64,000 bases of DNA from Gracilibacillus orientalis (GTDB lineage: Bacteria > Bacillota > Bacilli > Bacillales > Amphibacillaceae), in contig NZ_FOTR01000003.1 of the NCBI RefSeq assembly GCF_900114645.1, positions 434,001-498,000 of the forward strand, written 5' to 3'. Position 1 is the stretch's first letter; every line of letters starts with the position of its first letter. The translations under genes were made by a program, and so were the position numbers. Under the pieces are notes generated by a model. That model worked only from the letters and a program-made list of their open reading frames with translations, was not told where the DNA came from and did no database searches. Positions 1-64,000 of this stretch are shown piece by piece.

Positions 1-1
1 A

Positions 2-275
2 ATCAGAACACTGCTCTTAGCGTAGGCAAGATACGTAGACTCCTACGGGAACAGTGCGAGCCGAAGATCCCGCAAGAAAACGTTCTTTGTTTTCTGAGGA
101 AGCTGATCGCCGTGCCCAGTGGCATAGAAGACACTGGGAAAACTTGTTTGATCAGATGTCGAACTTGGCCCTTGGGTGAAAGCGAAGTATCTTGCCGTAG
201 CGTATCCTAGAACTTATCAAAATGCAGAATGGAATAAAACAAATCACAAAAGAGGTATTTCGCAGTTTATGCGCA
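2..275 (-). repeat. Interspersed intergenic repeat (family A), variant copy
   Basis: This gene-free stretch at the left edge matches the copies at about 36025-36215 and 41750-41960: a GGAGACTCC-like segment followed by GGGAACAG, a GAAGA-CCC segment, GCCGTGCCC and a terminal CGCAGTTTATG motif (259-269). It carries an extra segment of roughly 60 bases (about 130-195) absent from the other copies. No coding potential was seen. Copies elsewhere in the window occur in both orientations. The function is unknown. Confidence 0.7.
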
Positions 276-276
276 C

Positions 277-323
277 AAAAAAGGTATAGACTCGTTTCAC
301 ATTAATGAAACGAGTCTATACCT
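277..323 (-). terminator. Rho-independent terminator of purA
   Basis: A perfect 18-bp inverted repeat (282-299 with 306-323, six-base loop) is followed on the minus strand by a run of about six T. It lies 25 bases past the purA stop codon. Confidence 0.9.
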
Positions 324-348
324 GCTGAGTTTATTTATCAGTTTCTGA

Positions 349-1662
<1,314 letters not shown>

Positions 1663-1679
1663 TTATTCATCCCACATTA

Positions 1680-1750
1680 ATTCTACCAATCTTACCGAGC
1701 AATGTCAATTCAATTACGAACATTTTAAACGGTTTTGTAATTATTGTTCG
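1680..1750 (-). promoter_or_regulatory. purA promoter with paired PurR boxes
   Basis: On the minus strand TTGACA (1703-1708) is separated by 17 bases from TAGAAT (1680-1685), a strong sigma-A promoter. Two inverted ACGAAC cores, CGAACAT (1717-1723) and ATTGTTCG (1743-1750), lie just upstream of the -35. This matches the layout of the two PurBoxes bound by the PurR repressor at B. subtilis purA, which respond to PRPP. The operator call rests on sequence resemblance. Confidence 0.85.
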
Positions 1751-2220
1751 TGAAAAGTGTAACCTTTTAAATATTATTAACATCCCGTATGCATAATATA
1801 CTACTCAAGACTTTGAGAGACTCTATTTTTTGAATTTTAAAAATCAGGCTTTTTATCTAAAGGCTAGAGATCTCTCAGAGCGCTCGTATATTCATAATAA
1901 GGATTATCTCATCAATTTCAATTCAGCTTGTTCATTATAAATTTTGGTACTTATCCTCTTTTTTAGTTCCAAATTTAAGATATTGGGTTTCACTTTGGTA
2001 CTTAAACCGGCTTTAATTACCATATTTGATCGTTTGCTTTCTGGTTTTGGTTCTTAATTGTCTTTTAAGTACTATTTTAATTTTTCACTTTGATATTTTG
2101 GTACTTATTTTTTTAGGCTGACAATTTATACTTTCGCCCAAGGCATTAGGGCGATTCGCGCAGGCGCCTAGTTTCTGGGCGTTCGGAGCTAAACAAATCC
2201 CCTAATTTTCTTACCACGCA
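1751..2220. other. Gene-free purA-dnaB interval
   Basis: No convincing reading frame was found. It holds the ~51-bp tandem repeat (1942-2108), an imperfect inverted repeat around 1811-1883, and a second-family intergenic repeat at about 2117-2197 (GCGCCTAGTTTCTGGGCG type) whose inverse counterpart is near 59190-59345. Confidence 0.6.
1942..2108. repeat. Degenerate tandem repeat with ~51-bp period
   Basis: The motif TTTTGGTACTTA recurs four times with its GG at 1946, 1997, 2049 (as GGTTCTTA) and 2100, i.e. at steps of 51, 52 and 51 bases. Between copies the sequence is AT-rich, and several units contain a partial GGTAC/GTACC symmetry. It lies in the purA-dnaB gap, several hundred bases upstream of purA. 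Function unknown. Confidence 0.6.
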
Positions 2221-2252
2221 AAAAAGGATAAGGATGAAAATATCCTTATCCT
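2221..2252 (-). terminator. Terminator of the yybS-gdpP-rplI-dnaB operon
   Basis: AGGATAAGGAT and ATCCTTATCCT form a stem around a short loop, with a T-run downstream on the minus strand. The stem includes the dnaB stop codon at 2246-2248, so purA is probably transcribed separately from dnaB. Confidence 0.88.
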
Positions 2253-3607
2253 GGTGGTATATCACTTGACTGGTAACGGTGGTCTAAATCCACGAATTTA
2301 TTATATTCTTTTACAAAGGCTAATTCGACGTTGCCAACCGGACCGTTACGTTGTTTGGCTATCATAATTTCTATTATATTCTGTTTTTCAGACTCTTGGT
2401 CATAGTAATCATCACGATATAAGAATCCTACAATATCCGCATCCTGCTCAATACTTCCCGATTCACGTAAGTCGGACATCATTGGCCGTTTATCTTGACG
2501 GGATTCAACACCACGAGATAACTGTGATAATGCGATTAATGGCACATTCAATTCCCTTGCCAATCCCTTTAATGACCTAGAGATTTCCGATACTTCTTGT
2601 TGTCGGTTTTCTTGTGAACCGGCACTACCTTGAATTAATTGCAAATAATCTATTAAAATCATACCGAGACCGTGTTCTTGTTTTAAACGACGACATTTAG
2701 AACGAATTTCATTCACTCTGATCCCTGGTGTGTCATCGATGAAAATACCGGCATTAGATAAGCTACCCATTGCCATCGACAATCGCCCCCAGTCCTCTTC
2801 CTCTAAAGAACCCGTTCTTAACCGTTGTGCATCAATATTTCCTTCTGCACAAAGCATACGTGACACGAGCTGATCTGCCCCCATCTCGAGACTGAAAATA
2901 GCTACATTTTCATCCGTTTTAATCGCTACATTTTGTGCAATATTTAAGGCAAAAGCTGTTTTACCAACAGAAGGTCGTGCAGCAACAATGATAAGATCAT
3001 TACGCTGAAAACCTGATGTGATGCGATCTAAATCGCGGAATCCAGAAGCAATTCCGGTAACTTCACCGCTATTTTTGTGCAATAGATCGATATTATCATA
3101 GACTTCCATTAAAACATCTTTGATATTTTTAAAAGAAGCAGCATTCTTTCGATTCGATACTTCTAATATTCGTTTTTCAGACTCATTAAGCACTTCTTCT
3201 ACTTCATCTTCTTTGGAATAACCGTCAGTTACAATATCGGTTGCTGTACGAATAAGTCTTCTGAGGATCGATTTCTCTTCTACAATCCTACAATAATAAA
3301 TAATATTTGCAGCAGTAGGTACAGCATTGGCTAAATCACTTAAATAAGAGACACCGCCAACATCATCTAACTGTTGATTATTTGCCAAAATAGTTGTAGC
3401 AGTAACAATGTCTATAGGCTCCCCTTTATCGGACAGTTCTAGCATCACACGGAAAATAAGCTGATGACTAGCCCGATAAAAATCTTCCGGCATTAATATT
3501 TCCGAAGAACTGGAAATAGCATCCGGTTCCAAGAAAATGGCACCAAGTACCGCTTGTTCTGCTTCTATATTATGAGGTGGTGTTCTCCCTTGTATCATTT
3601 CAGTCAT
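2246..3607 (-). CDS. dnaB: Replicative DNA helicase (DnaB family; DnaC of B. subtilis)
   Basis: Hexameric ATP-driven helicase that unwinds DNA at the replication fork and recruits primase. It is 453 residues long, usual for the family. The N-terminal DnaB domain begins with PPHNIEAEQAVLG. The RecA-like C-terminal domain has Walker A ARPSVGKT (about residues 210-217) and Walker B-like LIDYLQL. The start at 3607 (MTEMIQG) is preceded by AAAGGGTG at suitable spacing. A TTG 27 bases upstream is less likely. It is the last gene of the yybS-gdpP-rplI-dnaB operon, which has its own terminator. Confidence 0.97.
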   Translation of the reverse strand: MTEMIQGRTPPHNIEAEQAVLGAIFLEPDAISSSSEILMPEDFYRASHQLIFRVMLELSDKGEPIDIVTATTILANNQQLDDVGGVSYLSDLANAVPTAANIIYYCRIVEEKSILRRLIRTATDIVTDGYSKEDEVEEVLNESEKRILEVSNRKNAASFKNIKDVLMEVYDNIDLLHKNSGEVTGIASGFRDLDRITSGFQRNDLIIVAARPSVGKTAFALNIAQNVAIKTDENVAIFSLEMGADQLVSRMLCAEGNIDAQRLRTGSLEEEDWGRLSMAMGSLSNAGIFIDDTPGIRVNEIRSKCRRLKQEHGLGMILIDYLQLIQGSAGSQENRQQEVSEISRSLKGLARELNVPLIALSQLSRGVESRQDKRPMMSDLRESGSIEQDADIVGFLYRDDYYDQESEKQNIIEIMIAKQRNGPVGNVELAFVKEYNKFVDLDHRYQSSDIPPG

Positions 3608-3694
3608 TTCACTGCACCCTTTCTCACTTTCCAAACCCCTCTAAACTTTCCTAGTTCATTAGAAAAAGGGAAGCAATGTAAACTTCCCATTGTT

Positions 3695-4141
3695 TTAAAC
3701 TTCCACAACATGAACTCTTATAGTACCTGTTACTTCTGGATGAATTTTAACCGGTACGTTTGTATAACCTAACGAACGGATTGGCTGATCTAGTTCAATT
3801 TTTCGTTTGTCCATTTTAATCTGATGTTCTTTCTTTAATGTTTCAGCAATTTGTTTACTTGTAATGGATCCGAACAAGCGGCCACTCTCACCAGATTTTG
3901 CTGTTAATTTCACTTCTAAATTAGCTAGCTTTTCTTTTAATTGATTTGCCTCATCTACTTCTTCCTGTTCCAGTTTCTTTTCTTTATTTTTCTTGGCGTT
4001 GAGTGCTTTCATGTTTGCTTGGTTTGCTTCGATTGCAACGTTATTTTTCAGCAAGTAATTGCGTGCATATCCATCAGACACGTTTTTTACTTCCCCTTTT
4101 TTTCCTTTTCCTTTTACGTCTTGGGTAAAAATGACTTTCAT
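3695..4141 (-). CDS. rplI: 50S ribosomal protein L9
   Basis: Structural protein of the large ribosomal subunit that binds 23S rRNA and helps keep the reading frame. At 148 residues it is full length. The N-terminal globular domain ([30 protein letters not shown]) is highly typical, followed by a charged helix and the C-terminal domain. It overlaps the end of gdpP by four bases (ATGA), so the two are translationally coupled, as in B. subtilis. Confidence 0.97.
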
Positions 4142-6117
4142 TCTGTTTCTCCTCCTTCATAATACTCATCTATAATTTCTTTCAACCATTCATAGGCATC
4201 AATTACAGCCATATCATCTAATTGGGTAGCAGCATTCGTTAGATGCCCGCCACCATTCATTTTTTCCATAATAACCTGGACATTAACATCTCCAAGTGAC
4301 CTTGCACTAATACCAATACGTCCATCTTCTCGCTCCGAAATCACAAATGACGCCTCGACTCCAGTCATCATTAACAAAGTATCAGCTGCCTGTGCAATAA
4401 CCACAGGACCATATCTTTCCCTTGAGTTCCCAACGGATATTGCAATATGACCACGATGAATATTCGTATTTTCAATTAATCTACTTCGTCTTACATAAAT
4501 ATCTAAATCTTCTTTTAAAAACTTCTGTACTAAAACCGTATCCGCACCTTTGGATCGTAAATAGGAAGCAGCATCAAAGGTTCTTGACCCTGTTCTTAAT
4601 GTAAAACTGTTGGTATCTACAATAATACCTGCTAATAATGCTGTCGATTCTAACATATTTAAAGAAAGCTTACTAGGCTGATATTCCAGCAATTCTGTTA
4701 CAAGCTCTGATGTCGATGATGCATATGGTTCCATATAAACAAGTGTAGGGTGATCAACAAACTCTTCACCTCTACGGTGGTGATCAATGACTACAACATG
4801 TTCTGTTTTATGGATTAATTTTTCCTCTTGAACCAAGGAAGGCTTATGCGTATCTACAACAACTAAAAGCGTGTCTTTTGTCACGATATCTAATGCTGAA
4901 CCGGGATCAATAAAGTATGACCACAATTCCTCACTTTCTTTCATTTCATCAACTAATCGCTTGACCCCTGTATTAATATCATCCTCATCTAAGACAATGA
5001 AACCTTCTACATCATTCGCTGCTGCTATTTTTAACACACCAATTGCAGCACCAATGGAATCCATGTCCGGAGCTTTATGCCCCATCACTAAAATTTGGTC
5101 GCTTTCTTTGACTAATTCTTTCAAGGCATGAGAAATAACCCTTGCTCTTACTCTGGTTCGTTTTTCCATTGGATTTGTTTTACCACCATAAAAACGGACT
5201 TTTCCAGAGTTATCATCTTTAATAACAACTTGGTCACCACCGCGACCTAGTGCTAAGTCAAGGCTCGATTGGGTTAATTCGCCCAAGCCAGGTAATTCTT
5301 CACTGCCTAATCCAATGCCAATACTTAGCGTTAATGGTACATTCTTATCCGTAATTAATTCACGTACTTCATCCAAAATCTCAAATTTCGATTTTTCTAA
5401 CTCACTCAAAATATTCTGATTCATCAGCGCCATAAATCGCTCTTGTGATGTTCGTTTTAAATAGATCCCTTGTTGATTCGACCATTTGTTTAAAATAGAT
5501 GTAACCTGTGAATTAATTTGACTTTTGGCAGTATCATCCATGTTTTGAGTTATTTCTTCGTAGTTATCTAAAAAGATGATCCCTAACACTGTTTTTTCAT
5601 GCTGGTAAAGCGTGTGAAGTTCTGTTTGTTTCGTTCGATCAAACAAATATAATAATCGTTCTTCTTTTTTGTTATATACCTGAAAATCATATGGACCAAT
5701 TGTAATCCAAAATGTTTCCTTTTCATCCTTTAAAAAAGATGGAATGTCTTTCGCTAAGACGTCTATTTTTTCACCTATTAATGAGTCAGCTTCGTTAAAG
5801 TGATTCATATAGGGATTCGCCCACTCTATCTGATAATTATCTCCATATAGTATAATTCCTATCGGCATCTCTAATAGGGCTTCTTCTCCGACCTTTTTGA
5901 CACGATAAGAAAGGGTTGATATATATGCTTCTGTCTGATTCACTAGTTGCTTTTCCCGCTCCATACTGTAATACAATGATCCAGCAAACAGAACGGTCAT
6001 CACACTACCAATAATCCAATGGAAATAAAATAGAAATACTAATAAGATAAAGGATAAAACATATATGCCTATGATATGCCTTCCCATTGCCACTGGTTTA
6101 TCCTTAATTTTTGGCAT
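4138..6117 (-). CDS. gdpP: Cyclic-di-AMP phosphodiesterase GdpP
   Basis: Membrane-anchored enzyme that hydrolyses cyclic di-AMP, the second messenger controlling potassium and osmolyte transport in Firmicutes. The 659 residues show two N-terminal membrane helices (about 15-55), a PAS-like region, a degenerate GGDEF domain and a DHH/DHHA1 module. That module has [25 protein letters not shown] and GGGHLTNAA, carrying the Mn2+ ligands and substrate-binding residues. The ATG at 6117 has AGGAG nine bases upstream; a TTG three codons earlier was not chosen. It lies between yybS and rplI. Confidence 0.96.
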
Positions 6118-6144
6118 GGTTGTCAACTCCTAACTAAAGTCCCT

Positions 6145-7077
6145 TTACTTTGCCATTCTTTTTCTTAACTCAAATCCTAAATCAATTATACCTAAGATTC
6201 TTATCAAATAAAGTCCCATAAAGGGAAAAAATATAATGAAAAGGATGCTAATAACTGGTAAAGCAAGTGACCGCTTCTTTGCATGCGTATAAAAGAAAAC
6301 AAATGCCAATCCTTGAATGGCCATCAATATTCCTGTTAAATGATACACATTCCATATTATAACAGAAGACCTCGTAGAATAGTCTCCCGCAGCAAAAAAG
6401 GAAATAAGTAACATGATGAAATAAAGCCACAAGATTATTTTAGGTAGGTTAAAGCTACGAAAAGGTGGAAAATAATATCGTTCTTGTTGTACTTTATTCA
6501 TTACTTTATAGCATACCCATTGTGTTACAATCGCAAAACCCATGGAAACCACTACTAACATCACCGGCATTAACTGTAACATGTTCATCATTTGTTCTCG
6601 TATCAGATCCAAATTCTGTTGCCCCATACCTACTGCCTGGAATATGCCCTCTGTCATTTGGATAGAATCATCCGTTGCATTCTCAAAGGCAGTCATAATC
6701 GAGAACTGGAGTACCACTTCAATATAAGCGTATATCAGCGCCAATCCTAAAACAAAACCAGCCGTACCTTTAGCCCAGGTTTCATAAGGATGTTGCCCTT
6801 GCTTAATAGACCATCCCATCATAGCTCCACTTATCAAAGCTAACATTGTTAGTGGAAATGAGAATACAGGGACAATAAATAAAGAAAAAGATAACAAAAG
6901 TAGCATGCCTAATATTGTCCACTTTATTGTATAATTTTTCATTAACAATATAACTGGAATTGGCAACAAAAACATGGTAACTACTTGTATAAACGGAATA
7001 AGTATCGTTACTAACAGAAGTAGCAAAAAGATACCTTCATATATATAAAAATCCTTCCTAACCGGTTGCTGATCCAT
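6145..7077 (-). CDS. yybS: YybS-family integral membrane protein (DUF2232)
   Basis: A 310-residue polytopic protein with about eight hydrophobic segments and few polar loops. It is recognised by size, DUF2232-like character and its place immediately before gdpP, as in B. subtilis. The biochemical role is unknown; it resembles S-component-like or permease-type membrane proteins. The start at 7077 follows AAAGGTGG at good spacing. It is the first gene of the operon running through gdpP and rplI to dnaB. Confidence 0.85.
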   Translation of the reverse strand: MDQQPVRKDFYIYEGIFLLLLLVTILIPFIQVVTMFLLPIPVILLMKNYTIKWTILGMLLLLSFSLFIVPVFSFPLTMLALISGAMMGWSIKQGQHPYETWAKGTAGFVLGLALIYAYIEVVLQFSIMTAFENATDDSIQMTEGIFQAVGMGQQNLDLIREQMMNMLQLMPVMLVVVSMGFAIVTQWVCYKVMNKVQQERYYFPPFRSFNLPKIILWLYFIMLLISFFAAGDYSTRSSVIIWNVYHLTGILMAIQGLAFVFFYTHAKKRSLALPVISILFIIFFPFMGLYLIRILGIIDLGFELRKRMAK

Positions 7078-7101
7078 GAGAAACCACCTTTACTTTGACT
7101 G

Positions 7102-7133
7102 AAAAAGCACAGCAAGAAAGCGCTGTGCTTTTT
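7102..7133 (-). terminator. Terminator-like hairpin in the yybS leader
   Basis: AAAAAGCACAGC (7102-7113) and GCTGTGCTTTTT (7122-7133) form a 12-bp stem with T-runs on both strands. It lies between the predicted yybS promoter and its ribosome binding site, about 25 bases before the start codon. On the minus strand it would terminate or attenuate transcription of the operon. Confidence 0.7.
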
Positions 7134-7156
7134 CTTCGTACACTTTTTATATACTA

Positions 7157-7185
7157 ATTATATACGAACAATATAACCACGACAA
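7157..7185 (-). promoter_or_regulatory. Predicted promoter of yybS-gdpP-rplI-dnaB, with a PurBox-like core
   Basis: On the minus strand TTGTCG (7180-7185) is followed after 17 bases by TATAAT (7157-7162). A CGAACAAT core (7165-7172) resembling half of a PurR operator lies within the spacer. The promoter is read from sequence; regulation by PurR is only suggested. Confidence 0.65.
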
Positions 7186-7355
7186 ATTAAAGAGTTTTAA
7201 AACGGGATAAACTTCGCCCATTACTAATTTGAAATAGCTGAAAATTGGACAGAATGGAGATTGACCAGCATTTATCCATTCGATTTAAAAAAGAAATGCG
7301 GGAACCTCTTTTATCCAGTATACTATAAGGAGAATAATTAGAGGAGGAGCATCAG

Positions 7356-8129
7356 ATGATTAAGACGATTATTTTTGACCTTGACGATACACTGTTGTGG
7401 GATAAAAAAAGTGTCAAAACCGCTTTTGAAGAAACTTGCCAATTAGCAAACCATAAATATGGAGTAGATCCTGAAAAATTAGAAGAGGCCGTTCGTGAGG
7501 AAGCTCGTAAGCTATATCAAGGATACGAAACCTATGAATTCACACAAATGATCGGCATTAACCCCTTTGAAGGACTTTGGGGAAATTTCTTAGATGACCA
7601 TACATACTTTAAAAAAATGGCGGAGATTGTCCCTAATTACCGCAAGGATGCTTGGACAAATGGTTTAAAACAACTAGGGATTGAAGATGAGGAATTCGCT
7701 GCTGACTTGGCAGAACAATTTCCTGAAAACCGCAAAAAGAACCCTTTCATTTATGAAGAAACGTTTTCTATTTTAAAAAAATTACAACATGACTATCAAT
7801 TAATCATGCTAACTAATGGCTCACCAGACTTACAAAATACGAAGTTAACGATTACTCCCGAATTAAAGGATTATTTCGATCATATTATTATTTCTGGTGA
7901 CTTTGGTAGAGGTAAGCCAGATCCCAGTATTTTTGAGCATGTTTTAGAAACTGCTGGTGTAACAAAGGGAGAAGCATTAATGGTTGGAGACAATTTGATG
8001 ACAGATATTCTTGGTGCAAACCGTACAGGAATTAAAAATGTCTGGATCAACCGTGAAAATAAACCGCCGCAAGAAGTGAAACCAACATATGAAATCAAAC
8101 ATCTCGAAGAACTATTTGATCTCATTTAA
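7356..8129 (+). CDS. HAD-superfamily hydrolase, YsaA-like (candidate phosphoserine phosphatase)
   Basis: A 257-residue HAD phosphatase. FDLDDTL gives the nucleophile Asp8 and acid/base Asp10; TNGSPD supplies motif II, GRGKPDP the motif III lysine, and GDNLMTDILGA the motif IV acidic pair. A large helical cap lies between motifs I and II. Members close to B. subtilis YsaA have been linked to phosphoserine dephosphorylation. The gene converges on serA, sharing a bidirectional terminator, which fits a serine-synthesis role. That function is inference. The ribosome binding site GAGGAGG precedes the ATG. It is head-on to left-arm replication, unlike its neighbours. Confidence 0.8.
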   Translation: MIKTIIFDLDDTLLWDKKSVKTAFEETCQLANHKYGVDPEKLEEAVREEARKLYQGYETYEFTQMIGINPFEGLWGNFLDDHTYFKKMAEIVPNYRKDAWTNGLKQLGIEDEEFAADLAEQFPENRKKNPFIYEETFSILKKLQHDYQLIMLTNGSPDLQNTKLTITPELKDYFDHIIISGDFGRGKPDPSIFEHVLETAGVTKGEALMVGDNLMTDILGANRTGIKNVWINRENKPPQEVKPTYEIKHLEELFDLI

Positions 8130-8154
8130 GTTAATGGTGAACATATATTACAAA

Positions 8155-8194
8155 ACAAGAGCTCTTCTTAGTGACTAAAGAAGAGCTCTTGTTA
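8155..8194. terminator. Bidirectional terminator between the HAD gene and serA
   Basis: A perfect 16-bp inverted repeat (8155-8170 with 8179-8194) has an eight-base loop, with the A side and T side giving weak U-tracts in both directions. It lies between two convergent genes. Confidence 0.85.
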
Positions 8195-8197
8195 TAT

Positions 8198-9784
8198 TTA
8201 TAGTTCCATAGCGGTTAGTTTTTCAATTTCTTCAAATTCATTTAAAGCTTCAATTTCTGCGTCTTCTAAATATTTATCAATTGTTAAGATCATGATTGCT
8301 TCGCCACCGACATCAGAACGACCGACTTGCATGGCCGCAATGTTGATGTTTTTCTCTGCAAACATACTACCAACCTTACCAATGACACCTGGACGGTCAT
8401 TGTGTTTAATAACAACTAGATTACCAGCAGGTACCACATCAACAGTATAAGCATCAACTTGTACAATGCGAGGACCTAAGCCATTTAGTAACGTACCAGA
8501 AATTGAACGTGTAACATCCTTTGTCTTCACTTCTACTGTTAATAAATTCGTAAATGCTTTTGTAGAAGAAGATTTATTTTCATTTACTTGAATACCTCGT
8601 TTTTCAGCTAAATAAGAAGCATTAACATCATTAATATGGTCACCCAGATGACGTTTTAATAAACCTTTAATAGTATTTCGCGTTAATGGCGCTACTTCTA
8701 ACTCCGTTAATTCACCAGAATAAGAAATGTTGATTTCTTCAATAACACCACTCGTTAAGTAAGTTAAGAACGTTCCTAATTTTTCTGACAAGTAGAAGTA
8801 TGGCTCAATTTTATTCATAATTTCTTTCGGTACAGATGGTAAGTTAACCGGGTTTTTAGCTACACCTTCTGTTAAGTAACGAACAACATCATGACTGACA
8901 TCAATCGCTACATTTTCTTGTGCTTCTACGGTACTTGCACCTAAGTGTGGTGTTGCAATCACTTCTGGAAGTTCTAATAAACGATGATCTGTTGCTGGTT
9001 CCTCTTCAAACACGTCCAAGGCAGCGCCTGCTACTTTCCCGGATTTAATGGCATCGTAGAGTGCTTCTTCATCAATAATACCGCCACGAGCACAGTTAAT
9101 AAGGCGTACACCGTCTTTCATTTTTGCGAATGCATCTTTATTAATTAAATGCTTTGTTTCTTTAATCAATGGTGTATGAACAGTGATGAAGTCAGATGCC
9201 ACTATAACATCCTCAACCGTTCCAAAATCAACACCAAGCTTGTCTGCTCTTTCCTTGGTTAAAAATGGATCATAGGCAATGATATTCATTCGTTGACCTT
9301 TCGCACGAGCCGCTACTTCTGCACCAATACGCCCCATACCAACAACACCAAGTGTTTTACCTTTTAATTCTACCCCAACATGGGTTTTGCGATCCCATTT
9401 ACCATTTTTCAATGCTAAAAATGCTTGTGGTATCTTTCTTGCCAATGACATGAGCATCGCAACAGTATGCTCTGCTGCAGAATTCGTATTTCCATCTGGT
9501 GCATTTACTACAATAACTCCGTATTCTGTTGCTGCACTCAAATCAATATTATCTACCCCAACACCGGCACGACCAATAATTTTCAGATTAGATGCTTGGC
9601 TAATAATATCTCTGGTTACTTTTGTTTGACTTCTTACTAGTAATGCCTCATATTCTCCAATTTTTTCTGTCAATTCGTCAGGAGATAAGCCAGTGTCAAT
9701 GTCGACTTGGATATTATCTGCTTCACGTAACGGTTTAATCCCATCTTCACTTAACGGATCACTAATTAGTACTTTAAATGTCAC
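8198..9784 (-). CDS. serA: D-3-phosphoglycerate dehydrogenase
   Basis: First enzyme of serine synthesis, oxidising 3-phosphoglycerate to 3-phosphohydroxypyruvate with NAD+. It has 528 residues, the long form with an intervening domain and a C-terminal ACT domain (HNDRPGVIGKVGSMF) that usually senses serine. The Rossmann motif is GVVGMGRIGAEVA. The catalytic Arg is in NCARGG, Glu in the DVFEEEP region, and His in PHLGAS. The GTG at 9784 (MTFKVLISD) is chosen because GGAGGGG lies at correct spacing; a TTG 15 bases upstream overlaps that site. Not adjacent to dnaB-rpsR in B. subtilis. Confidence 0.95.
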   Translation of the reverse strand: MTFKVLISDPLSEDGIKPLREADNIQVDIDTGLSPDELTEKIGEYEALLVRSQTKVTRDIISQASNLKIIGRAGVGVDNIDLSAATEYGVIVVNAPDGNTNSAAEHTVAMLMSLARKIPQAFLALKNGKWDRKTHVGVELKGKTLGVVGMGRIGAEVAARAKGQRMNIIAYDPFLTKERADKLGVDFGTVEDVIVASDFITVHTPLIKETKHLINKDAFAKMKDGVRLINCARGGIIDEEALYDAIKSGKVAGAALDVFEEEPATDHRLLELPEVIATPHLGASTVEAQENVAIDVSHDVVRYLTEGVAKNPVNLPSVPKEIMNKIEPYFYLSEKLGTFLTYLTSGVIEEINISYSGELTELEVAPLTRNTIKGLLKRHLGDHINDVNASYLAEKRGIQVNENKSSSTKAFTNLLTVEVKTKDVTRSISGTLLNGLGPRIVQVDAYTVDVVPAGNLVVIKHNDRPGVIGKVGSMFAEKNINIAAMQVGRSDVGGEAIMILTIDKYLEDAEIEALNEFEEIEKLTAMEL

Positions 9785-9976
9785 AGTTGTCCCCTCCAAA
9801 AATGTATTTCTTGTAAAAAAGCATCAAACTTAAAGAATAAGTGAAATACTTCACTTATGTACTTTTTCTATTAATTAATATTATTATAGCACTTTTAAAC
9901 TTTAATAAATAGAATTGAATTGAGAAAATTTTGACACTTTAATTTTTAGAAATGTTAGTAATATTAAGTTTTCTCT

Positions 9977-10004
9977 ATCATAGCAAATTACAAGAGATTG
10001 TCAA
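9977..10004 (-). promoter_or_regulatory. serA promoter (distal)
   Basis: On the minus strand TTGACA (9999-10004) is followed after 16 bases by TATGAT (9977-9982) with an extended TGC before it. A second, extended -10 element (TGCTATAAT on the minus strand) occurs closer to the gene near 9885-9893 without a clear -35. Confidence 0.75.
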
Positions 10005-10029
10005 TATAAAACAACCATATTCTACGATA

Positions 10030-10103
10030 ATGTTCGTCTTTTATTAGATATTATTTATTCTTACATCTGATAAATGTGTTATTTTTCACTAAAACACGAA
10101 CAT
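10030..10103. promoter_or_regulatory. Two PurBox-like cores upstream of serA
   Basis: ATGTTCG (10030-10036) and CGAACAT (10097-10103) share the ACGAAC core and AT-rich flanks with the boxes upstream of purA. They are inverted to each other but about 60 bases apart, and lie upstream of the distal serA -35. Binding by PurR is inferred. Confidence 0.45.
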
Positions 10104-10506
10104 TAAGAGGAATGAATATTTTATATAAGCATACATAAGTTGTCTAGTCCAGTGAGGTAAAATATAGAGACGACATTTTTATAAAGTGGAGATTTCACGA
10201 AAAATTACATAAGAAAAACCGGGAAAGTAAGGTGACCCCGAAAAGTTAGAATTGATGAAATGTTTTTATCTGCTACGGCAACCGCTTCGGCTGACCGTTT
10301 CGCTTTCCGGGGGCATGCTCTTCAGCTAATTCCCCAGGAGTCGAAACGGTCGGCCTGCGCTATTGTTATGTTCTACAACTTATTATATAGAATCATTTTT
10401 CCGGAGCTGTGCCCAGCACTCTTTACATTTCAAAACACTCTTTATTTATGTCGCTTCTATAAGACAAAACGCTGTTATACCAAGGATTTTATACTTTCTT
10501 TAATTA

Positions 10507-10548
10507 TAAAAAAAGCTTGAAGCATCACTCTTAGTGCTTCAAGCTTTT
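10507..10548 (-). terminator. Terminator of rpsF-ssb-rpsR
   Basis: AAGCTTGAAGCA and TGCTTCAAGCTT form a long stem around about nine bases. The minus-strand side ends in seven T (A-run from 10508). It lies just after the rpsR stop codon. Confidence 0.92.
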
Positions 10549-10556
10549 GACATTTC

Positions 10557-10802
<246 letters not shown>

Positions 10803-10807
10803 TTAAT

Positions 10808-11341
10808 TTAAAATGGTAAATCATCATCAGAAATATCAATAGGCTCTCCACTATCTTGGAATGGATTCTCGCCATCTTTATTTCCTTGAGTATTTTGATT
10901 GTTATTATTTTGATTATTGTTGTTTTGGTTAAATTGATTTTGATTTGCTTGACTCGGTTGGTTCTGATTTTGATTATATCCTTGAGATCCTTGCGTGTTA
11001 GACTGTCCACCAGTTGATCCACCCTTAGATTCCAAGAATTGAATCGATTCTGCTACAACTTCTGTAATAAACACTCTTTTTCCTTCTTGATCATCAAAGC
11101 TACGAGTTTGGATTCGACCGTCTACACCGACAAGACTTCCTTTATTCATATAATTTGCAAGGTTTTCTGCCTGTCTTCTCCAGACTACACAATTAATGAA
11201 GTCTGCTTCTCGTTGTCCTTGCTGATTAGTAAAAGGTCTATTAGAAGCTACCGTAAAATTAGCTACGGCTACGCCATTTGGTGTGTAACGTAAGTCAGGA
11301 TCTCTCGTTAACCTGCCGACAAGCACGACACGATTTAACAT
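10808..11341 (-). CDS. ssb: Single-stranded DNA-binding protein
   Basis: Binds single-stranded DNA at replication forks and recruits partner proteins through its C-terminal tip. It has 177 residues. An OB-fold covers about residues 1-105 ([15 protein letters not shown] at the start). A low-complexity Gln/Asn-rich linker follows (about 112-155), then the acidic tail ending DISDDDLPF, the canonical interaction peptide. The start at 11341 has AAGGAG eight bases upstream. It is cotranscribed between rpsF and rpsR. Confidence 0.97.
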
Positions 11342-11356
11342 CAGAACCACTCCTTA

Positions 11357-11647
11357 TTATTGATCGTCTTCACGAACTGTCATATAACGTATAATGTCGT
11401 CAGAGAATTTCGCTTGACGATTGAATTCGTTAATAGCTGTTTCATCACCTGCAAATTTAATAATTACATAATATCCATCACGGTGATCGTTGATTTCATA
11501 AGCAAGACGTTTCCTACCTACTTCTTCAACTTTTTCAATTTCCGCACCACTATTCGTAAGGAAAGAGTTAAAACGCTCGATTAGAGCAGTTTGTGCTTCC
11601 TCTTCGATATTTGGGCGGATGATGTACATGATTTCATATTTATTCAT
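11357..11647 (-). CDS. rpsF: 30S ribosomal protein S6
   Basis: Small-subunit protein that heterodimerises with S18. It has 96 residues, beginning [13 protein letters not shown], with the conserved [10 protein letters not shown] strand. AAAGGAGGTG precedes the ATG. First gene of rpsF-ssb-rpsR. The 5' leader carries a hairpin resembling the S6:S18 autoregulatory RNA. Confidence 0.97.
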
Positions 11648-11668
11648 CCGTTTACACCTCCTTTTGGT

Positions 11669-11700
11669 CTTGGCGGCTCTATTTCTAAGAATAGAGCAAG
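11669..11700 (-). promoter_or_regulatory. S6:S18-type autoregulatory leader hairpin
   Basis: In the rpsF leader (minus strand) CTTG pairs with CAAG and GCTCTATT with AATAGAGC. An asymmetric CCG-containing bulge sits on the 3' side, just before the helix closes. This matches the described S6:S18-binding mRNA structure, in which the CCG mimics the 16S rRNA site so that excess S6:S18 represses the operon. Confidence 0.7.
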
Positions 11701-11735
11701 GAGTAATAGTATAGTCTCATTACTCACAATAAGAT

Positions 11736-11764
11736 ATTATATCAATTTTCGACTACTAATGCAA
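11736..11764 (-). promoter_or_regulatory. rpsF operon promoter
   Basis: On the minus strand TTGCAT (11759-11764) is followed after 17 bases by TATAAT (11736-11741), roughly 30 bases upstream of the leader hairpin. Confidence 0.8.
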
Positions 11765-11795
11765 ACAATAATTTTGCATATTACAAGTGATCCTG

Positions 11796-12896
11796 CTATA
11801 CGTTAAAACGGAAATGCATAACATCTCCATCTTTCACCAAATAATCTTTACCCTCTAATCTTGTTTTTCCTTTTTCTTTTGCAGCTTGTTCAGAACCCGC
11901 CTCAACTAAATCATCATAAGAGACTGTTTCAGCACGAATAAAACCTTTTTCAAAATCACTATGAATGATACCTGCTGCTTGTGGTGCTTTGATACCTTTT
12001 TCAAATGTCCATGCTCGTACTTCTTGCTCCCCTGCCGTAAAGTATGTTGCCAATCCAAGCAGATGATAAGTTGCCTTTATTAATTGATCTAAGCCGGATT
12101 CAGCAATCCCTAACTCCTCTAGGAACATCTCTCTTTCTTCTCCTTCTAACTCGGCAATCTCAGATTCCACCTTTGCACTTACGACAATTACTTCTGCTTC
12201 ATCTTTTGCAGCAAAATTTCTTACAAGCTGTACATATTCATTGTTATCAGCTTCCAGTAATTCATCTTCTCCTACATTGGCAACATAGAGTACTGATTTA
12301 CTTGTTAATAAATGCAGACTTTGGACAAGCTTTTGTTGCTCTTCTGTAAAAGAAACAGCACGTGCTGGCGTTTCTTCTTCAAATGCATCATTTAACTTTG
12401 AAAGCACTTCATATTCAGCCATTGCTTCTTTATCCTTCTGTCTTGCCATTTTTTCCACACGTTGCATTCGTTTTGTAACAGTTTCTAGGTCCGCTAAAAT
12501 AAGCTCTAAATTAATCGTTTCAATATCAGAGATAGGATCTACTTTTCCTGATACATGTGTAATATTTTCGTCTTGAAAACAACGAACAACGTGACAAATA
12601 GCATCTACCTGACGAATATGAGAAAGAAACTGGTTTCCTAATCCCTCTCCTTTACTCGCACCTTTTACAATTCCTGCAATATCAGTAAACTCAAAGGCTG
12701 TCGGGATCGTCTTTTTTGGTTTTACTAATTCTGTTAGTTTTTGCAATCTTACATCTGGTACTTCTACAATTCCAACATTTGGGTCAATTGTACAGAATGG
12801 ATAATTCGCCGACTCTGCGCCCGCCTGTGTTATTGCGTTAAATAACGTTGACTTACCCACGTTAGGTAAACCAACAATTCCTGCTGTTAATGCCAT
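11796..12896 (-). CDS. ychF: Redox-regulated ATPase YchF (Obg-family, OLA1 type)
   Basis: A universally conserved P-loop protein that binds ribosomes and prefers ATP to GTP. It has 366 residues, the usual size. G1 is GLPNVGKST (residues 9-17), followed by a coiled-coil insertion and a C-terminal TGS domain (RAWTFEKGIKAPQAAGIIHSDFEKGFIRAE). The ATG at 12896 (MALTAG) has AAGGAG about 11 bases upstream; the GTG four codons earlier overlaps that site. Confidence 0.95.
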   Translation of the reverse strand: MALTAGIVGLPNVGKSTLFNAITQAGAESANYPFCTIDPNVGIVEVPDVRLQKLTELVKPKKTIPTAFEFTDIAGIVKGASKGEGLGNQFLSHIRQVDAICHVVRCFQDENITHVSGKVDPISDIETINLELILADLETVTKRMQRVEKMARQKDKEAMAEYEVLSKLNDAFEEETPARAVSFTEEQQKLVQSLHLLTSKSVLYVANVGEDELLEADNNEYVQLVRNFAAKDEAEVIVVSAKVESEIAELEGEEREMFLEELGIAESGLDQLIKATYHLLGLATYFTAGEQEVRAWTFEKGIKAPQAAGIIHSDFEKGFIRAETVSYDDLVEAGSEQAAKEKGKTRLEGKDYLVKDGDVMHFRFNV

Positions 12897-12992
12897 GTTA
12901 ACTTTCACTCCTTAAGGATTCCGTCCATATGAACGTATCTGTCATAACAATTATAGTGATACTTGACCAAAATGACAAGTTATCTAAATGCG

Positions 12993-13021
12993 AAAATCAA
13001 GGGATTAAAGCCCTTGATTTT
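12993..13021 (-). terminator. Hairpin terminator between yyzM and ychF
   Basis: AAAATCAAGGG and CCCTTGATTTT form an 11-bp stem with a seven-base loop. It lies between two minus-strand genes and is probably the terminator of yyzM and genes upstream. Confidence 0.7.
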
Positions 13022-13082
13022 CCGATTTTCTCTTATTGATAAAACGTTTTTCTACCTTTTAGTATACCAGAAAAAATGATTT

Positions 13083-13098
13083 TGTTTCACGTGAAACA
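13083..13098. promoter_or_regulatory. parS centromere site (perfect 16-mer)
   Basis: TGTTTCACGTGAAACA is a perfect palindrome matching the Firmicute parS consensus bound by ParB/Spo0J. It lies in the gap between ychF and yyzM, about 2 kb from parB. Confidence 0.95.
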
Positions 13099-13115
13099 AT
13101 TTTATGAAAGTTTTT

Positions 13116-13310
13116 TCATTCCATATGTTCGAGTACTCGCTTCATTTTTTGTTCGAATTGTTTACGTGGTAACATGACCCTGTGCCCACATCCTTCACAC
13201 TTAATTCGAATATCCATGCCCATGCGGATTATTTTCCAGCGGTTTACTCCACATGGATGTGACTTTTTCATTTCGACTACATCATTTAACTGAAATTCCT
13301 TGCGCTCCAT
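13116..13310 (-). CDS. yyzM: DUF951 small protein, YyzM family
   Basis: A 64-residue protein with a Cys-x2-Cys (CEGCGH) and SHPCG motif typical of DUF951, and a KKSHPCGVNRWKI core. The family is widespread in Firmicutes near parB and ychF; the biochemical role is not established, though nucleic-acid or metal binding is plausible. The start is well supported by GAGGTGATA. Position matches B. subtilis yyzM. Confidence 0.85.
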   Translation of the reverse strand: MERKEFQLNDVVEMKKSHPCGVNRWKIIRMGMDIRIKCEGCGHRVMLPRKQFEQKMKRVLEHME

Positions 13311-13352
13311 GTTATCACCTCTATCTTAACACGATGGTCTAGTACTATTATA

Positions 13353-14363
13353 TTAGATTCTTTTATAAAAAGGAAATAGTAAGATAGCACAAAGCAGATA
13401 TAAATTTACAATACCATAGATTGGATATAAAAAGGCAACAAGCGTAGAAAAACCAATATTAGTTAACGGTGTTAGCACGACTAATAAAAGTAGTGCGATT
13501 TGCCACATATGATACTTTAAAAATCGGGTAATTCTTGTAACAAGTCCTAACACACTGGAGATAGCAGTAGTGAATATCGCACACCATAATAAAATTGACA
13601 TTAAAATATACGTATAGCTAGGGTAATTTTTTAGAATAGCGAATAAAGGAATTTCATATAAGATGATAATCTCGGATATTTGTATTAAAGAATTATTATA
13701 CAAAAAGGAGATAATTCCTAGAATAAAACCACTACCAACACTAGCAATCACTATTTCACCATTTGATTCGATTTTCTCCCCTACTGCTCCTAATACAGCG
13801 AGAATAGATAATATATTTAAAGCTGTAAAAGTAAAAGCTGCTGTCCAATTTGCTTGATGATCTAAAGATAAAATAAACGTTAATTGTTCATCCATTGTAT
13901 AAATCAATAATATGGATAATAAACCAACGATTAATAATGGTAGAATGATGACATTAAATGTGAGAACCCCTTTGACACCTTTGATAAAAATTAGAATGAT
14001 AAAGGCAACAATAAATAGAATCCCAATCCATTTGGATAGTTGAAAAGCTTCAAACGTTGCTCCACTGCCAGCAATCATAATCACCGTTGTAGACATAAGG
14101 TAGAAAAAAATTAAAATATCATAAAAACGGGCAATACGTTTACCAAGGATAATCTGCAGTAACGCATAATAATTGGACGTTTGATTTTGATAGCTTATTT
14201 TCATCGTAATACCAACAGCACAAATAAATAATAAAGAAAATAATATGATGGCTAGTCCACTTTCATGACCAAAAAATTGCCATAATTCTCTACCTGAAGC
14301 ATACCCTGCCCCAACCATTGTTCCTATAATTAAAAACATCCACTTCATACCCGATTTCCACAT
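13353..14363 (-). CDS. YkvI-like polytopic membrane protein (APC-type fold)
   Basis: A 336-residue protein with about ten transmembrane segments. The N-terminal GTMVGAGYASGRELWQFF motif is characteristic of YkvI-family and related amino-acid/polyamine/organocation transporters, where the Gly-rich unwound helix binds substrate. No substrate can be assigned. The ATG follows GGAGG at good spacing. It occupies the place of yyaD/yyaC in B. subtilis, so it is a local replacement. Confidence 0.75.
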   Translation of the reverse strand: MWKSGMKWMFLIIGTMVGAGYASGRELWQFFGHESGLAIILFSLLFICAVGITMKISYQNQTSNYYALLQIILGKRIARFYDILIFFYLMSTTVIMIAGSGATFEAFQLSKWIGILFIVAFIILIFIKGVKGVLTFNVIILPLLIVGLLSILLIYTMDEQLTFILSLDHQANWTAAFTFTALNILSILAVLGAVGEKIESNGEIVIASVGSGFILGIISFLYNNSLIQISEIIILYEIPLFAILKNYPSYTYILMSILLWCAIFTTAISSVLGLVTRITRFLKYHMWQIALLLLVVLTPLTNIGFSTLVAFLYPIYGIVNLYLLCAILLFPFYKRI

Positions 14364-14442
14364 AACTTTGCCTCCAAAAAAGCTTTAGATATATTAAAAA
14401 TATGCGACTTGGGACAAAGGTATGAAAAAAACTTACATCATT

Positions 14443-15147
14443 TTACACTAAAAAGACATAGCTAAAATAAAAAATAATGAAAATAAAAACAGCTGGAAGA
14501 AAATCACCTATTTTTATTTTAGTGATTTGTAATATGTTTAAACCTATCGCTAAAATTAATAGCCCTCCTATTGCCGTCATTTCACTTATAAATCCATCTA
14601 ATACATGTTGCGGGAGCCACTTATTAATCTGTACCGCAAGTAATGCAATAGATCCTTGATATAAAATAACTGGTATAACAGAAAAAATCACACCATAACC
14701 TAATGTAGTAGTTAGTACCATGGCCAGAAAACCATCTAAGAAAGCCTTCGTGTACAAGACTTCATGGTCTCCACTCAAGCCACCATCTAATGCACCTACA
14801 ATAGACATTGCACCAATGACAAAAATTAAGGTAGCCGTAATAAATCCTTCCGTGAGATTACCATTTCCTCTCTTGCTTACTTTCTTTTCTAATTTTTGCC
14901 CGATGACATTTAATTTATCTTCCAAATGTATACTTGCACCAATAATGGATCCGATTAAAAGACTGAGGAGAATTAAAATAATATTATCTGCTTGTATCGC
15001 CATCTGAATACCGATAAGGGCTACCACCAACCCAATTCCTTGTAAAGCTGTATTTTTAATCCTTCCAGGAATATTCGAAAAAACAATCCCTAAAATTGTA
15101 CCAATAATAATACATAAACCATTTACTAAAGTTCCTAACAAAGCCAT
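14443..15147 (-). CDS. DUF554 integral membrane protein
   Basis: A 234-residue membrane protein with about seven hydrophobic segments. It begins MALLGTLVNGLCIIIGTILG and contains GSIIGASIHLEDKLN and GAMSIVGALDGGLSGDHEVLYTKA-type features of DUF554 (YdfK/YqgA). Function unknown; a transporter-like role is usually guessed. The ATG at 15147 has GAAGGTGG upstream. It follows parB after a terminator, so it is probably expressed separately. Confidence 0.8.
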   Translation of the reverse strand: MALLGTLVNGLCIIIGTILGIVFSNIPGRIKNTALQGIGLVVALIGIQMAIQADNIILILLSLLIGSIIGASIHLEDKLNVIGQKLEKKVSKRGNGNLTEGFITATLIFVIGAMSIVGALDGGLSGDHEVLYTKAFLDGFLAMVLTTTLGYGVIFSVIPVILYQGSIALLAVQINKWLPQHVLDGFISEMTAIGGLLILAIGLNILQITKIKIGDFLPAVFIFIIFYFSYVFLV

Positions 15148-15179
15148 TGTACAGCCACCTTCACCAATATTTTCACATG

Positions 15180-15216
15180 AAAAAGCCTGATCATTTGCAC
15201 TAGCAAACAATCAGAC
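15180..15216 (-). terminator. Terminator after parB
   Basis: GCCTGATCATTTGC (15185-15198) and GCAAACAATCAGAC (15203-15216) form a mostly paired stem with a four-base loop. TTTTT follows on the minus strand. It ends the parA-parB transcript just past the parB stop. Confidence 0.85.
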
Positions 15217-15222
15217 CAAATG

Positions 15223-16056
15223 TTATTCCATCTTATCTAAAATACGATTTAAATCTTCTTCTGAAAAGAAATCAATTTCAATTTTACCTTTTCGTTTACC
15301 CTTATTAATCTTTACGTTTGTTCCAAAGTAATCTTTTAAATGATTTTCCTTTTCTGTGATGAAAATATCCTTCTTTTGTTTTTTCTTTTTCTTTGGTTGC
15401 TGATTATTTAATTCATTTATTAACGCTTCCACTTGCCGAACATTTAATTTCTCTGCTGTAATCCGTTTCACTACTGGTTTGACTTTGGTTTTATCCTTTA
15501 AACCTAATAACGCTCTACCATGTCCCATGGACAGTGCTCCGTGATTAATCTGTGCCATAACATCCTGTGGCAAGCTGAGGAGCCTTACAAGGTTCGCAAT
15601 ATGTGACCTGCTTTTTCCTAATCGCTTAGCAAGTTGATCTTGTGTGGTACCTAACTCATTAATTAAGCGATCATATGCGGTTGCTTCTTCTATTGGAGTT
15701 AAATCTTCACGCTGAATATTCTCTAATAATGCTAACTCCATCATTTGTTCGTCTGTTAACTCTTTAATAATAACAGGGATGGTTCCTAAATTTGCCTCTT
15801 TTGCCGCTCTATACCTTCGTTCCCCTACTACAATCTCATATCCTCTAATACTCTTTCTTACTATCAAAGGTTGTAGGATACCATGTTCTAAAACAGACTC
15901 TTTTAACTCCTCTAGTGCATCTGCTTCAAATACTTTTCGTGGTTGATATGGGTTTGGCCGGCATTTTGTCAGTTCTATTTCCTCAATCTTGTCAGATTCT
16001 TTTTCTTCGATTTCCGGGAAAAATGCATCTAATCCCTTACCTAATCCTCTAGCCAC
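15223..16056 (-). CDS. parB: Chromosome partitioning protein ParB (Spo0J)
   Basis: CTP-dependent DNA clamp that loads at parS, spreads, recruits SMC condensin and drives origin segregation. It has 277 residues. The N-terminal domain has the CTP-binding GERRYRAAK and ENIQREDL motifs. The central helix-turn-helix is around TQDQLAKRLGKSRSHIANLVRL. A Lys-rich linker leads to the C-terminal dimerisation domain. The GTG at 16056 (MARGLGKGLDAFF) is preferred; a TTG two codons earlier is possible. It overlaps parA by eight bases. Confidence 0.96.
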   Translation of the reverse strand: MARGLGKGLDAFFPEIEEKESDKIEEIELTKCRPNPYQPRKVFEADALEELKESVLEHGILQPLIVRKSIRGYEIVVGERRYRAAKEANLGTIPVIIKELTDEQMMELALLENIQREDLTPIEEATAYDRLINELGTTQDQLAKRLGKSRSHIANLVRLLSLPQDVMAQINHGALSMGHGRALLGLKDKTKVKPVVKRITAEKLNVRQVEALINELNNQQPKKKKKQKKDIFITEKENHLKDYFGTNVKINKGKRKGKIEIDFFSEEDLNRILDKME

Positions 16057-16810
16057 CTGCAATCACTTCCTTTGCTAAATCAAGGTAAACTTCTGCCCCT
16101 CTTGATTTAGAATCGTATGATATGATTGGTTTTCCATGACTTGGTGCTTCACCTAAACGAACATTACGTGGCACCACCGTATTATAAACTTTATCTTGAA
16201 AATATTTTTTTACTTCATCTATTACTTGTAAACCAAGATTCGTTCTTGCATCTAACATGGTTAACAGAACGCCTTCAATCATTAGTTCTTTATTTAAATG
16301 TTTTTGCACTAACCGAATCGTGTTTAATAACTGACTTAATCCTTCTAATGCATAATACTCACATTGAACTGGAATTAATACAGTGTCTGACGCTGTTAAT
16401 GCATTTATTGTTAACAATCCTAATGAAGGAGGGCAATCTATAATAATATAATCATAGTCATCCTTAATGTTATCAAGTGCTTTCTTTAGACGAACTTCAC
16501 GTGAAATAGTAGTAACTAATTCTATCTCAGCACCAGCTAGCTGAATTGTTGCAGGTATTATGTCTAAGTTTTCGATATCTGTTTGAAAACATACTTGACT
16601 TGTCTCAATATCTTCTACTAACACATTATATATACAATGACTTACATCTGCTTTATTAATCCCTACCCCACTTGTAGAATTACCCTGAGGGTCTATATCA
16701 ACAATTAATATTTTTTTATTAAGATGTGCTAAGCATGCACTTAAATTTACAGAAGAAGTCGTTTTACCGACGCCACCTTTTTGGTTTGCAACGGCTATTA
16801 TTTTACCCAT
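16049..16810 (-). CDS. parA: Chromosome partitioning ATPase ParA (Soj)
   Basis: Deviant Walker-type ATPase that works with ParB in origin segregation and regulates DnaA. It has 253 residues. The deviant Walker A KGGVGKTT is near the N-terminus (MGKIIAVANQKGGVGKTT), IDCPPSLG contains Walker B, and DIDPQGN is the switch region. The ATG at 16810 follows an AGGTAGGTG-type site. Cotranscribed with parB. Confidence 0.96.
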   Translation of the reverse strand: MGKIIAVANQKGGVGKTTSSVNLSACLAHLNKKILIVDIDPQGNSTSGVGINKADVSHCIYNVLVEDIETSQVCFQTDIENLDIIPATIQLAGAEIELVTTISREVRLKKALDNIKDDYDYIIIDCPPSLGLLTINALTASDTVLIPVQCEYYALEGLSQLLNTIRLVQKHLNKELMIEGVLLTMLDARTNLGLQVIDEVKKYFQDKVYNTVVPRNVRLGEAPSHGKPIISYDSKSRGAEVYLDLAKEVIAGG

Positions 16811-16980
16811 GGTGTCACCTACCTCTTGCATCTTTTCTCTTATTCTATCACTAATAATCTATTTAAAATAAAGATTTTTTTATTTTTTCAAAATAGTTTA
16901 ATCTATCACAGTACTAATCATCCAAGCCCCGACTGTAGCAGTCTCACTTTATACCCTTGGAAGCTACCCTCTATCTTGCC

Positions 16981-17017
16981 AAAAAACAACCCATCTTTCT
17001 AACTTATAAAGATGGGT
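16981..17017 (-). terminator. Terminator after noc
   Basis: ACCCATCTTT (16989-16998) and AAAGATGGGT (17008-17017) form a 10-bp stem followed on the minus strand by T-rich sequence. It separates noc from parA. Confidence 0.88.
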
Positions 17018-17027
17018 CATCATGTAA

Positions 17028-17888
17028 TCATTTTTTCTTAGGTATTTTGATCGTGAACTGATAATACTCATCATGATCCTGTTCATCTGTCTCTAAGTCA
17101 ATCCCAGTGTCAGATACCATGTCTAGTGATTGCCTAATCGTGTTCATGGCAATTCTCATATCTTTGTTAACACCTTTTAATCTAGGCTTTTTAGCAGGCT
17201 TTTTCTTATCAGATAACAGTCGCTCTATTTGAGCCTCTGTTTGTTTTACATTCAAATCCCGTTCAATAATCTGTTCTAAAACTTTCAGTTGAAGTTCTTC
17301 ACTCTTTAAAACGATCAATGAACGAGCATGTCTTTCCGTAATCGTCTTCTGCAAAATAGCTTGTTTCACTTGTTCTGGCAATTTCAATAAGCGCATTTTA
17401 TTTGCTATAGTGGATTGACTTTTACCTAAGCGTTGGGCTAATGCTTCTTGTGTTAACTCGTGCATTTCTATTAATTTCTCATATGCTGACGCTTCTTCGA
17501 TTACTGTAAGTTCCTCACGTTGCAAGTTTTCTATTAATGCTACCGATGCAGTCTCTTTATCTGTCATATTGCGAACAATTGCCGGTATCTTTTCCCAATC
17601 CAAGCTTTTAGCGGCTCGCCAACGTCTTTCACCGGCTATTATTTCATATTGTTCTGCTTCCTGATCAATAGATCGGACTACAATCGGCTGAATCATACCA
17701 TGTGTATGTAGAGTTTGTGCTAATTCTTTAATTTTTTCTTCATTAAAGATGGATCTAGGCTGGTATCGATTTGCTTCAATAGCATCAATATTGATGAAAA
17801 CTACTTCATCTTGATAGTTTCCTTGGTCCTCAATTTCGTCATCCACCTTATCACCTAATCCAAAAATCCGACCAAATGGGTGTAACAT
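17028..17888 (-). CDS. noc: Nucleoid occlusion protein Noc
   Basis: ParB paralogue that binds its own sites and membrane to prevent division over the nucleoid. It has 286 residues. The N-terminal [14 protein letters not shown] corresponds to the amphipathic membrane-targeting peptide of B. subtilis Noc. GERRWRAAK gives the CTP-binding motif and [23 protein letters not shown] the helix-turn-helix. The ATG at 17888 is chosen because it restores that peptide and has AAGGTGGT upstream. It sits between parA and rsmG as expected. Confidence 0.95.
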
Positions 17889-18036
17889 AAAAAACACCAC
17901 CTTTTTTCTGCTTAAACAAATTCAAATAATGTTGTATGAGAGCGAATACTTATCCCTGTTTATTAATTTAATACAAGGGAAAACTTGCTTAAAACTAGAA
18001 TTTAAGCAAGTCTTAGAAGCCGTTTTATATCCCAAA

Positions 18037-18052
18037 TGTTTCACGTGGAACA
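18037..18052. promoter_or_regulatory. parS centromere site (variant)
   Basis: TGTTTCACGTGGAACA; its reverse complement TGTTCCACGTGAAACA is one of the known B. subtilis parS forms. It lies between noc and rsmG. Confidence 0.92.
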
Positions 18053-18136
18053 TAACTAGTAATCTGTTACTCTTATTTTATCACAAAAATCGCGAAAGAG
18101 ATAAAAAATATGACTTATTTTTTATAAAAATATCTT

Positions 18137-18853
18137 TTATAAAGGATTTTTATTTGGAACACCTGGTTTTCTTGGGAACTTTTTTGGTGTTTTACGCTTT
18201 TTGCTAACGATAACGATATTTCTTTCCCCATTATTTTCTGGTAATGAAAAATGCCCAACACGTTGTAATTTTCCACCTAATAATTCCATTGCATCCTCAG
18301 CATCGGCAAGTTCCTCATCCACATTAGATCCCTTCATGGCAATAAACGTACCATTTGTTCGTAAAAGTGGTAGGCAAAGCTCAGACAAAACAGATGTTCT
18401 GGCAACAGCTCGAGCCATCACTACATCAAATTTATGTCTGAACTGTTCGTTTTTACCAAACAATTCTGCTCGATCATGGTAAAAACTTACACCTTCAAGT
18501 TCTAGTTCTGTAGCTAAATGATTTAAAAAGGTAATTCGTTTATTTAATGAATCTACAATCGTGACCTGTATTTGTGGAAAAAGTATTTTGAGTGGAATAC
18601 TTGGGAAACCAGCACCAGCACCCACATCACATACATGAAATTCATTAGTAAAATCAAAATAGAAGGCAGCCGTGATTGAATCATAAAAATGTTTTGCATA
18701 GACCTCTTCTTTATCTGTGATTGCAGTTAAATTCATTTTTTCATTCCACTCCACCAGTACGTGGAAGTATGTTTCAAATTGCTGTAATTGCTTTTCTGTG
18801 ATCTCTATACCTTCTCTTTTTAGATGTTCTTGAAAGGAAAGAAGATTCATCAT
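18137..18853 (-). CDS. rsmG: 16S rRNA (guanine(527)-N7)-methyltransferase RsmG
   Basis: SAM-dependent enzyme methylating G527 of 16S rRNA; loss gives low-level streptomycin resistance in other bacteria. It has 238 residues. The SAM-binding motif is [17 protein letters not shown], and VMARAVA is a family signature. The basic C-terminus [14 protein letters not shown] is typical. Two adjacent ATG codons (18853, 18850) follow GGAGTGG. It is directly downstream of mnmG. Confidence 0.96.
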
Positions 18854-18862
18854 GCCACTCCT

Positions 18863-20755
18863 CTATTCGTTCGATACTTTAGCCACATTCCCTTGTTCAA
18901 TATACACTAAAAGAATGGAAACATCAGCTGGATTAACACCAGATATTCTTGATGCTTGAGCTACTGATAGCGGACGTACTTGTTTTAATTTTTCTCTCGC
19001 TTCTGTAGCAATACCACTAATCGCATCATAATCAATATCTTCTGGAACTAATTTATTTTCCATTTTTTTCATGCGTTCGACTTGTTGATTCGATTTCACG
19101 ATATAACCTTGATATTTAATTTGAATTTCTACTTGTTCTTTCACATCAGCCGCTAATACTTTTTCAGATGGTGCTATTTGTTCTATTACATCATAAGTAA
19201 CTTCTGGTCGTTTCATTAAATCATAAGCAAGAATTCCATCTTTTAACCTAGTACCACCGACAGACTCCATTAGCTGTTGCAGTTCTTCTGTTGGTTTTAA
19301 ACGAATATTGCTTAATCGTTCTTTTTCTTCCTCAACTAAATGTTTCTTTTCTTCAAAACGTGCAAATCGTTCATCTGGAATTAAGCCGATTTGGTGACCA
19401 ATATCAGTTAAACGCAAGTCCGCATTATCGTGACGTAGTAATAAGCGATATTCTGCACGTGAAGTTAATAAACGATATGGTTCATTGGTACCTTTTGTTA
19501 CAAGGTCGTCAATTAATACACCAATATACGCTTGTGATCGATCTAAAATTAATGAATCTTTGTCCAATGCCTTTGCAGCTGCATTAATACCAGCCATTAA
19601 GCCTTGACCTGCCGCTTCTTCATAACCGGATGTTCCATTAATTTGACCTGCTGTAAATAATCCTTTGATATTTTTCACTTCAAGTGTTGGCCATAATTGA
19701 GTTGGTACTACCGAATCATATTCAATTGCGTAACCGCCACGCATAATATCCGCTTCTTCCAACCCAGGAATACTGCGCAAAATTTCGTGTTGTACATATT
19801 CAGGTAATGAAGTAGATAGACCTTGGACATATACTTCATCGGTATTACGGCCTTCTGGCTCTAAGAAAATTTGATGACGTGGTTTATCATGGAATCGGAC
19901 AATTTTATCCTCAATGGATGGGCAATAACGCGGTCCTGTTCCTTTGATCATGCCTGAATACATAGCTGATAAACCTAGATTTTCATTAATAATCTCGTGG
20001 GTTTTTTCATTTGTATATGTTAACCAGCACGGAATTTGATCCAGAATTTCCTCCGTCGTTTCATAGGAAAAGTGTTGTGGATTTTCATCCCCTGGTTGAA
20101 TTTCCGTTTTATCATAATCAATCGAATGATTATTAACTCTTGGAGGTGTACCTGTTTTAAAGCGAACAAGATCAAACCCAAGCTCTTCCAGGTTTTCCGC
20201 TAATTTTACACTTGCTCGTTGGTTATTTGGTCCACTTTCATAAGAAATATCTCCAGTAATAACACGGCCGCGCATAAACGTACCGGTAGTAATAATGACA
20301 GATTCAGCACGGTATAATGCTTTAGTCTCTGTTATAACTCCTTTTACTTTACTATCTTCAACAAGTAATTCCTCAACCATTCCTTGTCTTATAGTTAAAT
20401 TCGGTTCTTCTTCTAATGTTTGCTTCATTTCTTGAATATAAAGTGGTTTGTCTGCTTGTGCACGTAATGCCCGAACAGCAGGCCCTTTCCCAGTATTAAG
20501 CATTCTCATTTGAATATATGTTTTATCGATCACTTTACCCATTAATCCGCCTAATGCATCAATTTCACGAACGACGATACCTTTGGCAGGTCCACCAATT
20601 GACGGGTTACAAGGCATAAATGCGATCAAATCTAAGTTCAATGTTAATATTAATGTTTTCGCTCCACTTTTAGCAGCAGCATATGCAGCCTCTACTCCTG
20701 CATGACCTGCCCCGATGACGATCACATCATATTGACCAGCTTCGTAAGTTGACAT
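18863..20755 (-). CDS. mnmG: tRNA uridine-5-carboxymethylaminomethyl synthesis enzyme MnmG
   Basis: FAD/NADH-dependent partner of MnmE that modifies the wobble uridine of several tRNAs. It has 630 residues. The FAD motif [12 protein letters not shown] is at the N-terminus, with [12 protein letters not shown] and [17 protein letters not shown] signatures in the middle and a helical C-terminal domain for MnmE binding. GGAGGATCAGCG precedes the ATG. Co-oriented with mnmE 27 bases upstream. Confidence 0.97.
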
Positions 20756-20782
20756 CGCTGATCCTCCTTTTTGTTGTTAAAA

Positions 20783-22159
20783 TTATTTTCCTAAACAGAA
20801 CTGTGAAAACAGTTGATCAATCAAACTGTCTTGCATCGTATCTCCTATAATCTCACCTAATAGCTCCCATGCTCTTGTAACATCAATTTGTACCAGGTCA
20901 ATAGGCATATCCGCATCCATCGCGTCGATTGCATCTTCCAAAGCCTTTATAGTTTGCTGCAATAATTGAATATGACGTACATTCGACACATACGTTAAGT
21001 CACCACTGTCCAAATCTCCAGCAAAAAAGGTATCTGCAATAGCTTCTTCTAAAGCATCCATACCTTTATCTTCAATTAAGGTAGTGGTGATTACTTTTTG
21101 ATCACCGGCTAATTGCTTCACTTCTTCCAATTCTAACTTTTGATCTAGGTCTGTTTTATTGATAATCACTATATATTCTAAGCCCTCTACAGCTTTAAAA
21201 AGATTACGGTCTTCCTCTGTTAATTCTTCACCATAGTTTAGTACAAGTAAAATTAAGTCAGACTCTTTTAAGGCTTGACGTGACCGTTCTACACCGATCC
21301 GCTCAACAATATCCTCTGTTTCACGAATCCCTGCCGTATCAACTAACCGTAACGGAATACCACGAACGTTAACATATTCCTCTATCACATCTCTCGTTGT
21401 ACCTGGAATTTCCGTTACAATCGCCTTCGTTTCCTGTACAAATGCATTAAGCAATGACGACTTTCCTACATTTGGGCGTCCAATGATCGCTGTTCCAATA
21501 CCTTCACGTAAAATTTTCCCTTGCTTCGCCATACTTAATAATCGATCAACTTCTTGATATACCTCTGCTGTTCGTTCTCTTAGCATCTGATGAGACATTT
21601 CTTCAACGTCATCATACTCCGGATAGTCTATGTTCACTTCTACATGCGCTACCGTTTCAATTAACTTTTGCCTTAATTGATGAACGAGTTTCGATAGTTT
21701 TCCATCTAATTGCTTCAAAGCTATATTCATGGCTTTATCTGTTTTGGCACGAATCAAATCCATGACTGCTTCTGCTTGTGATAAATCAATACGGCCATTG
21801 AGAAATGCTCGTTTGGTAAACTCTCCTGGTTCAGCTAAACGTGCACCGTGGAATAAAACATGTTCTAATAATCGATTAACAGATACCAGTCCACCATGAC
21901 AGTTAATCTCTACTACGTCTTCTTTCGTAAACGTTTTTGGTGCACGCATGACGGTAACCATTACTTCTTCCATTATTTCATTTGTCTCGGTATCAACTAT
22001 TTTTCCATAATGAATCGTATGGGATTCGACTGTTTCGAGATCTTTCCCTTCAAACAGTTTATTACTTATAGCAATTGCATCCTCTCCACTTAATCGTACA
22101 ATCGCAATTGCTCCTTCTCCTATCGGTGTCGAAATCGCTGTTATTGTATCTTTTTCCAC
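20783..22159 (-). CDS. mnmE: tRNA modification GTPase MnmE
   Basis: GTPase acting with MnmG, using formyl-tetrahydrofolate, to modify U34 of tRNA. It has 458 residues. An N-terminal folate-binding domain is followed by a helical region with an embedded G domain ([21 protein letters not shown]). The C-terminal FCLGK carries the conserved cysteine. A DnaA-box cluster lies 100-210 bases upstream of its start. Confidence 0.97.
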
Positions 22160-22677
22160 TCTCTCACCCCCATTATTCCATTTTTTCTATATTAATTAAC
22201 GATATTTTTCATTTAGTGTCACTAACTTATTAGAATATCATAAAACTATATCACTTGAAAAGATATCCACACTGAGTTTTCACTTTTATATATAACATAT
22301 ATTATCCACATGTGCATAACTTTTTATGAATTTTGTTATGCACAAACATCCAAAAGATAATTATTCACATGTACTCTATGTCGAAAATTGCTCCTTACCT
22401 TCCTTTCTTCTTTAAATAGCAAAATATACTCCCATGACCTTACTACTTGTTTATTCTCTACTACTAAATTCCTCCAATCAAAGTTAGACAAATTCAGAAT
22501 AGGATTTCTTAACTGATTCTAACTTGATAAAACTTACGAACCAGTAAATATTTAGATTTGCTTCTTTCAGTCTGATTATTGTTGACTACTAAGCGATCGC
22601 TGCGGAAAAACACTTTTCCAAAGGGAGCTTCAGCTCGTGTTTTCTCTAGAGTGTCTCATTTAATAAATATTATCGAC
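22160..22677. other. Gene-free mnmE-jag interval
   Basis: Contains the DnaA-box cluster and, at about 22592-22660, a degenerate piece of the family A repeat (GCTGCGGAAAAACAC, AGCTTCAGCTCGTG). Otherwise it is AT-rich sequence without a supported reading frame. In B. subtilis this gap is much shorter, from memory. Confidence 0.55.
22263..22369. promoter_or_regulatory. DnaA-box cluster upstream of mnmE
   Basis: Four perfect TTATNCACA boxes lie within 68 bases: 22302-22310, 22311-22319 (inverted and abutting), 22336-22344 and 22361-22369. A one-mismatch box is at 22263-22271. The spacing is as dense as in oriC itself, about 3 kb from dnaA. Confidence 0.8.
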
Positions 22678-22708
22678 AAAAAAACGAGCAATCGTGGTTG
22701 ATTACTCG
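22678..22708 (-). terminator. Terminator of rnpA-yidC-jag
   Basis: CGAGCAATC and GATTACTCG form a stem (22685-22693 with 22700-22708) with a six-base loop. On the minus strand it is followed by seven T, 19 bases past the jag stop. Confidence 0.88.
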
Positions 22709-22726
22709 CGTCTAAGGACAAGTTAT

Positions 22727-23389
22727 TTATTTTGGTTTAATGACTACGTAGCGGTTAGGATCTGTTCCTTTTGAATCTGTTTCGACATCTGTTCTTTTTT
22801 GTAATGCTGTATGAATCACTTTTCGCTCAAATGAAGGCATTGGTTCGATTCTTACGTCTTTCTTCGTCTGACTAGCACGATCAGCCAATCTTTCTGCCAA
22901 TGAGATAAGTGTTTCTTGTCTTCTTTCACGATAACCTTCAGCATCAACAATTACCGTATAATATTTATCAGCATATTGATGCATTGCCAATTGTGCTAAA
23001 TATTGAATAGCATTCAATGTTTGACCACGTTTTCCAATTAATAACGCAATCTTTTCTCCAGACAATTGCAATGTAACAACATTCTGATTTACTTCTGCAT
23101 CAACTTTTACATCTACATGAAACTCAGCAATGATCGTTTCTACATACTTTAGAATTTTTTCCACAGGATCTTCTTCTGGTTGTTGTTCCTTCACTGGAAC
23201 ATCTTCCACTGGTTGATCATCTTTTGCGACTTTTACAATCGCAGGCTTTGAGCCGAATAAACCAAATAACCCTTTTTTACCCTCATCAATTACCTCAATT
23301 TTTGCTTGGTCCTCTATGATGTTTAACTGCCTTAACGCTGATTGGACCGCTTCTTCTACAGTTTGTCCAGTAGCAGTTATTTGTCTCAC
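22727..23389 (-). CDS. jag: RNA-binding protein Jag (KhpB)
   Basis: Cytoplasmic RNA-binding protein linked with cell elongation and YidC/SpoIIIJ. It has 220 residues: an N-terminal Jag-N domain, an acidic Pro/Glu-rich linker (about 65-90), a KH domain with the GKRG loop, and a C-terminal R3H domain (FERKVIHTALQKR). The GTG start overlaps the yidC stop by one base, so the two are coupled. Confidence 0.95.
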   Translation of the reverse strand: MRQITATGQTVEEAVQSALRQLNIIEDQAKIEVIDEGKKGLFGLFGSKPAIVKVAKDDQPVEDVPVKEQQPEEDPVEKILKYVETIIAEFHVDVKVDAEVNQNVVTLQLSGEKIALLIGKRGQTLNAIQYLAQLAMHQYADKYYTVIVDAEGYRERRQETLISLAERLADRASQTKKDVRIEPMPSFERKVIHTALQKRTDVETDSKGTDPNRYVVIKPK

Positions 23390-24177
23390 TATTCATTTCC
23401 TCCTGCATTCGCCTCATCACGTTTCATCATTGGATTTTTAATTAATAGTGTCTGGAATACCATAAAGATATTACCTACTGCCCAATAAAGTGCCAATGCT
23501 GATGGGAAGAATATTGCAAACACCCCAATCATAATCGGCATTAAATAAAGCATCATTGTCATTTGAGGCATCATTGTATTTTGTTGTCCTGTTGTTCCAG
23601 CCATCATTAACTTTTGCTGTAAAAAAGTAAATCCAGCTGTAAGCACCGGCAAGATATAGTAAGGATCTGGTGAATCCAATTGGAACCATAAAAATTCGTG
23701 ATTATCAAGTGCACCCGTACGCATAATTGCATGATAAAAGGCAATTAAAATCGGCATCTGTACAATAATAGGTAAACAACCGGCTAATGGATTGACACCA
23801 TTCTTTTGGAACAACTCCATTGTTTCCTTTTGTAACTTTTGCTGGGTTTCTTGATCTTTGGAACTATACTTTTCTCTAACTTTTTTTAATTCTGGTTGAA
23901 TTTGTTGCATTGCTTTTGAACTTTTCAATTGTTTAATGTTTAGCGGGAGTAATATTAATCTGATTAGAAGAGTGACTAGAACTATAGAAAGTCCATAACC
24001 GTATTCTGCGTTGAAAAATTCTGCAACATGTACGATCAACCATGATAATGGATATACAAAAAAACGATTCCATATCCCGTCACTTTCTGGAGTAATATCC
24101 TGATCAATTTCGGTACAGCCAGATAGTAATACCAACACTCCGACTAAGCCCAGTAATAATAGGAGCTTCTTACGCAT
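23389..24177 (-). CDS. yidC: Membrane protein insertase YidC (SpoIIIJ type)
   Basis: Inserts membrane proteins with or without SecYEG; this paralogue is needed for forespore development in B. subtilis. It has 262 residues. A lipoprotein signal peptide ends in LLSGC (about residue 20). About five transmembrane segments include the conserved [12 protein letters not shown], with the hydrophilic-groove Arg, and [15 protein letters not shown]. The ATG at 24177 ([10 protein letters not shown]) follows AAGGAGG. Located between rnpA and jag. Confidence 0.96.
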
Positions 24178-24292
24178 CGTTATCCTCCTTAATTCCTTCA
24201 CATTCACGTTGTTTATCGTTACTCATTTTATCATTATCATCTATCAACAAGCTAGTGATAATGGTATAAAAACACGATTATTAACAAAAAGT

Positions 24293-24637
24293 TCATTTAT
24301 TTAATAAAAGCTTTGTTTTATAAAGTAAATGATTGACACTCTTTTTTACTTGATGAAAATCCATATCTTTTGTTGGTTGTCTAGCAATAATAATTATATC
24401 ATAATCACTTTTTATATTTATATCAAGATCAAGAAAAGCTTGTCTAATATAGCGCTTTACTTGATTGCGTACTACAGCATTCCCAATTTTTTTACTTACA
24501 GACAACCCAACTCGGTAATGTTGTTGTTGTCCTTTATGTAAATAATAAATGACTAGTTGTCGATTAGCAAAAGAAGCGCCCTTCTTAAAAACCTCTTGAA
24601 ATTCACTATTCTTTTTAATTCTCCAAGCTTTCTTCAT
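24293..24637 (-). CDS. rnpA: Ribonuclease P protein component
   Basis: Basic protein subunit of RNase P, which matures tRNA 5' ends. It has 114 residues. The conserved RNR-like motif is seen as VGLSVSKKIGNAVVRNQVKRYIRQ. The ATG at 24637 (MKKAWRIKKNSEF) follows GGAGG ten bases upstream. It is downstream of rpmH, with a small hairpin between. Confidence 0.95.
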   Translation of the reverse strand: MKKAWRIKKNSEFQEVFKKGASFANRQLVIYYLHKGQQQHYRVGLSVSKKIGNAVVRNQVKRYIRQAFLDLDINIKSDYDIIIIARQPTKDMDFHQVKKSVNHLLYKTKLLLNK

Positions 24638-24703
24638 TACTAGCGCGCCTCCATTAAAGATAACAATGCTCATTCTTAAAAGCTATGCCATACATGGAAA
24701 AGA

Positions 24704-24722
24704 CCACTGAGTGTGTCAGTGG
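24704..24722 (-). other. Small hairpin between rpmH and rnpA
   Basis: CCACTGA (24704-24710) and TCAGTGG (24716-24722) form a seven-bp stem with a five-base loop directly after the rpmH stop. No U-tract follows, so it may be a processing or partial termination signal. Confidence 0.5.
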
Positions 24723-24723
24723 C

Positions 24724-24858
24724 CTATGCAGACAATACTTTTCTACCCTTCTTACGACGACGAGCAATTATTTTTTTTCCATTTTTAGTACTCATACGTG
24801 TACGAAATCCATGAACCTTTTTACGTTTACGATTATTTGGTTGAAATGTACGTTTCAT
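24724..24858 (-). CDS. rpmH: 50S ribosomal protein L34
   Basis: A 44-residue, extremely basic ribosomal protein of the large subunit: [18 protein letters not shown] through a C-terminus of [11 protein letters not shown]. It is the usual gene marking the left side of oriC in Firmicutes. GGGAGGTGC precedes the ATG, and a strong promoter lies 57-87 bases upstream. Confidence 0.97.
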
Positions 24859-24914
24859 TTATATGCACCTCCCTGAGGAATCTAAAAATCTTAATTCATA
24901 AGACAGTCTTACTC

Positions 24915-24944
24915 ATTATACTTATAAATCATTTCTCATGTCAA
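24915..24944 (-). promoter_or_regulatory. rpmH promoter
   Basis: On the minus strand TTGACA (24939-24944) is followed after 18 bases by TATAAT (24915-24920). It drives rpmH and probably rnpA, divergently from dnaA. Confidence 0.82.
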
Positions 24945-25102
24945 TGCCTATTTCTAAAAAGCATCAAATAGCTCGTTATTTTCCTTGTTTGCTATAGATA
25001 TCTACGCCTTATGTTTCTAACCATATAAAAATCCCAAAACAAAATCAGTACTTCATCTGTACTACAACAAGGATCCGCAAAATCTGTTATACTACAGAAA
25101 CG

Positions 25103-25333
25103 TGTGGATAAGTATAAATCACCAAAACGACTTTATCAACTCTTTATCGACAAATTACTCACAAAATAAGAACATGTTTATAGATTTTAGTAACAATTTG
25201 TCTAAGTTGTGGATAAGTATCGAGAAACCATTGCATTATTCGGCTTTATTTGATATTATATTTGTGTTTTAGTTTGTGCATAAAATTATTAGCAAATACT
25301 CTTATCCACAGTTTGTGGATATGGTGTGGACAA
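25103..25333. other. oriC, DnaA-box region upstream of dnaA
   Basis: The rpmH-dnaA gap holds perfect TTATNCACA boxes at 25103-25111, 25208-25216, 25275-25283 and 25302-25310. One-mismatch boxes are at 25144-25152, 25314-25322 and 25325-25333. Together with the second cluster after dnaA this forms the bipartite origin known from B. subtilis. The rest of 24945-25479 is AT-rich and gene-free. Confidence 0.92.
25231..25259 (+). promoter_or_regulatory. dnaA promoter
   Basis: TTGCAT (25231-25236) is followed after 17 bases by TATTAT (25254-25259). DnaA boxes flank it at 25208-25216 and 25275-25283, so autoregulation by DnaA is likely. Confidence 0.8.
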
Positions 25334-25479
25334 ATGTTCACAGCTTGTATATTAGTTTATACACATTATTGTGGAAAACTTAATTTTTAGGTTTTCCGCT
25401 TTTTTATCAGTGTACATCCATCCACAAGTTATTATGCATGTATACTTCCTAGTGTTGCCTTATGAAAGGAGGGTTTATC

Positions 25480-26832
25480 GTGGAAAACATCGAAGATTTA
25501 TGGAGAAACACTTTAGAGTTAATCAAAGATAAAGTAAGTAAACCAAGCTATGATACCTGGTTAAAAAATACGTCTGTTGATCAATTAAAAGAAGATACCG
25601 TGATTATCTCTGCTCCCAATGAATTTACAAGAGATTGGCTTGAATCAAGATATACCATGATTATCTCAGATGCCCTATACGAGCTAACAGGTGCAAAATT
25701 AGCTGTAAAATTTGTTATTCCTGAAAGTACAGATGACACAACAGAAGAATTCACTCAAATGAAAAAGAGAAAAACTGTACCAGCTCAAAATAATGAAAAA
25801 TCACCTAAATCGATGTTAAATGATAAATATACATTTGAAACATTTGTCATTGGTTCTGGTAACAGGTTTGCTCATGCAGCATCATTAGCAGTTGCTGAAG
25901 CTCCGGCAAAGGCATATAACCCTTTATTTATTTACGGTGGTGTTGGTCTTGGAAAGACACACTTAATGCATGCGATCGGACATTATGTATTGGATCACAA
26001 TCCATCTGCGAAAGTAGTATATCTTTCATCTGAAAAGTTCACGAATGAATTCATCAATTCCATTCGTGATAATAAAGCTGTGAATTTTCGTAATAAATAT
26101 CGTAATGTTGATGTCTTATTAATTGATGATATTCAGTTCCTTGCGGGAAAAGAACAAACACAAGAAGAATTTTTCCATACATTTAATACATTACATGAAG
26201 AAAATAAGCAAATTATTATCTCCAGTGACCGGCCGCCTAAGGAAATTCCTACTTTAGAAGATCGACTGCGCTCTCGTTTTGAGTGGGGACTTATTACAGA
26301 CATTACTCCCCCTGATTTGGAGACAAGAATTGCTATACTTAGAAAAAAAGCAAAAGCAGAAGGTTTAGATATACCTAATGAAGTGATGCTGTATATTGCA
26401 AATCAAATTGATACCAACATTAGAGAATTAGAAGGAGCATTAATACGAGTAGTTGCCTATTCATCCCTTATCAACCAAGATATTGATGCATCGTTAGCAG
26501 CTGAAGCATTAAAAGATATTATCCCTTCTTCCAGACCAAAAGTAATTACGATACAGCATATTCAAGAAGAAATTGGAAAACGGTATAATGTGAAATTAGA
26601 GGAATTCTCTGCTAAAAAACGTACGAAATCTATTGCATTCCCAAGACAAATTGCCATGTATTTATCCAGAGAACTAACGGATTTTTCACTTCCTAAAATA
26701 GGTGAAGAATTTGGTGGGAGAGATCACACTACAGTTATTCACGCACATGAAAAAATCTCCAAGTTAATGGGTACGGATGAATTATTAAGTAAAGAAATTG
26801 AAGCCATAAAAGAACAATTAAAATCTATGTAA
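25480..26832 (+). CDS. dnaA: Chromosomal replication initiator DnaA
   Basis: AAA+ protein that binds DnaA boxes and opens oriC. It has 450 residues. Domain I is [15 protein letters not shown], a variable linker follows, then AAA+ with Walker A GGVGLGKT (about 153-160) and Walker [10 protein letters not shown]. Domain IV has the DnaA signature [15 protein letters not shown]. The GTG at 25480 is chosen because AAAGGAGGG lies just upstream and the N-terminus then matches B. subtilis MENI. An ATG at 25462 sits ahead of the ribosome binding site. Confidence 0.97.
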
Positions 26833-26857
26833 CTTACGAAACTTGCTATTATATGCT

Positions 26858-26949
26858 TGTGGGTAATGTGGATAAATGATGCAAACCTGCAAACAAGTTA
26901 TGCACATCTGGATAACTTTACAAAAACAGCGAAACTTGAGTTATCCACA
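26858..26949. other. oriC, DnaA-box region between dnaA and dnaN
   Basis: Perfect DnaA boxes at 26867-26875, 26898-26906 and 26941-26949, with one-mismatch boxes at 26858-26866 and 26907-26915. Confidence 0.92.
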
Positions 26950-26960
26950 TATTCACAGTC

Positions 26961-27010
26961 CCTATTACTATTATTACGGTAATTATATTAATAATAAATA
27001 AATATATTCC
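26961..27010. other. oriC unwinding element: DnaA-trio-like tract plus AT-rich DUE
   Basis: Directly after the last DnaA box, CCTATTACTATTATTAC (26961-26977) resembles the trinucleotide DnaA-trio array of B. subtilis. About 30 bases of almost pure A/T follow (26981-27008). This is the expected site of initial strand opening. Confidence 0.75.
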
Positions 27011-27025
27011 TCAAGGAGGATTAAA

Positions 27026-28168
27026 ATGAAAATTGTAATTAACAGAGATAAATTAATGGAAAGTATTCAACATGTAACAAAAGCTATTTCATCAAAAACT
27101 GCCATTCCTATTTTGGCTGGATTAAAAATGCAAGCAACACATAACGGTATAACATTAACTGGGAGTAACTCCGATATTACAATTGAATCTTTTATTCCCG
27201 TAGAAGAAGAAGGAATTCAATTTATTGATGAGATTGAGCAAGGCGAAATTATTGTTCACGCAAAATATTTCCCAGAAATTATAAGAAAATTACCTTCTCA
27301 AACAGTTCAAATAGAAGTAGACGAACAATTACAAATAACGATAAAATCTGGTCATGCTGAATTTCATTTGAATGGGCAAGACGCAGAAGAATACCCGCAA
27401 ATATCGCAAATTCACACGGATACAAATTTTGAATTACCGATTAATTTATTAAAAAGTATGATTAAACAAACAGTATTTGCGGTATCGACTTCGGAAACAC
27501 GACCTATTTTAACTGGGGTTAACATTAAAGTGGAAAATGAGCAACTTCATTTTGTTGCAACAGATAGTCATCGTTTAGCAGCAAGTAAGTTACCTTTACA
27601 AACTGTAGTTGAGGAGTTTCCATATGATCAAGTGGTTATTCCCGGGAAAAGTTTAAATGAATTAAGCAAAATTCTGGATGATACCGAAGATAACCTTCAA
27701 ATTAGCATCACTGAAAATCAAATTGCCTTTCAAAGTAATCACTTATACTTTGTATCACGTCTACTGGATGGAAAATATCCAGAAACATCACGTTTAATTC
27801 CAGAAGAAAGCAAGACAGTGATTCATGCTGACACAAAAACACTTTTGCAAGCAGTAGATCGTGCATCATTACTTGCAAAGGATAATCATAATAATGTTAT
27901 TCGATTACAAACCAAAGAACAGGAAATTGTTGAGATTTCAGGTAATTCACCAGAAATAGGGAAAGTAGAAGAAGAAATTACGGTAGCAAAAATGGATGGG
28001 GAAGAATTAAAAATATCATTCAGTTCAAAATATATGATCGATGCATTGAAAATAATGGACACAGAGCAAGTGAAAATAGAATTTACCGGAGCAATGCGAC
28101 CATTCATCATCAAACCAATAGATCACGACCAAATTTTACAACTAATCTTACCAGTAAGAACATTTTAG
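27026..28168 (+). CDS. dnaN: DNA polymerase III beta sliding clamp
   Basis: Ring-shaped processivity clamp for replicative polymerases. It has 380 residues, close to the usual 378. The N-terminus MKIVINRDKLMESIQHV and C-terminal LILPVRTF are typical of the three-fold repeated clamp. CAAGGAGG precedes the ATG. A Noc-site-like TTCCCGGGAA lies inside it at 27639-27648. Confidence 0.97.
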   Translation: MKIVINRDKLMESIQHVTKAISSKTAIPILAGLKMQATHNGITLTGSNSDITIESFIPVEEEGIQFIDEIEQGEIIVHAKYFPEIIRKLPSQTVQIEVDEQLQITIKSGHAEFHLNGQDAEEYPQISQIHTDTNFELPINLLKSMIKQTVFAVSTSETRPILTGVNIKVENEQLHFVATDSHRLAASKLPLQTVVEEFPYDQVVIPGKSLNELSKILDDTEDNLQISITENQIAFQSNHLYFVSRLLDGKYPETSRLIPEESKTVIHADTKTLLQAVDRASLLAKDNHNNVIRLQTKEQEIVEISGNSPEIGKVEEEITVAKMDGEELKISFSSKYMIDALKIMDTEQVKIEFTGAMRPFIIKPIDHDQILQLILPVRTF

Positions 28169-28172
28169 ACGG

Positions 28173-28208
28173 AAAGAGGAACAATAAATCATTGTTCCTC
28201 TTTTATTT
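28173..28208 (+). terminator. Terminator of dnaN
   Basis: AAAGAGGAACAAT (28173-28185) and ATTGTTCCTCTTT (28191-28203) form a 13-bp stem with a five-base loop, then a T-rich tail. Confidence 0.92.
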
Positions 28209-28426
28209 AGAGTGAAAGAGTGTAAATGCAGGGAACAATATATAACCCCCGTAAACCGCGATGTAACTTCCCCTCATTCTTTCATAGATGAGTAGTAAAC
28301 CTTCGCTACTGAATATAATAAAAAAATAATTAGCAGGTTTACTTTTATATTTATCAAATGTTTAGTAAAATAGATAGAAGGGCTATACTAATAACCAATA
28401 TCTTTCTAGATAATAAAGTAGGTGAA

Positions 28427-28654
28427 ATGATGGAAGAAAAAATTGAAATTTCAACAGATTATATCCCTTTAGGACAGTTTATAAAATTAGCCAATATACT
28501 TGAATCAGGTGGTATGATCAAAGTTTTTTTACAGGAAAATGGTGTCTACGTAAATGACGAATTGGAGACACGTCGTGGTAAAAAACTTTATCATGGGGAT
28601 ACAGTCTATATAGAAGATGTTGGTACGTTCGTGGTAACAAAAAGCGCGGAATAA
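28427..28654 (+). CDS. yaaA: S4-domain protein YaaA (RlbA)
   Basis: A 75-residue S4-like RNA-binding protein, with ITLGQFLKLA-type core here seen as [43 protein letters not shown]. It is thought to act in ribosome assembly. Two adjacent ATG codons (28427 and 28430) follow AGGTG; either may be used. The order dnaN-yaaA-recF is conserved across Bacillaceae. Confidence 0.93.
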
Positions 28655-28679
28655 AGGTGAAATTCGGAAGGAAATTCGA

Positions 28680-29792
28680 ATGTATATACAACAATTAAGT
28701 TTAACTAATTATCGCAACTATGATCATTTGTCTGTTCAGTTCGATGATAAAATAAACGTGATTATTGGAGAAAATGCACAAGGTAAAACAAATTTAATGG
28801 AAGCTATATATGTTTTAGGATTCTCCAAATCACATCGAACCACAAAAGATAAAGAATTAATACAATGGGAGCAAAATTATGCTAAAATAGAAGGTAGTGT
28901 ATTTAAAAGAAAACAACAGTTCCCCCTGGAAATACAAATTACTAATAAAGGTAAAAAAGCTAAATTAAACCATTTAGAACAAAAACGTCTTAGTGATTAT
29001 ATAGGTGCCCTAAACATTGTTATGTTTGCACCTGAGGATTTAAATCTTGTGAAAGGAAGCCCTCAAATTAGAAGACGTTTTATTGATATGGAAATAGGTC
29101 AAATCCAACCAATCTATATCTACCATCTTGGACAATATGTCAAAATCCTAAAACAAAGAAATCATTTATTAAAGCAAATGCAAAAGCGAAAATCAAATGA
29201 TCTCACAATGCTGCGAGTACTGACAGACCAAATGATCGAGCACGCTGCGATTATTTTAGAAAAACGTTTTATATTCATGAAACGACTGCGTACCTGGGCA
29301 AATGAGATACATCGAGGAATCAGCAGAGGAATAGAAGATTTGGATCTGCAATATGCTTCTACCATTGATGTATCAGAGACAGATAAAAAGGAAAATATAA
29401 TAACAGTTCTTACAGAGTCATTTGCGAGGTTAGAAACGAAAGAAGTAGAGCGTGGCACAAGCTTGATAGGTCCTCATCGGGATGACTTAGTCTTTTATGT
29501 GAATGAGAAGAATGTCCAGACGTTTGGTTCACAAGGACAACAAAGAACAACCGCGCTATCTTTGAAACTTGCAGAAATAGAACTTATATATCAGGAAATT
29601 AATGACTATCCTATTTTGCTTTTAGATGATGTTTTAAGTGAATTAGATGATTTTAGACAATCCCATTTATTAGATACGATTGAAGGAAAAGTTCAAACCT
29701 TTGTCTCTACAACCAGTGTTGAGGGTATTCATCATCAGACACTGGATAAGGCAGAGATTTTTAGAATAGATAACGGAAAAATAATCGAGTAA
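28680..29792 (+). CDS. recF: DNA replication and repair protein RecF
   Basis: SMC-like ATPase that helps load RecA at single-strand gaps. It has 370 residues. Walker [10 protein letters not shown] is near residue 31-39, the ABC signature is in [18 protein letters not shown], and Walker B is [11 protein letters not shown]. The ATG is followed by the canonical [14 protein letters not shown]. Confidence 0.97.
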
Positions 29793-29806
29793 AAAGTAGG
29801 GATATT

Positions 29807-30100
29807 ATGTTTATTCACATTGGAGATGAACATGTCATTCAATCTAAAGATGTGATAGGAATAATTGATTATAGTTTAGTAACTTCCTCCTCAATAAACG
29901 AGGAAATGTTGAAAGAACTGAAAGAGAAACAACAAGTCGTTGTAACGGACGAAGAGTTAACAAAGGCAGTGGTAATAACTGCTGACAAAGTATTTTATAG
30001 CCCGTTATCAGTCTTAACGTTAAAGAAAAGAGCAAGTATGATTTCCACAATTAGCAGGTTAGAGGATTATTCTGAATATGGTGATGAAGAAGAAAGATAA
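29807..30100 (+). CDS. remB: Extracellular matrix regulator RemB (YaaB, DUF370)
   Basis: A 97-residue protein related to RemA, the DNA-binding regulator of biofilm matrix genes in B. subtilis. MFIHIGDEHVIQSKDVIGIIDY and the central SPLSVLTLKKR are family features. RBS-like AGTAGGG is upstream. It lies between recF and gyrB as in B. subtilis. Confidence 0.88.
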   Translation: MFIHIGDEHVIQSKDVIGIIDYSLVTSSSINEEMLKELKEKQQVVVTDEELTKAVVITADKVFYSPLSVLTLKKRASMISTISRLEDYSEYGDEEER

Positions 30101-30115
30101 TGAGAGAGAATGTAG

Positions 30116-32050
<1,935 letters not shown>

Positions 32051-32112
32051 GCCAGGTTGTTCAGAATAGCAATTTTCATGTCTTCCTGCAGTGAAATAGG
32101 AGGTAATCAAAT

Positions 32113-34587
32113 ATGGTGGATCAAAACCGTCCACAAGTTCAAGAAATCAATATAGGGAACGAAATGAGAACATCTTTTTTAGATTATGCAATGAGTGTCA
32201 TTGTGGCCCGTGCTTTACCTGATGTCAGAGACGGGATGAAACCTGTCCATCGTCGAATATTATATGCTTTAAATGACCAGGGTATGCATGCGGATAAAGC
32301 ATATAAAAAATCAGCTCGTATTGTTGGGGATGTAATCGGTAAGTATCATCCACACGGTGACTCAGCTGTCTATGAGGCAATGGTAAGGATGGCACAAGAC
32401 TTTAGTTATCGCTATATGCTTGTAGATGGTCATGGAAACTTTGGTTCAGTAGATGGTGACCCACCAGCAGCAATGCGTTATACAGAAGCCAGAATGTCTA
32501 AGATTTCAATGGAAATGTTACGAGATATTAATAGAGATACTATTGATTACACGGATAACTATGATGGTTCGGAAAGAGAACCGAAAGTATTACCTGCTAA
32601 GTTCCCTAATCTGTTAGTTAATGGTGCTTCTGGTATTGCAGTGGGGATGGCAACAAATATTCCACCACATCATTTAGGGGAAACAATCGATGCCATTCTT
32701 GCGATTAGTGAAAATCCTGAGATTACCATTAGTGAGTTAATGGAAGAATATATTCATGGTCCTGACTTTCCGACAGCTGGTCAAATTCTAGGACGAAGTG
32801 GTATTAGAAGAGCTTTTGAGACTGGAAAAGGATCTGTTACAATTCGTTCCAAAACGGAGATCGAAGAACAAGCGAATGGTAAATCAAGAATCCTTGTTTC
32901 GGAACTTCCATACCAAGTGAACAAAGCCAAGTTGGTCGAAAAAATAGCCGATTTAGCAAGAGATAAACGGATTGAGGGTATTACCGATTTACGTGATGAA
33001 TCAGACCGTAATGGTATGCGTGTTGTAATTGAACTACGCCGAGATGCGAATCCAAACGTCGTGTTAAATAATCTTTATAAACAGACACCTTTACAGACGT
33101 CTTTTGGTATCAATATGCTAGCTTTAGTGGATGGACAGCCGAAAGTATTAAATTTGAAGCAATGTCTGGAATATTATTTAGCGCATCAAAAAGAAATTAT
33201 TACGAGAAGAACGCAATATGAATTAAATAAAGCAGAAGCACGTGCACATATCCTTGAAGGTTTACGGACGGCACTTGATCATATTGATGCGATTATCACC
33301 TTAATTCGTCAATCCAATACAACGGAAATTGCCCGTGACGGCTTAATGAATCAATTTAATCTTTCTGAAAAACAATCTCAAGCAATTCTGGACATGCGTT
33401 TACAACGTTTAACTGGTTTAGAACGTGAAAAGATTGAAGATGAATATAGCCAGATCGTTGAGTTAATTAAAGAATTAAAAGCAATCTTGGCGAATGAAGA
33501 GAAAATTCTCGAAATCATACGTGAAGAATTATTAGAAATTAAGGAAAAGTTTAATGACGAAAGAAGAACAGAGATTGTAACAGGTGGAATAGATCTGATT
33601 GAAGATGAAGATTTAATTCCAGAGGAAAGTATTGTTATTACCCTGACACACAGAGGTTATATTAAACGTCTACCTGCCTCTACTTACCGGGCACAAAGAC
33701 GTGGTGGCCGTGGAGTACAGGGAATGGGTACGAATGATGATGATTTTGTGGAACATTTAGTTTCTTGTTCGACACATGATACGGTACTCTTTTTCTCTAA
33801 TAAAGGGAAGGTATATCGCTCGAAAGGGTATGAAGTACCTGAATTTAACCGTACAGCAAAAGGTATACCAATCATTAACTTATTAGAAGTGGAACACGGT
33901 GAATGGATTAATGCCGTTATAACGGTTAGTGAGTATAAAGAAGGCTGGTATTTATTCTTCACGACCAAATATGGTGTATCTAAAAGAACATCGCTTCCTC
34001 AATTTGCAAACATCCGTAAAGGTGGCCTGATTGCACTAAACTTGCGGGAAGATGATGAATTAATTTCTGTTCGTTTAACAAACGGCCAAAAAGATATTTT
34101 AATTGGTACTGAAAATGGCTATGTGATTCGGTTTGAAGAAAGTCAAATCCGTTCCATGGGAAGGACAGCAGCAGGTGTAAAAGGTATTTCCTTACGTGGA
34201 GATGATGAGGTTGTTTCGATGGAAATTCTGGAAGAAGATCAGTATGTACTGAACGTAACCGAGAATGGATATGGAAAACGAACACCTGTTGAAGAATACC
34301 GCAGAACAAATCGTGGTGGTAAAGGGATATTTACTGCTAACATTACCGAGAAAACTGGTAAAGTAATAGCAGTCAAAAATGTAACTACTGAAGAAGATAT
34401 TATGATTATGACAGTATCTGGTGTCCTAATTCGTATGCAAGTAGAGGGAATCTCAACGACAGGTAGAAACACGCAAGGAGTTCGTCTCATTCGTTTACAA
34501 GAAGAGGAAAAAGTTGCAACAGTCGCAAAGGTTGATCCTGAAGAAGAGATAATCGAAGAGGATGACGAAGCAGAGACAGAAAAATAG
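32113..34587 (+). CDS. gyrA: DNA gyrase subunit A
   Basis: DNA-cleaving subunit of gyrase. It has 824 residues. The catalytic Tyr lies in [12 protein letters not shown] (about residue 123). The quinolone-determining region reads [22 protein letters not shown], the susceptible-type sequence. The GyrA-box QRRGGRG precedes the beta-pinwheel, followed by an acidic C-terminal tail. AGGAGGTAATC precedes the ATG. Confidence 0.97.
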
Positions 34588-34604
34588 TAAAGGGTGTGAT
34601 CCAG

Positions 34605-35696
34605 TTGCAGGTGCATCCACAACAGCTAATATCTGGATGTATTACTACCAAGCAAGTTTTTGGTAAAACTAGACATCCAATCATAGATAAAAATACGGTA
34701 ATTAATGAAGAACATATTCAAGTTCTAAAACACTTTAATATTGATTCGGTAGAGGTATCTGAAAAATTAGCGTCAGGAAGTCATTTTATCCCTGAAAAAG
34801 TTACGACTCCTGAGCATTTTTCACGAAAAAATGTACAAAGGAAATCACGAGATTCCTTTGAGAATTTATACCTTAATGCTGTCTTAGGTTACAAAGCAAT
34901 GTTTCAAAAATGGCAAGGTGGAAGTCCTATTGATATCTATCAAGTACAAAAAATGATGATGCCATTATTTGATTATGTAAAAGATATTAGTTTAGACTTA
35001 TTTTTGTTGCATAAATTTGCTTCTAAACAAGACTACTTTTATCATCATGGCGTATCAATTGCCTTGTTATCAGCACACCTTGCTAAAAAACTAGGGTATG
35101 AAAAAGAGTGGGTCCAAGTAGGTATCGCAGCTATTTTGGCTGATAGTGGGATGGCTAAATTAAATGAAAATTGGCTAATGAAAGAATCAAGATTAACGAT
35201 AGCCGAATATGAAGAAATAAAGAAGCACCCAACGTTATCCTATCGAATGGTAGAAGATATTCCTTATGTAACGCAAGACATGAAACTATCAATATTGCAG
35301 CACCATGAAAGAATGGATGGTAGTGGGTATCCAATTGGAGTAAGAGCAGAGAAGATACATCCTTTTGCTAAAATTATTGCAGTTAGTGATACGTATCATG
35401 CCATGACATCAGAGCGAGTTTATCGCAGAAAGCAATCACCTTTTAAGGTTGTTGAAGAAATGTTGAAGTTGAAGTATCAAAAATTTGATTATCCTGTGCT
35501 GCAAAAATTTATTGATACGCTCATGAATTACACGATTGGTACACGTGTCATGCTCTCAACTGGTAAAGAAGCATATATTATTTTTGTTGACTATAATCAA
35601 CCAACAAGGCCGATGGTAAGAGTAATGGATAGCGGCGAAATAATTAAATTAAATGAAAAAAAAGCAATCTTTATCGAAAATATTATTACAGAATAG
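34605..35696 (+). CDS. HD-GYP-type protein with an altered HD motif
   Basis: About 363 residues. The N-terminal half is unassigned. The C-terminal HD-GYP domain keeps HHERMDGSGYP and SDTYHAMTSERVYR. The canonical LLHDIGK is replaced by ILADSGM, so the metal-ligand His and the Lys are missing, and HPxxG reads HPTLS. The family normally cleaves cyclic di-GMP; here activity is doubtful and a binding or structural role is possible. The TTG at 34605 fits the extended AAAGG-GTGAT ribosome site; GTG 34596 is the alternative. Replaces yaaC/rrn seen after gyrA in B. subtilis. Confidence 0.8.
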   Translation: MQVHPQQLISGCITTKQVFGKTRHPIIDKNTVINEEHIQVLKHFNIDSVEVSEKLASGSHFIPEKVTTPEHFSRKNVQRKSRDSFENLYLNAVLGYKAMFQKWQGGSPIDIYQVQKMMMPLFDYVKDISLDLFLLHKFASKQDYFYHHGVSIALLSAHLAKKLGYEKEWVQVGIAAILADSGMAKLNENWLMKESRLTIAEYEEIKKHPTLSYRMVEDIPYVTQDMKLSILQHHERMDGSGYPIGVRAEKIHPFAKIIAVSDTYHAMTSERVYRRKQSPFKVVEEMLKLKYQKFDYPVLQKFIDTLMNYTIGTRVMLSTGKEAYIIFVDYNQPTRPMVRVMDSGEIIKLNEKKAIFIENIITE

Positions 35697-35698
35697 AT

Positions 35699-35728
35699 AG
35701 GTGACCATAACGGTTGCCTGTTTTTTTT
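35699..35728 (+). terminator. Terminator of the HD-GYP gene
   Basis: AGGTGACC and GGTTGCCT pair (with G-U pairs) around a five-base loop, followed by eight T. Confidence 0.88.
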
Positions 35729-35760
35729 ATAAAATTAGGCAGGAATAAAATTATGTGCAT

Positions 35761-35970
35761 AATCCATAAACTGCGAACCGTGTACATGCATTTGCTTTCT
35801 TCCATTCTTTTCTTGATGAGTGCATAACCATCGCTGCGGAAAAATACTCCCTTTCCAGGGGCACGGCCTCAGCTAACTTTGCAAAGAAAGTCACTTTGCA
35901 AAGTGGATCTTCGGCTCGTGCTGCTCCCCCAGGAGTGTCGCATTTTTCCGCAGCTTTGACTAGTGTTTTG
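35761..35970 (+). repeat. Family A intergenic repeat, right-pointing arm
   Basis: Contains GCTGCGGAAAAA, CTCCCTTTCC, GGCCTCAGC, a CTTCGGCTCGTG segment and CAGGAGTGTCGCATTTTTCC. It begins with AAACTGCGAA and TTTGCTTTCTTCCATTC. It is the inverse of the unit at 36025-36215, giving a head-to-head pair. Confidence 0.75.
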
Positions 35971-38053
<2,083 letters not shown>

Positions 38054-38077
38054 TCGTATATAGTAAAAAGGGTTGAG

Positions 38078-38107
38078 GAAAACTTGGGTTACCCAAGTTT
38101 TCTTTTT
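38078..38107 (+). terminator. Terminator of guaB
   Basis: GAAAACTTGGG (38078-38088) and CCCAAGTTTTC (38092-38102) form a stem with a three-base loop and a T-run. Confidence 0.92.
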
Positions 38108-38203
38108 CCGCGTATACGAACTATAGTCATATAGCGTTATTTTCTATTTGCAGTAGTTATGATAAAATTGTTTCATGCAAAAAAATAGTCGGAGGTAGGA
38201 AAA

Positions 38204-39544
38204 GTGAAAGATATAATCAAAAAGATGAGCATTTTAGTAGTGATTACATTATTAACAATCACTACATTTTCTATGAATAGTTTACCAGTACAAGCAGCAG
38301 AAAATATAGATGTCAAGGCAGAATCTGCTATCATTGTCGATGCTAACACAGGGAAAGTTTTATTTGAGAAACAATCTGATTTAAAATTACCTCCAGCTAG
38401 TATGACGAAAATGATGACCGAATACCTGGTTCTTGAAGCTATTAGTGAAGGTCAAATCAACTGGGATACAACTACTCAAATTGGAGATTATCCTTATTGG
38501 ATATCATCAAGCAATGCCTTTTCAGGGATTGGTTTAATTCAAGATCAAGATTATACGGTTCGTGAATTGTATGAAGGAATGGCTATTATTTCTGACAATG
38601 CGACAACTGTAGCACTAGCAGAACTAGTAGCAGGTTCAGAAGGCGAATTCGTCCAAATGATGAATGATAAAGCAGAAGAAATGGGATTACAAGAATATAA
38701 ATTTGTTAATTCTACTGGTTTATCTAATACGGATTTAGGGGAACATCATCCGGAAGGAACGGAACCGGATGCCGATAATTTATTATCAGCTCGTTCAGCA
38801 GCATTATTAGCATACCACCTAATTAATGATTATCCAGAAGCATTAGATTATTCTAGCACATTGACATCTGAATTAGATGAAAAAGAGTTACAAAATCTAA
38901 ATTGGATGCTGCCATGGGAAGGAAATAATTTTACTCAATATGGATATGAAGGTGTAGATGGATTAAAGACCGGACATACTGATGCAGCTGGATATTGCTT
39001 TACAGGTACGGCACAACAAGGAGATCGCCGTATTATTACAGTAGTTATGAAAACGAGTAGTGAAGAAGAACGTTTTATTGAAACGAAAAATTTAATGGAG
39101 TATGGCTTCTCAAAATTTGAAACAGTAGAACTATTTCCAGTTAATTATCAGTTAGAAGATGAATCTACTTTACCTGTATCAAAAGGGGAAGAAAAGGAAG
39201 TAGAGATTGAAACAGCAGAAGCGTTTGAAACGATGATAAAAACTGGTGAAGAAGAATTATATGATATACGATACGAGATCGATGAAGATAAATTAACAGC
39301 AGATGGCTCATTAGAAGCTCCACTAGAAGCGGGCGAAAAAATAGGAGAAGCGGTTCTTCAGTATAATGGTGATATAGATTACGGTTATATTGGTGGTGAC
39401 ACTAGTGACCAACGCGTAGATCTAGTGACAACTGATGCGGTTGAAAAACAAAATTGGTTTATGCTATCACTAGGAGCGATTGGTAACTTCTTTGCAAATG
39501 TCTTTACGACAGTAGTAGATTTTTTCAAAGGGTTATTTAGCTAA
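38204..39544 (+). CDS. dacA: D-alanyl-D-alanine carboxypeptidase (PBP5 type)
   Basis: Penicillin-binding protein that trims the terminal D-Ala of peptidoglycan stem peptides outside the membrane. It has 446 residues. A signal peptide ends near residue 31 (VQA-AE). Active-site motifs are SMTK, SDN (IISDNATT) and KTGHT. The C-terminal domain ends in an amphipathic membrane-anchoring helix (IGNFFANVFTTVVDFFKGLF). GGAGGT is upstream; the start is GTG. Place between guaB and pdxS matches B. subtilis. Confidence 0.95.
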   Translation: MKDIIKKMSILVVITLLTITTFSMNSLPVQAAENIDVKAESAIIVDANTGKVLFEKQSDLKLPPASMTKMMTEYLVLEAISEGQINWDTTTQIGDYPYWISSSNAFSGIGLIQDQDYTVRELYEGMAIISDNATTVALAELVAGSEGEFVQMMNDKAEEMGLQEYKFVNSTGLSNTDLGEHHPEGTEPDADNLLSARSAALLAYHLINDYPEALDYSSTLTSELDEKELQNLNWMLPWEGNNFTQYGYEGVDGLKTGHTDAAGYCFTGTAQQGDRRIITVVMKTSSEEERFIETKNLMEYGFSKFETVELFPVNYQLEDESTLPVSKGEEKEVEIETAEAFETMIKTGEEELYDIRYEIDEDKLTADGSLEAPLEAGEKIGEAVLQYNGDIDYGYIGGDTSDQRVDLVTTDAVEKQNWFMLSLGAIGNFFANVFTTVVDFFKGLFS

Positions 39545-39564
39545 TTTAATTCCTATTACAGCAG

Positions 39565-39594
39565 TTGGCATTTGTTCATTTTATGTTATATAAT
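39565..39594 (+). promoter_or_regulatory. pdxST promoter
   Basis: TTGGCA (39565-39570) is followed after 18 bases by TATAAT (39589-39594), about 55 bases before the pdxS start. Confidence 0.72.
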
Positions 39595-39647
39595 GTAAGA
39601 GGATGAAACGATCGTTTAGAGTTCATAATTTTAGGAGGAACATAAGA

Positions 39648-40532
39648 ATGTCTAAAATAGGTACAGATAGAGTTAAAAGAGGTATGGCAGAAATGCAAAA
39701 AGGCGGCGTTATTATGGACGTTGTCAATGCAGAACAAGCAAAAATTGCAGAAGAAGCTGGTGCTGTAGCAGTTATGGCGTTAGAGCGAGTACCATCTGAT
39801 ATTCGGGCAGCTGGCGGAGTGGCTCGTATGGCAGATCCAACCATTGTGGAAGAAGTAATGAATGCTGTTTCCATCCCTGTTATGGCAAAAGCTCGTATTG
39901 GTCATATTGTGGAAGCACGTGTTTTAGAATCAATGGGTGTTGACTATATTGATGAGAGTGAAGTATTGACTCCTGCTGATGAAGTATATCATTTAAATAA
40001 ACGTGATTATACAGTGCCTTTCGTATGTGGTTGCCGTCACTTAGGTGAAGCAGCTCGTCGTATTGGTGAAGGTAGTTCGATGTTACGAACGAAAGGTGAA
40101 CCTGGTACAGGTAATATTGTCGAAGCCGTTCGTCATATGCGTGAAGTTAATGGACAAGTTCGTAAGCTGGTTAACATGAATGAAGATGAAGTAATGACAT
40201 ATGCGAAAGATCTAGGAGCACCATATGAAGTATTACTTGAAATTAAAGAAAATGGTCGCTTACCAGTTGTTAACTTTGCTGCCGGTGGTATCGCTACTCC
40301 AGCGGATGCGGCATTAATGATGCAGCTTGGTGCTGATGGAGTATTTGTTGGTTCAGGTATCTTTAAATCAGATAATCCTGCTAACTTTGCAAGAGCGATT
40401 GTAGAAGCAACAACACATTATGAAGACTACGAATTAATTGCAAAAGTATCTAAAGGCATTGGTACAGCAATGAAAGGATTAGAAATTAGTACAATTGCTC
40501 CAGAAGAGCGTATGCAAGATCGTGGTTGGTAA
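39648..40532 (+). CDS. pdxS: Pyridoxal 5'-phosphate synthase, synthase subunit
   Basis: Makes PLP from ribose 5-phosphate, glyceraldehyde 3-phosphate and ammonia supplied by PdxT. It has 294 residues. [16 protein letters not shown] and the very conserved [13 protein letters not shown] are signatures. The ATG at 39648 ([16 protein letters not shown]) follows TAGGAGGAAC; an ATG 45 bases upstream lacks a ribosome site. Confidence 0.97.
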
Positions 40533-40552
40533 GTAGTGAGGAGTAAAAAATA

Positions 40553-41122
40553 ATGGTAAAAATCGGAGTATTAGGCTTACAAGGTGCGATTCGCGAACAT
40601 ATTCGTTCCGTTGAAGCAGCCGGAGCAGAAGGTATCATTATTAAGTACAAAGAACAATTATCTGATATAGATGGATTAATAATACCTGGTGGCGAAAGTA
40701 CAACAATGCGTCGACTCATTGATAAATATGATTTTTTGGATGCATTAGCTGATTTTGGTAAACATGGGAAGCCGATTTTTGGTACTTGTGCTGGTCTTAT
40801 TTTATTGGCAAATAATATTGTTGGACAAGATTATGCACATTTATCATTAATGGATATGAAGGTAGAACGCAATGCATTCGGCAGACAGCGTGAATCTTTT
40901 GAGGCCGAAATAGATTTAAAAGGTGTTGCAGATAATTTTGAAGCGGTCTTTATCCGTGCACCATATGTAGTGGAAGTTGGACCAGAAGTAGAAGTTTTAG
41001 CTACTTATCAGGATAAAATTGTTGCAGCAAAACAAGGTCATTACTTATGTAGTGCATTTCATCCGGAATTAACGGATGATCACCGTTTAACAGAATACTT
41101 TGTCAAAATGGTGGAAAAATAA
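40553..41122 (+). CDS. pdxT: Pyridoxal 5'-phosphate synthase, glutaminase subunit
   Basis: Class I glutamine amidotransferase that feeds ammonia to PdxS. It has 189 residues. [16 protein letters not shown] begins the protein, [10 protein letters not shown] contains the catalytic Cys, and [11 protein letters not shown] the His/Glu pair. The last bases of the gene overlap the promoter of the serS T-box leader. Confidence 0.97.
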
Positions 41123-41128
41123 TATAAT
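41100..41128 (+). promoter_or_regulatory. Promoter of the serS T-box leader
   Basis: TTGTCA (41100-41105) is separated by 17 bases from TATAAT (41123-41128). It straddles the pdxT stop codon. Confidence 0.82.
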
Positions 41129-41134
41129 AGTAAC

Positions 41135-41412
41135 AGTGAAAGATCGGTATGGAATCATTTATAAAACGAATATATAAAAGCGATGACAGGAACTAGTAAC
41201 TTATTGTTTTATGGCAGAGAGCCGGTGGTTGGTGTAAACCGGTATAAATGATAAGCGAATCCACCCTGGAGCAGTACATGGAAATGATAGTACATGTACT
41301 CGGTGACAAGCCGTTATAGATAATGAAGCCGGGAGAAGACTTATTCTCCAATCAGGGTGGTATCGCGGGTAAACTCTCGTCCCTACTAACAGTATGGGAC
41401 GGGAGTTTTTTA
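41135..41412 (+). promoter_or_regulatory. T-box riboswitch, serine-specific
   Basis: Shows the T-box core AGGGTGG (41354-41360) followed by a terminator stem CTCTCGTCCC/GGGACGGGAG (about 41374-41405) and T-run. The Stem I region contains a plausible TCC serine specifier (41260-41262) within GCGAATCCACC. Such leaders read uncharged tRNA-Ser and permit read-through. Unusually, serS itself starts about 630 bases beyond the terminator. Confidence 0.9.
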
Positions 41413-41479
41413 TATTTAAAAGTTGTTTCCAAAAGATTGATGCTTATAAAATACTATTTAAAGAATCCAGGCCTGCGTA

Positions 41480-41690
41480 GTAATAGATACAAACTGCAAA
41501 CTAATGAAAATGTCTGTAGTGAAGTTTCCTTCCATTCTTTTGTGATGAGTGGTAAACCATTGCTGCGGAAAAACGCTCCCTTTCCGTGGGGAACGCTTCA
41601 GCCTCCTCAGAAGCCAAAATCGCTTCTTGCGGGGTCTTCAGACTGTTCCTTTCCCACAGGAGTGTCGCATTTTTCCGCAGCTTAGAATAG
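41480..41690 (+). repeat. Family A intergenic repeat, right-pointing arm (in the serS leader)
   Basis: CTTCCATTCTTTTGTGATGAGTG, GCTGCGGAAAAACGCTCC, CAGCCTCCTC, GCGGGGTCTTCAG and CACAGGAGTGTCGCATTTTT match the unit at 35761-35970. Its reverse partner is at 41750-41960. Confidence 0.78.
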
Positions 41691-41749
41691 TGTTCTGTTA
41701 AAAAGACAGGAAATCCAATATTATAGTTTCATGAATTCTATATTCCCAA

Positions 41750-41960
41750 TAATCAGGACACTGAAATGAGCGGAGGTAGAATACGGAGACTCCTATGGGA
41801 ACAGCACGTGTCCGAAGACCCCACAGCGAGGTACGAGCGAGGAGGCTGAGGCCGTGCCCATGGAAAGCGCAGTATTCTGCCGGAGTGTATGAGAACACTC
41901 ATCAAAATTCAGAATGCAAGAAAGCAAATCCATATAAGAGTCATTTCGCAGTTTATGTTA
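41750..41960 (-). repeat. Family A intergenic repeat, left-pointing arm (in the serS leader)
   Basis: Reverse partner of 41480-41690: GCGGAGGTAGAATACGGAG, GAAGACCCCACAG, GAGGAGGCTGAGGCCGTGCC and a terminal TTCGCAGTTTATG. The two arms can pair over roughly 120 bases. Confidence 0.78.
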
Positions 41961-42040
41961 AATGTGCTGGTTTAAAGTAATAATGTATGTGAAATGATTT
42001 TTTAATATATAATTTAACAAATTTCTAGGAGGTAATAGCT

Positions 42041-43315
42041 ATGTTAGACATGAAAATATTACGCAAAAATTTTGCCGAAGTAAAAGAGAAATTATCACAA
42101 CGGGGAGAAGATTTAGCAGATTTGGATCGCTTCGGTGATTTGGACGAAAAAAGAAGGGAACTGATCGCTGAAACGGAACAATTAAAGGCAAAACGTAATG
42201 ACGTATCCAAGCAAATTTCTTTATTAAAAAAGGAAAAGAAAAATGCTGATGATATGATTGTCGAAATGCGTGAAGTAGGAGACCGAATCAAAACTATTGA
42301 TCAAGAACTTCGTCAAGTAGAGGAAGATCTCGAAAAATTAATGCTGTCTATTCCGAATATTCCGCATGAGTCAACACCAGTAGGCGATTCAGAGGAAGAT
42401 AATCTAGAAGTGCGTAAATGGGGAGAAGTCCCAAACTTTAACTTTGAAGGAAAAGCACATTGGGATATAGCAACGAAACTGGATATTTTAGACTTTGAAA
42501 GAGCAGCAAAAGTAACAGGAAGCCGCTTTGTTTTTTACAAAGGTTTAGGCGCTCGTTTAGAACGTGCTTTAATCAACTTTATGATGGACTTACATGCAGA
42601 TGAGCATGGTTATCAGGAAATGCTACCGCCATACATGGTTAATCGCACAAGTATGACTGGAACTGGCCAATTACCCAAATTTGAAGAAGATGCCTTCAAA
42701 GTGGAAGATTGGGATTATTTCTTAGTACCGACAGCTGAGGTACCGGTAACTAATTATTATCGTGAGGAAATTTTAAAAACAGAAGATTTACCTCAAAAAT
42801 TTGCTGCTTTTAGTAGCAGTTTCCGTTCTGAGGCAGGATCTGCTGGAAGAGATACCAGAGGCTTGATTCGCCAGCACCAATTTAATAAAGTGGAATTAGT
42901 GCAATTTGTGAAGCCAGAAGACTCTTACGATGTATTGGAAGAATTAACAGGTCATGCCGAAAAAGTATTACAACTTTTAAAATTACCTTATCGTGTGATG
43001 AGTATGTGTACGGCTGACTTAGGATTTACAGCGGCCAAAAAATACGATATCGAAGTATGGATGCCAAGTAATGATACGTATCGTGAAATTTCTTCTTGTT
43101 CTAATTTTGAAGATTTTCAGGCAAGACGTGCTAGTATCAGATTTCGTCGTGAGGAAAAAGAAAAACCGGAATTTGTCCATACGTTAAATGGATCTGGTTT
43201 AGCAGTAGGTCGTACTGTTTCTGCTATCATTGAAAATTATCAACTAGAAGATGGCACTGTAAAAATGCCGGAAATTTTGGTACCATATATGGGTGGAAAA
43301 ACAGAAATAAAATAA
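42041..43315 (+). CDS. serS: Seryl-tRNA synthetase
   Basis: Class II synthetase charging tRNA-Ser (and tRNA-Sec where present). It has 424 residues. The N-terminal long coiled-coil arm (about 28-105) binds the tRNA variable arm. The catalytic core has [21 protein letters not shown] and [18 protein letters not shown] motifs. AGGAGGT precedes the ATG. Expression is presumably set by the distant T-box. Confidence 0.97.
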
Positions 43316-43319
43316 CAGC

Positions 43320-43356
43320 TTACCGTCTATCTTAACTTTTTTAAGATAGACGGTAA
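43320..43356. other. Strong hairpin after serS
   Basis: A 16-bp inverted repeat (TTACCGTCTATCTTAA with TTAAGATAGACGGTAA) with a five-base loop. It has an A-run on its right, so the U-tract lies on the minus strand. It may still mark the 3' end of serS mRNA. Confidence 0.6.
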
Positions 43357-43364
43357 AAAAACTG

Positions 43365-43393
43365 TTGACTCTATTTATGTAATATGCTATATT
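43365..43393 (+). promoter_or_regulatory. tRNA-Ser promoter
   Basis: TTGACT (43365-43370), 17 bases, then TATATT (43388-43393) with an extended TGC; the tRNA begins 23 bases later. Confidence 0.82.
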
Positions 43394-43415
43394 ATTACTT
43401 GTCGTCATCAAATAC

Positions 43416-43508
43416 GGAGGAGTACCCAAGTTCGGCTGAAGGGAGCGGTCTTGAAAACCGCCAGGGGCTTTACCGCCCGCGGGGGTTCGAATCCCTCCTC
43501 CTCCGCCA
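43416..43508 (+). tRNA. tRNA-Ser (anticodon UGA)
   Basis: Acceptor stem GGAGGAG/CTCCTCC, anticodon loop CTTGAAA (TGA), a long class II variable arm and T-loop TTCGAAT. The 3' CCA is encoded (43506-43508). It lies after serS, as in B. subtilis. Confidence 0.97.
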
Positions 43509-43546
43509 TTATAATTAAACACAAAATTAGAGATTATATACATAAA

Positions 43547-43580
43547 AAATCGTTATCATTAGATAGCGGTTTTTTTATTT
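43547..43580 (+). terminator. Terminator after tRNA-Ser
   Basis: AATCGTTATC and GATAGCGGTT pair (with G-U pairs) around a four-base loop, followed by a run of T. Confidence 0.85.
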
Positions 43581-43668
43581 GGATCTTTAAAAGCGGGTCT
43601 TTCTCCTGTTCTCACATCCGATAATGATTTATAATAGTAGAAGAGCATACATATAAAAGGTGGTTTTT

Positions 43669-44499
43669 ATGAGTATTAAAGATTACACGATTGCATTTTT
43701 AGGAGCGGGTTCCATGGCAGAGGCTATTATTGCAGGAATGACGGCTAAAGAAATGGTATCTGCTGACCGAATTATTGCAACTAATCATTCCAATAAAAAG
43801 CGTTTAGCAGTATTAGAAAATAAATATGGTATTCGAACATCACAATCCAGAGAGGATGTGGTGAGCCAAAGTGATATCATCATTTTAGCGATGAAGCCGA
43901 AAGATATTCAATCTGGAATTGCTGAAATGAAAGATTTTTTAAGTGACAGTAAAATTGTTGTGTCATTATTGGCAGGGATCTCTACGCAATATATTGAACA
44001 ATTACTAGGAACCAACAATGCTGTTGTCCGTGTCATGCCCAATACATCAGCAATGATCGGACAATCAGCTTCGACGATAACTGGAGGTCAGTATGTTGAC
44101 TTTCCAACTGTTGGATTAATAAAAAATCTTATGACATCCATTGGTACCACAACATTGATACAAGAAGAGGAAATGGATGCTTATACTGCTTTAGCGGGCA
44201 GTGCACCTGCTTTTTATTATTACATGGTGGAAGCAATGGAGAAGTTTGTCGAAGAACAAGGTTTAAATAAAGAAACAGCCATGCCTTTAATGACACAAAC
44301 GATTAAAGGTGTTGGGGAGATGTTAGCCATATCGGATGATACACCGGGAACATTACGAGGAAACATTACAAGCCCTGGTGGTACGACAGAAGCAGGAATT
44401 AATACATTAGCACAACACGAATTTCAACAAGCGGTAATTGCTTGTTTAGAGCGGACAACAGAAAGATCCAAAGAGTTAAGAGAAATGTTTGAAAAATAA
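43669..44499 (+). CDS. proC: Pyrroline-5-carboxylate reductase
   Basis: Last step of proline synthesis, reducing pyrroline-5-carboxylate with NAD(P)H; proline is also a compatible solute. It has 276 residues. The Rossmann motif FLGAGSMAEAIIAGM opens the protein. VRVMPNTSAMIGQSAS and the C-terminal LRGNITSPGGTTEAGI are family signatures. The ATG at 43669 follows AAAAGGTGG. Not in this place in B. subtilis. Confidence 0.96.
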   Translation: MSIKDYTIAFLGAGSMAEAIIAGMTAKEMVSADRIIATNHSNKKRLAVLENKYGIRTSQSREDVVSQSDIIILAMKPKDIQSGIAEMKDFLSDSKIVVSLLAGISTQYIEQLLGTNNAVVRVMPNTSAMIGQSASTITGGQYVDFPTVGLIKNLMTSIGTTTLIQEEEMDAYTALAGSAPAFYYYMVEAMEKFVEEQGLNKETAMPLMTQTIKGVGEMLAISDDTPGTLRGNITSPGGTTEAGINTLAQHEFQQAVIACLERTTERSKELREMFEK

Positions 44500-44589
44500 A
44501 TTAGGATAGGGAAGTCTTGCCTTTTGTCTTATGTTTTATTAAGATATAAAGGGACATTTCCCTTGTTCCTTTGATCAATTTTGTATCAT

Positions 44590-44663
44590 GACCCCGTAGC
44601 TCAGTAGGATAGAGCACTTCTCTCCTAAAGAAGGTGTCGGAGGTTCGAATCCTCTCGGGGTCG
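44590..44663 (+). tRNA. tRNA-Arg (anticodon CCU)
   Basis: Acceptor stem GACCCCG/CGGGGTC, D-arm with GTAGCTCAGT, anticodon loop CTCCTAA (CCT) and T-loop TTCGAAT. The 3' CCA is not encoded: the discriminator G is followed by TTA. Confidence 0.95.
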
Positions 44664-44706
44664 TTATTTTCAGAAAGATGAATAACCTTATCCCTATGTT
44701 CCACTT

Positions 44707-44871
44707 TTATTTGAATAATAGGAACCAGATGGAGAAGAAGGCTACGATCGGCATGAGGATTACGATAGCGATACCGCCTGTCTTATTTCCTTCTTGAAAT
44801 GTCTCTTTGCTATGAATGATCATCCGATAGCATATGAAAATGGTTATTAATATTATCATGATATTCCACAA
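44707..44871 (-). CDS. Small two-helix membrane protein after gerC (candidate GerD-type '2Tm' subunit)
   Basis: A 54-residue frame starts at TTG two bases from the gerC stop codon. Its ribosome site GAGGTGAGGG lies inside the end of gerC. The protein has two hydrophobic segments (about residues 2-19 and 33-53) separated by a polar loop SKETFQEGNKTGG. Small two-transmembrane proteins encoded beside gerA-type operons (2Tm or D subunits) are known to modulate germinant receptors. The assignment rests on position, size and topology. Confidence 0.65.
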   Translation of the reverse strand: MWNIMIILITIFICYRMIIHSKETFQEGNKTGGIAIVILMPIVAFFSIWFLLFK

Positions 44872-44872
44872 T

Positions 44873-46120
44873 TTAATCCCTCACCTCATCTAAATGAGAA
44901 TCATCTAACATCTTTCCGAATTCTAACTTGTCTATATAGTAAGTGACATTAATTTTTGCGTTGGGATATATTTTTTTATGCCAGTCTGCTTTTTCATAGG
45001 ATTTAACATCTTTAAAATGCTTGCGAATATATAAAGACCAATAAAAAGGATCTGACCGATATTCTTCTTGTGATTTTTTAATTAAGGTATTTGTCTTTTC
45101 CTCTAATCGTTGAATGATGGATTCTTCCAAAACTTTTTGTTTATCTTTGTTTTGCGTGTATCCAATTAGACTGGGGATAGCTATAATTTCCGCCTGAAAA
45201 TGAACTTTTACGTCAATTTCTGTTGGTTTATCTTTATGATAGTTTATATTAATAGATGGTTTTTGTTTTTGCGAATATTCATATGAAATACGGTATTCGG
45301 GCATTAAAGGATCGGGAATCGTAGCAAGATAATCCCCCATCTCTAATGTGTTATCTAACGTTTGTGCAATCCTGCTTTCTTCTCCATTCAAAATATCTAT
45401 CATTTGTCCTTCTTTAAAGACGGCTGAACCCATAAATTGTGTCGGAGAACCACCGATTTGTGGAATTTCTCCAGCAATATATTGATCTTCAAAACCTCTC
45501 TCATTTTTTTTCTCATCCGATTGATCGGTGGTGGCATAAATAGCTAAGAAAAGATCTGCATCTCCTTCTGTAATTTGAAAAAAACGGTGTAAAGTTGCTC
45601 GAGGAATGATACCTGTTTGGTTCGCACGGCTCAGCATAAATTGATAATATTTATGTGGTCTTTTTTCCATGATTGGTTCATTGTTATTAATAAAATCAGT
45701 TGCTGATTCTTTAGATATAACCAGTTGAACCCCTCTTCGTATTTGAGGTGTTCTAGAAGCAGACTGAATAACACGAAGGAAATCTTCGGATCGGGCTGCT
45801 TCTTCTGAAGCAATAATAATTCTTGTATGATCTAACGTGATTTTTTTCGAAACAAATGAATTTGCTGTGTACGTTGCAGTTAAAATATCTGCTCCGTTAA
45901 CCGTTACTATTTCAGTCGGTGGTTCATCAGGCCCACTTTGAATGGCAGAGGAACCCACTTCAGGGTTGGCAATTTGATAAGTAAAGGCATATACTCCCTT
46001 TTGATCTGTGTTGTCAATACCAATTGCAATAACATAAGATTGTTGCTCTAATTCAATTCGATCATTACAACCTGCTAGCAGGATGACAAAACCTAATACA
46101 ATCAATAGTTTTTTTTTCAT
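44873..46120 (-). CDS. gerC: Germinant receptor lipoprotein GerC (Ger(x)C family)
   Basis: Outer lipoprotein subunit of a spore nutrient-germinant receptor on the inner spore membrane. It has 415 residues. The lipoprotein signal MKKKLLIVLGFVILLAGC has Cys at about 18. The Ger(x)C N-terminal domain (AIGIDNTDQKGVYAFTYQIANP) and C-terminal domain follow. The ATG at 46120 overlaps the gerB stop by four bases. B. subtilis names cannot fix which receptor (A, B, K or other) it is. Confidence 0.9.
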   Translation of the reverse strand: MKKKLLIVLGFVILLAGCNDRIELEQQSYVIAIGIDNTDQKGVYAFTYQIANPEVGSSAIQSGPDEPPTEIVTVNGADILTATYTANSFVSKKITLDHTRIIIASEEAARSEDFLRVIQSASRTPQIRRGVQLVISKESATDFINNNEPIMEKRPHKYYQFMLSRANQTGIIPRATLHRFFQITEGDADLFLAIYATTDQSDEKKNERGFEDQYIAGEIPQIGGSPTQFMGSAVFKEGQMIDILNGEESRIAQTLDNTLEMGDYLATIPDPLMPEYRISYEYSQKQKPSININYHKDKPTEIDVKVHFQAEIIAIPSLIGYTQNKDKQKVLEESIIQRLEEKTNTLIKKSQEEYRSDPFYWSLYIRKHFKDVKSYEKADWHKKIYPNAKINVTYYIDKLEFGKMLDDSHLDEVRD

Positions 46121-47205
46121 TGTTTTAAGTCTCCTTTGCCCCATGCGATTATCCATAGTACAAATGGAAAAATAATAAAAAAGGGTGACATAATCGTTAG
46201 TAAAGTTTCTCGAAAAACTAACTCGTTTATAACCGAATTAAATGGTGAGAGACCAATTATTATAACTAAAAAACTGAATGGTAAAAGCAGAGGTTCAAAA
46301 TTACGAATTGCAAATATCTCACCAAAAATCCATGTAGTAATATAGATAAAGATAATGAACTTTATAAAAGCTGCAAATAACCAGAAAATCATAAAGATTG
46401 TTTCAATATTAGTTAAAAAATTACCGAGATTAATATATTGAGTAATGTCATGAAAAGGAAATTGGATTTTTTTAATCGAATTATAGTCAAACACAGAAGC
46501 ATAGACAAAATAAAATATAGTAATTTCCAAGAGGACAATAATACTGGCTAGCAAAATCCCTTTTCGAAACATGGAGGTTCTTTTCGCAGATTGATACGCA
46601 ATTAATAGGAAAAACAATTCCGCAAAAATGCCTGCCTTTTTAACTCCTTCTGATAAAACAACTGGAAGACTGGCACCAAAAATAGGAAAGATACGTTGAA
46701 CAACGATGTCTCCGTAAATAAGTATGAGCACTAGGACGAATGCTGCCTTAATGGTGAAAAGAGTAATCCAAGATGTAAATCCAATTACTTCAATCCCTTT
46801 TTTGGCTCCGATAAAGACAACAGCAATAAATACAAAATAAATCAAATCAGTTGGAGACTCAGGGAAATACAGTAACTTGATTTGTTCAATATAGTTACGG
46901 CTGTCTAGTGTCAGTGTCAAAAAAGCAAATATAAATAACAGGATACCAACGCATTTACCTATCCATTTGCCTGTTAAAGACTCCAGTAACTCTACAATAT
47001 TTTTATCTTGATACTTTTTAAGCAGGTAAAGCATGATAAGAAAGCTAGGTAAAATACAGATAAAAGAAAGTAAAGGGATCAACCAAAATCCATTTTGTGC
47101 TTTTTGAGCCATTAAAGCTGGAGTTGAATCTGATAATTTAATTCCAACTAAAATAAGGGTCATTGCTAATATTTCTTTTAATCGTAAAAATCCCTTGTTT
47201 TGCAT
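46117..47205 (-). CDS. gerB: Germinant receptor permease-like subunit GerB
   Basis: Ten-helix membrane subunit of the APC-superfamily fold that likely holds the amino-acid germinant site. It has 362 residues. Hydrophobic segments are spread over the length, with the conserved SYALGTV-like entrance replaced by VGIKLSDSTPALMAQKAQNGFWL. Middle gene of gerA-gerB-gerC, 21 bases after gerA and overlapping gerC. Confidence 0.9.
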   Translation of the reverse strand: MQNKGFLRLKEILAMTLILVGIKLSDSTPALMAQKAQNGFWLIPLLSFICILPSFLIMLYLLKKYQDKNIVELLESLTGKWIGKCVGILLFIFAFLTLTLDSRNYIEQIKLLYFPESPTDLIYFVFIAVVFIGAKKGIEVIGFTSWITLFTIKAAFVLVLILIYGDIVVQRIFPIFGASLPVVLSEGVKKAGIFAELFFLLIAYQSAKRTSMFRKGILLASIIVLLEITIFYFVYASVFDYNSIKKIQFPFHDITQYINLGNFLTNIETIFMIFWLFAAFIKFIIFIYITTWIFGEIFAIRNFEPLLLPFSFLVIIIGLSPFNSVINELVFRETLLTIMSPFFIIFPFVLWIIAWGKGDLKQ

Positions 47206-47226
47206 CCTGTTTCACCTGCTTAAGTA

Positions 47227-48714
47227 TTATTTAGACTTTTTTTGTACATCTTTTGGATGTAAATAATTCGGGCGGAAAATTTCTTTTTTTATTGGCTTAC
47301 GAAAAACCGTGTCCTCAGATGATAAAAAATGTGGAGACATCGGTGAAAAGAAAGGAATGCCAAATGATTTAATGGATGCAGCATACATAAAAAATAGTAA
47401 AAAGGCTCCTGTTAATGCGAGCATTCCGAATGCCCCAGCTGCCAGAATGAATATAAAACGCATAAGTCGAACGGTAAAATTAATGTTTATATCTGCTAAA
47501 GCAAACGATGATAAACCTGATAGTGCGGCAACAATTACAATGATTGGACTAATAATATTTGCTTGTACCGCTGCTTGTCCTAAAATTAAAGCCCCTACAA
47601 TACCGATGGTTGGGCCTAATGGGTTAGGGATACGAAGACCTGCTTCACGAATGAGCTCAAAGGCAATCTCCATAATTAATACTTCAACTATTAAGGGAAA
47701 AGGAACCCGTTCCCTAGAGGCGGTAATCGCTAATAATAGATCAGGTGGAATCATTTCACTGTGGAAATTGGAAATTGCCACATAGCTAGCAGATATTAAT
47801 AAAGTTAAATAAAAACAAAATAGTCGAATTGCTCTGGTGAAATTCCCATAAAAAAACCGTAAATAACGGTCTTCAGGTGAATGAAAGAAAGACCAAAAGG
47901 TGACTGGTACAATTAAACAGGCAGACGAACTATCCATTAATAAAATGATAAACCCGTCTTCCAGATAGGAACTGGCTTTATCAGGTTTTTCTGTGTACAA
48001 CACGGTAGGAATTAGAGAGTATGGACGCTCTTCAATATATTGTTCCAAAATTTCAATATTGCGTACGTTATCCGTTGCAATCTGTTCCAGTCGTGACCTT
48101 ACATTTTCTAGAATGTCTTCATTTACTAAATCTTTAATATAGACTAAATTTACTTCATTTTTCGATCGTTCACCGGTTTGAACTCCCTCATTAATCAAAT
48201 GATTATTATGGAGTTGTTTGCGAATTAAAGAAATATTACTATTTAATGATTCCGTAAAAGCCTCTTGTGGTCCTTTAATGGTGTTTTCATTCTCGGTAAT
48301 TGATATGTTTCGATGCGCAAAATCGGCGACATCCATTGCATAAGCAGTATCATCTCCATCGATAAGAAGTATAATTTTCCCACTATTGATGTTTTGAATG
48401 ATTTTTTCAAAGTTATCCACTTCTTCAATATTTTCAATCGAGACAACATTGTTTACCGATTCTCCGCTTCTTTCAAGTAAAGGTTTTATCACATGTAAGT
48501 TAATCATTGGTCCATTTACTATCGAACTGTAATAAAAAAGACAAGCGTCCTTTTTATTAAAATGTATTTGAATAGTGCGCATTGCAAAATCTTTATTGAC
48601 TCCGTAAGAGAATAATTGTTTGGATTCTTGAATATTGTCTTGTAGTGAAGTAGATATTTTTTTGTGTTTTGATGGTGTCTGAGACTTCTTTGATTGTTTG
48701 AAAGATCGAACCAC
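47227..48714 (-). CDS. gerA: Germinant receptor subunit GerA
   Basis: Receptor subunit with a large N-terminal cytosolic domain and C-terminal membrane helices. It has 495 residues from the GTG at 48714; a GTG three codons earlier overlaps GAGGTG. The SRREVPFP-like conserved motif is seen as ASRERVPFPLIVEVLIMEIAFELIREAGLRIPNPLGPTIGIVGALILGQAAVQA (residues about 325-385). Recent work on the family treats this subunit as an ion channel component. Confidence 0.92.
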   Translation of the reverse strand: MVRSFKQSKKSQTPSKHKKISTSLQDNIQESKQLFSYGVNKDFAMRTIQIHFNKKDACLFYYSSIVNGPMINLHVIKPLLERSGESVNNVVSIENIEEVDNFEKIIQNINSGKIILLIDGDDTAYAMDVADFAHRNISITENENTIKGPQEAFTESLNSNISLIRKQLHNNHLINEGVQTGERSKNEVNLVYIKDLVNEDILENVRSRLEQIATDNVRNIEILEQYIEERPYSLIPTVLYTEKPDKASSYLEDGFIILLMDSSSACLIVPVTFWSFFHSPEDRYLRFFYGNFTRAIRLFCFYLTLLISASYVAISNFHSEMIPPDLLLAITASRERVPFPLIVEVLIMEIAFELIREAGLRIPNPLGPTIGIVGALILGQAAVQANIISPIIVIVAALSGLSSFALADININFTVRLMRFIFILAAGAFGMLALTGAFLLFFMYAASIKSFGIPFFSPMSPHFLSSEDTVFRKPIKKEIFRPNYLHPKDVQKKSK

Positions 48715-48748
48715 ATTAAGCACCTCATTTATACAACTTTCTAGAGGT

Positions 48749-48777
48749 TAATATGTGCAAACTTAACCAAATTATGT
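48749..48777 (-). promoter_or_regulatory. Candidate sigma-G promoter of the ger operon
   Basis: On the minus strand CATATTA (48749-48755) fits the sigma-G -10 CATWHTA. ACATA (48773-48777) lies 17 bases before it, one mismatch from the -35 GHATR. This would give forespore expression, as known for ger operons. Confidence 0.5.
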
Positions 48778-48803
48778 GGTTACCAATATTAATATGGTAT
48801 TAC

Positions 48804-48840
48804 TTGCGTTCTCAGCTGAATTCGTTACAATATATTGTAA
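48804..48840 (+). promoter_or_regulatory. acsA promoter with overlapping 16-bp palindrome
   Basis: TTGCGT (48804-48809), 16 bases, TACAAT (48826-48831). The -10 is embedded in a perfect palindrome TTACAATATATTGTAA (48825-48840), a candidate operator of unknown regulator. Confidence 0.55.
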
Positions 48841-48892
48841 GGGGTTTCAATCATTTGTTGGTAAACATTACAATTTTTGAAGAGGTGATAGG

Positions 48893-50611
48893 ATGGATAT
48901 GACAAAAGTTCAGCCAAGATCAGGAAAGCATAATGTAGAAGATCTTGATGTACTAAGAGAAGGTTTCGACTGGGAGGAAATGAAGAAAGACTTTAGCTGG
49001 TATAAAACAGGTAAGGTGAATGCTGCTTATGAAGCAATTGACCGTCATGCAGAAAATCCTAATAAAAAAGACCAAGTGGCATTGTTATATTCCGCACCAG
49101 ACCGAGAAGAAAGTATCACATTTGATCAATTAAGCAAACAAAGTAATAAAACCGCAAATATATTTAAAAAGTATGGGATTCAAAAAGGGGATCGTGTTTT
49201 CTTATTCATGCCAAGGAGTCCGGAGTTTTATGCAAACTTTTTTGGTATTCTAAAAGTAGGTGCGATTGCTGGACCATTGTTTGAGGCTTTTATGGAACAA
49301 GCGGTTCGAGATCGTTTGGAAGATAGTGAAGCAACGATGTTAATTACAACACCTGAATTATTAAGCCGTGTACCTGTCAGTGATCTACCGAATTTAAAAC
49401 AAATAGTCTTAGTAGGCGCTAATGGTGATACAGAAGGTGATAACTATATTAATTTTGAAGAAGAAATGGCAGAAGCATCTGAAAACTTTGATATTGAATG
49501 GGTAGATAGAGAAGATGGAATGCTTATTCATTATACATCCGGCTCAACTGGTAAGCCAAAAGGTGTTTATCATGTTCATAATGCGATGATTCAACATTAC
49601 GCAACAGGTAAATGGGTAATTGATTTTAAGGATGACGATATTTACTGGTGTACAGCTGATCCTGGCTGGGTAACAGGTACAAGTTATGGGATTTTTGCTC
49701 CATGGTTAAATGGTGTGACCAATGTAATAAGAGGTGGCCGTTTTTCACCTGAATCTTGGTATGAAACTTTAGATAAACATAATGTAACGATTTGGTATAC
49801 AGCGCCCACCGCTTTACGTAAATTTGTAAGTGCTGGTGATGAAGTGGTCAAACAATACGATTTATCAAGTTTACGCCATGTCATGAGTGTAGGTGAACCT
49901 TTAAATCCAGAGGTTATTACATGGGCATTGCGTGTACTTGATTTACGCATCCATGATACGTGGTGGATGACAGAAACAGGTGCCATGTTAATTGTTAACT
50001 TGCCAAGTATGGAAATTCGCCCAGGTTCAATGGGAAGACCTATTCCAGGGGTGGAAGCAGCCATTGTTGATAATGAAGGCAATGAGTTACCACCTAATCA
50101 AATGGGGAATTTAGCAATTAAAAAAGGTTGGCCATCGATGATGCGTGCAATCTGGAAGAACCCGGGTAAATTTGAGAGTTATTTTATTAACGGTTGGTAC
50201 GTATCGGGAGATAGTGCCTATATGGATGAAGATGGTTACTTCTGGTTCCAAGGTCGGTTAGATGATGTTATTAATACGTCTGGTGAACGAGTCGGACCAT
50301 TTGAAGTGGAAAGTAAATTAATTGAGCACAAAGCAGTAGCAGAAGCTGGTGTTATTGGTAAACCAGATCCGGAACGTGGGGAAATTATTAAAGCATTTAT
50401 TACACTAAATCCGGGTTATGAGTCTTCTGATGAATTATTAGAAGATATTCGTCAGTTTGTGAAAACAGGCTTAAGCGCCCATGCTGCTCCTCGTGAAATT
50501 GAAATTAAGGATAGTATTCCTAAGACACGAAGCGGTAAAATTATGCGCAGACTGTTAAAATCATGGGAATTAGGCCTGCCAACAGGCGACACCTCAACAT
50601 TAGAAGAATAA
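48893..50611 (+). CDS. acsA: Acetyl-coenzyme A synthetase
   Basis: Activates acetate to acetyl-CoA through acetyl-AMP, in acetate use and acetate scavenging. It has 572 residues, equal in length to B. subtilis AcsA. The adenylate-forming P-loop is YTSGSTGKPKGV, A5 is TWWMTETG, and the catalytic acetylatable Lys is in PKTRSGKIMRR. The C-terminal KSWELGLPTGDTSTLEE closely resembles AcsA. Such enzymes are switched off by Lys acetylation by AcuA; that system is not in view. AGAGGTGATAGG precedes the ATG. Confidence 0.93.
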   Translation: MDMTKVQPRSGKHNVEDLDVLREGFDWEEMKKDFSWYKTGKVNAAYEAIDRHAENPNKKDQVALLYSAPDREESITFDQLSKQSNKTANIFKKYGIQKGDRVFLFMPRSPEFYANFFGILKVGAIAGPLFEAFMEQAVRDRLEDSEATMLITTPELLSRVPVSDLPNLKQIVLVGANGDTEGDNYINFEEEMAEASENFDIEWVDREDGMLIHYTSGSTGKPKGVYHVHNAMIQHYATGKWVIDFKDDDIYWCTADPGWVTGTSYGIFAPWLNGVTNVIRGGRFSPESWYETLDKHNVTIWYTAPTALRKFVSAGDEVVKQYDLSSLRHVMSVGEPLNPEVITWALRVLDLRIHDTWWMTETGAMLIVNLPSMEIRPGSMGRPIPGVEAAIVDNEGNELPPNQMGNLAIKKGWPSMMRAIWKNPGKFESYFINGWYVSGDSAYMDEDGYFWFQGRLDDVINTSGERVGPFEVESKLIEHKAVAEAGVIGKPDPERGEIIKAFITLNPGYESSDELLEDIRQFVKTGLSAHAAPREIEIKDSIPKTRSGKIMRRLLKSWELGLPTGDTSTLEE

Positions 50612-50616
50612 ATAGG

Positions 50617-50645
50617 AAGGCTAGCATAAATGATGCTAGCCTTTT
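50617..50645 (+). terminator. Terminator of acsA
   Basis: AAGGCTAGCAT and ATGCTAGCCTT form an 11-bp stem with a short loop and TTTT tail. Confidence 0.9.
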
Positions 50646-50801
50646 AGCTTGTGGAGAAAGAAGAAATTTCCTCTATCAGCTTTTTAATAAGATAAGAATA
50701 TATAATTATGTACCCAAATATAAACTGTTTAGTAACTTTTGCGTAGATTTGAGATTTGCTTTCTTCCATTCCTTCGTAGATGAGAGCTTATCCATTTTTT
50801 C

Positions 50802-52028
50802 TTACCATGCCTCTAAATCCCCTTGTGGTCCGAAGAATTCATAATGTATATCTTCTGCGTTCACTTGCCAATCCTTTAATGCCTTATAGATTACCTTCAT
50901 AAATGGTTTAGGACCACAAAAGTAGAAAGAGGCTTCATTTGTTGGTAAAACAGTCTGTAACCATGCTAAATCAACAAAACCTATCTTATCACAAGCATTA
51001 ACATCTTCTGGCTTTTCATAAATGGTAAAAGTATGGACATGGTCATTCTGATCCGCAATTTGTTTTACAGTATCCTTTAAACCATGTACACCTTCGTTTT
51101 GTGCTGCATGAATATAATATACTTCACGATTAGGTTGTTGTGTTACTACTGTTTCCAACATACTTGTTAATGGTGTTAAACCAACACCACCACTGATTAA
51201 TACTAAGGGCTTTTTCTCCTGATTGAGCACAAAATCTCCTGATGGTGCACTAAGTTCTATAATATTCCCTTCATTTACTGACTCATGGAGATATGTAGAT
51301 ACTACTCCGTCAGGACTATCACCAATACTATCTTCTCTTTTAACACTAATACGGAAAAATTCCTTATTTGGTTTGCAGGACAAACTGTATTGACGCTGAC
51401 AGGTGTATGGAATGGAAGGAACATTGACTTTCACTGTTATATATTGGCCAGCTTTAAAATCTGGTAGAAGACCACTGTCTGCTGGTTTTAAATAGAAAGA
51501 GGTGATCACATCACTTTCCTTGACCTTTTGAATGACACGAAAGTCACGATATCCGACCCAGCCACCTGGTTTCTGTTCGGTTTTCTCATACATTACTTTT
51601 TCAACTTGGATAAAGGCATCAGCAATAACACCATACGCTTCTGCCCAAGCTACCATAATTTCATCTGTTGCTGTTTCTTTCAAGACATCTTTCATTGCCT
51701 TTAATAGATTATCACCAACAATTGGATAGTGCTCTGGTTTAATGTTCAGGCTCCGATGTTTATGAGCTATTTTATTTACAACAGGAAAAATGTTTTCTAA
51801 TTGATCAATATGTGCTGCCGCTGCATAGACTGCGTTTGCTAGTGCTTGAGGTTGTTCCCCTTTTTTTTGATTTGTCTGGTTAAAAATATTTTTCAATTCG
51901 GGGTGGTTGTTAAAAAGTAATTGATAAAACCGTGAAGTGATGGCTGTACCATGCTCAGCCAGTACGGGTACGGTTGCTTTAACTGTTTCAATTGTTTTTG
52001 CATCAAGCACTTGAGTAGATTTGGACAT
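50802..52028 (-). CDS. hmp: Flavohaemoglobin, nitric oxide dioxygenase
   Basis: Detoxifies nitric oxide to nitrate using O2, haem, FAD and NADPH. It has 408 residues. The globin domain includes the proximal His in NKIAHKHRSLNIKPEHYPIVG. The FAD-binding RQYSLS and NAD-binding GGVGLTPLTSML plus CGPKPFM lie in the reductase half. The ATG at 52028 follows AGGGAG. Divergent from nsrR across a NsrR operator. Confidence 0.96.
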   Translation of the reverse strand: MSKSTQVLDAKTIETVKATVPVLAEHGTAITSRFYQLLFNNHPELKNIFNQTNQKKGEQPQALANAVYAAAAHIDQLENIFPVVNKIAHKHRSLNIKPEHYPIVGDNLLKAMKDVLKETATDEIMVAWAEAYGVIADAFIQVEKVMYEKTEQKPGGWVGYRDFRVIQKVKESDVITSFYLKPADSGLLPDFKAGQYITVKVNVPSIPYTCQRQYSLSCKPNKEFFRISVKREDSIGDSPDGVVSTYLHESVNEGNIIELSAPSGDFVLNQEKKPLVLISGGVGLTPLTSMLETVVTQQPNREVYYIHAAQNEGVHGLKDTVKQIADQNDHVHTFTIYEKPEDVNACDKIGFVDLAWLQTVLPTNEASFYFCGPKPFMKVIYKALKDWQVNAEDIHYEFFGPQGDLEAW

Positions 52029-52042
52029 AACTAACACTCCCT

Positions 52043-52067
52043 AAACATGTATTTTAAATACATGTTT
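52043..52067. promoter_or_regulatory. NsrR operator at hmp
   Basis: A perfect 25-bp palindrome with half-sites AAACATGTATTT and AAATACATGTTT around a central T. It contains ATGTATTT-T-AAATACAT, matching the NsrR consensus ATGYATTT-n-AAATRCAT. It sits next to the hmp -10 and the nsrR leader. Confidence 0.9.
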
Positions 52068-52068
52068 A

Positions 52069-52098
52069 ATTATATAAGTAGTCTGGAAAGTATTTCAA
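52069..52098 (-). promoter_or_regulatory. hmp promoter
   Basis: On the minus strand TTGAAA (52093-52098) is followed after 18 bases by TATAAT (52069-52074). The NsrR operator begins immediately downstream, covering the transcription start. Confidence 0.8.
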
Positions 52099-52192
52099 TA
52101 GTCTATTGGTGATATATATGACAATTTTGTTAATACGGGATGCGGTACTTATCCTTTTCGGGTAAAATGAAGATAGAGAAAGGGAGTATACA

Positions 52193-52636
52193 ATGCGTTT
52201 AAAAAAATATACAGACTTTGCTTTGCGGGTTTTAATTTATACCGGAACAAGTGAACGGAAAGTAAGCATAAAAGAAATATCAGATACTTTTTATATATCG
52301 ACCGAGCACATACGTAAAGTAGTTCACCAATTAAGTGTGCAAGGATATATAAATACAACGCGGGGACGAAATGGCGGTATTTTGTTAATGAACGATCCGA
52401 TTGAGATAAATATAGGGGAAGTTATTCGTTTAATGGAAAACGACTTCTATTTAGTGGAATGTTTTGATGGGGATCACAATCAATGTGTGATTACACCTGC
52501 TTGTAAATTACGATCAGTAGTTGGGGAAGCGATGCGTGCATTTTTTGAAGTATTAAATCAATATACTTTAGCAGATTTGATTGAGAATAAAGATGATTTG
52601 CGAGCATTGATGGATATAACAGAGGAGCAATCATAA
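52193..52636 (+). CDS. nsrR: Nitric-oxide-sensing repressor NsrR (Rrf2 family)
   Basis: Fe-S cluster repressor that loses DNA binding on reaction with NO. It has 147 residues. A winged helix-turn-helix (about 10-65, KEISDTFYISTEHIRKVVHQL) is followed by the cluster-binding cysteines in VECFDG, NQCVITPAC. GAAAGGGAGT precedes the ATG. It is divergent from hmp, its classic target, which it likely represses along with itself. Confidence 0.92.
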   Translation: MRLKKYTDFALRVLIYTGTSERKVSIKEISDTFYISTEHIRKVVHQLSVQGYINTTRGRNGGILLMNDPIEINIGEVIRLMENDFYLVECFDGDHNQCVITPACKLRSVVGEAMRAFFEVLNQYTLADLIENKDDLRALMDITEEQS

Positions 52637-52653
52637 ATGGATTACTCCTCTGT
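52619..52653 (+). terminator. Terminator of nsrR
   Basis: ACAGAGGAG (52619-52627) and CTCCTCTGT (52645-52653) pair around a longer loop. The stop codon lies inside the loop, and a short T-run follows. Confidence 0.75.
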
Positions 52654-52678
52654 TTCGTACTATTTGCGAGACATATTG

Positions 52679-52729
52679 AACAATCCAGCACTTAAGACTG
52701 CGTGGAACAGTTTTAAGTGCTGGATTGTT
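52679..52729. terminator. Long inverted repeat between nsrR and yaaH
   Basis: ACAATCCAGCACTTAA and TTAAGTGCTGGATTGT form a 16-bp-plus stem around about 15 bases, between convergent genes. U-tracts are poor, so it may be bidirectional and weak. Confidence 0.6.
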
Positions 52730-52735
52730 AGTTAC

Positions 52736-54025
52736 TTATCCTCTTTTTTGTATTGTAAATTGATCTTCAAGTAACAACCAATTCTGTGGAAAGGCTAGAC
52801 CTAGTTTCCAATAGCTTATTCCTCGTAAATTTTTCTCTTTAATTAGATCAAATTTAGCTTGAATTGAGCGGGCATCTTCGAACCAGACTTCATGTTCATC
52901 TCCGTTTTGATCAAAATAGTTGAAATAAGGTGCTTGAGCTTCTTCATCAAACAAAATCGCCTGATTGTTTTCCCTTGCTAATTGGATTGCTTGCTGAGGA
53001 CTGAGAGCTTGAGCAATATCACCACCAGGCTCGTAAGGAAGTGTCCAGTCATAACCATATAAATTTTGGCCTAACAAAATTTTCTCAGGCGGCATTTCCG
53101 TTAAGGCATAATTAATCACGTCACGGACAGGACCAATTGGTGAAACAGCCATTGGAGGACCACCACTGTATCCCCATTCATAGGTCATTAATACAACAAA
53201 ATCAACAATTTTTCCATGTGCTCCATAATCATGAGCCTCATACCATGCTCCTTGTTGTTCAGCACTTGTTTTAGGTGCAAGTGCAGTAGATACTAATAGC
53301 CCTGCTTGATGTAATCGATTGGTTGCCTTTTCCAAAAAGCTACGGTAGTCCTCGCGATTCTCAGGTGGGAGGAATTCAAAATCAAAATGAATATCTCCAT
53401 ATCCAATTTCCTGAGCTGTTTGAATAATTTGATTTAGCATATTATCTTGGACCGTTTCATTGGTTAGAATGATTCGGCCTAATTCTGCACTGAAAGCACC
53501 TTCTTCGAGATTTGTAACGCCAAGCATGAGAGTAGCATTGTGTTCATTAGCAATGGAGGCAAATTGATTCAATGGAGGAGCAATTAAGTTGCCTTGCCGA
53601 TCTACTTGGTAGGAGAAAGGAGCTAAATAGGTTAAGTTATTTGCATGTTTCCTTGCTGCATTTTCCAGTGTTTCCGATACCGTCCCTCCAGAAGGTTCAA
53701 CATATGCATTGACTTCTATCGTAGGTTTAGCGGGTTCTGGTATATATAATGTCATCCCGATAGAGAGTGGCTGATACATATTGATTTGATTAATGCTGGC
53801 AAGTTCAGCAGCAGATATGCCGAATCTCTGCCCAATGGTATATAAGCTATCTCCTGGTCTAACGACATAAAACCTTCCATAAATCGGAATAACAAGTGCT
53901 TGGCCTACAACTAATGTCTGTTCGGAATCTATTTCATTTGCATTTGCAATTGATTGATAAGATGTTCCAAATTGATTGGAGATCTGGTATAAACTATCCC
54001 CTTGTTTTACCACATAAATCTGCAC
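52736..54025 (-). CDS. yaaH: Spore cortex-lytic LysM-GH18 glycosidase YaaH (SleL type)
   Basis: Coat-associated glycosidase acting on cortex fragments during germination. It has 429 residues. Two LysM modules (1-47 and 51-95) are followed by a glycoside hydrolase family 18 barrel with GYGDIHFDFEFLPP, in which the DxDxE motif supplies the catalytic Glu. It has no signal peptide, as usual for coat proteins made in the mother cell. Head-on to replication. Position relative to yaaI and tadA matches B. subtilis. Confidence 0.93.
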   Translation of the reverse strand: MQIYVVKQGDSLYQISNQFGTSYQSIANANEIDSEQTLVVGQALVIPIYGRFYVVRPGDSLYTIGQRFGISAAELASINQINMYQPLSIGMTLYIPEPAKPTIEVNAYVEPSGGTVSETLENAARKHANNLTYLAPFSYQVDRQGNLIAPPLNQFASIANEHNATLMLGVTNLEEGAFSAELGRIILTNETVQDNMLNQIIQTAQEIGYGDIHFDFEFLPPENREDYRSFLEKATNRLHQAGLLVSTALAPKTSAEQQGAWYEAHDYGAHGKIVDFVVLMTYEWGYSGGPPMAVSPIGPVRDVINYALTEMPPEKILLGQNLYGYDWTLPYEPGGDIAQALSPQQAIQLARENNQAILFDEEAQAPYFNYFDQNGDEHEVWFEDARSIQAKFDLIKEKNLRGISYWKLGLAFPQNWLLLEDQFTIQKRG

Positions 54026-54111
54026 GAAAAGTTCTCCTTTCTAATAAAAAGATGTTCTCTTTTTTACTTTATGATAAGAAAGGAGAAATAGAACAGGGAG
54101 CTATTGATTAT

Positions 54112-54633
54112 TTAGATAGGTTTAGTTTCGGCGTTAAATACTTCTGCCATTAGTTTAATTGCCTCCTGGTTATGTCTTTCCGTATTGGATGCAACACAAT
54201 TTTCTGGTATATGTAGTGTGTAACCACGCATATGGGCATCATTGGCAGTAAAAAGCACACAAATATTTCCTGCAATACCTGCGATCATTAAATGTTGAAT
54301 GTCTAATTGTTCTAATATAGAGCGCAAAGGGGTACGGAAAAAACCTGACATTTGAGGCTTCATAATAAAGAAATCTTCTTTATCAGGCATACCCTGTTCA
54401 ATAATGTCTTCATTTTTAGGAGATATACATGCTTGGGCTATTTGTTTAAAGTCTGTTTCCCATGTATCATAATGGTCATTCACGTAGATAATGGGGTAAT
54501 TTTGTTCTCTTGCATATTGTTTTAACTTCTTAATGTTCGGTAAAACCTTTCGTGTATGGTCTAAAAGTAAATCTCCTTCATGAAATGTAAAGTCGTTAAT
54601 TAAATCAATGATTAATAGAGCTGTTTTTCTCAT
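54112..54633 (-). CDS. yaaI: Isochorismatase-family cysteine hydrolase YaaI
   Basis: A 173-residue cysteine hydrolase of the isochorismatase/nicotinamidase fold. LLIIDLINDF has catalytic Asp10, MKPQMSGFF the Lys, and AGIAGNICVLFTANDA the nucleophilic Cys. The true substrate is not established. It follows its neighbour yaaH as in B. subtilis. Confidence 0.88.
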   Translation of the reverse strand: MRKTALLIIDLINDFTFHEGDLLLDHTRKVLPNIKKLKQYAREQNYPIIYVNDHYDTWETDFKQIAQACISPKNEDIIEQGMPDKEDFFIMKPQMSGFFRTPLRSILEQLDIQHLMIAGIAGNICVLFTANDAHMRGYTLHIPENCVASNTERHNQEAIKLMAEVFNAETKPI

Positions 54634-54711
54634 TTTTTCACCTCATTTTTGCTTCTGTTGACAAGGTACCCTATATATCTTAAGATCATGCATCTGTTAC
54701 TTGAATTTTAG

Positions 54712-55254
<543 letters not shown>

Positions 55255-55257
55255 CAA

Positions 55258-55286
55258 TTGCATTTTTTATTAAAAAGGGTTATACT
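55258..55286 (+). promoter_or_regulatory. Promoter of SRP RNA
   Basis: TTGCAT (55258-55263), 17 bases, TATACT (55281-55286). Transcription would start about 40 bases before the mature RNA, in line with a processed precursor. Confidence 0.75.
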
Positions 55287-55330
55287 AATATTTGCGCTTT
55301 TAATTGAGTGCAATTGAATATGTTAGTAAA

Positions 55331-55604
55331 TTTGCCGTGCTAGGTGGGGAGGTAGCGGTGCCCTGTACTCGCAATCCGCTATAGCGAGGCTGAATTACCT
55401 TGCTGAGGTGCCATTACTTTAGGGTCTGCCTTAAGGGAGTAGTGTTGACACTCGGGTCCTGCGCAACAGGAACTCGTGAACCATGTCAGGTCCGGAAGGA
55501 AGCAGCATTAAGCGAATTCTCCTGTGTGCCGCAGGGAAGCCTGGGTCGAGCTATCAACTTGAGTAACGCTTTAGGTAATGTCATCGAAGCTTGGTGCACG
55601 GCGT
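55331..55604 (+). ncRNA. ffs: Signal recognition particle RNA, large (with Alu domain)
   Basis: About 270 nt with TGCCGTGCTAGGTGGGGAGG at the 5' Alu end, the conserved S-domain GTCAGGTCCGGAAGGAAGCA and its pairing GAACCATGT, and a 3' end GCACGGC closing with the 5' GCCGTGC. It is the long Bacillus-type scRNA. A terminator follows. Confidence 0.95.
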
Positions 55605-55619
55605 TAAATAAAATGTTTC

Positions 55620-55652
55620 AACCTCTTGTATGAATACAAGAGGTTTTTGTTA
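55620..55652 (+). terminator. Terminator of SRP RNA
   Basis: CCTCTTGTA and TACAAGAGG form a nine-bp stem with a four-base loop followed by T-rich sequence. Confidence 0.92.
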
Positions 55653-55810
55653 TATTAGGAAGTGCCCCTAATAACCGTTTTTATATATGAACAGAAATGG
55701 CAATATCCAAATAAAGTGTCTATAAGAACCAATCCTAGTAGCAAAATCTAAGCAAAGTGTCGATAAGTTGAGGTAACAGAGAAAGGGCAATGTCCTGCTC
55801 AAATTATTAC

Positions 55811-55839
55811 TCGTCATTCGTGCTGGGATTTGCTACAAT
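55811..55839 (+). promoter_or_regulatory. Candidate dnaX promoter
   Basis: TCGTCA (55811-55816), 17 bases, TACAAT (55834-55839) with extended TGC. Upstream, AAAGTGTCNATAAG occurs twice (55713-55726 and 55754-55767). Confidence 0.55.
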
Positions 55840-55880
55840 AAAATGAGGAAGATAACGATGATTAGTAAAGGGGATCAGTT

Positions 55881-57587
55881 ATGGCATATCAAGCATTATA
55901 TCGCGTCTGGCGTCCAAAGAATTTCGAAGATGTAGTAGGACAAGTACATATTACACGCACCTTGCAAAATGCGATCATGCAAGATAAGTTTACCCATGCC
56001 TACCTTTTTTCAGGTCCCCGAGGCACAGGAAAAACAAGTGCGGCTAAAATTTTTGCCAAAGCAGTAAACTGTCAAAACGGTCCGTCTCTAGAGCCATGTG
56101 GCCATTGTGGTGCATGTATTGGAATTCAAGATGGTTCGATTCCAGATGTGGTAGAAATTGATGCGGCATCTAATAATGGTGTTGAACAAATCCGGGATAT
56201 TCGTGACAAAGTAAAATATGCACCAAGTGCGGCGAAGTATAAAGTGTATATTATTGATGAAGTTCATATGTTATCAATTGGTGCGTTTAATGCATTGTTA
56301 AAAACATTAGAAGAGCCGCCTAAACATGTTATCTTTGTATTAGCAACAACAGAACCACACAAAATTCCGCTAACGATTATCTCCAGGTGTCAACGATTCG
56401 ATTTTAAACGAATCTCCCAATCGGCTATGGTTGATCGTATGAAGAAGATTATCGAAGTAGAGGAAATTGCCGTGACGGATAAAGCGTTAGAGGCAGTTGC
56501 ATTATCCGCAGAAGGTGGTATGCGTGATGCATTAAGTTTATTAGATCAGGCTATTTCTTATAGTGAAGATCAAGTAGAGATTGAAGACGTGCTTGCTGTA
56601 ACTGGCTCCGTTTCCCAAGCTAAACTGGCAAAAGTAGTCAGTACGATGAATACAAATGAAGTGAAGGAAACGTTACTGGAGATTGATGGGATGATCCAAG
56701 AAGGAAAAGATCCTGGACGTTTTGTATTTGATCTTATATATTATTTACGTGATATATTGCTATATCAGACGGCTCCATCTCTTGAAAATGTGCTGGAACG
56801 GGCAATAGTGGACGATGCATTTAAAGAATTAGCAGAGAAGCTGGATGCAGAATGGATTCAAATGGCAATCAAAGAATTAAATCAATGCCAGCAGGAAATC
56901 AAATGGACCAATAGTCCAAAGGTTTTTATTGAGGTTGCAGTATTAAAAATTTGTAATCAAGGTACAGGTGCCAAAGCAGATGTTGCTTCCATGCCTGCTG
57001 TTGAACAGTTAAATGATAAAATTCAAAAATTGGAACAGCAACTAACGAATATTCAGAATCAGCCGAGTCAAGGTGCACAAACTGAAAAACAGCAGCCTGC
57101 ACCAAAGCGAAGTGCCCCAACGAATCGTAACAGCTTTAAAGTACCTTATGATCGGATCAGACATGTTCTTAATGATGCTTCTAAGGCGGCGATTCAAAAA
57201 GTTAGAGCACAGTGGCCAACTTTTATGGATGCTTTAAAGAAACAAAGTGCCCCAGCACATGCGACCATTCAGAATAGTAAGCCTAGTGCAGCGTCTGAAG
57301 ATATTATTATTATTGCTTTTCGATATGAAATACACTGTTCACTTGCATTAGAACATAAACAAACGATAGAATTAATGTTAGCCGAGACTATCGGGCAGAA
57401 TATAACTTTTATTCCGATCCCAGAAGCTGAATGGACTAGTTTACGTGAAGAATATGTTCGTAAACAGAAACAACAAGATGAGGGTGTGGATGAACCGGAT
57501 ACTTCCTCATCTCAGGAAGAAGAGGATCCTGTTGTAGATGCTGCCAGAAAGCTAGTCGGTGATGACTTATTAGAAATACATGATTAA
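55881..57587 (+). CDS. dnaX: DNA polymerase III subunit tau/gamma
   Basis: Clamp-loader ATPase and fork organiser. It has 568 residues. Walker A FSGPRGTGKTSA, the zinc cysteines in CGHCGACIGI, and Walker B DEVHML are all in the first 130 residues. A Gln/Pro-rich linker precedes the C-terminal tau domain. AAGGGGATC precedes the ATG. First gene of dnaX-yaaK-recR. Confidence 0.96.
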   Translation: MAYQALYRVWRPKNFEDVVGQVHITRTLQNAIMQDKFTHAYLFSGPRGTGKTSAAKIFAKAVNCQNGPSLEPCGHCGACIGIQDGSIPDVVEIDAASNNGVEQIRDIRDKVKYAPSAAKYKVYIIDEVHMLSIGAFNALLKTLEEPPKHVIFVLATTEPHKIPLTIISRCQRFDFKRISQSAMVDRMKKIIEVEEIAVTDKALEAVALSAEGGMRDALSLLDQAISYSEDQVEIEDVLAVTGSVSQAKLAKVVSTMNTNEVKETLLEIDGMIQEGKDPGRFVFDLIYYLRDILLYQTAPSLENVLERAIVDDAFKELAEKLDAEWIQMAIKELNQCQQEIKWTNSPKVFIEVAVLKICNQGTGAKADVASMPAVEQLNDKIQKLEQQLTNIQNQPSQGAQTEKQQPAPKRSAPTNRNSFKVPYDRIRHVLNDASKAAIQKVRAQWPTFMDALKKQSAPAHATIQNSKPSAASEDIIIIAFRYEIHCSLALEHKQTIELMLAETIGQNITFIPIPEAEWTSLREEYVRKQKQQDEGVDEPDTSSSQEEEDPVVDAARKLVGDDLLEIHD

Positions 57588-57614
57588 AATAAATTTTATG
57601 TAGGAGGGTTTTCC

Positions 57615-57938
57615 ATGCGTGGTGGAGGAAATATGAACAAAATGATGAAGCAAATGCAAAAAATGCAAAAGGATATGGAGAAAGCTCAAGAAGAATTACA
57701 GGATATGACGTTTGAAGCTACCGCTGGTGGTGGAATGGTAAAAGTAGTAGCGAGTGGAAAAAAAGAAATTACAGATATTCAAATCAATGAAGAAGTAGTA
57801 GATCCAGATGATATCGAAATGCTACAAGACCTTGTTTTAGCAGCTACAAATGAAGTACTTAAAGAAGTAGAGGAAAAAACAAATGATACGATGGGCAAAT
57901 TTACAAAAGGATTAAATTTACCTGGAGGAATGTTCTAG
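57615..57938 (+). CDS. yaaK: Nucleoid-associated protein YaaK (EbfC/YbaB family)
   Basis: A 107-residue DNA-binding dimer. A Met/Gln/Lys-rich N-terminal helix ([20 protein letters not shown]) and the core [19 protein letters not shown] are typical. TAGGAGGG precedes the ATG. Located between dnaX and recR, a nearly universal arrangement. Confidence 0.95.
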
Positions 57939-57948
57939 GAGGGTTCAC

Positions 57949-58545
57949 ATGTATTATCCCGAACCGATATCAAAGCTGATTGACAGCTTTACTAAATTGC
58001 CAGGGATCGGTCCAAAAACTGCCGTTCGCCTGGCTTTTTTTGTTTTAAATATGAAAGAAGATGATGTGCTGGACTTTGCGAAGGCACTTGCCAACGCAAA
58101 ACGCGAATTGACACATTGCAGTATATGTGGACATATTACTGATCAGGACCCATGTGCCATTTGCCAGGATGACATGCGTGATCAGTCGTTAATATGTGTT
58201 GTGCAAGATCCAAAAGATGTTATTGCAATGGAAAAAATGAAAGAATTCAACGGCAAGTATCATGTCTTACATGGCGCAATATCTCCGATGGATGGGATTG
58301 GCCCGGAAGATATTAATGTACCATCATTAATAAACCGTTTAAAAGATGAAGGAATAAAAGAATTAATTTTAGCAACAAACCCCAATATTGAAGGCGAAGC
58401 AACTGCAATGTACATCTCTAGATTGGTAAGGCCTTCAGGGATAAAAACTACACGAATTGCTCACGGTCTGCCAATGGGAGGAGATTTAGAGTATGCCGAT
58501 GAGGTAACGCTCTCCAAAGCATTAGAAGGCAGAAGAGAAGTGTAA
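57949..58545 (+). CDS. recR: Recombination protein RecR
   Basis: Works with RecF and RecO to load RecA on gaps. It has 198 residues. HhH motif [12 protein letters not shown], a C4 zinc finger [16 protein letters not shown], and a TOPRIM domain ([15 protein letters not shown]). AGGAGG overlaps the end of yaaK. Confidence 0.97.
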
Positions 58546-58560
58546 TAGTAGGTGAAGAGT

Positions 58561-58776
58561 ATGTTTCGTTCCAAAAAGGTAAAAAAAGCAGAACTGGATC
58601 AAGAATGTTTAGATAAAATATTTCAATTGAAGAAAGAATGGAATTATTTAGATGATATTTTGAATCGAAGCATTGAGCCGAGTGAATCTGGGCAATTTGA
58701 TCTGGCGATTAAAAAGGCAAAGTATTTTTATTTGCTGAGAGAAGCTAAAGTGCGAAGATTATCTGCTATTAAATAG
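58561..58776 (+). CDS. yaaL: YaaL family small protein (DUF2508)
   Basis: A 71-residue, Lys- and Glu-rich helical protein with FDLAIKKAKYFYLLREAKVRR, a family hallmark. No function is known. The ATG at 58561 has AGGTGA upstream; a GTG three codons before overlaps it. Found between recR and bofA as in B. subtilis. Confidence 0.88.
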   Translation: MFRSKKVKKAELDQECLDKIFQLKKEWNYLDDILNRSIEPSESGQFDLAIKKAKYFYLLREAKVRRLSAIK

Positions 58777-58848
58777 TTTTTCTTCTATTTCTTGTTTCCT
58801 TTTCATATAAATAGAGTAATATTATTTTATGTTAAAGGGGACAAGTAT

Positions 58849-59109
58849 ATGAATTGGTGGATTATAGCAGGAATAGCAGTATTAATCGTCCTTTTGCTAA
58901 CGAAAGGGATACCTTTGAATTTGGTCAAAGGTAGTGGACAAGTTGTGATGAAGGTTACAGTGGGTATTTTATTTCTGTTTTTCTTTAACTTGTTTGGAGC
59001 TTCTTTTGGGTTGCACATACCCATCAATGTATTTACAGCGATAATGGTTGGGATGTTAGGTATCCCAGGCATCGCTTGTTTGACTGCTATCAGTGTTTTT
59101 GTAATTTAA
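58849..59109 (+). CDS. bofA: Pro-sigma-K processing inhibitor BofA
   Basis: Small mother-cell membrane protein that holds the SpoIVFB protease inactive until the forespore signal. It has 86 residues. Two or three hydrophobic segments include the C-terminal GIPGIACLTAISVFVI. The ATG at 58849 (MNWWII) follows AAAGGGG. In B. subtilis the next feature is an rRNA operon. Confidence 0.9.
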   Translation: MNWWIIAGIAVLIVLLLTKGIPLNLVKGSGQVVMKVTVGILFLFFFNLFGASFGLHIPINVFTAIMVGMLGIPGIACLTAISVFVI

Positions 59110-59124
59110 TTATATCTTTTTATA

Positions 59125-59158
59125 AAATGACTCTTCTATTTAGGAAGGGTCATTTTTT
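59125..59158 (+). terminator. Terminator of bofA
   Basis: AAATGACTCTTC and GAAGGGTCATTT pair with one G-U around a short loop, followed by a T-run. Confidence 0.9.
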
Positions 59159-59583
59159 GGTCTTGTAAGAAAGTATAAACGGAGATGTCTAGCTCCAAGC
59201 GCCAAAAACTAGGCGACTTCACGAATCACCCTGCGATAAGTCATCATCGGTTCGTAAACTCACCGTGATTCCTTTATCTCAGTTGTTTCGCTCCAGTCAC
59301 TACGTTTTTAAACGGGCGCTTTGCGCTTTTCTTATCGAAATATAAACAGCGTAGTAATTCTCCTGTAAGATTTACTTCCTCCATTCTTCTCTTGATTAAA
59401 ATTTAATCCATCACCCCAAAAGATTTTCACTAGTACTTGAATCTGATCAAACAAAATAGGAAGTGACGGGTTTTATACATAAAAAATAAAAAATTTTGAT
59501 ACGTATATCTATGGTTAAAATTAATACACTAAGTCTTAGGTTTTAGAGTAGCCATAATAACACAAAGGAGGTACAAATTATTT
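59159..59583. other. Gene-free interval before the three-gene operon
   Basis: Contains a second-family repeat (59187-59345: GTCTAGCTCC, GCGCC, AAACTAGGCG) that is the inverse counterpart of 2117-2197. A family A fragment (TCCATTCTTCTCTTGAT) is near 59380-59400. Upstream of the operon lies a TTGATA (59496-59501) with no convincing -10, and a small CTAAG/CTTAG inverted repeat (59529-59539). Confidence 0.55.
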
Positions 59584-60432
59584 ATGAAAGTGCTACAAAA
59601 ATCAGCTTATGATCTTACCTTTTTTGGTCAACATATAACAGTAGAACCTACAAGCAAACGAATAAAGGTATATCAACTACCCACAGAAAACAATATGGAT
59701 ACTTTTATGAATCGTTTGGAAAAACTCGCTAGGGAAACTAATTGTGATAAATTAATTTTTTATATATCACCTAACCAACAAGAGGTAATGAAGTCTTATG
59801 ATGCTGATTATGAAGGTATGATTCAAGGTTTTTTTTACGGTGAAACAGCCCTCATTTACGCTATTTTTCTAAACTCTGATCGTAAACAATCAGAGGATTC
59901 AGAAGCAGAGAAACAAGTCATGCAAAACATAAAAGAACGAATGAAAGAAGGTTTAACTTTTGATTTGGCAGAAGGGTATTCAATGAGATGGGCAGAGAAA
60001 AAAGATGCTCCTCAAATGGCTCTATTGTATAAAACGGTATTCAAATCTTACCCAACTCCTATGAACGATCCTGAATTTATTAAAGAGATGATGCAAAATC
60101 AGGTCTATTTCTCCATTATCGAGAAAGAGGGTTCTGTCGTTAGTGCCTGCTCAGCAGATGTATTGTCTGAATATCAAGCGGCTGAGTTATCTGATTGCGC
60201 CACTTATCCGAATCATCGTGGTAAACAATTGTTATCTTATCAAGTGTCTCGTTTGATACCAAGAATAAAGCAGATGGGAATCAATGTATTATTTTCGTAT
60301 TCACGTTCCGTTTCAGTTGGAATGAATCTGGTAAATGTGAAACATGGATTTCAATATGGAGGGAAAATGATTCGAAATAGTAACATTGCCGGAAGCATGG
60401 AGAATATGAACATTTGGTACAAAACACTTTAA
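59584..60432 (+). CDS. AblB-type (beta-lysine) N-acetyltransferase
   Basis: A 282-residue GNAT-family enzyme. The C-terminal GNAT core (about 130-282) has ELSDCATYPNHRGKQL (about 201-216), with the acetyl-CoA-binding RGK loop. The family end GFQYGGKMIRNSNIAGSMENMNIWYK is near-diagnostic of AblB, which acetylates beta-lysine to the osmolyte N-epsilon-acetyl-beta-lysine. AblB is normally paired with lysine 2,3-aminomutase (AblA); none is in this window, so the substrate may differ. AAAGGAGGT lies 12 bases before the ATG. First gene of a three-gene operon. Confidence 0.85.
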   Translation: MKVLQKSAYDLTFFGQHITVEPTSKRIKVYQLPTENNMDTFMNRLEKLARETNCDKLIFYISPNQQEVMKSYDADYEGMIQGFFYGETALIYAIFLNSDRKQSEDSEAEKQVMQNIKERMKEGLTFDLAEGYSMRWAEKKDAPQMALLYKTVFKSYPTPMNDPEFIKEMMQNQVYFSIIEKEGSVVSACSADVLSEYQAAELSDCATYPNHRGKQLLSYQVSRLIPRIKQMGINVLFSYSRSVSVGMNLVNVKHGFQYGGKMIRNSNIAGSMENMNIWYKTL

Positions 60433-60478
60433 TATCAAACACTCATCATAGAATAGAACAGAAAGGAAAGGGTTAAAC

Positions 60479-61822
60479 ATGACATTTGAATTACCATTTC
60501 AAGATACTTCATTCAAAGTAAATGATCAAAAGGATCGCAAAATGATTCAACAAAAACAAACAGGACCAATAAAAATAAAACATGATAAACCAGCAAAAGG
60601 AAAGAAAATAGCACTTATCGGTTGGAGTATTCCAACAATGGAGGCGATGGATCGTATCCAGAGGCCATATATTGTCGTGAGTTTGCCAGAATTTCAAGAT
60701 TATGCAGATAAACATGAAATTCCTTTTTATGCTTGGCAATTTGATAAGGATATCGATTATGAGCAAGTATATCAGAAAGCTGATCCCCTTTTTAAAGCAT
60801 TACAGCAACTTGATGTTGATCATGCCATTCCATTATTTGAAGAAACAGTGGAGTGGGCTGGTGCTTTAAATGCCTATTTTAGACAAGAACCTAAAATTTT
60901 TCATCATTCCATTCTATTTCGTGATAAAGCGATGATGAAGCGTAGAGCTCATATGGGTGGACTTAAGGTTGGAGTATTTGAAGAAGCAACCAATAAAGAT
61001 CAAGTTCATCAGTTTTTCCGAAGAGTTAATGCATCTTTATTACGTCACCATGAAGAAGATTATGATCCGATTCATGTGAAGGCTTTGAATAAAGCGGGAG
61101 CTGCTGGTCACCGAATGATTCGGTCAGAGGGAGACATTGATACGAAACTTGCCGATGATAATTTCCCTTGCTTAGTGGAAAGTCATTTAAAAGGAATTGA
61201 AGTATCCTGTGAAGCCTTTATTCATGAAGGAAATGTATTGTTTTTAAACATTACTGAATATATAGTATTTGGCTACTCAATGATGGTACCTCCTTCACCA
61301 GAAATAGAAAAATATCGCCCAGCTATTCATGCAGAAGTACAAAAGTTAGTCGATTCATTTGATATATCATACGGCATTATTCATCCTGAATTTTTTATTA
61401 CAGATGATGAAGAATTATATTTTGGTGAAGTAGCATATCGGATTCCAGGGGGTCATATTTTTGATCTTATGCAGAAAACATATGGTTTTAATCCATATGA
61501 AGGACATATTCTTTGTAGTGATCCGAATACACCAGCGGAAGAAGTGAAAGGTTTTTTCCCTAAGGAAGATCAAATGAATGGACATGCCGGCAGTTTCTTG
61601 GTTTATCCGAAGAAAAACACGGTGCAAGGTATCAATATTCCTGATGAGTTGGAAGAGCATCCGGGATTTGATAAACATACGTTATTTAAGCCCATGCAAG
61701 TAAAAGTACAAGATCAAGAGGGATATGGTAATCATTTGGGGACTGTATTTTTCCACCATGAAGATTACCAACAAGTAAAGCAACCATTAGCCGATTATGT
61801 CGAACATGATTTTTTTATGTAA
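60479..61822 (+). CDS. ATP-grasp ligase
   Basis: A 447-residue ATP-dependent carboxylate-amine ligase. An N-terminal Rossmann-like part (about 41-140) precedes the ATP-grasp fold. Features are FRDKAMMKRRAHMGGLKV (148-164), a Lys strand IHVKALNKAGAAG (198-210), VESHLKGIEVSCEAF (233-247) and the Mg2+-binding HPEFFITDDEELYFGEVAYRIPGGH (302-326, Glu317/Arg321). It would activate a carboxylate as acyl-phosphate and join it to an amine. The partner substrates are unknown. AAAGGAAAGGG precedes the ATG; 46 bases after the acetyltransferase gene. Confidence 0.82.
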   Translation: MTFELPFQDTSFKVNDQKDRKMIQQKQTGPIKIKHDKPAKGKKIALIGWSIPTMEAMDRIQRPYIVVSLPEFQDYADKHEIPFYAWQFDKDIDYEQVYQKADPLFKALQQLDVDHAIPLFEETVEWAGALNAYFRQEPKIFHHSILFRDKAMMKRRAHMGGLKVGVFEEATNKDQVHQFFRRVNASLLRHHEEDYDPIHVKALNKAGAAGHRMIRSEGDIDTKLADDNFPCLVESHLKGIEVSCEAFIHEGNVLFLNITEYIVFGYSMMVPPSPEIEKYRPAIHAEVQKLVDSFDISYGIIHPEFFITDDEELYFGEVAYRIPGGHIFDLMQKTYGFNPYEGHILCSDPNTPAEEVKGFFPKEDQMNGHAGSFLVYPKKNTVQGINIPDELEEHPGFDKHTLFKPMQVKVQDQEGYGNHLGTVFFHHEDYQQVKQPLADYVEHDFFM

Positions 61823-61840
61823 AGGAGGAGTGAGTCTTAA

Positions 61841-63814
61841 ATGACTACAGAAGTGGAAACAAATCAAACAGAATCTTTTAAGCAAGCATTGCAAGTTATG
61901 GAAGATGCAGTTCCCTATGCGAAAAAAATGTATCAGGCAGATGTTTTACAGGCTGCCGCACGATTGATGGATGAGCAGGATGGCATGGCAATGCTTTATC
62001 AACATGCGGACAGGTTTGATAAGGCTGGGATTTTCGAAGGAGGGCCATGGGCAGAACCTTCGCACTTGGAACCACGACTGGTTACCGGTTCTTTAATGGA
62101 TAGTGGTATGACATCGATCGTGGAAATCTTAAGTGAACTTCGTATGGCGGCTATTGCAAAAGGGAAGTACAAGCATGAAGTGGTAACACAGGATGCTGCC
62201 AAACACTTTTTGGATGAAGTGATGGCTTTGAATGTAGACATACTATTTCCGGAAGAAACAGAAGCAGCAAGAATCGAAGGAAAGCAAAAAGAAAAAAATA
62301 GAGCAGAAAAACTTTTTCAGTTCTTAGCGGATAAATTATCGCTAGCATCCATTTCAGGCAAGATATTAGAAGAAATTGACGACCTTGTCGCTCAACATCC
62401 GATTATGGTTAACCGTATTGTGAGTATGATTAAGGATGCCAAGAAGTTGTTGAAACAAACTATTGAAGAGCAAGAGAAACGGGCGATTAAGCGTTATGTA
62501 AATGCTTTGTCAGGCCCAACTAAGAAAAGCAAAAAATATCAGGAACCATGTGAATATCGAAAACAACTAAAGGAAATGTCAGATCAGGAATTGGAAGAAG
62601 AAGCAAAAACATTTGCCAAATGCATGCGGGAAACTGGACTCGTCTCCAAGCATCATGCTGTCCTTACCCGTTATTTAAACCGACATAATCAGAAGCTATT
62701 ACCTGTCGCTATGCAATTGAATAAAAAAGGTAACGCGAACTTAGAAGAACATATCGACATTGTTAGTGATTTAATTACCGTAGCTATTCATCTGCCAATG
62801 CGACAATCTTTATATGGACTTGCTTGTATGCTGGAGAGAGGGGTATTGTCCTCGACACCAGTTATACCAGGTTTGAAAAGGTTGATAGAACTTGATTTGA
62901 AACCAGAAGTTAGAAAAGTATTATTAAATTCGATTAACGATAATGAAGGAATAACAGCTAATGATATTATGATTGCAGGCGTGATTAGTGTACTTGGGCA
63001 ACCACTTGGAATTGGTCAAGGAATGAATCCTACTTGTCAAACAGCTCGTGGTATTAGCTTGTGGTCCTTGCATGCCCCTGGTTATCTGTTGGAATTAATT
63101 CCTCGAGCAGCAAGAGATGGCGATATCGACGTGCAATTTGAAGGGCAGACTATCCATTCTAAAAATCTTCATCAAGGATTAGTGCAAGATTTACATGAAG
63201 AGCTAGATCCTGTTTCACTTATTTTAGTGCCTCATCTTGATCGGATATATGGTGAACTTGTTAGAAGATCTGAATTTAGAGGGGATGACGTTCATAAATG
63301 GGTTAATCCAGCCTTTTATGGGGATTGGATCTCGAGAGGTTTCAGCTCAACTATTGACCCATTAACTGGTTCAGTTGCAGATTATCCCGGATTCGTCCGT
63401 CTATTTTATGCGACACATCATCCAGATTACAATAATGGTTATGAATTAATTTATCCAAATCCAGTAGGGATCTTTATTACGAATTCATTTGGAAACCTAT
63501 TAGGATTACATGCTGTTTCGATACAACGTGTTGCTCGTAACTCTGATGGTAAATATCGCATCTATTTTTATAATCCAAATAATGATAGTGCACAAGTCTG
63601 GGGACAAGGGATTACTCCAACGGTAAAAGGACATGGAGAGTTTCCTGGAGAGTCTTCATTGCCCTTTCATGAGTTTATAGCTAGGCTGTATGCTTTTCAT
63701 TATAATCCATATGAACAAGGCGATGCATATGCTGTAGACAATAAATATGTAGAAAAAGTGGAGAAGTTAGCAAGAGAAAGCTGGGGACAGAAATACACGT
63801 GGGTGCAACTTTAA
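61841..63814 (+). CDS. Large protein of unknown family with a possible Cys-His-Asn active site
   Basis: A 657-residue cytosolic protein; no signal peptide or membrane segment was seen. I do not recognise the family. The N-terminal half is helical and charged. The C-terminal part has NPTCQTARGISLW (Cys399, about 396-408), then LGLHAVSIQRV (His557), and YNPNND (Asn578/Asn580). This spacing and the GxHAV-NP pattern resemble papain-fold cysteine enzymes, so a peptidase, amidase or transglutaminase-like acyl transfer is conceivable. It starts 18 bases after the ATP-grasp gene with AAAGGAGG. Last gene of the operon. Confidence 0.75.
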   Translation: MTTEVETNQTESFKQALQVMEDAVPYAKKMYQADVLQAAARLMDEQDGMAMLYQHADRFDKAGIFEGGPWAEPSHLEPRLVTGSLMDSGMTSIVEILSELRMAAIAKGKYKHEVVTQDAAKHFLDEVMALNVDILFPEETEAARIEGKQKEKNRAEKLFQFLADKLSLASISGKILEEIDDLVAQHPIMVNRIVSMIKDAKKLLKQTIEEQEKRAIKRYVNALSGPTKKSKKYQEPCEYRKQLKEMSDQELEEEAKTFAKCMRETGLVSKHHAVLTRYLNRHNQKLLPVAMQLNKKGNANLEEHIDIVSDLITVAIHLPMRQSLYGLACMLERGVLSSTPVIPGLKRLIELDLKPEVRKVLLNSINDNEGITANDIMIAGVISVLGQPLGIGQGMNPTCQTARGISLWSLHAPGYLLELIPRAARDGDIDVQFEGQTIHSKNLHQGLVQDLHEELDPVSLILVPHLDRIYGELVRRSEFRGDDVHKWVNPAFYGDWISRGFSSTIDPLTGSVADYPGFVRLFYATHHPDYNNGYELIYPNPVGIFITNSFGNLLGLHAVSIQRVARNSDGKYRIYFYNPNNDSAQVWGQGITPTVKGHGEFPGESSLPFHEFIARLYAFHYNPYEQGDAYAVDNKYVEKVEKLARESWGQKYTWVQL

Positions 63815-63820
63815 TTCCAT

Positions 63821-63867
63821 TATTCCAAGGAGATTTATTCACTTTTCTCCTTGGAATATACTTTTTT
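63821..63867 (+). terminator. Terminator of the three-gene operon
   Basis: TATTCCAAGGAGA (63821-63833) and TCTCCTTGGAATA (63846-63858) form a 13-bp stem with a 12-base loop, followed by six T (63862-63867). Confidence 0.93.
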
Positions 63868-63877
63868 AAAAAAACTC

Positions 63878-63991
63878 TTGCAAAGTGAATATTTATCGTG
63901 TTATAGTATTAATTGTCGCTGAAAACGACATGACAAAAAATATCATCTTTCGACAACAAGCAAGAATTTAAAGTAAAAAAAGTTGTTGACA
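63878..63991 (+). promoter_or_regulatory. Tandem strong promoters, probably of an rRNA operon beyond the edge
   Basis: TTGCAA (63878-63883), 18 bases, TATAGT (63902-63907). A second TTGACA (63986-63991) lies just before the window ends, its -10 lying outside. In B. subtilis an rRNA operon follows bofA, and P1/P2 tandem promoters about 100 bases apart are typical. The rRNA itself is not in view. Confidence 0.55.
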
Positions 63992-64000
63992 TGAAATGAA

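Follow-up and report, generated by a model that had tools for sequence, protein, structure and literature searches.

A conserved DnaA-box cluster between jag and mnmE in Gracilibacillus orientalis, a probable DnaA operator of the mnmE operon

The region 5' of mnmE in Gracilibacillus orientalis contains a cluster of DnaA boxes that probably serves as a DnaA operator of the mnmE-mnmG-rsmG-noc promoter and would also withdraw some DnaA from oriC, as suggested by its sequence and its geometry in relatives. Judged from its sequence, this cluster is the Gracilibacillus version of the known trmE/jag region of Bacillus subtilis, and is conserved rather than new. What is added here is the definition of its constrained core, the recognition that a near-match box at the promoter is conserved, and the observation that the wider set of clusters also recurs in Gracilibacillus. 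The boxes under constraint are an abutting inverted pair and the promoter-proximal box. The window, which is the whole stretch of 64,000 nucleotides analysed, belongs to an assembly of 4.6 Mb, the MnmE of which shares 95% identity with the Gracilibacillus lacisalsi protein.

Four perfect TTATNCACA DnaA boxes are found within 68 bp (22302–22369) in the 567 bp gap between jag (low end 22727), identified by NF041568, and mnmE (start 22159), with mnmG, rsmG and noc following mnmE on the same strand (Table 1). The first-pass annotation had reported these four boxes, two of them abutting and inverted, along with a near-match, and all are located as it claimed. The dnaA start is approximately 3.1 kb to the right of the cluster, in agreement with the 3 kb given previously. 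The boxes had been described as being as dense as in oriC; taking perfect boxes alone, they are denser here than in either oriC half, where there are 5 in 263 bp (25103–25365) and 3 in 83 bp (26867–26949). In 20,000 dinucleotide shuffles of the 567 bp gap, four boxes were never reached, the maximum being three, and 19,232 shuffles contained no box. Likewise, no more than two boxes fell within 68 bp in 200 shuffles of the whole window. There are 259 single perfect boxes in the genome, compared to 232 matches to a reversed control pattern. Single boxes are therefore near the genomic background and it is the cluster itself that is the signal. Box pairs 30 bp or less apart occur in few places in the genome, with 0–1 control matches per strand, and the abutting pair is present in one copy.

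Table 1. Features of the jag-mnmE region and the other DnaA-box clusters of the genome. Positions are those of the window, except where a contig (C) is given.
Feature	Position	Strand	Remarks
mnmE (trmE, thdF)	20783..22159	(-)	TIGR00450; first gene of the downstream operon
Rest of presumed operon	17028..20755	(-)	mnmG 18863-20755, rsmG 18137-18853, noc 17028-17900
Start-region element AATAAGTTAGTGAC	22218..22231	(-)	immediately 3' of the -10
Predicted extended -10 TGATATTCT of mnmE operon	22232..22240	(-)	TATTCT 22232-22237, TG 22239-22240
Promoter-proximal box ATATCCACA	22263-22271	(+)	lies 25 bp 5' of the -10, with 39 bp to the pair; single mismatch
Abutting inverted pair of perfect boxes, TTATCCACA and TGTGCATAA	22302..22319	(+) and (-)	22302-22310 (+), 22311-22319 (-); conserved core
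Perfect box TTATGCACA	22336-22344	(+)	common to part of the genus
Perfect box TTATTCACA	22361-22369	(+)	lineage-specific
jag terminator-like hairpin	22684..22709	(-)	3' of jag, between jag and the mnmE promoter
gcp/ydiF cluster	C7:213018-213125		between ABC-F gene and tsaD
ywlC (ywlC/ywlB) cluster	C23:30623
yqeG cluster	C27:38534		upstream of yqeG
htrC/rlmH cluster	C13:425031-425084		adjoins htrA (htrC); rlmH (yydA) ~2.7 kb away

The 450 bp upstream of mnmE were searched at 81 mnmE loci, being those of 80 relatives and the window. The abutting pair, TTATNCACA followed directly by TGTGNATAA, is perfect in 45 of these and has one mismatch in 24 more, a total of 69 out of 81. Among 2,383 control tiles taken from these loci, 41 matched at least 17 of the 18 positions, and as the tiles include oriC the true background is probably lower. 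All 15 good-quality Gracilibacillus genomes have kept the pair, either intact or with one mismatch, the latter being the case for the two designated G001 and G006; a perfect pair is found upstream of mnmE in 12 other Gracilibacillus genomes, at about -145 to -174. The genus alignment has 8 out of 9 invariant columns in each box of the pair and 9 out of 9 in the promoter-proximal ATATCCACA, with 39 out of 196 for non-box positions, whereas neither of the boxes at 22336 and 22361 has any (0 out of 9). At the 22336 position, G. lacisalsi and a small number of others also have a box, and the 22361 box was not found at that position in the aligned members of the genus. The near-match at 22263, correctly placed previously, is thus the weakest-looking box and the most conserved in the genus. 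The question of whether the boxes are conserved in relatives, raised by the first-pass annotation as a means of refuting its proposal, has a divided answer, with the core being conserved and two of the four perfect boxes (22336 and 22361) not generally kept.

In other Bacillaceae the promoter-proximal spot often holds a perfect box. No perfect boxes are present in the jag-mnmE gap of Alkalibacillus (L069), Allobacillus (L058), and Piscibacillus (L046), so the cluster is dispensable in some lineages, a point against the operator reading. A record titled Roseburia sp. 1XD42-34 (L035) has a typical Bacillaceae mnmE region, with 76% MnmE identity, and its name is probably wrong.

The predicted promoter of the mnmE operon was absent from the output of a strict sigma-70 consensus scan and was recognised instead by alignment and conservation. 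The TATTCT of its -10 is invariant in the genus alignment. An extended -10 is present in 78 out of 93 upstream regions, and TATTCT in 54. That the promoter is called by conservation, with only a weak -35-like TTTTCA at 22256–22261, counts against the operator reading. The spacing of the boxes is regular. A third box is present in 75 of the 93 upstream regions having the pair, at 38–40 bp from the second box in 48 of the 75, and the gap between the third box and the extended -10 is 24–25 bp in 35 regions, although, as these regions share descent, the counts do not represent independent events. In the window the pair is at -160/-151 and the third box, which is the promoter-proximal near-match at 22263–22271, is at -112 relative to mnmE. 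The start-region element AATAAGTTAGTGAC varies very little within Gracilibacillus and is common among related halophilic Bacillaceae, with GTTAGTGA found in 49 out of 112 mnmE upstream regions. A genome search for a second exact copy of AATAAGTTAGTGAC found none, this being a single copy element.

The same box architecture is shared with subtilis-group genomes, which have a TTATTCACATGTGGATAA pair and then a third box, TGTGGATAA, 40 bp on, at -151/-142/-102. The representatives of this group, L117 and L118, were chosen by dnaA similarity and have their boxes at -151/-152, -142/-143, and -102/-103. In the in vitro genome-wide binding study of B. subtilis published in PLoS Genet. in 2015, the DnaA-binding region upstream of trmE and downstream of jag is region 5, in the top ten and among the eight strongest, with 4 sites and a Kd of 0.33 uM (ATP) and 0.43 uM (ADP); DnaA appears to repress trmE-noc directly in this species (PMC4447404). 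The Gracilibacillus cluster is like this region in its gene context, its abutting inverted pair, its third box approximately 40 bp on, and the presence of noc in the operon. It is unlike it in the one mismatch of the third box, in having two extra perfect boxes upstream, and in its -10, which is TATTCT and is apparently TATCTT in the subtilis group. The sequences show directly that the boxes exceed chance and are conserved, and they also show the geometry and synteny. An operator for DnaA described in a single model species would be an old, conserved Bacillaceae feature with a fixed geometry.

In G. orientalis, DnaA would bind at two places, counted from the presumed start: the abutting pair (about -77 to -94) and the promoter-proximal box (about -38 to -46). 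The latter touches the -35 region, the place where a repressor might be expected. High levels of DnaA would then hinder RNA polymerase, and the operon, with its nucleoid occlusion gene noc, would be expressed at a lower level. DnaA bound at the cluster would become unavailable to oriC close by, and the cluster would contribute in this way to a titrating set spread over the genome. What we infer from the present analysis is that DnaA binds and represses in G. orientalis, that it does so by occlusion, where transcription starts, and how far the cluster shares in titration. Since noc is apparently in the same operon, a link between the level of DnaA and nucleoid occlusion is directly testable. 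CRISPRi block of DnaA boxes 6–7 in B. subtilis left the levels of other DnaA-regulon proteins unchanged (PMC11019786), which counts against the operator reading, although this treatment may leave DnaA at the trmE site unaltered. Three functions had been offered for the cluster originally: regulation of mnmE, titration of DnaA, and a third origin sub-region. Regulation of mnmE is the best supported, given conserved boxes whose distance to a conserved promoter is fixed and the reported repression of trmE-noc in B. subtilis; titration is plausible as a shared role, and the origin proposal is not supported.

It is unlikely that the main role of the cluster is titration, limiting the free DnaA for oriC, with its position at a promoter being secondary, yet this alternative has several points in its favour. 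Several perfect boxes are clustered outside oriC beyond chance, and the lineage-specific boxes at 22336 and 22361 would add capacity without a fixed promoter geometry. Genome-wide clusters were sought using paired-box patterns and, besides oriC and the mnmE site, four clusters match B. subtilis places (Table 1). Together with the mnmE site, this gives five of the six B. subtilis regions outside oriC that recur in G. orientalis, while the box-pair scan of the genome found no clear counterpart of ywcI/vpr. Two-box pairs were also found near a cof-type phosphatase, trpA, and metA. Extra-oriC DnaA-box clusters (DBCs) in B. subtilis were reported by Okumura et al. in 2012, as cited in later papers. 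The Gracilibacillus cluster is like these DBCs in being intergenic, in having several perfect boxes, and in that other members of the set also recur in its genome. In B. subtilis, initiation came early when six extra-oriC clusters were deleted, and putting one of them back partly corrected this (PMC5295017; PMC13220808), so that these clusters jointly restrain initiation. The trmE cluster is presumably one of the six, because they equal in number the six strong binding regions outside oriC. The recurring clusters support the view that the Bacillaceae have DnaA titration in common. However, neither the distances of 38–40 bp to the third box and 24–25 bp from it to the -10 nor the conservation of a degenerate promoter box is predicted by titration alone. 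E. coli datA is also a DnaA-box cluster outside oriC, unlike which the Gracilibacillus cluster is at a promoter and has no IHF site assigned; IHF is reported to be absent from B. subtilis (PMC13220808).

Where the zero-spaced pair occurs within the order, it is single-copy in most genomes and is kept at one promoter. It is conceivable, with a low probability, that DnaA forms a dedicated assembly on this pair that has an activity of its own, coupling the state of the initiator to noc and thereby to cell division. Such an activity might be the sensing or changing of the nucleotide state of DnaA, making the pair a Gram-positive counterpart of DARS or datA.

It is very improbable that the head-to-head pair acts as E. 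coli DARS does, promoting nucleotide exchange on DnaA. In DARS1 and DARS2, box I has the opposite orientation to boxes II and III and the DnaA contacts are head-to-head (PMC5742627), and here too one box of the conserved core is opposed to the other two. The core spacing differs from that of DARS2, being 0 bp and 30 bp here versus 5 bp (I–II) and 3 bp (II–III) as read from sequence, and on this basis membership of the DARS was rejected despite the matching orientation. In addition, the B. subtilis region has no preference for ADP in the Kd values above, and the reported absence of IHF from that species is contrary to this model.

Equally improbable is a third origin sub-region, aiding unwinding or looping. 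The cluster is only 3.1 kb from dnaA, its box density is as in oriC, and its surroundings are AT-rich. However, the oriC of B. subtilis is described as bipartite (PMC5295017) and the extra-oriC clusters are reported to be inhibitory (PMC11019786). Between dnaA and dnaN, positions 26941–26976 carry the textbook unwinding motif of boxes, a GC-rich spacer (GTCCC) and a run of the DnaA-trio, CTATTACTATTATTA, at 26962–26976. Two neighbouring boxes with GTCCC and a trio make this gap the likely unwinding site. No DnaA-trio adjoins the boxes in the jag-mnmE gap, the sole trio-like run there being away from them. Chance clustering in an AT-rich gap, in a genome where single boxes are common, has a negligible probability and was rejected on the basis of the shuffles and of a core kept across genera.

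A class-wide search for the pair was not specific to mnmE and had dnaA/oriC matches in several other families. The abutting inverted pair is next to dnaA, rather than mnmE, in L141, L142, and L144–L147 from other families and in L153 from the same family. This suggests that the pair motif is also an origin element. In the window, GC skew changes sign around dnaA; at 44001–48000 and 6001–9000 GC skew is near zero and the sign of the AT skew flips relative to the flanks.
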